64,000 nucleotides of DNA from assembly GCF_016859285.1 (NCBI RefSeq), contig NC_053416.1, positions 9,314,001 through 9,378,000 of the forward strand, written 5' to 3'. Origin of the DNA: Xiphias gladius. Lineage: Eukaryota > Chordata > Actinopteri > Istiophoriformes > Xiphiidae. Position numbers and translations under genes: made by a program. Positions 1 to 64,000 of the stretch are shown one piece after another; positions within the stretch are counted from its first letter, which is position 1; every line of letters starts with the position of its first letter. Below the pieces are notes generated by a model. The model ran no database searches. It was not told the origin of the DNA and saw only the letters and a list, made by a program, of their open reading frames with translations.

Positions 1-24
1 TTTAACCAACTAAGCCACGGCGCC
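1..24 (-). tRNA. tRNA-Thr (AGT-type), 5' part only, cut by window edge
   Basis: Read on the minus strand, the first 24 bases match the 5' end of the vertebrate cytosolic tRNA-Thr(AGU) gene as I remember it: acceptor-stem strand GGCGCCG, then the D-arm with box A-like TGGCTTAGTTGG and TTAAA. The 5' end of the tRNA would be base 24. The anticodon, box B and 3' half lie outside the window, so the isoacceptor is inferred from the 5' half only. A tRNA-derived SINE head is the alternative, but the match shows no SINE-like divergence. Confidence 0.75.
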
Positions 25-172
25 ACGTGACGACATAGTGGGCATTAGGCTTTATCAATGAAAGCACACCGCAGTGCGGTACTGAATAACGTTTTTATTC
101 TTATTTGTATTTGTAATGCCCATTAACACTCTACAGTGTGTAAATAACAATATCTGAATAGTTCAATGCATT

Positions 173-178
173 TTTATT
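173..178 (-). terminator. Polyadenylation signal AATAAA of the sebox-like gene
   Basis: AATAAA on the minus strand about 106 bases past the stop codon. A second AATAAA lies at 93-98. Either would give a short 3' UTR ending before the tRNA gene at the window edge. Confidence 0.5.
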
Positions 179-283
179 CACATCTAGTCCGCTCTCCATA
201 AATACTCTGTCTTAGCTAAACCTATGTACAACGTGGTCTCAAATGTCCAACTTTCTTCCAGGTGGCCTATCTTCTTCTATCAG

Positions 284-1557
284 TCAGCCTAAGAGATAAT
301 CAATCATTGCCGCAGAGATTTCCAAATCCGACAGATTGAAGTCGCTCAGGTCCCGAAAGCACAGATCGGACAGGTCGTCCAAGGACTCGTCCGCGCCGGA
401 GAAGCCCTGGTGGTCCAGCTGACTCTGGACGCTCTCCGCGTATTCAGGATGCCCCACTGCAGCGCAGCGGCTACCCACGGGCTGGGATCCCTGTGCATCT
501 CCGAGGAAAGCCTCAAAGTCCTTTGTCAGATCCCATTCACTTAGCCCGATGTGTGGAAACACACAGTGACCAGTGAAGTCCGGGGTTTGGTAGTAGTGGT
601 CCCGGGGAGCTCCTGGGAGACCCGGTCCATGCGGGGAGCAGGTTGAAGCTTGGTCGGCGGCGACAGGGGATACGGGTCCGGGCGGTGACACGGCCTGACC
701 CCCCGGGACGGTCGAGAGCCTGGTGGACTGAGGTAAACTCGGAGCAGGGTAGCCTGGTGGGGACGGTAGGCCGGGAGCAGGGGAGAAAGCGGGAGGCAGC
801 CGGGGCAGCGGCGGACTGGGAGCAGGAGTGTAGGTGAACTGTGGATGCAGGTATCCCGCGGAGGGTTTGGGGGCCTCCCTGGTTGGTTTCTTGCTCTTGA
901 AATAGCGTGCGCGTCGATTTTGAAACCAGACCTGTTGAAAAGAGGAAACGACGGTTATTTTTATTTATTTTTTTTTTTTTTACGCAACACTGGGGCGTTA
1001 GGCCACCCAAACCGACGCGTCCGGGAAATCTGAGGTGCACATGCCGTACCTGAATTTTAGACTCCGGCAGTCCGGTTACAGAGGCGAGGGACTCCTTCAT
1101 TTTAACGTCCGGGTACTGCGTGACAGAGAAGGCCCTCTCCAGCTCGCTCACTTGCGCCTTGCTGAAAGTCGTGCGCTTCCGGCGGCGCTGGGCGTCCGGG
1201 CGCGTCCTCCGGGGGGCGTCGTGGTGCCCTAAGGGGAGAGGACGGCATCGTTGAATACAGAACGACTGAGCCCACAAGGACGGTGGACCAGACTGAATGC
1301 TTTAAACGTTATAGACTGTAAAGATGGCTATTTGCCTTAAGCAATCCAGGTCAAAGAGAGCACGCGTTCTTATCTCTTGTACTCTAAAACTGCAAACCTG
1401 AACCAGGTTTAAAAATGAGTCGCTCACCTGTGCTGGAGTCCCGTGCGTAATCGTCGTTGCCGTTCCTATCCAGGCCTGTAGCGGGCCAGTAATGTCCCGG
1501 GTAAAACGAGCTCATCTCAGAAACGGGTCCGCCGGTGAAATCCAACCCGAATGCCAT
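284..1557 (-). CDS. sebox: Mix/Sebox-type paired-class homeobox transcription factor (sebox, mezzo-like)
   Basis: Predicted nuclear DNA-binding transcription factor of 318 residues. In zebrafish the sebox/mezzo gene is a Nodal target in mesendoderm. Exons on the minus strand are 1557-1428, 1228-1050 and 931-284; both introns have GT-AG ends and phases agree. The homeodomain is about residues 58-117 ([17 protein letters not shown] onward); helix 3 reads [11 protein letters not shown], giving Gln at position 50 and the invariant Asn51. A Pro/Ser-rich linker follows, then an acidic tail rich in DLSDL repeats ending DYLLG, resembling the acidic activation region of Mix-like proteins. The second intron falls inside the homeodomain just before the WFQN motif, a common site in paired-class genes. 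The first ATG after the TATA box (residues MAFGLDF) was chosen. The exact orthologue name (sebox versus another Mix paralogue) is less certain than the family. Confidence 0.85.
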
Positions 1558-1678
1558 TTTTTTTTTTTTTTCTTTTCCCCCTTTAGAGTTCAAGTACAAC
1601 GAAGAAGAAAGTGTGTTTCCTCAGGTCTGTCCGAGGTGGCGTCTCCTTGACACTGGTGAACCCGCAGGGCTCTGGAGG

Positions 1679-1686
1679 TTTTTATA
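1679..1686 (-). promoter_or_regulatory. TATA box of the sebox-like gene
   Basis: On the minus strand the motif TATAAAAA lies 122 bases upstream of the start codon, in GC-richer sequence. The expected transcription start would be near 1650, giving a short 5' UTR. A clean TATA box fits a tightly controlled developmental gene. Position and motif are seen; function is inferred. Confidence 0.55.
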
Positions 1687-1857
1687 CCTGGAGGTTGAGG
1701 GACACAACACGACCCCCCCAGCACCCCCTCATCTCCGCGGTCATTACCTTGCCTCACGTGCGCGTGCCTTTGATGTGTTGCTCACCTATCAGTGCGCGTC
1801 CGGCTAATAGCTGTGCGTTTGATCCCCAAAGACCCGTTAATGTGCCCCGTTTAACCT

Positions 1858-4800
1858 AGACTGAGCTTGTCCTGACATGTGGGAGGTGTGAGGTCACACA
1901 ACACTGAGATCTTCCAGGAAATCCCTGCGTCTGAAACGACGTGTAGCCTAAAATAATTTCCAATTTCACATTTGTGGGGGGGGGGGTTAAAAGAAAACGA
2001 TTGGGTAACGTTTGTTCAAAGTATGATATGGAGACGCACAAGGCTTTGGTGAGTAATAATTTGAAATACAACTTTTTTTTTTTTTTTTTCATTTATTGAA
2101 TTGCTTTGTTCTCAGCCCTATTTCTGAAAAGTAAAAGAAAACACATCTGGACTTAGACAGGCCTAATAACATGGCGGGTAGTGCAACAGTCACACTTTTT
2201 CTGGCACATCAGTCTGTGAGACATCCTCTCCTCCACAGCTCGCTGCCTCCTGGCGCGCATCAGGGGGAAAAGAAAGAAAGAAAGAAAGAAAGAAACACTG
2301 GGTGGATGGATAGTGGAAGTGTATTGGAGCAGCTGCCGAAGTGTGAGGCCTCAGTCAGCTATAATGTGTCGAGGTGACAAATCGGGCTACTGGTCGGTTG
2401 CGCTTCCACCGGTCGGGACATCAAAAAACACCGGATAAGGCAGAGTCCAATGCACGGCCAGTTTCCCCGGGCTGCGGTGTGTGGGCCATCGAAACACAAG
2501 GCAAGCTGTTCAATTATTTTATTTTATTTTTAAGTGGTGTCTGTCTTTTGCTTTTAACTGATATTTCAAAATGCTATTATAAAACGCCATTTATTTTGGT
2601 GGTGGTGGTGGTGGGGGGGGGTCTTTTTGTGAGAGCACGTGATGTAGGAAAAGCGTTTGGACCCCTCAAGGGGCCCAGGAGCTCCCCGAAGATGAGGCAT
2701 TAAACCCTGATGATCGGCTCAGATTAGCGGCGAAGTGTTCCCCCGTTGACTCCCACTCCCACGAACAACGGGCCGACAAGATCATCACAGGTCGAATCAC
2801 CGCCGGTCGTCACATGACTCCCATTAAGGCGACAATATGTCGATACCGAAAACGGATGGGCTGTCGAAACCGGGTCACATGCCGCCAGAGTCGGGAGGCA
2901 TCTGTGGTCACCTCTGTGACCCCCCCCCTCCCAAAAAAAAGAGAAAGTTTTACAGTTTATATAGTTAATCTATGTAGTGTGAGTTGCCCTGGAGGGACAT
3001 GGAGCATCAGGGATGAAAAACAGTCACTAGGCGGCAGCGTTAGACCTTTAATAAATATAGTCTCAACAACACATTATGATAAACACGTTATTCAAATTTT
3101 TGGCTTGGAAATCTTCAGTGCGATATTTACTCAACGTCAATGATGTAATCAATTCTTTTACAAACAGCAAACAGGTGGTTTCATTGACCTTCTATTGTAA
3201 GAATCGCTATTATTTACTTTCTAAGTTGAATACAGTTTTTTTTCCCCCATACTAACCTACCTTTACAGTAAATATTAAATAAATGAATGACGCTCGGTGA
3301 AGTCTTCTAGAAAACAATTTCTCTGCAATATGAAAACTGATTATTATCATCAGACATTATAAATAATGCTACTTTTTGGTATAGATTACTAATACAATTA
3401 GTTTAGAAGGCAGATATTGTCTTAGTGTCGTGATCGAATTTGTGACCCAACTTAATATGACTCTTCTTCATAATAATAATAATAATAATAAAGATATTGC
3501 GAGCACCACAAGGTGGACAAGTACAGTGTGGTAGGGCTGAATATACCTATGGATGATAAATTAAAGGAAAAAAGGCAAATAAAACCATAAAGAAACAACA
3601 AATGCAGCTGTTTCCCCACACAGGACACGTGCGCTCACTGTCATCTCCATGAATCGCCTGCTATGGCCCTTGCCGTTGCCAGTGTGGGAGATTTTTTGGA
3701 GCGGCGTGTTAAGGCCGCGCTCTCCTCCACTATCAGTAAAATGAGGGAAATATCTTTTGGAAAAGTGCCACTCAGCTCTTTAGTAGAGTTTCAAAACTGG
3801 CAGAATCCAGGGACATTTACGATGTCCTGGAGGCTCATTGTGGTCCAACACTTTAAGAGTCTTAATGTTGGTTTGTCCCTCTTCTGTTTTTGTGTGTAGT
3901 AAAAGTAATAATGGTTCCTAAACACAACACACTGTCATATTCACTCACTGTTAGAGTTAACATGCATTTCTTTGCCAGATTAGACCCATTACTAGGTTTT
4001 CTGAAGGTGTTTTTCTTTTTTCTTTTCTAACTTGAGTTTGAATGAGATTTTGACAAATTCTACTTTGATATCAGCAGATTTTACTAAAATGTACAGGGTC
4101 AAATCACAAATAGCCTGTTTTAGACATTTCATCTTCTCTTCCCACACATTCTGTGTTCATGCAGTGATTCCCCCCCCCCCCCACCACCACCACATCTCAT
4201 TTTCAGTATCTGGCTTGCTCTGCAGTCCAAGCTGTATTCCTGCCCTTTTCATAAAAACACACACACACAATACACAAACCACAAGCTGTCCTTCTCTCCG
4301 TGTCTGAATGCTTCGGTTTGTACCTCGCAAACTCAGGTGTGCACACAGAGGAACGCTGCTTCTTCTGTGTCCACACTCCTCTCTAAGAAATCGGAATTGA
4401 CACTCAGGTGTGAATGACGCTCTGGCCTTCTCCCTCCACCGAAATCCTCGGTCCTTCTCTTCGCAATACACAAACACCACTCCTCAGCCCTCTGTTTGAT
4501 GTGGAAACTCCGTCCACATTTCCTGTCAACCTGAGAGATTTTTGGGCCTAATCCATGCGCTGCGTGGCCGAGGTGACGGGGTAACTCCTTCGCCCATGTC
4601 CCGTGCTGTAAAAAGCCTTTCTGGATCTGGAAAAATAGAAACTGGGTGTGATTCCAGTTTTGCTGTGGATGAAAGCACATCAGAATCTGCAGGGGGAAGA
4701 AGGGAACACGGGAGACATGATTTACTGCAGTTAAATTACAAAATAAATAGATGCTGTGGCTCAGAGGGGAAAGATGCAGTCTGTCAGCAGCGTTTACGGC

Positions 4801-6031
4801 ACCGCAATCGGGCCGTTAGCTTAAGTTTGACTTTGGATGAAAGTAGACTAAGCAGGAGTGCAGATCGGAACCCCCATGAAGAAGAGAACTGTGGTTTTCG
4901 GCTGGGACGTTTGTTCAATCAAATTAATTTGTTGTTTGAAAATAAAGAGGGTTCCGGCGAAAATGCCCGGGTGACAAAAGTTGTCACTGTCAGCCACGCG
5001 TGCATTAAAATTCAATGATGAACTAATTCAGAACTACGACGGCGGAAGATAACTAGAGTGGCTGCAGTGTTTGGATACGAATGCTCATTGGTGAAGACAC
5101 TGGCTGAGACGAACATTTCCCAGTAAGTTTGATGTTGTTCAAACAAACGCTTTGTAAATACAATAACAAAGCCCAGAGGGAGTCAGCTTTTCTCAACACC
5201 ACGGGCTGAGGTTGACAAAACACCCACAACTCAAAGAAACCCGCCTCAGAAACAGCTTGCGGCTAATCCCTTGATCTGACTCTTTTCCCAAGAATAAGGT
5301 TTGTGTACCAAAGGCCCATCGTGGAATACGTGGTGCAAACTATCTTAAGCTATAAAAACTGTGGTGTGTGGGATTGGTCGACGATACGTACAGCACTTTA
5401 AAAAAAAAAAAAGTAAAGCCCTCTGGGCTCCGGGTTCCATTTTGGACATTAGCACTGCTCCTCTGGGGCTTGGATCAGGCTGGATGGAGGACGGGATATC
5501 CCTCCCGGACAAGAGTATTATTCCAGGATTTCCAGGGAAATCAGACCGGTTCGTTATGTCAATGCAATCACATGGCACAGAGATCTAAAGCTTAAGTGTG
5601 ACTGCTGGCTTTTGATAAAAGACTGATACATCCCCAACAGTGTATACGATATTATTATATACTACTCTTTTAATTAGACTGTTGCTAAGATATTATCATA
5701 TAATTATTCGAAGATTAATTTTAGATATTGTCAGATTTTTTTCTTTACTTTCCTGCACAATACCAGTATAATAACTGCTCAACTGAAACATGTTCCTGTG
5801 GGATTTTTAATATTCCTAAGAGATTATTATTATTATTTTTTTTTTTTAATCGTTTATAATCAAGTTAGAGGGCTCTTTGTGTCATCATGCAGTGTCTTTT
5901 GTTTCGGGACAGTGAGCTCCAGGCCCAGTGTGGGAACCTTTACTATGCGGGAACCACAGTCAAAGCAGAAAACACCAGGATGAAAACCTCCTGCTTCTGG
6001 CTGCAAGGTCACAGCGGAACCGTCTCCTACA

Positions 6032-6080
<49 letters not shown>

Positions 6081-6300
6081 AAACTAAACCGAGAGACTGC
6101 AGCCATACTGTAGAGATGCTCTGGGTAAAATAATCAGGAGATTAATTCATTATATATTAATGTATTAATTCAAAAAATAGTCTTTAGTTGAAACCAAATA
6201 TAGTTAAAAATGAGCCAGTAAAATGCTTGTACATTATTGCACAAGTACTAATAATCTAATGATATATAACAGTAAAACACTGACAGGGGCCATTTTTTGG
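1858..6300. other. Gene-poor intergenic stretch
   Basis: No convincing exon was found on either strand. It holds poly-T (about 2069-2090), an AAAG tetranucleotide run (about 2267-2295), an ATA triplet run (about 3472-3490), a C-run (4168-4181) and a CA microsatellite (about 6034-6076). Open frames here are short, and the few of any length are mostly translated simple repeats. Confidence 0.6.
6034..6076. repeat. CA dinucleotide microsatellite
   Basis: About 20 uninterrupted CA units, directly readable, in intergenic sequence. The long Thr-His or Val-Cys open frames across it are repeat artefacts. Confidence 0.95.
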
Positions 6301-6349
6301 ATTGTGTGTAATCACCTTTACGTACGTGACATTTTCAGTGCACGACTTT

Positions 6350-7520
6350 TACCTGTAGCGGAGCATTGCGTACCAGTGTGGCACCGGCGCCTTCGCGTGA
6401 CACCCGGACCCAGGCACGAGGAAAAAAACAAGGCGCCGCCGCTGGCGGGACTGGCATCCGCTCCGCAGATGCGGATTTGCTCGTGAGCCGCGGCGCCGAC
6501 ACGTGCACCTGGTGGTGGCGCAACGGAAAAAAGAAAGAAGAAGTATGTGTGAGTGTCAGTGTGAAGACGTTGAGCGACTCTCGACCGTCGCCTCCTTTCG
6601 TCTATTTGCAGTCGTTTCATATTTTCCTTGCTGTCATCTCTCTTCTAAGTTGTTCAGCGGCTGTTTTGGTTTACTCTCCTTGTGGTTGTCTTGCCCCCCC
6701 CTTGAGGATCACCTTTTGCGCCCCCCTGTGGTCTCTCCGTGTCTTTGAACCGCCCCCGTGGCCCATATAACATAACGTACTCACCGACTCCGACACAAGG
6801 GGCTCTGTGACCGGCTCCCGGTCAGGCCCCGCTAGCGTGGCCGACCGCTCCGCCGGACTTGTTGGTCCTGCCCCCTTCGCGGGGGTGTGACCTAACGGGG
6901 AAGGGGGCTAGCAGCGCTTCTCGGCCGCTGTCATTGTTCGGCTCCTCTCGCCTCCGGGCCGCCTCAGACGTAAGGACAGAGGGGGATCGCCAGGCGTTGA
7001 CCGCAAACCCCGAGAGCGTTCAGGTAGGAGTAAAATAAGCCCACGTCGGCAGCGTTTCCCGTCTGTCGTGGCAGACGTTTGGCCGAGCGGCGGGCCCGGC
7101 GGGCGGGCGGGCAGCGATCGGCGGAACCGTGGCAAGATCGCGAAAAAAAAAAAATTTCTATATATATATCCCGATAAGGACACCGATACAACGGTATAAC
7201 GGCCTAGGAAGATGTCGTATGGACTAGTTAGGGTTTATTTACAGAGTAGTAACGATCCGCGGTCATGCGACGCCGTTTAGCGAAGCATGTTGTCCAGCGG
7301 ATAACCTCGCCACGGCTTGTTGTAGTTTCTCGTCGCTGCGCACATTTGACTCTGACCCAGTAAAACCTCCCGGAGCTCAACCCTCTACCACACAGTCTCC
7401 TTTCTTCTTCTTTTTTTTTTCTTTTTTTTTCTGGAAACAAACGAGCACAGCGCAGCGCAGGCGACCGCAGGAGGCGCCTTTAAACCCGCCGTGGATCAGC
7501 GAGGAGGCCACGGTCACACA
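6350..7520. promoter_or_regulatory. CpG-rich region, probable promoter and non-coding first exon of aldh3a2
   Basis: Sequence from about 6.35 to 7.5 kb is GC- and CpG-dense, unlike the AT-rich DNA on both sides, as expected of a CpG-island promoter. The aldh3a2 start codon at 9538 lies one base after an AG acceptor (9535-9536), so an upstream non-coding exon is needed. A possible donor, CAG followed by GTAGGAG, lies at 7021-7030. The location of the non-coding exon is inference; transcript data would settle it. Confidence 0.5.
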
Positions 7521-7583
7521 TCGCCCCCGACGCTTTCAGCCGCCTTTATTAAGCAGTAATATGCCCCCCCTTTTTTTTTTTTC

Positions 7584-8402
7584 AGCAGTAGAAGAAGTAT
7601 ATGGGTCTCCTGCTTCACTTTTATTATCGGTACCACGACGCACGGGTCCTGCGTTTTACTGCATTGTACCCAAGTAGAAGTATTGTGCAGAAATAATCTC
7701 CCGAGTATCAGAGGTGACGGTGCTCTCTTGTCGGTGTGACATTATCGTTCAATTCAATTATGTTTCTTATTAGAGGTGCAACGATTAATCGATTAGTCAA
7801 TCCACAGAAAATTCACCTGCAAATATAATTTGAATTTAATTTGATAATCAAATCATCGTTTTGAGTCACTAAAAAAAAAAGAAGATTGTCTTGTCCCAGC
7901 CTTTTCAAATATTAATTTTTCCAGTTCCCTAGTTTCTTTAGTAGTTTTTATTATAGTCCTCAAAATATTTGAGGATGTCATCCTGTGCTCTGGGAAACTG
8001 TGATGGGCATTTTTCAAAACTTTATAGACCAAACTGTTAATCGATCAATCGAGAAAATAATTGATAGATTCATAGAGAATGACAATAATCGATAGTTGTC
8101 GCCCTACTACTGACGCATAATGTAAGCAGCGTTTTAATTTTTTTTCGGCAGGTTGAGGTGGAGCTAATTTTCATCTACCTTGCACACTGGTGGGCAGTTT
8201 AATCCTCAAAAAATTGTTCATAATCCATAACCCATCACAGGTTGTCTTTGTCCAGTAATAACCTGTAAGTAACCATAGCTGTGTAATAAATGTAGTGGAG
8301 TAAAACGAGTAATATTTAGCTTTGAAATGTATTGGAATGGACGCATAGATTACCATTGAATAGAAACAGCCGAATTAAGTACAAGTACCTAAAAGCTGTA
8401 CG
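7584..8402 (+). mobile_element. hAT-like MITE (AAGTAAAAGTAC-rich family), split by a nested insertion
   Basis: The two outer parts (about 7584-7750 and 8125-8402) are diverged copies of a teleost non-autonomous DNA element whose ends read CAGTGGTGGAA and whose body is full of AAGTA/TACTT motifs. The left part has the start-of-element motifs; the right part has the AATGTAGTGGAGTAAAA and AAGTACAAGTACCT end motifs. The middle is a different MITE (7773-8107). Other copies of this family lie at 23054-23620 and 58385-58768. Confidence 0.65.
7773..8107 (+). mobile_element. hAT-like MITE (GTGCAACGATTAATCGATTAG family), inserted into another MITE
   Basis: Both ends carry the inverted motif family built from GCAACGATTAATCGATTAG; the right end reads AATCGATAGTTGTCGCCCTA. 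The body contains CCTCAAAATATTTGAGGATGTC and TTTATAGACCAAACTG, typical of this teleost repeat as I remember it. No coding capacity. Related copies lie at 8732-9079, 27490-27834, 62233-62579 and, reversed and partial, 62580-62812. Confidence 0.7.
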
Positions 8403-8731
8403 TATAATCCTTGAAATGCCAGACACCTCTGAGGTACACTGTATTTATAATCTGTATGTTGTAGCTATAATCTGCATGCATAAAAAAACAACAACATTTA
8501 ACCTCAGTATGTTATTCTTTATCATTACCTTTGGGGTCTCTTGGCTCTGTCCTCTCAGAACACGCAAACACTTTCTATTTTTTTTCCTCTTCTAATCGCA
8601 CTTTGTTATTTTATTGGAATTGTCACCATCTCTAGTCCCAACAGAGATGACACAGCAAAGATACGTGAAGATGGAACGTATATGATAGCAATGATGGGTG
8701 GGATAGATGATATCAGTGAGGAGGTTTAGTT

Positions 8732-9079
8732 TGGGGGTTGCAACTAATGATTATTTTCGTAGTTGATTGATCTTTCAATTATTAGATAGATAGGGAGCTT
8801 AAAAATACCCCTTGCAACATCCCAGGGAGGAAGGTTGCATCTTAAAATGTCTTGTTTTGTTCACCAACAGTCCAAAAATATAAAGATATTCAGTTTACAA
8901 TTGTATGAAACAGAGAAAAGTGGCAAATCCTCACATTTGAAAGGCTGGAACCAAAAAATGTTTGGCGCTTTTGTAAAAAAAAATTTTTTTTACCATTTTT
9001 GCTTGAAAAATTACAGAAGCTATTAATCTATTATCCAAGTATTTGCTGATCGGTTTCTCGTCGATCAATTAAACAACTC
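8732..9079 (+). mobile_element. hAT-like MITE, second copy of the GCAACTAATGATTATTTTCG family
   Basis: Starts GGTTGCAACTAATGATTATTTTC and ends near TCGTCGATCAATTAAACAACT, with the usual body motifs (CTTGTTTTGTTCACCAACAGTCC, AAAGATATTCAGTTTACAAT). It lies in the presumed first intron of aldh3a2. It is diverged and non-coding. Confidence 0.65.
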
Positions 9080-9537
9080 ATTTCAACTCCCGTTCGGTCG
9101 GTAAATGGCAGCAACTGTCCAGGTGTGCATGGATGAGAAACTCCACAGTTATAGTCTTGCCACTGAACGTACATAATGAAATGTTGTAACTCTGTGCTGC
9201 CTTTGAACGCATTTTAAAGTTTTTCTTTTTAATGTGTTCGTTTTTGTGTTCTGGTTGAGCTGGGGCAGCCCCACAAAACAAGGATTACTAACAGTGTCAT
9301 ATTAAACTGATTTAGGGTAACAGTTACAGTTTTATACTAAATATGATCCATAACTAATCACATGACTTATGACAAAGGTTGATAATTCCAGTTGACCAGC
9401 CTTCACACACTGAATTCAAATTGATTCAGATTACACTCCCAGCTTTATACATAACTAGGTCCAGTGCTGCTCTCATGGATAGAGTCGGTTAGAACAGCAG
9501 ACTAAAACTATCTTGTCTTTTGAATCTCGTTCCCAGG

Positions 9538-12500
9538 ATGTCCAGGGAGCAGCAGGCAGTGGCTCGTGCCAGGAAAGCCTTCGAAACGGGCAGGTCCAGA
9601 TCCTTAGAGCACCGCATCCGCCAGCTGAAGAACCTCCAGCGGTTATTCACCGAGAAACAGAAAGAGATTTCAGATGCCATCAAGAAAGATCTCAATAAGG
9701 TGAGTGGTTAGTCCGAAATAATCGATACCTGGTCAAAAAACAAGAGCAAGCACGGGGGATAAAACTAATCAGTCATTCTGAGTCTGTTGGTTCAGACCTT
9801 TGGATTTCCAAGGTACAAAATAAGCTTTTTGTCTTTTCGATGCCACCTACTATATAGAGTGTCTGTTACAGAACAATAAAGTCCTGGATTTATTTCCACC
9901 GTTGTCCCTGGTTTTTACACAGGTAACTTAATTTTATGAAGACATGGACAGTCATTCGATGTCTGACAGTAAGACAGATTAAAATAAGAGTTAAAAAAAA
10001 CTAGAAAAGTGAATCCTTTAAACAAACGCTTGATAAAATCTTTTCAGAGAGCGAACAAAGTAAAAAGTATCAAAGACACCCAAAAAAAAAATAAATCACA
10101 TCACAAAATGGAAAACACCCCCTGGTTACAAATTTAAAACTTTCTTGTGTTTACAAACAGACTTTAAAATAAAAACATACAGTGATAAAAGAGACAAAAT
10201 ACAACAGTGGCGTTGCCTATCATCCCCAGAGCGAGGTGGGGACCCAGCTGTACGAGACCCTGGGTCTGGAGGGGGAGATCAGCCTGGCCATCAGGAAGCT
10301 GAAGGAGTGGGCGGCCCCTCGAACCGTGGAGAAGAACCTGCTGACCCTCTCGGACACCGTCTACATCAAGCCGGAGCCGCTGGGAGTGGTGCTGATCATC
10401 GGGGCCTGGAACTACCCCTGGGCCGTCACCATCCAGCCGCTCATCGGAGCCATTGCCGCCGGTACTGTGGTGTGTGTGTGTGCGTGCGTGTGTGTGATGC
10501 AACGAGGTCAGCGTTCACATTTCTCTCTGGTGTCATCGTCATTTCCCCGCGATGAACTTTGTGTGGGGATCTGACTGTGAACACGTCATGCACATTGTCC
10601 CAGTTGAATTTTGAAAACCCTCATGCAAGACTTGTGTCCACCGGCCTTTTTCCATAATACCCCAAAATGGCACAAGAGGTCAAGCTGCTTGATAAGTGTG
10701 AGTGGGGTTCAGTAGCCTTTTTATCAAATTCAAACCAAATCCTTCGTCGGATCTTATTAGCTTTACCTTTTCAGCATTTGTAAGTAACTCAAGCCTAAAA
10801 CAACTACAACTTAAAGATGTGTAATGGCCATTTGTTGGCTGAGAAGGCAGAAACACTGCAGGTTTTCGTGGCAGTCGAACTAATGTCCACAACCTGTACC
10901 TACAATGTCAAAATGAGATGAGCAGCACAACATATGAAATGTTGGGGGAAAAAACAAAAAAAACAAAACTGAGGTAAGGGGTCCGAATTCCTAGGCACCT
11001 CAAAGCCCATACAACTCGCTGCATTTTAAAAAACAAAGATGCAGACACTACAACAACTCTGTCTCATTTGTGGGGGACAGTGTGACTATTTAGTACTTCC
11101 CTATTCTGCTTCTGTTTTTCAGTCCTGTTCAGTTTTCTCCGTGTGTTCCCTTTTTATTCCGCCATTGCCCAACCTTCTTTATTTTCTGTCAGCTCCCGAC
11201 ACTGGGTCAAATGCCACGCTGTGAAACCTATACCGCAGCCGCAGGGGGGGGGGGGCGACCATAAGCACAGATGCAGCATACGAAATGCTCACCCCCTTAC
11301 ATGCGTGCCATGTGTTTTTCGGGTCCTCATGAGCGCATGCTGTGGTGTTTCTGAATGTGTGAACACGCGTGTCTCGACTCTGTGCGCCGCTCCTATCAGT
11401 GATGGCTCAAAGGGCAAGGTTCGTCTCTGAGAGAATCACTCCGCTCCAGGATAATGAGTGAACTTGTGAATAATTCATGTCTCTCTCAAAGGCTACCCTT
11501 AAATGGCCACCCTGTGCTCTAAATCAAGTGTTTTGGCTCAGCTCTGATCACTTTGTGATGCAAACCTCAGTCTGGAGTGTTTGCTTGTGACCGTTTAGCA
11601 TGACACTGCAGTATCTTAACAGTCTTTTGTCTGATTCTTTATTTGCTTGAATCTTTTGCTTGTTACTCATCCCCGGTGATAGTTTTCCATAATAGTGCTA
11701 CGAGAGCTGCCGCAGGTAGACGGTTAATTTGTATTTCATTTGGATAAAGCCTGTTTTAACTCAAACATTGCATGGAGTGTTTGCGCAGCATGGACTTTAT
11801 CCTTTGCTCCAGCATTATCTTAAATGAATTCCTGTATCTCTCCTAGTAGGCCACAGGTCAGGATAAAGACCATAAAAATAGAAGTTTAGCTCAACACCGT
11901 CACCAGACCTAATTCATTAGATTTAACACATTTTGAGAGTATAAATACAGGCAAACATAAATACAGTTTCCGTTCCAGAAAATGTGTGTGTGTGTGTGTG
12001 TGTGTGTGTGTTGTATCATCATGTGCCACCAGCTGACAGTAGTCAAGGACACAATCGGCGGTATTTATTGTGATCAATAAAACACTAATCTGAGTTGTGA
12101 CATTTATTAAAGGCGGGTTTACGCAGGGTGTAGGGTGAGAAGGTGTGTGAGAAGTCGCAGCAATATAATGCAGTTTCTCTAATACTGAGAACTGCATTTT
12201 TTTTTTTTAGATGCCATCTGATGTGTTATGAATTGATGTTTTATTTCCAATGAAATGGTTTCAGCAAAAATACACTGACAGATCTCAGCAAAGCACAGCC
12301 ATAAACCGCTGTAGTCAATGTAAGAAACGGGCAATATGGTAGTATAAGTAATATATGCCCCCACACAAAAAGAAGCCTTATGTATGCAACATTACTTCTT
12401 TAAATTTATAGTATCAAATGTACATTTCAGGTTAGGCTTCCTTTTGTTTTCCCTTGTCAGAGGTGGGCTCTACAAGTATTACACTGAGTATCATCAGTCA

Positions 12501-15500
12501 TTTAAGTGCGTGTTTAAACCCAAAACAGTAATTAATGCTTACATAAACAATACAACAAGGCAGGAAGCTGAGACTGCCAACAGAGACGAAGCTAAACAGC
12601 TGGAGAACAGCTGCGTGAGTCAGAGGAAATATGCAAACTTACAACAACTTAACAGCTGTCATCAGGGGAGTCAGGTGGACCGTCTGAGCCGATCTAATGT
12701 CGCGGAGAAGCTAGCACCTCATGAACGTCGGTTGGATAATGAGCCAAAAAGGCAGAACAACACACCAACAAGACACTTCTGACAACAGAGGTTCATTCTT
12801 GAGCTTGGGAACTCATACATGCGGTAAAATATTATTACTGTTATTATTCCACTATTCAAAATGTCTTCAAGTTTCACTTACTTGCTTTTGAGAACGTGTC
12901 ATGCCAGAATCATCACAAAAAAAAAAACAGCTGACTCATCGGAAAACAATCTGCAGGAGAGCTGTAACGTCTCACCAAAAGAACAGCTAATGCATGAGGA
13001 ACTAGACTTAAGAAGGAGACTAAAGCAATATATTTAACTGTACCCAGGACCGATTTCAGCCTTTAACTCTACATACGTGATTTCAGACCGTTTTAAAACT
13101 CTACTTCTAATGTTTCACTCCTCCGTCTCTGTCATTAGCAGCACCAGATTATCATGTACAGATCACAAATGGTGAATTAACGGCACGCCCGCTGCTCCCC
13201 TATGTGACCAAACTACTGCCATAGACATTACCACATTTCATATTAAATCTGCGCTGACTCACTTGGTAAAGCAAACTGGACAGACATGGTAAAAGAAAAT
13301 GAAGGCTTTAAGACAAATTTGTTACATAATTGTACCATCTTGCAGGCTGTGTCCTTCTGTCTTGTCTTAACGGTTGCTTTTGTCATTTACCTGTCCAGGC
13401 AATGCAGCGGTGGTGAAGCCCTCTGAGGTCTGTGTTCACACTGCAAAGGTCATGGAAGACCTGCTGCCAGTTTACATCGACAAAGTAAGAACGGATGGCA
13501 TAACATCAGCATAACATGTATCCGAGGATTCATTGAAGTGAAGAGAGACACTTAAAGGGAGACAATACATAACTGATCCTGAACAGGCAGGGTAAAAAGT
13601 TTTAACCCTCCTTCTTCACCAAATGTGGATCATCATGACAGGATTAATTTCAGAAAAAATTAACATAATCGACACGTACACTTTGACAAAGAGAATTATT
13701 TCCTCTCTGAACAAAACACAGATTGTGTTTATAGTCCACATTGCTAGCTTTCCTGCTGGCTCTGTCTGCACTGGTACAGTATATCTGACAAACACTGTTC
13801 ACCTTTACTATAGTATATAAACTTTACATGGGCAGCCATGCATTCAAAGGCTCCTAACAGGAAAAGTTAAAGTGTGTGCTTGGCATATATGATGTGCAAA
13901 CAACCAACAACCAGTTTTATTTTTACATATGTATTTTCTCTGCAGTTTATCTACAAATCCAAAAAAGAAAAGAGCAAAATTATAATAAAATGGATATCAC
14001 AAGACTTTGCAGCTTTGTGATAACTGACTGTGTTTTACTACCCTGTGTGTCAGGAGCTTTACCCTGTAGTAACCGGAGGAGTGTCAGAGACCCAGGAGCT
14101 GCTGCGCCAGCGGTTTGATCACATCTTCTACACCGGCAACAGCGTGGTGGGCAAACTGATTATGGAGGCTGCCGCCAAACACCTGACACCTGTCACCCTG
14201 GAGCTGGGCGGAAAGAGCCCCTGCTACATTGACAAAAACTGTGACATAAGGGTAGCCTGCAGGTCAGAACGATGCTTAGATATGTTTCCTTTTCCGTCTT
14301 AGGACTTTCCTGACAATTAGCAAACTCTCCCATTCACGCACTAGGGAATTTCGGGCCAAAAATCGAATTCCTGCCCACACGGGGGGGGGCATAAAAATCT
14401 GGAACACAAACAATCTGCATCAATATCCAACCAACAGCATCCCAATCCGACTCACGGCCCCCAAATTACGATTTTCCAAAGTTCGGAGTCTGGGTTCCCA
14501 TTTGTCAGAGTACCCCAAAACGGCCACTGGGTGTCATTTTTTTCCTCCCATTTGGGAACATTTTTGGCAACACACCCGGGAGGCTCATCCGAAGCATCCA
14601 AAAAGTTCCCTGTGCGGAACCCTGTGTCAAAAATGGTCCCATTTATCAAACCCCGTTTGTCAGAGTGAAAAAAGTATGCAAAATGTCAGATTTTTTTTAT
14701 CAATCCAGATATTTTTACATTTGGCATGAGAGGGAGGAGGTGGGAATACCAGACATTATAGCACCGCTTGTTTAGAGGCCAGGCAGTCACTGTCGCGCTT
14801 GGAAACAGCTTCTACTCTGGTTCTGAATACATATATACTGTCATGGATAAAGTTCAGCACTTAGGAGCCTGTATTATAAAACATATTTCAATTTCACATT
14901 GGTAAGTGAAAATCAGGTCATTATTTGGTCTTTGACATTTGGGAACCCCGAACACAGGAGGTTTAGGCGGACCTGGCCTTCCTGAAATGCCACCACAGCT
15001 TCTTGGATTGGGGAACATCGAGATTGGGGCATTGAAATGGTCTGCTGTAGCTGTGTTGTGGCACATGAAAGTGGCCTTCTTCTTCCTAACCCCTGATGAG
15101 TAGACATTATTTGCCTGGGGACAGTAGAAGACAGGGACACAAAGATTGGTGCTGTTAGTAAAGCCAGCAGAGTTTTGATTGCGAGACTGCTGCAGGACGA
15201 GTGACTGAAGAGAACTCACTTGTGCGGACACGGCCGTACGAATATCAACAAAGTTGGGCTTTCCTGGTAAGCCCATCTCCTCCCAGGCCCCCTGCATGTA
15301 GCGGACCATGTTTTTTGCTGGCCCTTTGCCTGTTGCGAAGAACACCAGGTTGTTGTGTGGCTGGCACTGCTCCCGCAGCTTCAGCCAAGTTTCCAGCCAC
15401 TGGTATTCTTCAGGCTCAAAAAAAATCTTGGCCACCCCAAAGCCTTTATTGGTTTTGTGTTCGCTCACCTGCAATACACAGAACACAAGAGAGAGGCAAG

Positions 15501-18500
15501 GACCCTGTCAGATCATACATTTCCAATAAAACTGATCAGGATTCCCTAATGTTGTAGTAACAAAGAGCAACATTTTTGACACGGCGGGCTATCAAAATGT
15601 CCAATCCCTACCATCTCCTTCAAAAGTGTGCAAAATGCCAAAATATTAAGGTAAAATCCGACAACCTAACCACACATCAGTCAAAACCCTCATACTTACA
15701 GAGACAACAAAACCCTCAGAGGACTTGCTGCCAGTCTTGGCAGCCTGAACCTCAGCCACATTCATATTTGTCAGCACTCCAGGGTGGTGTCCATACATGC
15801 TGGTGACGGAACGCTGCAAAGTAACCATAAAAATGGTAACGGAGCTGCTGGTTGTTGTCATTCTTCATTTCCTCTGAGTGGAGGACATAGCAAAAGAAAG
15901 AACACAAAAGCCGTTTCAGCATCTTGCAAGACACAGATAAGCCCACACACAAACACAATCAAACGTACACACACACACACACAGGCTCAACCGTCCACTA
16001 TGCACACTTACCCAGCAGCTGTGGGATCTTGGCCTTGGCACCTCTTGAGGGTCTCCCTGGACACCACCGTGGATATTTTGCTTGCCTTAACCTTTAATTG
16101 GTGAACCACAACCTTTTTGGTTATGTGACCCATGGCTGCTCGCACAGCCCTGATCACCAGTGTTAGCTGGATCGGGGAGAGCGACAGAGGCGCGGTGGGG
16201 TCTCCTTCATATATTTGAGGAATTGTTTCACATTCCTCAAATGAAAGTTAGCTGTTGTCATGGTCTTGCCCGTGGATAGCAGGTGGTCTGCCCATCTACA
16301 AAAGCGCAAGGTTGAATTTAGCCACTGTTCATAGGTTTGTGTCATAACTGCTTAAACACAAATGACATGGTTAGGAAAGCCACTTTTACTCTCTGATTTT
16401 TTGCTATGTTGTCAAGAAAGTGCCAAGAGTGCAAATCTTTGCTTCCCATGCTCATGAAGTAAACAAAGGATTTGACTGTGCTCACTTTTGAGATAGTGTT
16501 CTCTAGCTGTTTTTGGGAGTGACAGCTTCCCTCGTGGTACTTCTGGTATTTGCTGAGGTACTTGTCTGTGAATACACATAGAAAAGTATGTGAGAAACAT
16601 TTAACATGAAATTCCAACCTTAAATCACTCACTAACTTATATGCTACTTTTTTTCTTACCAATGGAGGTGGGTAAAATACGATTTCTCACTCCAGGTGTC
16701 CTCCCGCTACACCGGAAGAGTTTACGAATAATGCTCAGACCTGCCTCTTCTTCCTCCTCTTCCTCTCCAGCCCAAGTAGCCTCTTCTCCGTCTTGGTCTC
16801 TGGCGTTGGCTGTCAAAAAACACACAAATATAGAAATAATAATTATTTTGACTCATGCCATCTATATATTTCTCACTAGCTCCATCTCAGATTCATTTTG
16901 ATAAAGCAACCCAGGATTCTCTCTGAGCTCATGTTAAGATAAAACACTCAGGTCTAGGGATAGCCAGCTTCACTCACCAATCCAGCCGCATTGGACAGGC
17001 GGCGGTACTTTTTGTCCAGCTGCTTGTACCGTCTGCGTACAGTGGAGAGCTCCTTCTCCAGCTTCTGGTTTTGTTCTTTTAATTTTTTGCTGGCCTCACA
17101 ATAACTTTGCAGGCGGCTTATACAGTCTTGGGCAGTGCATGTGGCCGCCCCCTCCTCCTGAGGTTTCTCAGGAATGCGCACCTCATCCCCCTCCTCTTCT
17201 CCCTCCAGGTCTAGGGTGGTAGCCATCATTGGTGATGGATTGGTCGCCCTCAGTGCTGCCAGGAGAGCAAGTGTTTTTGCTACCTTCACCGCGTCCATGT
17301 GGTTCTCCACCTCGTTTTTGCTGAGGTCAGGGTGGCTCTCTATCAGGTGCCTGTCCAGTCTTTTACTCTTATATGTACACCCCAAGACTGGACAGGCCGA
17401 ATCCCTGACATAAACCCTCCTGGTGGCTAGGTTGAGGAGGAGCCTCCTCTCCTGCAAATTTGCTACCCTGTGGGCGGTGCGAAGGTGATTGGACATTGCT
17501 GTGTACACTTTGTAGCACACAGGGCAGCAGTTGCTCTTCTTTGGAAGAGTCATTTCTGAAGGAAAAAACAAAAAAAACAGTCAATTCAAAAGTAAGAAGT
17601 AAAATTTTCATCTTTACTACTACATACTACATGTCCTTTAAACTAGCACATCTGTAAACATCATTTAAAGTCTTCCAGAGATTACTGCTTAACTGGACTA
17701 CCTGCAATCACTTCATTCATGCCAAAAATACAATTTTCAGACAAAGAGAGGGAAGAAAAGAGAGGGAAGAAAATAGAAACACTTACTTTCAGGGTGTTCT
17801 GCATCCAAATGAAGCAGAAGGAGAAGATGCAGGGGGCGTTTATGGCTTCTTACTGCTCTCTGATTGGCTCACCCTGTGCTCAACCTGCAGAGAGAAAGAA
17901 TGAGGTCACAAGTTAGCTCTCTGATTGGCTCAGTCTGCAGAGATAAAGCGCATGAGAGTGAGGTCACCAGACTTTACGTCCCAGTACCACGTCCGAGTCC
18001 ATATTTTAACATTTTGCAAACATATGACATGTGGCATGCATTTGAATGGGGTGGTCGGCATTCCCAAATGTCAACCAAATGGCAAAAATGTTCCCAAATA
18101 TCAGAATATAACAGGATCTGACAGATGACAGACTAAATGTCACAGTGGCAACCGGCTCAGCCTCTGCTCAGCCTGCAGCGAGAAAGAGGGTGAGAGAGAG
18201 GACACCAGACATGATGGCACCGCTTTTTGAGAGGCCAGGCAGAGTCTGTCACGCTTGGAAACAGCTCCTACACTGGTCCTGAATACATATATACTGTCAT
18301 GAATAAAGTTCAGGATTCAAGAAGGTGCCTTTAACTGTGGAACATATTCCAGTTTCACATTGATAAGTCAGCAGCAAGTCATTACTTGGTCTTTGACATT
18401 TGGGAAACATTGAGCACCCCATTCAGATGTATTCCAAATGTCAAAATGTAAGGGTCAATTCGTTAAATTTTGACATTTGGCACATTTTTAAATGGGGTGG

Positions 18501-21500
18501 CTGGCATTCCCAGATGTCAACCCAAATGTCAAAAATGTTCCCAAATGGACCCAGACTAAGTAAACTTATAGTTCAACACATCGGCCTCGTAAAGGTCATT
18601 TCACCGGATCTTTCTAAAGCTAGAGGGTTGCAACCTTTCCCAACTGAAAGCTGGTGTTGCAGCGAAGAGCTGACATCAGTGTGGTGGTCCTGGCTGCATG
18701 TTAACCAGCTCCAAAGTTGAAAAGGTTGCCAGGTTCCCTCATGTTTTTTTCATTGTCGTATTGCAACTTTTCAAATGTGCATATTTACTCAGAGAAAGGT
18801 CCCAGAGACTGCAGATTTTGCACCGACGGTGTGGGCGGGGCCTACGACAAGCCCGCGTCACCAAATCCCCTCTGTGGCATCTAGAAATATACGAGGTTCA
18901 TTGGAATGATGAAGTGAATTTCTCACGTGTTCCCAATTGTCAGATTTGTTGCCAATCTTCACCGATCAAAGTGTGCCAAACATTGGGCACACTGACACCG
19001 TTACCCATTTTTGACAGTGAACACGAATCCCCATTCATTTTTCCGTACAAATTTCCTTTATATATTTTTTTCATTTAGCATATTTTTCATCCAGTCTCCC
19101 TCATACTGTAGCTGTTCCTTCCTGACACCCTCCTGTCGACTTTTCCACTCCCGTATAGACGCGTCACCTGGGGAAAGTACACTAACTGTGGTCAGACCTG
19201 CATCGCCCCAGACTACATCCTTTGCGAGCCCAGCATCCAGGACCAGGTCATCGAAGAGGTCAAGAATTCCATTAAGGTACTGAAGACCTGAAAACACAGC
19301 TCTAGCACTAAGGAGAGGTAGTAATCTATTTATTTCATTGTAAACGTCGAAAAACAGCTGATTCCGTATGAAAAGCCCCAGAATGGCTAAATAGTAACCT
19401 GTTATATCAGAAAGTCTACAGATGTCAGATGTGATTGTAGAGGAAAACTAACTATGTTTTAAAACCAGAGTGAACCGAAAAAATCATTGATTTAGGGGGA
19501 ATTTCACAGGAATATTTATGTAATATTACATTGTTCCCACTGGCAGGATTTCTACACAGACAACCCAAAGACCTGCCCTGACTATGGACGCATCATCAAC
19601 CAGCGCCACTTCAAGAGGATAATGGCCATGTTGGACGACAGCACCGTCGCTGTAGGAGGAGACAACGACGAGTCAGACTGCTACATAGGTAATACCTCTG
19701 ACTTCCACCAACCCTTCGCATGAAAATCAATCAGGACTTGTCTGCCTGAGTCATACACTCAGGCGTCAAAAAAAGCATTTGGTGGGAGCTTTTTTTTGGG
19801 TTTCCTTATTTAAACATGTTAAAATAATGAAGACCAGGAATAATAAACAGTGTTTCTGTGTTGCGTTTAGCCCCCACAGTTCTGCGTGACACGAAGCCAG
19901 AGGCGAAGGTGATGCAGGAGGAGATATTTGGACCTCTGCTTCCCATCTTGCCGGTCAGCGGTCTGGATGAAGCGATCAAGTTTATCAATAAGGGAGAGAA
20001 ACCTCTGGCCCTCTACGTCTTCACACCGGATGACAAGGTCTCCATAACAGCAGTTAACAGATGCAGACCTCTACATGCACGGGGTGTAGATTCAGACTCG
20101 TGGGTATAACATGATTATTTCTTCCTCCTCTCTCCAAAGGTGATAAAAAGAATGGTAGATGAGACCTCCAGCGGAGGACTGCTGGCCAACGACTGCCTTG
20201 TACACTATTCTGTCAGCTCTCTGCCCTTCGGAGGAGTGGGTGAGTTCACATAGCGCTGACTCTTCTCAGAAATGCTACTGCAAAGACAAGTTCCCCCATT
20301 CCCTCACTTGCGTTAGTGGAGTCACCAGTGAGTGAGCAGTGAGCATTTTATTGCGTGAATTTAAATAAATTAATTGAACTCAATTGAATTTAGTTGGATA
20401 GATTTAGTCTAATTCAATTAAGTAAATTTCATTTCATTTAATTAATTGAACTTTAATAAATTAATTTAATTAACTCATTTTCATTGACTGAATTTTATTA
20501 AATTTAATTGAGCAGATTTATATCGAGTAAATTTAATTATTTTAATTAATTAAACCTAATTTTATTTAATGAATTTAACTCAATTTAATTTAATTTAGTA
20601 AACTTAATTAAATTAATCCATTGAATTCAATTTCCTTCAGTAAATTTTGAAACACAACTCCTCCAGAGACTTTAATTGAGCAAATGTAATTTACTTTGGA
20701 TTTAATTGAATTATTTAAGTCAATTTTGTTAGTTACATTCGATTCAATACAGTCAATTGATTGATTTAGCATAATTTGATTAATTTAATTCAATTTCATT
20801 TATGTGAGTAAATGTAACATGAGTAACATGAGATATTTGTGTATATGGTACACAGTATGCACAACATGCAATATATGATGTATTTTTTTGGTATGCCATG
20901 TATGTTTTGTATCATATTTGAAATGAATGAATATAAACTGAATGTATACATAGCACAAGACATGTTTTTGACCACAACTCAAGAGTTCATACGCTAATTA
21001 CGATTAAATACACTTAATCATTTTTTAAAATTCCTTCTTCACTACAGTCTTCACTACATACATTGTATAAATCTAGACAGACATGTATGTAAAGTGCAAC
21101 TTGACTGTCTTCCGGGAGAGACGGTCTGAAAATCAGTGCTGTTATCACCGTTTTTAGACAATATCACGCCCCCCCCTCTCTCCGCGACGGTCGGTTTTTC
21201 ACTCCGCCGTCCGGTGTGGCCGTTCGGATAAGGGATAAACCCTTTGATGTCTGACATGGTCGGGCAGCACGACTTATGAACTAGTTCTGACAAAGCATAA
21301 AGTGGCCCTCAAAGTCCCCTGTAGTGTGACATTATAAAAATGAAACCGCATTTAAGCATTTAAGTTAAGGCAGGAACGTACCTGGTTAAATAACGGTTTG
21401 ATAAACCATTTTCCAAAGAATACCTACCATTTCAACCGGACTTCATACGTTTCAAGACATCCACTGGTTTACTTCAGCATGTAACGTCTGTGATCTTGCC

Positions 21501-22207
21501 TTGACCTGGAACTCGCTAGAGAAAGTTAATCCATCACAGTACAGATTTTGTCGTTTTAATTTTTAGTCAGTGTTCATTTACCGTCGTGTGGTGAGTCCGC
21601 TGTTTTGAAATCTTCAGTCTTCTCTATAATACAAGAAACTACCAGATTTGATCGTTGTCTTCACAGTGGCCATTTAAACTTGTCTGTTTTGAAGGCTGAT
21701 TTTCATGCTTTTTTCGCAGCTTACACCCGAATATTTGATCTCATGTCAAAAGATTTTTCGGTCTCTGTTTTTATGTTATGGTGCCCATTTATTGCCATCA
21801 AACTGGAGACTAATACTTGTCCGAACGGTCAAACCAACTTATATTTTCCATGTACAGGAAACAGTGGTATGGGTTGCTACCACGGCAAGTTCAGCTTTGA
21901 CCAGCTGAGCCACCTGCGTAGTTGCCTCATCAAAAAGCTGAACATGGAGGGGGTGAACAGCATGCGGTACCCGCCTCACACGCCGAAGAAACTTGGCTGG
22001 GCGCGCTTCTTCATCCTGAAGAACATAGACCTGGGCTGGATCGGGCGGGTGGCGCTCCTAGCCGTCCTGGCTGCGGTGGCTGCTGCTGTGCTACAGGTGA
22101 GTTACACAGGAGGAGAGAACATGCCGACTTCGCACGGCGAGGAAATTCGACAGGTTGCTCCATTCTCACCACCACAAAGCGCCGGGATGACGAAAACATG
22201 TTGGTAG
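9538..22207 (+). CDS. aldh3a2: Fatty aldehyde dehydrogenase, ALDH3A2 type
   Basis: NAD-dependent oxidation of long-chain aliphatic aldehydes to acids, at the ER membrane. Coding exons: 9538-9699, 10230-10461, 13399-13484, 14054-14262, 19159-19276, 19547-19688, 19871-20037, 20140-20239 and 21858 onward; all phases agree. The first 485 codons end at 22096, the same length as human ALDH3A2. Visible signatures: GAWNYPW near the substrate tunnel, the FYTGNSVVG nucleotide-binding turn, TLELGGKSP with catalytic Glu about 210, NCGQTC with catalytic Cys about 244, EEIFGPLLP, and a hydrophobic C-terminal tail ([20 protein letters not shown]) that would anchor it. After 22096 there are two possible ends: read-through adds 36 residues to a stop at 22205-22207, or splicing to 22589 adds about 8. 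Intron 5 (about 4.9 kb) holds a mobile element. An aldh3a2a versus aldh3a2b assignment cannot be made here. Confidence 0.93.
11975..12011. repeat. TG microsatellite in aldh3a2 intron 2
   Basis: About 16 TG units, directly readable, between the exons ending 10461 and starting 13399. The rest of this 2.9-kb intron shows no further recognisable element. Confidence 0.9.
14749..14944 (+). repeat. Left direct repeat of the recombinase element
   Basis: Begins CCAGACATTATAGCACCGC and ends TTTGACATTTGGGA. It matches 18205-18405 in the same orientation, with roughly four bases in five identical by eye, including the shared block GAATACATATATACTGTCAT. The repeat lies at the 3' end of the antisense recombinase unit. 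Confidence 0.8.
18205..18405 (+). repeat. Right direct repeat of the recombinase element
   Basis: Begins CCAGACATGATGGCACCGC and matches the repeat at 14749-14944. Just upstream (about 17855-18200) are short tandem units sharing CTCTGATTGGCTCA and CTGCAGAGAGAAAG. The segment 17990-18110 also resembles 18450-18550 (AAATGGGGTGG, GCATTCCCA, AAAAATGTTCCCAAAT), so the right side is a nest of duplicated blocks. Confidence 0.75.
20356..20810. repeat. AATT-rich low-complexity tract in aldh3a2 intron 8
   Basis: About 450 bases made almost only of AATT, TTAATT, ATTTAATTGA and CAATTTAATT variants, a degenerate short tandem repeat. It lies between the exon ending 20239 and the last common exon. It has many overlapping self-complementary TTAATTAA-like words. 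No gene content. Confidence 0.85.
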
Positions 22208-22361
22208 CGGCAGTATGTCTGCGTTCCGAATCACAGAGGAGCAAAGCTGAAAGAAAAAAATACTTTTGATACTGACACACACACTGAAAGCTCGACCATC
22301 TTCAAGCGACAGTTTTGACTTGCGTTTTGACGTATTCTTTCGCTGATTACAAAACGTAAGA

Positions 22362-22367
22362 AATAAA
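22362..22367 (+). terminator. Polyadenylation signal AATAAA serving the read-through aldh3a2 end
   Basis: AATAAA lies about 155 bases after the read-through stop at 22207 and upstream of the candidate alternative last exon. Use of this site would favour the longer C-terminus. This is a motif-only call. Confidence 0.4.
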
Positions 22368-22588
22368 GTGTTGTGTATTAAAAATCAAGATATGTTTTAA
22401 GACATAAAAATACTTTTCTTCGAGCTACCTTGTTACATCTACACCAGAGTCTATGAAAATGCAAATATTTTTAATTACAAGAAGTTTACCTGCTAGACAC
22501 AAGATGTCTCCCTCTTCACTGAAAAGTCAGTTGTTACATACCTGACCACGGTTGTCTTTCAAAACTTGTTGTGGTGTTCCCCCTGCAG

Positions 22589-22615
22589 CAGATAAATGTG
22601 ACGAAGGCCCTCTAG
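22589..22615 (+). CDS. aldh3a2: Candidate alternative last coding exon of aldh3a2
   Basis: The exon ending at 22096 (GTGCTACAG followed by GTGAGT) has a strong donor in phase 0. A downstream acceptor with a pyrimidine tract (TTCCCCCTGCAG) allows splicing to CAG ATA AAT GTG and so on, giving QINVTKAL and a TAG stop at 22613-22615. The acceptor is a tandem CAGCAG (NAGNAG), so the first Gln may be present or absent. Human ALDH3A2 likewise has alternative C-terminal ends that affect its membrane location. The exon is inferred from splice signals only. Confidence 0.45.
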   Translation, partial: QINVTKAL

Positions 22616-23053
22616 TATCAAACGCTGCACATACAGCACATTCTGCACAGCAACCAAGTGAAGTCACCATAAGCAAATCACGTTTTTTAGTGGAACAGAG
22701 AGACAGAGTAGAGGCACAGACAGATGACTGGCCTCTGCAGGAACTTAAGACACGGCCTGTGTCTTGCTGCCAGTGAGCGTGTTGCTTTTCCTCCTTCGAC
22801 GGACCATGTAGGATTTCTCATTGTAAAGAAACACTGTTTTCTTTACAAAAATGCATATATCTTTAAAGGCTAACAAACACGTCCTCTCTCTTAATACATT
22901 TTTAAAAACCTTTTAAATGTTCTGAAGCATTTTGAAACTTTTCAGTCTTTGTTCACGCCTGCGTGTTGTGTTCTTGTTCTTCTCCTTTTACTGGTGCCAC
23001 CTTTTATGGCACATTTCCACCACCAAGGGTTAATATGTATTATCGCCCTCTAC

Positions 23054-23620
23054 CAGTGGTGGAAAGTAACTAAGTAGATTTACTCAAGGTACTCGTACTT
23101 TACTTGTATATTTCAAATTTTTGCTACATTTCGGAGAAAAATATTTTAGTTTTAATCCACTACATTTATTTATTAGTAATATTTAAGAAGTATGATACAT
23201 TGTCAAAGATTAAACTACCCAAGAGTATATAAAGTTGTTAAAGTTAGCTCTATTTTAACAACATGAACATCCTCCTCACTTGTTAATGCATCATGCATAG
23301 TCATTTGTTTAAAAGAGATAAATTCGTCAGTTTTAGGTGATAGCTTATCTCTAGCTCCTACGTGGTTTGAATGCAATAAGTTTTAAGTCGCTGTGGACAA
23401 AAGCACCGGCCACATGAATGCAATGTCATGTAAGGCATCGGTCACGATATTACAATAATACATATACGATAAATAAAAGACTCTGAACGGCGCCATGTTG
23501 CACAACTGGCACTTTTACTTTTTTTTTACACAAAGTACATTTTGCTGCTGGTACGTAAGTAAAATTTTGAATGCAGGACGTTTAATGGAGTAAAAGTAAC
23601 AATGTGACAGCTTACCTTTG
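23054..23620 (-). mobile_element. hAT-like MITE, near full-length copy
   Basis: Starts CAGTGGTGGAAAGTAACTAAG and ends with GTAAGTAAAATTTTGAATGCAG and related motifs; these are the two ends of the AAGTA-rich teleost MITE. Compared with the copy at 58385 it lies in the opposite orientation. About 565 bases, non-coding. Confidence 0.7.
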
Positions 23621-25894
23621 AGATACCTGTCAGTCATTTATTACAAACAGAGTCAATGCAGAGGAAGTGAGAGATTAAAGAAAAGTGAATAACTGATGGG
23701 CCACTTACCGGGAGGACGTGTTTTTTGTTTTTTTTCCAGAAGTATCTCCTTTGAAGACATCCTGCTGCTTTCCAGACAACAAATCGGTTGTTTCCTTGAC
23801 CCTTTTGGACCAAGGAGAAGAATCGACAAGTTTCAGCGTAAATCAAATCAACATCCGCAAGCACCGCTGGAACATTTCGGGCGTTCTCTCACTACATTTT
23901 ACGTTTCAATAACAGAGTCAGATGTTGCACGTAGAGAACAAATCATTATCAAATCATTATCACGAAGCTAATTATTTATTCTCATCTAAGGCTCTTACAT
24001 TTGTATTAAGCATTACTCTGTTCCATTTCAACCTTTTAGACCTGTTTTGCACACTTAAAATTTTTTAAACATACTTATATACTTTATGACATACTTTAGA
24101 ATATACAATACAAGGCAGATGTTGTGCCATGAATGATTTTAAATTTTGTAACGCAATGCCTACAGCTACAGTATGACTTACACTACGATGTCAGGTTTCT
24201 TCATTTTGTAATGAGTATGAACAACTTTTACTAACAGCACAATCAGTGCTCATCGCTGAAGGGCAGAAAAATCGGAGCTAGTAATATTTTACTAACCTGT
24301 AAATTTTTTTTATCACAATGAGAGTTTTCATTTTGTAGGAAGTTGCCTACAGATCGATTTTGATTCCATTCCATTTCAATGATGACGGATTGAAGGTACT
24401 TGATCGTTTCTGCCCAGACGGCAGAGAAGGAGATGAGAAGTGCAGTCCGTCTCGGAGACCTCAGGGTTCGAACCCAGGGTTTTGAGTCATGTTTGAGCTG
24501 ACTGCAACTTGTCAGTATCAAACAGGATCATATGAAGGACGTTTTTATTTCATCTTCCTAAACCGCCAAATGCCTCTAACAAATGTATGTAACTTGTTTA
24601 ATTGTTTAACAACAGTAGTTGCTAAATGTTTTTTTTTTTTTTTTTTAAATCACCCCATTAAAATTTAAGGGGATTTCTAATTAATAGTTAAATAAATATC
24701 CATGTATATTGGATTAATATTGAAATAAATATATTTCTACATGTATCAGTTTTCCTGGCTTATTATTACAATATATTTTATATTATTTTCACTATGTCCT
24801 AATTTGTTGTATCATTGCTTCTACTATGTTTTACTAATCCTCATAGTACATAATTCTAGCAGCCAAATACAAGACATTAATGCGCTTGTGTTTTATACTA
24901 ACAGGAAGTGCTAGATTGTCAAGAGTGCAATTTCGTGAACGGTGCTGCAAATTATAAATTCAGAAAACTAAGAAAGAAAAAGCAACAAAATGTCTTCTCT
25001 TAAAAAAAAACAAAAAAAAAAAACTAAGTACTTTATTATTGGCTCTCTAAGATGTTCCTGAGCTGCCCTGTCATTGCCCACAGTTTGTTTTAAGTTCTCC
25101 CAAATGTGAGTTGCTCCTCCATTCCCATTGTTCAAAATGTGGTCCCGAAGACACCCACTGTAACAGGAACCACCAACGCGTTGAAGGGCGTCGCGGCTGG
25201 AGCGACCCCATCGCAAAATGGGCTTTACCTCATTTTATTATTTACATCTGTGCTTTTCCTACTCTGACTATTCAAAATGTCTTCTGTGAAAAAGACCTAC
25301 TGTGATTTTATGTTAACGTCATCATTATTGTATGCCATACTGCATCACATTCACTGTTCGAATCACTGAAGAAACAGCAGTTCCAGTGTCTGGAACCAGA
25401 CCAACTCCACACCAGCGCCCTGGAAGTGACTCCCCTAATACAGCCATCGATGTGCTTATATGAGCTGTCAAAGTGCCTGCTGCGAAAAACGCCTGCCAAG
25501 AAAATTTAGCCTGTAGGTAAACAGCAGCAAGCTCACTGTTTGAAATGACTTTCAGTGAAACCTTCCTGAGCTCATCCTGTCTGACATCCTCAGACATGAG
25601 GAGATGGTGACAATGGACCTGCAGCTGGTCCACTCTCAGTGGCTGTTCCTCGAACTGAACACGAGGCTGCTTCATTTATGAGCAAGTCAACTATCATAAT
25701 ATCAGCTAGCTAACCATGTTACATACCAATATTAAACCTGCTAAAAAGGTGCATTCCTTCTAATTGGTTTCATTCTCGCTCCTGTCTTTCTTTTCTCTTT
25801 CGGCAGCCTGGTTTTAATCGACGTGATGCTTCAAACTGTAGTCCCCCCAGTCAGCGTAATTGCCACGATTGGAGACTTTTGTCCACCTTGCTGC

Positions 25895-26010
25895 AAGAGC
25901 TCTTGCTCTTTGTGTCTCTTTATGCTTGTTTAGCCCCTTTTTGTAGGCGTTTTGCATCACTTTGTGTTCATTTTGTGTCTCTTTGTGGTCTGACCCTTTG
26001 GGCCCCTGGT
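25895..26010 (+). repeat. Dispersed TTTGTGTCTCTTTG minisatellite-like repeat, copy 1
   Basis: Successive units like TTTGTGTCTCTTTATG, TTTTGCATCACTTTGTG and TTTTGTGTCTCTTTGTGG are followed by GACCCTTTGGGCC. A second copy with the same order and the same trailing GACCCTTTGGGCCACTGG lies at about 45860-46025. Confidence 0.65.
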
Positions 26011-26683
26011 AGGCCCGTTCGGTAATCGATTAATGCCCTGGCTGACATCTTTGAGTAGGCTATGTTTAAAAGAGCACTCTAGCTATTAAGTATGGCACTT
26101 TTTTAACAATGTCGGACTCTCAATGGACTAATTAAAAAAAAAAAAAAAAGGATAAAAATCGATGCAGCACAACCAGAGGTATCATCTTTTTATTCCACAC
26201 ATTCCTCCTCCTTTGCAAAACATGACACCTACTTTACCCACAAGGCAACTCAACCGATGACAGTCCGGTTGGAGACTGTTCGGCTAGAACTGGCTAATGT
26301 GGCCTCAAAACTGGAAGCCTCCAGCAGAGATGAGGAGCGGGGCTGCAAAGGTCCTGTAAGCTCACTTCTATCTAACTCCACGCCCCCAGATGTTCAGATC
26401 CCTCTGAAACCACACAAGACTTCATACAACTTTTTTTTCATATGTGCAGAGTTCCCTTTAAATTTGGTCTCTTTTATGTCGTGAATACTCTTCGCATTAA
26501 AATAAGGGGTTTGATGGAGGAGGCAGAGGCTGCTTCCATGTTGGTATAACTCACAGGAACCTCACTGGAAATAACTCCAAAGTATCTGTTTTTGCCACCA
26601 GGTGTCCGTCTTTCCACTTTCACACACCTGACAAGTGGGGGTGTTTGCTCAGAGTCACTTTTTTCTTTTTTTCTTTCTTAGAC

Positions 26684-26688
<5 letters not shown>

Positions 26689-26731
<43 letters not shown>
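26689..26731. repeat. CA microsatellite upstream of ca4
   Basis: About 21 CA units, 120 bases before the ca4 start codon, so possibly in its promoter or 5' UTR. Confidence 0.95.
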
Positions 26732-26733
<2 letters not shown>

Positions 26734-26853
26734 TTTGTAATACTCTCATAACAGTTTCCCTCCCACCTTCAAATGCTGCACAGAGTCAGAATGTGAAGGC
26801 AGCTGAAATTTAGTCTATCAGGATCTTCTCTGGTCTCTGTGCTGGTCCTGATC

Positions 26854-26913
26854 ATGGGTTTTTCTCTCTACCTCCTACCTCTGCTTTCTCTCCTCTCTCA
26901 GTCCACAGGTAGG

Positions 26914-26993
<80 letters not shown>

Positions 26994-29900
26994 TGACACA
27001 CACACAATTACAGCCCTAAGACAATTACAACTGCATACAAAAGCTATGCTTGGGCTTGGTTTTCTGGGCTTAGTTTACAACTTTGCACACACACTCTGCC
27101 ACTTTAGGAGTTTTAAACTTGCACAGTCATTCTTGTTTCAGCTCATCAGTAAAAGTATTGTGTTGCAGAGGTTGCATCTACTTAAAATGTAGTTTCATTC
27201 AGATCGGTCACAGCTGCAATGCTTTGTGAACGTGTTTTCCTACACTTAAAAAACCTTCGCAGGTAGAGAACATAATTAAAAAGCGGTGAATCTCAACATG
27301 GGGGAAGAGAGGGGTAAATCAGGTAATTAACAGGGGAGAAGGGCAGAAAAAAATATTTCTGCAACCCAAGGATATGCATATTTTCACTGACTTTAATCTT
27401 TGCTTTTATTCATGTTAGTTAGTAAAGACTTTTACTTGGTTGGGACTATTTAAATAAAACACGGAGAAAAAATATATGTGCAACAAGTGATGGGGCTGCA
27501 ACAAACAGTTATTTTCATTATCATTCAATCTGCTGATTAATTTCTCAGTAAACTGATCAATTGATTTGTCTATAAAACATCAGAAAACAGTGAAAAAAGA
27601 AAATTTGCTCAAAGTGACGCCAAGAACTGTCTTGTTTTGTATGAGCAACATAAAAAACATTTAATTTAATATCATGTAAGACAAGGAAAAGCATTTGAAA
27701 AGCTGATACTGTTAAATGTTTAGCATTTTCGCTTGAAAAATAACTTAAACACTTAATCGATTATCAAAGTAGTTGCCAATTAGTTTTCTGTTGATCAATT
27801 AATCAGTTAGTTTACTGATCGTTGCAGCTCTAGTTTGAAGTGGACATTGCTTTTTTTTTTTTTTTTTTTTTTTAAAGTAATGATATGTAACTTCGGTCAC
27901 AATTCACAATAACAGGGTAACTGGATGCCTCACGTTAGCACAAGTAGCAAAGAGTCATAAAGTCAGCAACCTGACTCACTAATGACAATATCTATCTAAA
28001 GTTTGCTCAATTTAGCTGCTATCAGCCTTCGCGAACAGCTTGTCAAACCACGCCAAGTAAAACTCCTGAGGGGGTTGAGTTCACTTACAGTCTTTACAGG
28101 AATGAAGTCTTATTTCTTCTTTCAAAATTGCACGGTGTTGCTTTAAAAGCTAAAAATGTTGGGAGCCACTGATTTAAAGGATGAATTTCTCCAAGATGCC
28201 AGCTCATTAGAAAATAGCATGCACGTATAAGGAAAGGAAAAGGAAAGAAAGGAAAGGAATTAGAAGAAAACAGGGTAAAGCTGGTGGATTTACAGTGGCA
28301 TGTCTTAGGTTTGCCTTTTCTGCACGGCTCAGTTTGGCACAGGTGTATGAGCCAGGTGGAGAAAAGCCAACCTCCACCTGTGCATTGTTCTCAGTTGGTG
28401 AGAACTGCCGTCTCCTTTCAAAGAACGGCATTGTGGGAGGCAGCGGGGTTAAGCTGTGTTCCTATATTAGCTAAATGGTTCTCTATAGCGCCTTTCATTC
28501 CCACCGCGGAGTGGGACACTGGAGTTTCATTCACATCAGCAATACAATACACAACCACAGCACAAGACTAAATGACTTCATCAGCACCTGTTGGATGGAC
28601 ATGCTTAGTGCAGGGGGCGTAGAGGCAGTTAGGGAGCTGAATAAAGGTTTTCTGAGCCAGATATCCACTTTACACTGAATGCAATCCGTGTAATCACAAC
28701 CACTTCTGCGCAACAGACAACTGACTCGTCTGGAAGATTAAAAATCAGTCTGTATCTCTTTATCTACAACTTATTGTGAAAGGTATAGATGTGATGAAAT
28801 GAATCAATGAAGGAAAATGGCTTTTACTTGAATCAACTTGAAGTTTACTGTAAATTAAGCGAAACATTTCCATTTATTTTAATATGCCATGCAAGTCAAT
28901 GATGGAAGTTTAGCTTCCACTGCGATCACTGATTTATCAGACATCATGAGCCCAGGTCAGCACTTGCCGTTTTTAAATCATGTGCAGACATGACAATTTC
29001 TCTATTTTAATGTTGTACATCAGCGTGAGGTCTCTCTAATCAACAGCGACTGGCTTATTGCTTTGGATTTTGGCATTTTAGCAGTGAGAAACAACGACAA
29101 ACCTACCAGTAACTGCACCCCAGCTGCTTGCTTTGTGTACTAAGACGCATATGCTACACAAACTTTTCTGACACACTTCTGCCAATTTCGACGATAAGAA
29201 CTTCATGCAAGTTTGATTTTTGAGTGCACATTTGAACTGAGAGTCTCCCGCTCACAATATTCCCAGCATTATTCCCAGTGAGATGAGATGCGTTTTTGTC
29301 GTGTTGGCTCATGCGCTATTTAAAAATGGGCCAGAGGTACAGAGCTTTTGACTCCATCACCAGTATGAAATCACATGTAAAATGACGCACCAGGTCGGTT
29401 ACCTGTGATGACATCCCCGCAGTCGTGCCACGGCTCAGTTTTGAAACTCAATGCCTTTTTATCTAAGATGTCTGGCTAAGGAGAATTTTATATTTTATGT
29501 GGCCAGACGTTAAAGACGGGACAGAAATGTAGCTGTAAAACAGACAGTCTAAAATATTTACTTATGGTTTCAGTTTTTCTCCGCTCAGCGACTGCGGATG
29601 TGAACTGAATGAATGATTTAGTGCACTGTTTTCAAAAAGAAGGGTTTTTTTTTTCATTTTGCTGTCTTGAATGAAGTTTTTTCGTTTGTCTTTTTAGACC
29701 CCGGTACGTAATTATATATTGATTGTATGCAAAGTTTTGAGAACACAATTTCAAGCATGCATTTACTCTTCTTTGCAAATTAACACACAGTTTTTGTTTT
29801 TTGTGTCACCTATTCTCAAATCTGGGACTTTTGATCCCAACATTGCATCAAAACTGGAGGAAAAACTGGAAAAAATGTTAACATTTATATCATTTATCAA

Positions 29901-32900
29901 ACTCTTCACTAAAAACCATGTCAGATGATAATGCATGCTTTTTTTTTTTTTTTTTTGCAAATTTAGCCTATTGTTGCTGCCAGAGTCTATAGGCAGCAAC
30001 TTTGCTATCAGCTGAATGCGCAAGTATCCTACATTAAAGCGGTCACTGGGGTTTATTTTTAACCCTACAAGTTCAAAGCGGTCCTTTGTGGAAAATGCTT
30101 TGTCCCGTTCTTATTTTCAGTGTTTGTGCAACCTCCAGTTTAAGCACATTAACCTCAGCACTCTCACTGCATCTAACAGCAAGTCAGGAGGTCATTGAGT
30201 GTGCCCCGTAACCGTAATACATCATTCATTTATCACGGCTGATGATTTTGTCTTAATTTGTTTTTTTTACGACTGCTATCAGATAATTTATATTTAACTT
30301 AACACAAAAAGAAAACTGAAGGACAGGATTGGTAATGTGAGAATTAATAATTATCTCGGATTATGTGTGAGAGAGAAAGCGTGTTGCCCGCCCTGACTTC
30401 TCAAAGTTCAGCTGCAGAGCACAAACACATTAGCAGATCAGCTAGTAAGACTGCTGACCTAGAAAAAAGAAAAAAGAAAAAACCCACTGTGGCTAATAGA
30501 GCGTGAATGTGAGAGCGATTTATACTCATTTATTAACTGCGGAGAGCCAGTTTGTTTGACACACAGCAGAACTGTCCTGAACAAGAACGAACGGTTTGTC
30601 TTTGTGTCTGACCCGAGTGCTGCACTTTCTCTACAGCCCAGTGGTGTTACCAGAGCCAGTACTCCTGCGATGACACATGCAGAGGTAAGACCATGTAGAA
30701 GGCCTTCAAAAGGGACTATCCTCCTGTGAAACAAACAAAGAGCGACCCCGCAGGTCGTCTGTGCGATGCCGCTGATTGCAACCCATAGGCACGTTCTATT
30801 GTCAAGTGACCTCTAGTGGCCCTAGTGATTACGACGGTAGCAAAGGAGGAAGCCGGGTGACGTGGAATGAAGAGCGACAGGGTCTGTGTTAGGAGGAGGT
30901 CGGGGTGGATGGGTGGGCCAACAGAACACATCATTTCCTGTTTGAAACCAATAGTAGTTGTTTCTTTTATCCATGACGGCGCCACAACCTGAAACTCCTG
31001 TATTTTATTGTAACCATGACGACAAGGTCCTCTAAACACAACGGAGTACTTATTTTAACCAAAACTACCTATCTATGCCACAACCTAACCAAACCGTGAC
31101 CTTTCCACAAACTTAACCATGTTTTTTACTCTTACCATGACGACGATTGGTGTTTTCCACCAAAATATCTGATCTTACAGTACAATATCCACTTGTAGTG
31201 ACTACAGCTATATTAAACTTTGAACACTTGGTTAGGGAAGGACCGTGCTCTGGTTTAATACAGGAAAAGTTCCCACTGACTTCAAACACAAAGTGTTTAT
31301 TTACATTTAATCCAAACCACAATCTTTCCCCTTAACCAAAGGGCTTTTGTTGGCTAAACCTAACCACAGGGAAGGACCGTGGAATGCAAACTCCAGTCTC
31401 TGGTTTGCCATTGCGTCCGCTGTGTACCTTTGTGCGCCTGCCGTCCACCCCGTTTCTAGGAGAAAGGGTAGCAAATGGTGCCCCAGAAAGGCCGCGCTGC
31501 TTCTTACACCTAAAAAGGAGACTAGACCGGTTTTAACCAGCCGACTGACCTGTTCTCTCAGTTGCATGGGGAAGAAAATTCTTCATGTAACATCTGAGCG
31601 GTAACACTGAGATGGTACAGTCGGCCAAGCCTGAAATTCGATGATGTCGTTGATGCTGCTGTTTGTGTTGTTCAGACCCCAGCCACTGGGCAGCTCAGTT
31701 TCCCAGCTGTGGAGGATTACGCCAGTCACCAATTAACATTGTCACCAGTAAAGTGCACGTCAACAGCGCCCTGCCACCCTTCGACTTCATCGGTCACACC
31801 GACATAATCAACATCACAGTGGAAAACAAAGGACACTCTGGTAATAAAGAGCCTGCTTCATCCAGCCTAACAGACAGACCTGTTCTCCTCTCTTCCAGAA
31901 TAATTTTTTTTCCAGATGTTGAACGCCTCCGGTTTGTTTAATATACTCTAAAGGTGCTTTTCCACCAAAAGTTCCAGGAACTTTCCCCGGGGTAAAAGAT
32001 CCTTCAGCACATTGTGATTTGAGTTTTTCACGTTTGGGCCAAAGCCCCGGGAAGATTAAGAATATTAGTCTGCTGATATATCAAAAGTGCGACGGTTGCC
32101 TTTCTACTCCATTTGTACAAAAATGGACAAAAAATCCTGGGCTTCGCCGTTAGTCCATTGGTCGTGAAATCTCTTGGCTGCTCCATCCTGATATTTGTCG
32201 CACACAAACTAAAAGCAAAACGGCCTTTTTGCAGTTGCTGGTTTTTAAAAATGCCAGGCCGTACGACAATGCAGCAGAAAACACTAGCTTGACCAACCAG
32301 TGACACTCAGTGCTGCAAGCACAACCCCACATGGGAACTACTACCTCTCCGAGCAGGGACTTCTTTAGGGGTAAAATTTTCTCCCGGGAACTTAATTTAG
32401 ACCGTGGTTCCTCTGGTGGAAACAGAGGTGGGGGAAATGAGTTCCTCGAAAATGTTTCCGTTCCCCGGGGAAAGTTTCTGCGGTGGAAACGCACCTCAAC
32501 TTTGACATCTGTGTTAAGAGGCAGCCTCTCTTCCCTGCAGCCCACTTTGTTCTGCCACAGTCAGTCCGACTGACTGGAGGAGCTCTACCCGGTCACTACA
32601 GAGCTGCCCAGTTTCACTTCCACTGGGGGGGCGACGGGAGACCAGGATCGGAGCACACCATCGACGGAGAGAGATTCCCCATGGAGGTACATCCCTCAGG
32701 AGACAGCATATAATTTTGTCGCTTTGGAAAGAAAAGTGTTGATTCATTTCACACCACACAAAAATTAGATGGCGGTTAATGTTTTAACACAAGTTAGTGT
32801 TTTTGACTACAGTGCTCCGTAGATGAGACTGTAACCCTCTCCTCCTCTCTCTCTCTATACAGCTGCACATAGTCCACATTAAAGAGCCGTACGGTTCTCT

Positions 32901-33148
32901 GGCCGAGGCAGAACATGATATGGCAGGTATAGCTCTGCTCGCCTTCCTGTTTGAGGTAATAAATTACAATGTAGTCATCTCCATAACTCTGCAAACTTAA
33001 AATTTTTTTACAAATGACTGTTTGGCTTGTGTCATAACGTTGATGGTGTCCTCACAGGAAACAACAGACGATCATCCTCATTTGGATACAGTAATAGCTG
33101 CTCTGGGCCGAGTACAAAACAATGGTATGAGCTTGGTCCCTTAAATGT

Positions 33149-33192
<44 letters not shown>

Positions 33193-34212
33193 GTGCTGAA
33201 CTTTTTTTTACTGTATAAGGACCCTAAACCCTGAAACTTTGAATGTTATCCCTTTTTTTTTGTCTTTTGCAAAGTTTGACCCAATCCTAACTTTACTCCC
33301 TTACACATCCCCCTCCCTTCTTTCCGTGTTAAGGCAGCAGCACCGTGATCCCAAACTTTCGACTGAGTGACATTATCCCGTCTGCGAAGGACCTCCACAG
33401 TTACTACCGCTATGTGGGCTCCATGACGACTCCGGGATGTGAACAGGCAGTTGCCTGGACGTTGTTTCACAGGACCCTGTCCATCAGCAGTCGACAGGTG
33501 AGCAAGTATCCACCAATTATACAGCGTGTCCCAACTCCATACTACATACTAATGCTAAGCAGGTTTTGAGTATGCAGTGTGTTGACACTGGAAAAGTGAC
33601 TAAATAAAGTATACTCAAACCAGACACTATGCAAACTGTACTTACACACAACAAAAATGTATTGTAAAGAGATGTTGTGTCCCAGTGCAAAAAAAAACTT
33701 TAATCATTGAAGTTTTTTGGCAGCTAAAGATAAGAAGTGTCTCTTGTAATGAATTCCAATTTTTAAGAGCTAGAGGTTCAACACTGGGAAAATGTCAAAA
33801 AGCCTGAAGGATTAGTGCCTGGAAAAATAAACTTTGACTCACTGACAGAGGCATTATTTTTTATTTTTTTGCTTTTAAAAAGTAAAGTATAACTTTAAGC
33901 AACTTTTGACAAAAAAACGTTGAGTCTGGCCCTCTAATTTTTGACCTTTTGTCTTGCTCTTCCTGTGTATAAACTTCCTCTCTGCTCCCAGTACATTAAA
34001 CTCTTTATTCCTCTCCGCCCTAGCTGGATGCAATAGTGAAGCAGTGTCAATTCTGGACCGGACAGCCCATGACTGACATCTTCAGACCTACGCAGCCTCT
34101 GGATGGCAGAGTTGTGTACCGCTCCAGAGCCACTGCATCTCTGACGAGTGCGATCCACTTGTGGCTTGCTGGTCTCGCAGCAGTGCTCTGGACAACGAAT
34201 CTGATACACTGA
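26854..34212 (+). CDS. ca4: GPI-anchored extracellular carbonic anhydrase, CA4-like
   Basis: Catalyses CO2 hydration at the outer cell surface. Coding exons: 26854-26908, 30637-30684, 31676-31840, 32541-32686, 32863-32955, 33058-33124, 33334-33497 and 34024-34212; phases agree and give 308 residues (human CA4 has 312). Exon 1 encodes a signal peptide (MGFSLYLLPLLSLLSQS). The mature start WCYQSQYSC and later Cys residues fit CA4 disulfides, with a partner in TTPGC. The active site looks complete: zinc ligands His115, His117 (QFHFHWG) and His140 (MELHIVH), Glu127 in SEH, Thr223 in MTTPGC and proton-shuttle His88 (NKGHS). The C-terminus ends in a hydrophobic stretch (IHLWLAGLAAVLW), as in a GPI signal. 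QSPINIVTSK favours CA4 over CA15. Intron 1 is 3.7 kb and starts with a CA microsatellite. Confidence 0.93.
26918..26991. repeat. CA microsatellite beside the ca4 exon 1 donor
   Basis: About 37 CA units beginning about 9 bases after the donor GT (26909-26910). CA repeats close to a 5' splice site are known binding sites for hnRNP L, so the length could affect splicing; that is inference. Confidence 0.95.
27490..27834 (+). mobile_element. hAT-like MITE in ca4 intron 1
   Basis: Starts TGGGGCTGCAACAAACAGTTA and ends TGATCGTTGCAGCTCTA, giving inverted ends GGGCTGCAAC / GTTGCAGCTC. The body has TCTATAAAACATCAGAAAACAG, typical of the family seen at 7773-8107. Non-coding. Confidence 0.75.
31030..31390. 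repeat. Imperfect repeat with AACCTAACCA words in ca4 intron 2
   Basis: Recurring CCTAACCAA / TAACCAAA words and a duplicated GGGAAGGACCGTG block (about 31236 and 31370) suggest an old dispersed repeat of the kind often seen in fish introns. Its class is not known. Confidence 0.4.
31952..32496. mobile_element. Non-autonomous DNA transposon (MITE) in ca4 intron 3
   Basis: About 545 bases with long inverted ends: the left reads AGGTGCTTTTCCACC and then GGAACTTTCCCCGGGG; the right reads CCCCGGGGAAAGTTT and then GGTGGAAACGCACCT. The interior shows further GGAAC/GTTCC words near both ends. No transposase is present. Target-site duplication is unclear (TAA versus CAA), so the superfamily is left open. 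Confidence 0.75.
33152..33189. repeat. Poly-A tract close to the ca4 exon 6 donor
   Basis: An uninterrupted A run of about 38 bases in intron 6, some 27 bases after the exon ending at 33124. It may be a retroposed tail or slippage product. Assembly length is uncertain for such runs. Confidence 0.9.
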
Positions 34213-35042
34213 CTCACATCATGAAAACACCTGATTTACGTGGCAAAAGCTACTATATGTATATGTATATGCTAGTGGAACAACAAACTGTTAATTATGT
34301 TTATGGTTATTCATTAAACAAAACGACTACTGCATTTGCACATAAACTCTGACCCGTTAAATTCATCATGATTGCCGTGACAGTGAGAGAAGTTAGTGTG
34401 CAAAGTGAATGTTACTTTTTTTTTTTCTGTTATTCTTCCCCAACCGTGAAGCGGGCTGAATCTGTATGACAGGGGGTAGGAAATATTCACTTTCTAGTAA
34501 CACTTTGACCAAGCTGTTTTGTTTTAGAAGTGGTACACAGATTTACACTTTACTTTTACTCATATTGTTGATTTATTTAAGAATATTAATTTTGCCTGAC
34601 AAATTACCAGAGATGTAGACACTCATGGTTCCCAGATGATGTATCTACTGACTTTGCTGATCCACTGATTTTTCCTATAGCACCACCATGAGGTTCACAT
34701 TCGTGGTTTTGAGTGATATAGCTTAACAACTATTGAATGGCTTGCGATGAAATTTGATAACCACCACCACTCAGCTGCTAGCATGGCTGTAGACACTTAG
34801 TCTTGTTGCTATATGATGTGTGGAACTCTTCTTCAAATAATCAGAGAAAATGACCTTGTAATCATTTTTTTTGAATTAGTAAATTGTCTGCCGAGCTCAC
34901 GTCTGGATAGCATCCAGCGTCCATGTGAGTTTTAGCAGGGAGCTTTACCTCAGCAGTCCCACACTTACCTTATTTTTTCTCATTTATAGGGGTCAATATT
35001 TTATATTCTTTACATTAACTCTAATCTAATTTTCATGTGATG

Positions 35043-35048
35043 AATAAA
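35043..35048 (+). terminator. Candidate polyadenylation signal of ca4
   Basis: AATAAA about 830 bases after the ca4 stop. A weaker ATTAAA lies at 34313-34318. Between here and the asl 3' end (about 35.75 kb) there is AT-rich sequence with nothing recognised. Confidence 0.35.
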
Positions 35049-35766
35049 AATGTAGACTTAGGAGTTTACAATAATTTTTTTCTTTCTTACAGTTCCTTTA
35101 TAAGCTACGGGACCTTACACATTAACTACTATTCTGCTATTTCTTCTTTACTTGTCATGTATATTGTTCTCTGTAAAGTTGCTCAGATGATTGAACATAG
35201 AAGTAAGATTAGACGATATGGCCTTTCACAAATGTACTGTACAATTGTTTATTTGTTGTAAAACAAAATAAGTTCTAAGTGTACATAAATACCTGTGATG
35301 CTCTGCTACAGTAACAACTTCTTCTCTATTCCTGCTTATGATATGTCTGTCTTTAAGTGCTTAATGCACTGACTTAGACTTAGGAATGAACTGACTGGGC
35401 TTTTCAGGGATAATATCAATCACTGATTTTGTGTCAGCAGAATTAGAAACTGATCACTGATTGTTTCTGTTTGTTGAGCATCTTTACTGAAAGTTTCTGT
35501 ATAAATTTCCTAGACTACGATACAGTATGTTATCATTAAATTAATTACGCAACTAGAAAACTGCACATTTTTCACTGTTGCCGCTGTAACTTTGGGCAGA
35601 CACACACGTTAAACCATGTTTTAGCTTTGACAAATAATCACCTCTATCTTTTTCTGTACCATTCAACAGCACCATCATGTGTCTGTGTGGGTCTAGACAG
35701 GAAAACACCTGACAGAGATCCAATAAAGCCATGATGGATCAGGTGGTAGAAACTGTTTGAATAACA

Positions 35767-35776
35767 TTTATTTATT
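35767..35776 (-). terminator. Overlapping polyadenylation signals of asl
   Basis: Minus strand AATAAATAAAT contains two overlapping AATAAA words about 255 bases past the asl stop codon. This fits a compact 3' UTR and places the asl end tail-to-tail with ca4. Confidence 0.5.
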
Positions 35777-36027
35777 TTTGTCACCTGTTTTAAACTGGTC
35801 AGGTATTTTGTAACATTTATCATCTGTGCACGATCAACTGAAAAATACAAATCATCCATCTAATATTTTATATTTGTAATTACATAGAAGAGAGGAGAAT
35901 GTTTGAAAGGCAGCATGGTTTCCAAGTCATAAATAAGTCATTTTGACCTAAGTCTGACATTTCAGACTTATCTAAAATTGTGCCAGTAAACCTAATTCAA
36001 ATTCCTTAAGGTGAAATTGGATTGAGG

Positions 36028-45400
<9,373 letters not shown>

Positions 45401-45540
45401 ACTTATCGACGACGGGTGTCCGTAGCGGTTTCGTCCGGGGAAATGCTCTCGCCGTTGGATTGCCAACGGCCAGAACTAAATACCGGAGCTTCTGGAACGT
45501 GCGGCGAGAGCGAGGCGGCGGTTTGCTGTCCCTTTAAAAA

Positions 45541-45590
45541 ACGTCACGTCACGTCAGGACGTTACAAGCGTCCTGCCCGTATGACGTAAT
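45541..45590 (-). promoter_or_regulatory. Cluster of CRE half-sites upstream of asl
   Basis: ACGTCACGTCACGTCA (three overlapping ACGTCA words, TGACGT on the asl strand) lies at 45541-45556, and a fourth, TGACGTAA, at 45582-45589, within 200 bases upstream of the asl start codon. The surrounding 45400-45660 is CpG-rich. In mammals urea-cycle genes including ASL respond to glucagon/cAMP. That the cluster works here is inference. Confidence 0.5.
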
Positions 45591-45659
45591 CCGCAGCGAG
45601 GAAAAATCTCGGTTCCGGGTACCGCCACGTCCGCTGGCGGTGTCAAAGCGCGGTGCTCT

Positions 45660-47020
45660 CCTAAGACCTTCAAGGGTGGAGGCAGGCTTGTCTGTTTGCC
45701 TTTAAAGATATATTTGTTTGCATGGCAGGATGACAATAATACCCCCTCCCCCACACATTTCCGACATAGGAGCAAGACACCCACACTGAAAGAGACGTGT
45801 CTCTGTAGTTGTTTTGCCCTCTTTTTGTGGGTTTTTTCTTTTCTTTTTTCTTTTTCTTTTTTTGGGCTCTTTGTGGTTGTTTTGTGTCTGTTTGTCTTTG
45901 TAGTCATTTTGCATCTACTTGTTTTGTGTCTTTGGTTGTTCTGCCCCTTTTTGTAGTCTCTCTGTGGTGTCTTTCGGGTTACGTTTTGAAGGTGAAGCTC
46001 GGGCCACCTGACCCTTTGGGCCACTGGGTCTTTCCAGAATGATCTTAAAAGATCCTTTAAATAATTAATTTTTTATTCTTGCCAAATACCACATCCATAA
46101 ATGTAAATTAAAAAAAAAAATTAAAAGCAGTTAAAACTATGTATTTATTTTCCTATTAGAATATTCCCTAACTTTTTATTTTTGTAATTTCATTGATTTA
46201 TTCATTCCTTCATTCTCTTTTAATCTACCTATTTGACCCGTATGCCTTGTTTCTTATTTATCTCGATGTTTACCCATAGCTCTTAATGTTGTCTGTATGT
46301 TGACTTAAACAAATAAAGTTACTTAAAAAAAATCATGCGTGGAGGGCATGGTGGTATTATATGAAGTGTTAAACTCTACTGTAGCTCTCTTCATGCATCC
46401 ATGGTGGAGATGGAAGGGTGAAAAATAGGCATGCAGAAAGTCAACTCTTCATAAAGTCATGATATTAAACACTCGGGTACAGTAGGTGGAGTCATTCACC
46501 TTTATTTGGTTAGTCCCCCATTAAAACTAAAAGAAGAATACGAAAATGATGCGCACTCCACAACAGGGTGAGCCGCAGGCGGCTGTTTGAACTGATGGTG
46601 AGATGAAGCTATGAAGCACTGAACCATTCCAGCGAATTGGTTCGAGAAAAAAGGTTCATTTCTTGTTGCTTCATGTTAACAGTATTGCATCTACTCGCCA
46701 GAATGTTAAACAGGCAAATGCAAACGATTGTATATTACAAATGAAATATCAATATCAACATCATGGGAAACCATGGTTGAATTTTTCATTCTAACCATAC
46801 CTTTACAGTAATTTAATATAAAAAGGCTATCAACATATTTTCTATCCATCAAATGTCTTAATATTAGTCAACTTAGGGTCTATATCTGTGTTTTAACCTA
46901 AGTGTGAAAATTGAGTGGTCAATGTGCAATGTGGGCAAAGAACATGTAAAATGGAAAATAATTTTGGAAAAACACTATTCATTTTTATTGAGAATAACAA
47001 CTTTTAAACTACATATATAT
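45660..47020. other. Intergenic sequence between asl and the LINE fragment
   Basis: It holds copy 2 of the TTTGTGTCTCTTTG minisatellite-like repeat (about 45860-46025, ending GACCCTTTGGGCCACTGG) and AT-rich DNA. A Lys/Thr-rich open frame on the minus strand is the complement of this repeat and not a gene. Confidence 0.55.
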
Positions 47021-47050
47021 ACATACATAAATATATATATAAATAAATAA

Positions 47051-47107
<57 letters not shown>

Positions 47108-47222
47108 CACATATATATATACATATATACACATATATACATATGTATACATATATACATCTACATATTTATATATATACACATAAATATACACACACAT
47201 ATATATACACATATATACACAT
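47021..47222. repeat. Compound TA / CA / TACA microsatellite
   Basis: TATA and TAAA words, then about 20 CA units (about 47058-47101), then ATATATACACATATATACAT-type units to about 47222. The whole 200-base tract is simple sequence, abutting the LINE fragment. Confidence 0.9.
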
Positions 47223-47224
47223 TT

Positions 47225-47907
47225 ATAGTGGTGAACACTGCTGATTTTGGCGCAGGAGGTCGGGGATTCAAATCCCGGCCAGGTAACACATATCCAGTGT
47301 GGATATGGCAAGGTCCTTGATGTTGCTGGCCTACCTCAGTATGAGTGAAACCGCAAATTCAAGTGTGTCTATATAGAGCCCGGGTCAACAAGGGATGAGA
47401 AATGGGCTACTGGAACAAGACATAGATGGAGCAGGGCAGAGAATAGGGATCTGTTGGAATGTTACTATACAAGGAGAGGGGCCACATGCAGAGATTGTGG
47501 GATATATGGATGCTTCGAAACCCAACATCTAAGCTGACAAGGAAACAACTACCACCTCAGTGTTACAACATCCGCAAATGGCAACAAACAGCAGAAGAAG
47601 GCAGGGCTGAAAATACCAAGGGCTGAAAGAGGAGCTAGAAAAGATGTTGGGAGTAAAGGCAACAGTGGTGCCAGTGGTAATTGGAGCACTGGGGGCTGTG
47701 ACCCACAAACTGGGAGATGGGCTCCAGCAGATTCTGGGTACAACATCTGAGGTCTCTGTCCAGAAGAGCGCAGTCCCAGGAACAGCTAAGATACTGCGCA
47801 GAACCTTCAAACTCCCAGGCCTCTGGTAGAGGACAAGGGAAGGGGAAGGAGATTTTTATTTTTTATTATTTTTTTTTTAATATATGTATATATACATATA
47901 TACAACT
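47225..47907 (+). mobile_element. 5'-truncated LINE (non-LTR retrotransposon) 3' fragment
   Basis: The C-terminal reading frame (47644-47829, in plus orientation) contains VVPVVIGALGAVTHKLGDGL and then SVQKSAVPGTAKILRRTFKLPGLW with a stop. I recognise this pattern as the 3' end of a common fish LINE open frame. It ends in a poly-T/TATA simple tail about 47860-47907. The upstream segment (GGTCGGGGATTCAAATCCC, then TGTGTCTATATAGAGCC) belongs to the same repeat. The clade is not settled. It lies just upstream of the fam111-like promoter. Confidence 0.7.
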
Positions 47908-47934
47908 AAGCCGCTCGCCAAATAGTAAATATCA

Positions 47935-48085
47935 CTCACGTGGTACAGACCGGAAGTGCTCCATCACGGTTGTCAGGTGCGTCATACGTTTAAAATCGAT
48001 AACCGCCTGGATACTTCTTCGACGCGCGCTACACAGGGAAGCTGCACGCGACGCGTACCGCGAAGCCTCGACCGAAGAAACCGGT
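47935..48085 (+). promoter_or_regulatory. Probable promoter and non-coding exon 1 of the fam111-like gene
   Basis: A short CpG-rich patch with an ETS-type ACCGGAAGTG (about 47949-47958) and GCGCGC words, unlike the AT-rich surroundings. A possible donor lies at about 48081 (ACCGGTTTGTG). The first coding exon has an acceptor at 48772-48773, so an upstream exon is required. The exact exon is inferred. Confidence 0.45.
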
Positions 48086-48837
48086 TTGTGTTAAAATTTT
48101 GGTGTTTTGTTCAAACTAAAACAAAAAAGACCTTAAACCGCTCTGTACCAGCTGAAGGAGCTAAAGGATGGTTACCTGTGGTTCAATGAGTTTTGTAACA
48201 GAATATTCTTGAAACCTTTTTTTTTTTTTTTTTTTTTTTTTAGTAGCTTAATACTTATATGTGTATTGTACAGTACATGGCAATGTGAACCTTGCTTTTC
48301 ATCTGACACACGAAGCCTAAATAATAGGCTAAAGTAGTGACAAATAATACATTGATTTCTCGGATTTGAGTTTTGCTACTTATACACGTGATACTGCATC
48401 ATGCCAAGTTTAAATTATATAAAATAACCCTTTTCTATCTTACTACAATCTAATATACTTGTAGGCATATGTACTGTGCTTTATTTGATTGTATTCTTTA
48501 CTTTCCTTTTATCAGTTAGTGAAGATGACCTTTGCTTTCACTTGATAGTTTTGTTTCGTTTCCTGGCATTCGAATGAGAAGAAGATTTGTGTTGCAACAA
48601 CGAAAGCGGTGCGCCAAACTAGTATGGCCACCTAGCAGTTGTAGTTTTTATTTTATTTATTTTTTTTTAGTGAAGCGAGCCACAGTAAATGTCATATTGA
48701 TAATAATAAACTAAATGGTGATTTCTCGTGTACTGCAAGTCATTAGAAATTAATCATATTTCTTTTCCTTTAGGTAAGATACTTAATCACCTCCTTTCGG
48801 CATTGTTAAAATTCAGCCGGAAAACCTCACCTTGAAG

Positions 48838-51384
48838 ATGGATCTTAAGTTGAAGACCGAAAATGATGGACCAATGGACAAAGCTGTCGAGGTACTGACT
48901 CTCACCTGTGTAATGAAAGGAAAGCCCCAAAATGAAAGTCTTTTCAGCTTAATTCAAGTTGTTTCAAATCAATTCATATCACCTTTACCACAACATTTTG
49001 ATTACTGATTTACATGGGTTTTGTAATTTTATCTTGTTCTGTAACTCTTATCAAGGACATAAATGACATGTCAAAAGTCCTAAGCATGCATTTTAAAATA
49101 CATTACTATTAATAACATTTCTGTCTCTTTTCTCAAGAATGGGGAGAGCTGTCAACATCGTGAATCGCAACTTGTTGCAAAGGTTTGTCATGATTTAATT
49201 TATAATCTGTTTACAAATAAAAACTATAGTTGAAATACACACTTATTTTTCTTTTGTAACATTTCGATTTAGCATTTGTGTCACAATTTCTTGTTTTTTT
49301 GTGAGATATTTTTCTTCAATTTTAGGAAAACATGATAAAAATTGATTTAGTATGTGTTAGTATGTATTTTCATTTTTTTTTCTTCAGCCATGTTTCTGAG
49401 ATGATGTGAAAAGTGTGATGTTGCTTAAATGGCATAAAAATTGTTTTACTATAAGTAAATTAAATGGGACTTAAATGTCTTTCATTCCTAGGAAGCGGCG
49501 CCACATCCAACCCATTCTTTCAAGTGGTGCTTAAATCGCAAGTTACCCTCATTTGTTACCTGCAACCAAGCGGGAACTGTTGAGGACTCGCTGAACAGAA
49601 GTGCACTGTTTAGAACAACTGCAGGAAAGAACAGACGTAGAGAGCTTGTCATCCTAAGAGATGGGAAAGCTATCAGTTCACACTTTCCATGCCACTTGAT
49701 TAAAACTGAGCTTTTAACTGTCCAGTATATTAAAACTGTAGACAAGCAAAGGCAACCGGGAAGTGGCTCTTTTCGTCCCTGCAGAAAGGGGTCATCCGGT
49801 GAGCTTGTGATTTTTGATGTATTGGCAAAAGGAGGTAAAAATGTAGTGAAAATCATGAAAAACCCAGCACTAAAAGCAATCGCTCAGGATATTACTGTTT
49901 ATGCATACAAAGGGGAGACAGTGAAGCAAGCTCTAAAAAGAGATGGTCGTTTTCTGAACACTGTATTCAAAAAGAACTGTGTGCTCTCCCACAAAATCAC
50001 TCAAGTAAACACGGAAATGTCGAATCTCGTAGATGATCTTGATGGTAAAACTTACAAGATCATACTGCTGAATAAGTTTAGTCCACCAGAAAGCCAGCCT
50101 GGCAGTCTTGATGATGCTTACATGATGCCAGATAAGTCTCAGAGATCTGATTCTGATGGAAACCAAGGTCCTTCAGAGCAGTCTACCACAACTGAGTCAG
50201 TGAATGACAACATGATGGAAAATAAACCACAGACAAATGGCAATACGGCAGCACAAACAACATTTCATGAAATACCTGACTCAGGAAATATGCAGAATCA
50301 CTTATCTTCAGTGTTTAAACATTTGGTAGATGGGATGAAAACTCTTCCCAAGCTTTCTCGTATCCAGAATCTCTTGCGTGTCGAGTATGGAAAGAATGCT
50401 GAGACATGCACGGAAGTGAAAACAATGAAGAAACTGATGGTTCGTAGCACTTCTGTTTGTCAAGTGAGAATAAATGGGAGCCCAGAAGGAAGTGGCTTTC
50501 TCCTATTTGACAAGTTTGTCCTCACAAATTGTCATGTACTTCAAGAAATTTACAATGAGAATCGGAGGCAGCATTATGAGCGCGTCACCGTCCATTTCTC
50601 TTATGAAAGTCTAGACCAGAAGGAGAGCGGAAAAGAGCATGGAGCGGAAGTGGAAGTGGAAGAGATGGTGGTCTCTGAATTAGGTCCCGATGTGTCAGGG
50701 CACGTGTATGACTGGGCTTTGTTAAGGCTCAGGGCTAATCAGACATTGCCTGAGGGTCTGTTAAAACACTTTGGATTCCTTCCCCAAAGTGGTGGAATTT
50801 GCATTATTGGGCATCCTGATGGTGGTGTGAAAAAAATAGATGCAGGCTTGATCATTCCATCTGATAGCCGTGACCAGGTTGTGGAGAAGCATTACCATAA
50901 AAATCTAAGGAACTTTCAGTTGATTACCCAGCGTTTCTTTGAGGGTGTGGCGAAATCTATTCAACCTGAAAGACATTTACTAACTTACAAATCTTGTTTT
51001 TATTTCGGGTCATCTGGCTCTCCTGTCTTTAACAAGTACTGCAAAGTTGTTGCAATGCATTCAGGGGGCTACCACTACCCCGATACAGGGAATAAACATC
51101 ACCATTTCGTAGAGTTTGGCTATTGTTTGTCCAACATTATTGAACACATCATTGTCCAGCTGGTGAACAGAGAAAAGTTTGATGTGTTGAAGGCATACCT
51201 CGCTTGCAGTTATGCACACCACCAAGACATGATGAGCAATTTGAAGCAACTGGTTGAGAGCAGAAACTTCATTAAATTTAAAAATGCACTCAGCAGTTCA
51301 GTGGTAGCAAATGACGCGAGTTTGAAGATGTTCTTTGAATTCTTCTGTCAGAAAGAGGAAAACATCCCAATGGACATTGTTTAA
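48838..51384 (+). CDS. fam111a: FAM111-type nuclear trypsin-like serine protease
   Basis: Chymotrypsin-fold serine protease. Human FAM111A/B act in the nucleus at replication forks on protein-DNA adducts and in antiviral restriction. Coding exons: 48838-48891, 49138-49182 and 49492-51384, all phase 0, giving 663 residues (human FAM111A has 611, FAM111B 734). The N-terminal half (about 45-230) resembles the FAM111 ubiquitin-like region (GKAISSHFPCHLI). The protease half shows the full triad: His381 in LTNCHVL, Asp440 in VYDWALLRL and Ser543 in GSSGSPVFNK, close to human His385, Asp439 and Ser541. A polar, Ser/Gln/Asn-rich linker (about 240-300) joins the halves. The start is the first ATG after an acceptor. 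AATAAA at 51970-51975 fits the 3' end. Fish carry several FAM111-like paralogues, so one-to-one orthology with FAM111A is not shown. Confidence 0.88.
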
Positions 51385-51969
51385 GTGTGAACAGACAGTT
51401 ACAGTGCTAATTACGGCCGAAAAATACAGTCAGAGCAGTTTCAGGAGCGTGCAACGCAGGCTGTCATGTCTGTTTTCATATATCAAGATAGTTTTGTTGT
51501 TAAACATGTGAGGAATGCGGGGATTGGTGGAGAGATCTGATACAAAACTCTGTGTATAAATTAACCATAATCACATTTTGGATAAAGGGTTTTCTAAGTT
51601 TTTTTCATATTAATTTTAAGCCAGACATTTGTAACTATAATGATTGCTCATTGTTGTTGATGCCTTGTTTTGTTTAATTTTTGTTAATGTTAAAAAAAAA
51701 ATCTTATTTTTAAACTTTAAATGATCAATTTGAGCCATAAAAACCCATTACTGACTCTAATTTCTTTCTTTTTACCATGTCTCTTTGGACTTTGACATTT
51801 TGCTTTAATATGTTTTTGGTTTTTAATGTATTACGTTCAAAAACATGGTACTGATTAAACATCCATTGATACTGGATGTTGTATTTTGTCATACTGGGTA
51901 AAATTGCTTCATAATTTGTTTTCATTACTCTGTAAGAAATTGATAATGATGATTGTCTGTCTGATGTTC

Positions 51970-51975
51970 AATAAA
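51970..51975 (+). terminator. Polyadenylation signal of the fam111-like gene
   Basis: AATAAA followed by a T-rich element (TTTTTTC), about 585 bases after the stop. Between here and crcp (about 52.0-53.1 kb) no gene was seen. Confidence 0.5.
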
Positions 51976-53155
51976 GTCATTTTTTTCATGATTCATTTCA
52001 TGAATGATTGAATCGTTTTTTTTCATTTTGGATTGTGGTTTTCTGTTTTTTTCTTTTAGCAGCATTATAAATGTATGAATGAGAGGTCAAAGATCAAATT
52101 CTGAGTTTAACTAACCGCATCTCTGACACTGATTTTCTGCGCTTTCTGTAACTGTTAATGCCTGGTAGTGAAACTAAACACTGTCATGTTGTTTGCAAGT
52201 TATCATGCAATGCAGGAACAGAACTTAAGGTTAAAATGCCGAATCTGTGATGCAAATTGGTTCTGCATGTATATAATAGGATTATAAGTCGATAAATACA
52301 TACAGTTATTATGACTGATGGTACAGTGCTTGGATTTTAATTCATTGATCACCAGACAAAAGAATTTAGAAATAAAAGGGGCCATAAGAGAAAAAAGCCA
52401 CTGGTGTAAAGGGACTTTGGCTGTTGAACATCAGCCAACCAGTTAACTTTCATCTGTTACTGATGGATTTGAGACAAACAAGCAGCCACAACTGTCAAAA
52501 GATGCTCAAAAGAAATGACTTGGTTCTGTTTGTAAAGCTTTTCTTCTCTTCTTGAAACCAAAAATAATGTGCATATGATATCATCTGACATAAGTTCACT
52601 AATCAAGCAGAGTTTGGCAGTATAGATAAATGGACAAGGGTGACACTGGGTCTTCATTTTATTTACAGTATAATTAATAGTATTGTAACATCTTTAAATG
52701 CAAGACTTCATTAATTTCGCTTTGTGTATAGTAGATTTATCATTCAACAATTTTAATTTGTATATGATGGATTCGCCCCGTGCTGTCACTCTTCCACCGG
52801 GACCCTGTTCCTGGTTTGTACTTTTCTGCGGTGAGTCGGTTTGAACATCAGGTGGCGATATTTCGACGGTTTTATTCCTCATCGTTATCTCCATTAGCTT
52901 CCGCGATGTGTGGTTGTCATGTCTTCCCCCGGGTCCACATGAAGGAATAAACGGCATTTTTTAAAAGCACGAAGTCTGATTCGGGCAAGCCCGCAGAAGA
53001 CAAGGACGACCGGGAGAGTGTCCTGAAAAAAGACAAATTAAAAAATAAAAAATAGAAAAAAGAAGCTAGAATGATGCCGGCGGAACGTTTGACCCGGACA
53101 ACATTTTCTACACGGACACTTTTGTAAAACAGACCAAAACCGAGGACCTGGCAAA

Positions 53156-55037
53156 ATGGAAGTGTAAGGATTTTATTAATTGATTTTTAATTGACGCTTG
53201 TTTACGGTGATTTTTACTTATTGGCAACTGCTTACTGTTAATTTCAACTGTAGACAAACAATGTGGTTAAAGGGAAAACAGCTACGACTTAAGCTCGTGG
53301 GAAACGTAATGAATGTAATGACACAAGTCTCTCCCAGAGAAAATACTTGTACCGGTGAGATGCGGTTAAAAGCTCCAAAAGCCAGTAAATTGACCTCTGA
53401 GATTAGATCGTTTGATTACATTTTCTAAAGGTCAGAAATCAACTTTTGTGCTTAAGCATTCATTTTCTTCTTTGCAGTAAAAACGCTAACGCAGCTATGC
53501 TCAGTAACTATGAGGTAAGTTCATGTGTTCTTTCTCACTGTTTGACATTAAATCTTTTGCACTGTCCAGAGAGATGAATATACTTTCGTGTAACTTCAGA
53601 TACGTTTGTCTGTGTGTTTCTCAGGTGTTCAAACTCCTGACAGACCTGAAGGAACAAAGGAAGGACAGCGGGAAGAACAAGCACAGCACCGGGCAGCAGA
53701 ACTTAAACACCATCATGTACGAGGTCGGCTCACATCCTATCCCCCTCTTCACTGACTTTAAGCCGTCCTTGTAGGCCTGTCGTGTCATATGTGCACTTTT
53801 AAAAAAGCGTGCTCACACAGTTTCCTCTGCGTTTCCACACAGACGCTGAAGCACCTGTCGAAGACGCCCTGCAGCAGACAGAGTCCAGAGATCGTCAAAG
53901 AGTTCCTCACCACCATGATGCCTCACAAACTCACAAAGTCAGTAAGATCTGACAAATAGATTTCATGTTTTCATTTGGTATTTACAAAAAAACACAAGAT
54001 ATAAGTCATTTTTTAGACACACACATATTCTATATGTATGCACTGTTCTGTATACCGTATAAACACTGATAATAATTTTTTCCCCCCAATATCTTCAGGG
54101 CCGAGAAACTGCAGCTACTTAATCACCGGCCACAGACAGCAGTGGAAATTCAGCTAGTGAGTGTTTTACTTAGCTGTCAACAATTACTGTCACTACATGT
54201 CATACCTTACCTCGCTTTATCTCTGGGCCCCTACAGGTGTACATTTCCATGATTTTTTTTACAACAAGTATTGCCTGTGTAGTCTGAGCCTGATGCAGCT
54301 TATTGCTCTGTGCCATAGAGCTCTGTTGTTGTCCAAAAACTGTTGTTGTTAAAAATGCATCAGTGAGCCAAACTGTTGCACTTGGTGAGATATTTCTTTT
54401 GAGTCTGTTGTAGTTTATTTTGAGTCTATTGCATGCATAGAGAACCACATGTGTATTAATCTGCTGCTGAAAATAGTCCCCAAATGTGCACTATTTACTC
54501 CTGGTTGAGTAACGTTTCCTAGAAACTACAATGCCCTGCTGTTTAGTGAATTACTTAAATTAAAAAAAATACGATATCTTATTTTTCTTGAAGATTTCAG
54601 TGCATCACCAGAAACATGAATAAATTATACGGGTGCACATGGAAAAGTGAATACGGTAAATAATGAGCTGAAACTGCATAAAGCTCCAAAAAGCTGAGAA
54701 GAGCTGTAGATTCAGGTGATAATTCTCTGCGTTCATCACTACAAGGGACCCCCTTTAATCTGTCATTTGATATGTTGTTATTATTATTATAAAAATATCG
54801 ATTATAACCACTCTAAGGCTTCTTTATGGGTGCACAATTTGTATAAACAGACACTGGCAAATATGGTTTTGATTTTCTGTTTGTGTTCAGATGGTAGAAG
54901 AGAGTGAGGAGCGTTTATCAGAGGAGCAGATTGAGGAGCTCATCCAGACAGTCGCAGTCATCCTACCCGGCGACCCTGAGCAGGAGAACGCAGCTCCAGC
55001 AGAAGCGGAGATGGATGAGGGCGGTGAACAGTCATGA
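53156..55037 (+). CDS. crcp: RNA polymerase III subunit RPC9 (CGRP receptor component protein)
   Basis: Small HRDC-like subunit that pairs with RPC8 to form the stalk of RNA polymerase III; also named CRCP for a reported role at the CGRP receptor. Coding exons: 53156-53163, 53478-53514, 53625-53723, 53843-53937, 54099-54156 and 54891-55037, phases consistent, 147 residues (human 148). The product reads MEVKNANAAMLSNYEVFKLL at the start, then KNKHSTGQQNLNTIMYETL, HKLTKAEKLQLLNHRP and VEIQLMVEESEERLSEEQIE, closely matching human CRCP, and has the usual acidic tail. Exon 1 encodes only two full codons plus two bases. Exon 4 uses the weak donor GTCAGT. AATAAA at 55712-55717 is a likely poly(A) signal. 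Confidence 0.96.
54225..54830. repeat. Dispersed teleost repeat in crcp intron 5
   Basis: Motif order CTCTGTTGTTGTCCAAAAAC, ATGCATCAGTGAGCCAAACT, GAAAATAGTCCCCAAATGTG, ACTACAATGCCCTGCTGTTT, AGCTGTAGATTCAGGTGATA, then TCATTTGATATGTTGTTATT and CGATTATAACC. I recall this as a widespread spiny-rayed fish interspersed element. It shares its last block with 41760-41810 in asl. No coding capacity; class unknown. Confidence 0.6.
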
Positions 55038-55719
55038 CACAGGGACAGGCCAGGAATGACCCACGGGTGAAGAACCAGGGTGAAGGTCAAAATTATTGCA
55101 GAACTGGACTGGTTGCTTTTACCTGCGCCGTTTTTGCATCACTGGTTGAACCGAACAACAAGCTGACAGAAAGGATGCACAATGGCTGCCTGGCCACGGC
55201 TAAAGTGACCTCATTACCTCTGAAATGCCACATTAAATGATTCACATTAAGGTTAATCATTTAATGAATGGAAGAAAATAAGCACATCACGATTTACATG
55301 TCTGTGTGTATATACAGAAGGATTCAGATCAAACATGCACACTTTCATAAGTTCAGTTTTTGGACAGTGAGTCACATTTTGACTTGTTTTACACCTGACT
55401 TGTCTAATTTGTATTTCACATCAGATACTGTTCATGCAGAGACAGTCTGTTATTAACCTGTTATATTGTTGGTTTCTGACTTAATGTTAGTTGCCTTTTT
55501 CTGGCATGGAGCATAAGAATAAGGGTTTTTGACTTCCAAAGCTGTAATATATGTCAGTCATGCAATTAAAGTTGCATCAGTCAGACAGTATTATTAGAGT
55601 AGCTGTGTCATAGCAAAGAGAGTAGACAGCAGGGACCAAGAGGTGATCGTTGTGTCTTAATAATGGCTAGAAACCTTACCTTTTTAAAACACACTGACCC
55701 TTTTCTTCTGTAATAAAAT

Positions 55720-57128
55720 TAAACCTATCAGCTGAAATGTGTCTGCAGCTTTTTGTCACTTTGAATGACACGGTCAGGAAACAGGGAAATTAACACCACA
55801 TTAAGTTTTTGTTTTTTTTTTCAAAAAAGGCTGCAGACATTTCCTGAGTGATGATGTGCTAAAGAACATATAAAACAGGATCCCGTCTGGTGCAGCATGA
55901 CAGACTGCAAAGACCTGGTGCGAAACCAGGATTATAAACTGAATCTTATTTGGTGGTGGTTTCACCTTCGGCTACTGAAAACATCTCCAGTGTATCTTTT
56001 CTCTGCGCTATACAGTGAATGCAACACATTTGTCAGCTGTAAATTTAGTTGTTTTAGGAGCTTCTCGTAGGTTTATGTCACTAGTAGTGGTAATTAAGTT
56101 AATCATCCTGACAAATTATTGTGGTCATTTAGTTCAACACACATTATTTTTCACAGATATGTTTCTGTAACCACTCATAGATTACACAGGATATACACTG
56201 CAGACTTGCAACATAAAGCCAACAACTCTTCAGCTGCAGATTTACATTATCTTCTGTTTTCTGTGCTGGGATGTTGTGAGGCAGCAGCGGAAGGATGTGC
56301 TTGTTAGACTCAGGTGTCTTTCTGTTTTGGGTTTCCTGTATTACATCAATTTCCTTTTCTTACTTTGCATCTTCTCAGGGCAAGATATAGAAGCAGAGTG
56401 AAAGTAATGGACAATAATATTATAACAATACGTTTAGGTTTTGCTGGTTTAACTTCAGTCTTCTTCTTTGCATATCTTTATAAATTAAAAAAACTCTTTT
56501 TTTCTCTTCTTTTTTTTTTTTTTTTAGCTCCAGGTCAAACTAGGTACCCAGTCTTAAGATTCCTCTTTGTGACGTTTGATAAACATTCATCACTGGTGAC
56601 TTAACAGGGCCCCACAGAGAGGCTGACCTGAGACCCTCTGTGTCAAAATCTAGTTTTCAAAGCTTAATTGTATCAGTTTTGTGGTTACATGCTGCATAAT
56701 CCTTTATTACTGTGTTTTACCTCAAAGCACATATAAGAGCAGGTAGTCTTGCAGCATAGACACACTGTACATGCTGCACAGAGAGTGGGATGAAGAGGGT
56801 TAATAAGGGCCCAGCAGCTGATGTTTGCCCGGAGTCTGTGTACTGGGTTAATTAGGCCGTGACTTTTTCTGATTCAGATTTTCTTTTTCTGATTCAATCA
56901 CAATGTGTGTTCATACAGTAATAGGGATTTGCTTTCTAGTCATCCACTCTCTAGTCTTTTTAATAACCTAGCCTGCATCACATAAATCATGGCTTTATTA
57001 TCATTTTTAAGAATAAAGATAAATTACGTTGTAGAAAAAATGCCTGTAACTTGGAGTCCACACAAGGGAAGAGCGAATAATTTTTTCCTTAAAATTTTTT
57101 TTATCAAGTCTCCTATTTCATTAGTACC
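55720..57128. other. Intergenic stretch downstream of crcp
   Basis: AT-rich sequence with a poly-T run (about 56504-56525). No exon, RNA gene or recognised transposon was found. Confidence 0.5.
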
Positions 57129-57130
57129 TA

Positions 57131-58377
57131 CAGTGGCTTCAGAAAGTATTCAGACCCCTTCATGTTTTGCACATTATGTTATGTTGTAGATTTAATTTTA
57201 AATGGATAAAATTACCATTTTTGTCCATCAGTTTACACCCAATAAGGCATAATGACAAAGTGAAAACGTTTTTTTTTTTAGAAATTTTTACAAATTTGTG
57301 AAAATCAAAAACCGAAATCTCTCCCTTACAAAAGTGTTCAGATCCTTTGCTGTGGCACTCCACATTGTGGTCAGGTGCATCCTGTTTGCTTTCATTTTCC
57401 TTGAGATGTGTCTACAACTTGACTGGAGTCACACTATTGCAAATTGAATTGATTGGACATAGTTTAGAAAGGCCCACACCTGTGTATATAAGGGCCCACA
57501 ATTCATACTGCATGTCCGGACAACAACCAAGCTATGCTGTCCGAGGAAAACTCTGTAAACCTAGTCGATAAAATTGTGTCGAGGCATAGATCAGGGCAAG
57601 GGGTATAAAACCATTTCTAAAGCTTTGAGTGTTACCAGGAGCACAGCGGCCTCAATAACTGAGAAATGGAAGAGGTGTGGAAGGAGGGAGGGAGGTGACC
57701 CAACGATCTCTCTCACAGAGCTTCAGAGTTCCTCTGCAGAGATGGGAGAACCTGCTTGAAGCCCGACCATCCCAGCAGCACTCCATCAATCAGGCCTTCC
57801 GAACTGAGGGTAAGATGATTGCAGCCAGATCCACAGACTTCTTCGGAGAAAAAATCTGCTCCAGAGCGCATGCGACCTGAGACTGGATCGACTGGTCGCC
57901 TTTCAGCAAGACGACAACACTGGAGTGGTTCCAGGATGAGTCTCTGCCTGTCCTTGAGCCAAAGCCCAGACCTAAACCCCATAGACTATCCGTGGAGAGA
58001 CCTGGAGATGGCAGTTCACAGACGCTTCCCATCCAATCTGACGGAGTTTGAGAGGATCTGCCAGGAAGAATTGGATAAACTGCCCAAATCCAGGTGTGCA
58101 AAGCTTGTAGAGACTTACCCAAGAAGACTCGGAGCTGTAATTGCTGGCAAAAGGGCTTCTACAAAGTAGTGAATTAAAGGTTCTGAATAGTTGTGTAAAT
58201 TAGAGATTTTAGTTCTAGATTTTTATTAAATTTGCAAAAATGTCTAAAAACATGTTTTCACTTTGTCATTATGGCTTACTGAGCATAGACTGATGGGTAA
58301 AAATGGGAATTTTATTCAATTAAAATAAAATATAAAAATAAAGTGTGCAAAAGTTTTGAATACTTTTTGAAAGGGCC
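57131..58377 (+). mobile_element. Tc1-like DNA transposon, decayed and internally shortened
   Basis: Flanked by TA at both sides (57129-57130 and 58378-58379). The left end reads CAGTGGCTTCAGAAAGTATTC; the right end is its rough inverse (GAATACTTTTTGAAAGGGCC), with long subterminal inverted segments containing ATGACAAAGTGAAAACG / CGTTTTCACTTTGTCAT-like words. Inside, KTISKALSVTRSTAASITEKWKR is the transposase DNA-binding region, and downstream frames include SPDLNPIDYPWRDLE and RCAKLVETYPRRLGAVIAGKRASTK, the DDE catalytic end. Frame is lost between the parts and the middle looks shortened. Length about 1.25 kb. Confidence 0.9.
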
Positions 58378-58384
58378 TATTTAA

Positions 58385-58768
58385 AGTGGTGGAGGAGGTA
58401 CTCAGAACTTTTACTTAAGTAAAAGTAGCAATACAACGGGGGAAAAAATACTCTGTTATAAGTAAAACTCCAATGTTCAAAATTTTACTCAAGTAAATTT
58501 ACAGTATTAGCATCAAAATATACTTAAAAGTAAATGTAATCATCATGGCCCATTTTAGAATAATATATTTATATTATATCACTGGATTATAATTACTTGA
58601 ATTAATCTGTAGGCATCACTAACATTGCAGCTGATACAGGTTGGGCAAACTGTAACTGCTTTATTTACTGCAGGGTAGCTTCATCTATGATCATATATCA
58701 TTATGAGTTGATTTACATTTTATATTAATAAATCTGAGTCTGCAAAGTAAATGGTAACTGAAGCTTGG
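58385..58768 (+). mobile_element. hAT-like MITE, right end missing
   Basis: Starts AGTGGTGGAGGAGGTACTCAG, then CTTTTACTTAAGTAAAAGTAGC, AATGGCCCATTTTAGAATAAT-like motifs and GGATTATAATTA, and stops near CTGCAAAGTAAATGGTAACTG without the usual terminal third. It begins only a few bases after the Tc1-like element. Confidence 0.75.
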
Positions 58769-59039
58769 AGTAAGTTAATTTACAGTTTTCCTGCAGCAAT
58801 TGAAGTAAATGAAGCCTTGAAAGTTGGTGAAAACAAATCCTACAGGTTCCCCAACATTTGTTGATGACTTACAAACCCTCTGTCTGTACAAAGGCAGTGT
58901 TGGAACAAATTGTGATGCTACACCCTCTGATGCATTATTAGGACAATACTGTATTGCAGGAAGTACCCCTAGTATTGTATATGAAGGGTCAGAAGGGTGA
59001 GAAAAAAAGGGAAGTAACAAAGGAAGACAGACTGGACAT

Positions 59040-59483
59040 CCCTCAGCAAGGTAATGACCCTAAACGTTAGAAGAAAAGAACTAGACGGAGGCTTCACATG
59101 ACGGAAGACCGTCGCAGTGTCCATACTTAGACCCCGTGAAGCTGGTTTGGGATGAACTGGACCGAAATGTGAAAGCAAAGTAAACTGCAAGTGCAACACT
59201 TTCGTGGGAATTTCTGCGGCAGTGTCGGGACAAACTTTCTGGACAATATTTGATTTCCATTGTACAAAGAGCAGCACGAGTGTGTTCGGCTGCTAAATGA
59301 GTCAAAAATGTAGATTAAGTTTTATGTTCGACAAGAAGATTTCATGATTCCTTGTTTTTAAAAGCTCCAATTGTTCAGTTGTTCTATGCTTCAATTTCAG
59401 AAACACTGAGACATTGAGTTATGTAAATTTAAATGATAAACTGGGAAAATGGGGGTGTTTCCAATACTTTTGACCGGTACTGT
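59040..59483 (+). mobile_element. Tc1-like transposon, 3' fragment of a different family
   Basis: A reading frame with VKLVWDELDRNVKAK, then LSWEFLRQCRDKLSGQYLIS and VQRAARVCSAAK is the C-terminal end of a Tc1-like transposase. It is followed by a terminal-repeat-like end reading TTCCAATACTTTTGACCGGTACTGTA. The 5' two thirds and the left inverted repeat are missing. Confidence 0.75.
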
Positions 59484-59799
59484 AACCATTCATGAATATC
59501 TGTAGTTTTAAATTATTATGAATTGACAATCTTACTAATGTAATTTGATCACTCTTGGTCCTCCACAGAGGCCGCAATATATTATGAAGACCCATGTCAT
59601 ACTAAATGAGTTACAAAAAATCTGTTTTACTAATGAAAAGGCAGGTAAATTAAATGAGGCGGGTTTAACCTCCATTAAATCCCACACGATGATTAAATTT
59701 CCCCTGTGGGCTTTTAACTGAGAGCAAACGAATCGATGAGGTAAAGTAATTTTAGCCTTCAGTGCAAGGGGTGGGGGGCAAAAAACAAAAAAAAAATGT

Positions 59800-60284
59800 G
59801 TTTTTTTCACAGCGGTGGAATTGCCCTTTAACGCCTCCACCAATGGGAATCGTCCAAGCAGATGCTCGCTCGAATTCAGAACGTCCATCGACCAATCTGC
59901 GCTCACCTTTCTCTGCCTGCCTGCGCTCGTGTTCGATTTTTTTTTTTTTTTCCTCCCCTTCTCCTGTCTCTCAACGGTAGACACGGCTCGACTTCTCACG
60001 GAGCAAAGTTACGTTCCGAGCCAGCAGCGATGCGTTGTGTAATCATGTGCTTTTTAAAAAAAAAAAAAAAATGCTAAATGGCGTAGACATAGCTGCTGTG
60101 AACTCCGCCGGTAGGTTACCCACATGAGAGCCAACCCCGTTTTTCTCTGCGGGGATAGAGGAGCTGTTCGTGTCAGCCTTTTGGACCAAGGTTCATGTTG
60201 GGGTTTTTTTTTGTTTTTTGTTTGTTTGTTTGTTTGTTTGTTTTTTCTTTTTCCCCTCGGATTTCGGGAGTTTCACAGACGCCG
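59800..60284 (+). promoter_or_regulatory. CpG-rich promoter and probable non-coding exon 1 of a downstream gene
   Basis: A shift to GC/CpG-rich sequence with homopolymer T runs, ending in a good donor: GACGCCG followed by GTGAGTGA (GT at 60285-60286). No long open frame crosses it, so exon 1 is probably untranslated. By human synteny (ASL, CRCP, then TPST1) the gene may be tpst1; nothing in the window encodes it. Confidence 0.45.
60205..60243. repeat. GTTT tetranucleotide repeat
   Basis: TTTTTTTTGTTTTTTG and then several GTTT units, inside the probable 5' exon or promoter region. Confidence 0.85.
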
Positions 60285-62232
60285 GTGAGTGAACACCATT
60301 TTTAACGGATACGAAATTGACAACGCGCATTAGCTACCTACAGACAGCTAAATAAACACGGGTTAAATAGCGCACTGACAGGCTGTTTGGTCGCCGTTGG
60401 TCTGTCGCGGGGCGTGTGCGTGTGCGCGCGCGAGTGAGTGTGTGCGTGTGCTGTTGTGTGATGTTGTGTTTGGTTGTGTGTGAGTGACTGATAGCAGGTC
60501 AGTCACCTGGTGGCTACCCGCCCCGGGTGCATTTTTGCCAGCATGATGCATCGTCAAGCTCGGCCAGATGTTCGTGGCACCCGGGCCGGCGCTTTGCGGC
60601 CGTACAACAGTCCTAGTTACACACAGATGCACACCACCGACTGCGATGATAATGTAGCATTGAACTGTTTATCGTGTTTCCGCCGATAAGCACCTGGTTC
60701 ACCAGATAATTTGTGCAGCAGTCAAGCCGCTGCAGCCGAACGTGCACCTTTTTTAGTAGACTGAATTCACATTTACTTTGCTACTGAGGGAAAACGGTTT
60801 TGCAGCACAGAGGGAGCAGGAATAGCTCATACACAAAAAAAAAATACGTGACGAAAATCATTCCGTGGAAAGCATTCAAGGAAACAATAGGCAGGCTCTT
60901 GACAGTGCTGCATGAACTAGAGTTAAAGGAAAATGTGCAATTTGCTGTCCCTATCAGAAAGTTAGTGTCACTGGTCCCCCTGCTGTGAGGAACAAGGAGG
61001 CTTTGGGCTTCTTCGCCACTGGCTGGGCAAAGATGTCCCCACTATGCACCGGGCTCACCACATATTTTGTTTAAGGAGGCAAGACAATCAGAAGTTCTTC
61101 TGCTTTGAAGCAGCTTCAATTGAACTTGTTCGTTTTTGTATTCCACCAATTTCACATTTTTTTTTATTTTTTTATTTTTTTTTGCCACTGATGTGAAACT
61201 GTTCTTGCAGCACAAAACAAAGAAAGTATGAATAGTTTCATGAAAAATACACAGACACGTACAAACTTTGAAAGAGGGGAGCATACAAGGAAACAGCTCC
61301 AAGGATGGATGAATGTGATATATTAATGCATTAACCAGATTTAGGGAAAATGTAGGGGGAGTCAGGCTTGCCCTTTGGCAGGAAGTCGGGGTTTTCTCCC
61401 CTGTGAAGAGAAGGAGGCGGCCCTGGGCTTCCAGACAATCAGCTACTCAAAGGTGTCAGTCTGCTGCTCTCCGGCCTCAACTATCATCTGTTGACAAACT
61501 GTGATGGCAGGTCACTGTTTTCTTCTTATCAGAGACTTGTTTGTTGGCTTGTTCGTGATTAGAGAACGCAGTGGCCTTTTCAAGGTACGTTTTTGGACTT
61601 GTCAAAGTAGGTATCCACAGCTAGTCTTTACAAAAACCACTTATGAAAAAACTTCTTTTTTTTTTCACCTACCTCCTTTGGTGTCTAGCCAAGCAGATAG
61701 TTTTGGTTTCATTTGGCTGGGTTTTCAAGTATCTCTGTCTGTGATTTTTCCCTCTACTCCAGCACAAAGGAGGTGAATTGAATTTTTGTTCTGGTGTTGA
61801 CAGTATCAAAAAATTAGATAAAATAAAATTCAAACGAAACATTTCTTTCTAGAAACAGCGTCTCACTGTTGAACAGTTTTCATTTGAACTACTTTCTTCT
61901 AAAAAAGAAAAAATAGTCCCTATGAAAAATTTCAGTTTGTTCTGTGGATTTATCCTGATTATTATGTTGCTTTGGAATTTTTAAATGTAGATTTTCAATG
62001 TTTTGAGCACCAAAAATACACAGTTCAGTCCATCGTATTGGGGTGGAGGCAAAAGCACTGCAGACAGATATCTCAAAACCTACCTAACCAAAACTATCTG
62101 CATGACCGGCTAACACCAGAGATAAGCCAGCGCTGAACCAGCTGATCAATTAGTTTATCGACAGAATCATAATTGGCACCTGTTTTGATAATTTAAGTCA
62201 TTTTTACCAGCTTTAAATGCGAAATACCCATG

Positions 62233-62579
62233 TAGAGCTGCGACTGACAATTATTTTGATTATCAGTTAATCGGTTGATTATTAATCGATTCTTAGTTTT
62301 TGTCTATAAAATTTAAGAAAATAATGGAAAAAAGCATGATATATTTTCCCACAGCCCAATATCATGTTTTCAGATTATTCAACCAACAGTGCAAAACCCA
62401 AAGATACTCAGTTTATTATCATATATGATTTTAACAAAAGATCAAAATTCTCACATTTGAGAAGATGGAACTAGCAAATATTTGGTATTTTGGCTTGAAA
62501 ATGACTGATGAACTGATTATCATAGTAATCACAGATTATCTTTCTGTCCACTGATTAAGCGACTAATCTTTGAAGCTCC
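62233..62579 (+). mobile_element. hAT-like MITE in the 3'-most intron
   Basis: Starts TAGAGCTGCGACTGACAATTA and ends CGACTAATCTTTGAAGCTC. The body has TTGTCTATAAAATTTAAG, CCCAAAGATACTCAGTTTA and AATTCTCACATTTGAGAAG, as in the other family copies. Non-coding. Confidence 0.75.
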
Positions 62580-62812
62580 ATATCCATGCCAAATTCCAGC
62601 TTCTCATTTGTGAAGATTTTCAGATTTCTTTCCTTTGTCTTATGTTCTTAGCTGGACAAAATTTGAAGACATCAACTTTGGCTTTAGTAAATTGTGATGG
62701 GCATTGTACACTTTTTTCTGACATTTTATAGAACAAATAGATAATCAAGAGAGTAATTGACAAATTAATCGAATGAATGACAATGAGAATAATTGTTAGT
62801 TGCATCCCTAAA
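62580..62812 (-). mobile_element. Reversed partial copy of the same MITE family
   Basis: Ends ATTGTTAGTTGCATCCCTA, the inverse of the family start, and contains GTGATGGGCATTG and TTTTATAGAACAAATAG as in the 3' part of the 7773-8107 copy. It abuts the forward copy at 62233-62579 head to head. Confidence 0.6.
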
Positions 62813-63536
62813 GTGAAATGATATTTTATCTTCGTAATTTGGGGGAATCATCCCTTTTAAATCTATCGAGAAAAAATGAAACAGCAAGGCTGATCTTAAA
62901 CCACTGGCCTAATTCTATGCAAACTCCAAGTGGCTTAATCTCTGCATGGAAATGCATTAGAATTACATGTAAAGCTTGTGGATACCACTGAACTTAGCAC
63001 GGCTTAAAGCAGCATGTAAGTGTCCTAGCCAGGTCGAGATGTCCTCATTTTCCAGCTGTTTTTCCTTTTTTGCTTTGATGGCCAGGCTGCAGTTTATGGG
63101 CTTGGCTACTCCAGCACAGAGAGAGGAGGGTTCCCCACGTGGCATTCAGATGTGAGGTTCCCTCCACGTTCAGTCTGAACAAGAAAGAAACCACAATGAC
63201 TCTGAGAAAGGGAGACATATTCTAAATTTGCTTGTGCAAGAAGTAAAGCTGCTGTTCGAGTCGTGAATTTGTATGATTTTTAGAGCTGTAATGTGGCTTC
63301 AAAAGTAATACATTCAGCATTAGTTAGAGTTATTGAAGGCCACGTTCAGCTTATTCAGTTGTTTTACCAAGCCTGTGTATTTTATTTTGTTGTGTGCTAA
63401 TAAGAGGAATTGGACCCTTGGTTTACGGTGATGAAAGTGCTAGCGTGCACATTTCAGGAAAGAGAAATGGGGAAGTTGCAGATGTCTCACTTGTTCAATA
63501 GTAATCTGATCATAATCAAATTTCTTTGCATTTCAG

Positions 63537-63578
63537 TGTGGCAGAGACCGTCAGTGAGTATAAAAACAAGAGGAAGTT
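63537..63578 (+). other. Candidate small exon of the downstream gene
   Basis: A 42-base segment between a good acceptor (TTTCTTTGCATTTCAG) and a strong donor (GTAAGTAG). It contains no ATG, and 42 bases would keep frame. It may be a second untranslated exon of the gene starting near 60.2 kb. The rest of 60.3-64.0 kb holds only repeats and AT-rich sequence. Confidence 0.3.
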
Positions 63579-64000
63579 GTAAGTAGTGGCCTCAGATACA
63601 CTGCCTGGGAGTGTGTCTGCGTTTGCATGCCGCTGTGAAGTTTGATATGGCTTAAGAGTCTGGAGCTCCCCAGAGGAAAGATGCAGAATAGCTTCTTTTG
63701 AGAACAGAAAATGGATGAAGTTCAGATCCTATGAAAGTGTGTGCGAGTGAAGTGTTCTTGGCAAAATAACGCGGCAGCCACCATCACACCCTGCCTGCTG
63801 ATAATAGCTCGCTCATGCAGGGCAGTGGCTAATGTTTGCAGTTACTCGTCTATTGTATATTTAGAGTAGGATGATTTATGTTTTCCGTTACTCAGCAAGT
63901 TGGGAAATCTTGCATTTATTTGGTTGAAAGCAGTATAAACTGATTCTGTTGGAGTTCTTGCTGAGACGTTCTTCTCATGTTTTAAGTACTATAGGAATGA

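Follow-up and report, generated by a model that had tools for sequence, protein, structure and literature searches.

A probable decayed tyrosine recombinase DNA transposon with inverted ends and an intron-rich gene in an aldh3-type intron of Xiphias gladius

Introduction

Cryptons are DNA transposons that encode a tyrosine recombinase (YR) and do without reverse transcriptase, and they are known in medaka (PMC3212892, in the portion cited here). For the animal groups CryptonA and CryptonI (Kojima and Jurka 2011), the same portion of that account reports no terminal repeats, does not mention zinc fingers ahead of the YR and does not discuss introns (PMC3212892). A further group of YR DNA transposons, CryptonV (Kapitonov and Jurka 2012), was described from cnidarians, with some families located in microsatellites, and is kept as a group in Repbase, according to the part of the source used here (PMC8869645). 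Fungal and stramenopile Cryptons have direct repeats of 4-6 bp at their termini, and a DUF3504 match is a trait of CryptonA and of Crypton-derived genes. In addition, DIRS/Ngaro retrotransposons, which are present in fish, combine a YR and repeats near their ends with a reverse transcriptase. Outside eukaryotes, bacterial conjugative transposons of the Tn916 type use a YR, have inverted ends, carry coupling bases and produce no target-site duplication.

Here we describe an element of Xiphias gladius that resembles these systems in its recombinase-like gene and differs from each of them in other features. The window, that is, the whole stretch of DNA analysed, covers 64 kb of contig NC_053416.1.

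Results

The element occupies positions 14487..18557 of the window (4071 bp). Its minus-strand gene runs antisense to the host gene, and matching inverted ends mark both limits, which fit the split minus-strand unit originally predicted at 14480-18560. Judging from its best PDB matches, the host gene is of the aldh3 type, and the host exons flanking the element encode one continuous ALDH stretch. The insertion into an intron of such a gene holds as predicted. The specific name aldh3a2 is likely, though short of proof, because the match to dimeric NADP-preferring ALDH (E 5.5e-56) follows closely behind that to fatty aldehyde dehydrogenase (4qgk, E 1.4e-57).

The terminal inverted repeat (TIR) on the 5' side of the gene lies at 18527..18557 (minus strand, AGTCTGGGTCCATTTGGGAACATTTTTGACA) and that on the 3' side at 14487..14569 (plus strand), where 52 bases (14496-14547) separate its two parts, 14487-14495 and 14548-14569. 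Apart from this single 52-base gap, 30 of 31 columns are identical, both repeats coincide with the limits of the element, and the score of the outermost match was reached in none of 2000 shuffles. The outermost 18 bases of the 3'-side repeat alone also match the opposite end if a gap of 2 bases is allowed; the terminal sequences of the element are AGTCTGGG and CCCAGACT. Inside the TIRs, a subterminal direct repeat of about 220 bp (R) is found on the minus strand at 18185..18406 and, with 81-83% identity, at 14729..14945, immediately after the last coding exon. A second unit (U), also on the minus strand, begins with TTTGGGAACATTTTTGACATTTGGG at 18456..18546 and recurs at 18010..18099 with 80% identity over 91 columns, so that the order of repeats across the element is TIR-U-R-U...R-TIR.

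No target-site duplication beyond chance was detected: the best match between the flanks was AAGT only, offset by 4 bases on one side, and matches of at least these 4 bases occurred in 510 of 2000 random pairs. The 20 bases on either side of the element are not microsatellite. By blastn, no further copies were found within the 64-kb window, the matches lying only inside the element apart from repetitive ones to intron 4. Viral, prokaryote and plasmid collections yielded no relatives either, which says little because such collections are not expected to contain fish DNA.

As predicted, the gene is split by several introns whose splice signals are still readable: by reading, an untranslated first exon and six coding exons are separated by six GT-AG introns, whose phases are consistent for introns 3, 5, and 6 and, under one reading, also for intron 4. 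On the minus strand of the element, two stretches of 217 and 208 codons are free of stops; when this strand was dinucleotide-shuffled 1000 times, the longest stretch reached 208 in 2 cases and the second longest in none. All features that follow are on the minus strand. A promoter-like stretch (17861..17928) with two CCAATCA boxes (17928-17922 and 17867-17861) may serve the gene, and a third CCAATCA is found at 17492-17486, inside exon 2. The untranslated exon 1 ends at 17787 and precedes intron 1 (17556..17786; donor GTAAGTG, acceptor TTCAG). Exon 2 (16978..17555; ATG at 17553; 192 codons) is the first coding exon and contains the two expected Cys/His zinc-finger motifs of C2H2 type, C-x2-C-x9-H-x4-H at 17526-17470 and C-x4-C-x9-H-x4-H at 17394-17332, for which zf-Di19 is the best Pfam match, a weak one (E 7e-4) that stays below the cut-off of the family, as well as a probable coiled coil judged by eye. 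Exon 3 (16660..16809) encodes an acidic linker with one frame change, and exon 4 (16012..16565), with three frame changes by reading, encodes the core-binding (SAM-like) half of the YR-like region. The catalytic domain appears to start in exon 5 (15700..15873; one frame change), where His occupies the position of a catalytic Arg (15786-15784), and to continue through exon 6 (15220..15468), with the Lys hairpin (Lys at 15456-15454) and the VDIR helix (Arg at 15240-15238), and exon 7 (14946..15114), with His at 15060-15058 and Asn at the Tyr position (15033-15031).

The order of catalytic motifs read in these later exons is, as predicted, that expected of a YR core, with spacings of 33/69/3/25/9 compared with 24/72/3/23/9 in XerD. 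In this decayed copy, R-K-H-R-H-Y is read as H-K-V-R-H-N: the position of the first Arg is taken by His, that of the first His by Val, and that of the nucleophilic Tyr by Asn. On sequence grounds, this copy is dead and can no longer work because it has five frame changes by reading, Asn at the Tyr position and His at the first Arg, in line with the decay originally proposed.

Profile comparisons suggest that the later exons are YR-superfamily-like. When joined exons 4-7 were compared by hhalign with a set of 78 YRs, a probability of 81 and a P value of 1.2e-5 were obtained, and none of the controls (0/60 and 0/400 residue shuffles) was as good; the C-terminal R-H-Y box lies outside this alignment and was assigned by reading of the sequence. 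An HMM built in this analysis from the same 78 YRs gave P 7.7e-5 for the joined exons, a result matched in 2 of 5000 whole shuffles and in none of 5000 half-by-half shuffles, and each part alone was rarely equalled (6/5000 shuffles for the catalytic part and 9/5000 for the exon 4 part). When the 352 ORFs of the window were ranked with this HMM, the exon 4 ORF came first and the exons 6-7 ORF joint second, tied with an unrelated ORF; in the hhalign ranking, a host protease ORF was second and the exons 6-7 ORF third.

Matches to YR families in Pfam were weak, below the curated cut-offs and not always on top. One exon 4 ORF matched Phage_int_SAM_4 (E 0.0082), and a catalytic construct of 180 residues matched Phage_integrase alone (E 0.23); two earlier, slightly shorter versions of it had no Pfam match of any family. 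In an exon 4-5 construct, DUF7343 (E 0.0089) ranked ahead of SAM_4 (E 0.03). None of 10 shuffled or reversed controls matched an integrase family, and 4 of the 10 gave unrelated matches (E 0.012-0.11). The profile check proposed with the original prediction thus turned out in favour of a YR by hhalign and the YR HMM, while Pfam stayed below its cut-offs and gave no match to DUF3504 (E up to 10, within the limits of HMMER filters). Three other matches were taken as noise because of low bits: NFACT_N in Pfam (long constructs of joined YR-like exons, E 0.003-0.005, ranking ahead of the integrase families), the sole NCBIfam hit to the joined exons, which was a model for a group II intron reverse transcriptase/maturase (E 0.0024; 17.1 bits, where the cut-off is 300), and a single PHROGs match whose function is not known (E 0.039). 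A phmmer search of PDB sequences returned chance-level matches only (2l6o, E 0.026; 4oao, E 1.7), and a single-sequence AlphaFold model of a 149-residue exon 6-7 reading, with in-frame intron 6 included, was of too low quality to be used, with a mean pLDDT of 47.

Discussion

The Crypton-like character originally suggested is retained as far as the YR-type gene, its introns, its decay and the lack of a convincing reverse transcriptase are concerned. However, assignment to the plain Cryptons is not supported, because the element has inverted ends, long subterminal direct repeats and no DUF3504 match; it also has both zinc fingers ahead of the YR-like region and introns. It differs from fungal and stramenopile Cryptons in that only the chance-level AAGT was found at its flanks, and from CryptonV, compared by description only, in that these flanks are not microsatellite. 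In contrast to DIRS/Ngaro elements, no convincing reverse transcriptase is present.

A remnant of a DIRS/Ngaro-type retrotransposon that has lost its reverse transcriptase is nevertheless worth considering, given that such elements make up 2.1% of the zebrafish genome versus 0.9% for Cryptons (PMC9341512) and that inverted or split direct repeats are known in them (PMC4157794), as far as the cited parts of these sources go; the group II match in NCBIfam might be read in the same way. Such an origin seems quite improbable to us, as no reverse transcriptase was found with Pfam in 7 ORFs of the minus strand (E up to 10) or in 9 of the plus strand (E up to 0.1), as the prediction had held; moreover, the introns that link the zinc-finger exon to the recombinase exons leave no space for a reverse transcriptase in between, the introns are retained, and the split-repeat arrangement was sought and is absent, TIR-U-R-U...R-TIR being different from A1-B1-A2-B2. 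Inverted ends together with subterminal repeats are typical of DDE-type transposons, and the recombinase-like gene could be a passenger in one of them or in a non-autonomous derivative. This is improbable, considering that no DDE domain was detected in the ORFs and constructs searched with Pfam, that there is no target-site duplication beyond chance, and that a single gene fills the element.

Intron-containing host genes derived from Cryptons are known in vertebrates (PMC3212892, same portion), and the locus might be a degenerate duplicate of such a domesticated gene, flanked by repeats by chance; the inverted ends falling at both limits and the missing DUF3504 match make this very improbable. 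We give the least credence to the view that no recombinase is involved and that a zinc-finger and coiled-coil gene fragment is followed by exons merely YR-like in look. The unreached Pfam cut-offs and the unrelated families that sometimes outscore the integrases would fit it, whereas the profile tests against shuffles and against window ORFs speak against it.

In our view, the element is likely to be the decayed remnant of an autonomous DNA transposon, mobilised by its own tyrosine recombinase and Crypton-like in mode. In an intact copy, the element's own promoter would have given a spliced mRNA, and the zinc fingers may have bound the repeats near the ends. A recombinase tetramer could have cut at both ends and joined them to each other as a circle, and strand exchange would then have inserted this circle at a new place. 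Since the ends are inverted and not direct, chemistry of the Tn916 kind would be the likeliest: the joined ends would make up two binding arms in inverted orientation, with a few bases of the former flank carried along between them. With such coupling no target-site duplication is expected, and none is seen. The likeness to Tn916 concerns mechanism only (YR, inverted ends, lack of a target-site duplication and, as proposed here, coupling bases), the bacterial elements having other cargo. As the introns are retained, the copy was probably made through DNA and not RNA. More doubtful is the suggestion, which we make tentatively, that the element belongs to a separate lineage of YR DNA transposons in vertebrates, set apart from the Cryptons described so far by inverted ends, a zinc-finger recombinase gene rich in introns, and Tn916-like coupling-sequence integration without target-site duplication. 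Repeat libraries may already contain the family; no published account of such an element was recognised among the matches listed.

The cutting, circularisation, and target choice of animal YR transposons are poorly understood. The element has inverted ends, a trait reported absent from animal Cryptons, the nearest named group, and its intron-bearing transposase gene suggests copying as DNA with possible control by splicing. A family with such clear inverted ends would offer defined sites at which recombination could be tested in cells.

Structure of the element and its host gene

A single element occupies positions 14487-18557 on the minus strand. The plus-strand exons flanking it join into one continuous ALDH reading, so the element lies antisense within an intron of an aldh3-type gene. 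In a PDB search, the top match of the joined host exons was 4qgk, a fatty aldehyde dehydrogenase (E 1.4e-57), with dimeric NADP-preferring ALDH close behind (E 5.5e-56), and by sequence similarity the host gene is likely aldh3a2, as had originally been predicted.

The element gene proved to be a split minus-strand unit with several introns, as predicted, consisting of an untranslated exon, which lies downstream of two CCAATCA boxes and ends at 17787, and six coding exons: exon 2 (17555-16978), exon 3 (16809-16660, one frame change), exon 4 (16565-16012, three), exon 5 (15873-15700, one), exon 6 (15468-15220), and exon 7 (15114-14946). The two predicted zinc fingers correspond to two C2H2-type motifs in exon 2, which Pfam supports weakly. 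All introns are GT-AG. The flanking exons are consistent in phase for introns 3, 5, and 6, and also for intron 4 when the final few codons of exon 4 are taken in the AKIPQLL frame, a choice made partly for this agreement; at intron 2, exon 3 is out of phase by one base. The five frame changes are our reading of the sequence, and because of them this copy is dead, in line with the predicted decay behind readable splice signals. The longest minus-strand stop-free readings comprise 217 and 208 codons and are unlikely to be due to chance: in 1000 shuffled sequences, the longest reading reached at least 208 codons twice and the second longest never.

A short repeated sequence was also observed ahead of the first exon (18210-18154, 17972-17928, and 17899-17866), two copies of which adjoin CCAATCA boxes; these are perhaps promoter repeats.

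Similarity to tyrosine recombinases

The tyrosine recombinase (YR) had been proposed from motifs, and Pfam, profile HMM, and hhalign comparisons were then applied. Among seven single ORFs, Pfam reported Phage_int_SAM_4 (E 0.0082) on part of exon 4. Of the joined exon readings, the first two catalytic constructs had no Pfam match and a slightly longer one matched only Phage_integrase (E 0.23), while both long constructs were headed by NFACT_N (E 0.0049 and 0.0032), followed by SAM_4 (0.085) and SAM_5 (0.24) in the first and with SAM_4 at 0.11 in the second. Ten reversed or shuffled controls gave no integrase-family match and four unrelated ones (E 0.012-0.11). The Pfam matches are weak evidence by themselves, although the integrase family had been named in advance.

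A profile was built from 78 YRs, comprising XerD, lambda Int, and 76 sequences related to XerD from viral contigs, and the joined exons matched it with P 7.7e-5. Whole shuffles scored as well in 2 of 5000 cases and separately shuffled halves in 0 of 5000; for the catalytic part and exon 4 alone, the counts were 6 and 9 of 5000. Among all 352 stop-free ORFs of at least 60 codons in the window, an exon 4 ORF scored highest, with 6.9 bits; the exon 6-7 ORF shared second place, at 3.1 bits, with one ORF located elsewhere. By hhalign, the joined exons aligned to YRs with probability 81 and P 1.2e-5 (0/60 and 0/400 shuffles as good), and the exon 4 and exon 6-7 ORFs ranked first and third among the 352. 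This alignment covers the core-binding half as well as the region of the Lys hairpin; the C-terminal Arg-His-Tyr box lies outside it and is our own reading. The motifs read by eye are HPGVLTN, HKT, VDIR, MCH, and an Asn at His+9, with spacings of 33/69/3/25/9 versus 24/72/3/23/9 in XerD (XerD residues confirmed). Three catalytic positions are altered in this copy (first Arg to His, first His to Val, and Tyr to Asn). An AlphaFold model of an exon 6-7 reading was too poor for use.

Consistent with the prediction that the element has no reverse transcriptase, Pfam found neither a reverse transcriptase nor a DDE domain in seven minus-strand ORFs searched at E up to 10 or in nine on the plus strand searched at E up to 0.1. 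The only contrary result came from NCBIfam, where the joined exons had a single hit, to a model of a group II intron reverse transcriptase/maturase, with E 0.0024 and a score of 17.1 bits against a cut-off of 300. Viral, prokaryote, and plasmid collections, which are not expected to hold fish DNA, yielded no relatives.

Element ends and possible mechanism

The two ends match in inverted orientation: the high end, AGTCTGGGTCCATTTGGGAACATTTTTGACA, pairs with a split low end, AGTCTGGGT plus 52 bases plus CCATTTGGGAACATTTTTGGCA, with 30 of 31 columns identical when the 52-base gap is set aside. At the low end, the 18 bases nearest the element limit (AGTCTGGGTTCCCATTTG) align directly to the high end as well, with a 2-base gap, a score equalled by none of 2000 shuffles. 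The interrupting 52 bases (14496-14547), within and after which CCCATTTG occurs, can be read as a later insertion or duplication within the low end. A direct repeat of ~220 bp lies inside the element (18406-18185 and 14945-14729, 81-83% identity), and a ~91-bp unit is repeated at the high end. The longest perfect flank match, allowing up to 4 bases of slack, was 4 bases. Matches at least this long occurred in 510 of 2000 random place pairs, and there is thus no sign of a target-site duplication.

Retention of introns in the copy argues that the element moved as DNA. Most likely, the recombinase half of its protein would cut and rejoin the element ends, and the zinc fingers would probably bind the repeats near them. 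The best model for a YR acting on inverted ends is Tn916, in which the two arms enclose a few flanking bases at the circle joint and no duplication arises; by analogy, the element might form a similar joint from its two end arms.

Elsewhere in the window, a 630-codon open frame at 49492-51384 (plus strand) with a Trypsin_2 domain (E 5.5e-12) is probably a protease gene, perhaps FAM111-like, and a 254-codon frame at 537-1301 (minus strand), close to the window edge, encodes a homeodomain (E 1.1e-11). An inverted repeat of ~210 bp (57138-57348 and 58176-58371, 75% identity, ~830 bp between) perhaps marks the ends of another transposon.

Comparison with Cryptons

The proposed Crypton-like or related affiliation is partly supported by the YR profile support and the lack of a reverse transcriptase in Pfam, but the element differs from published animal Cryptons: it has inverted ends and ~220-bp direct repeats, whereas Kojima and Jurka reported animal Cryptons to have no terminal repeats (PMC3212892), and its constructs had no Pfam match to DUF3504. 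The passages of that paper considered here neither mention zinc fingers nor discuss introns in Crypton elements, and CryptonV is considered here from its description in PMC8869645 alone. One annotation of the zebrafish genome assigns 0.9% of it to Cryptons (PMC9341512); therefore, YR DNA transposons in fish are not new as such, and the family of this element may already be present in Repbase or Dfam.
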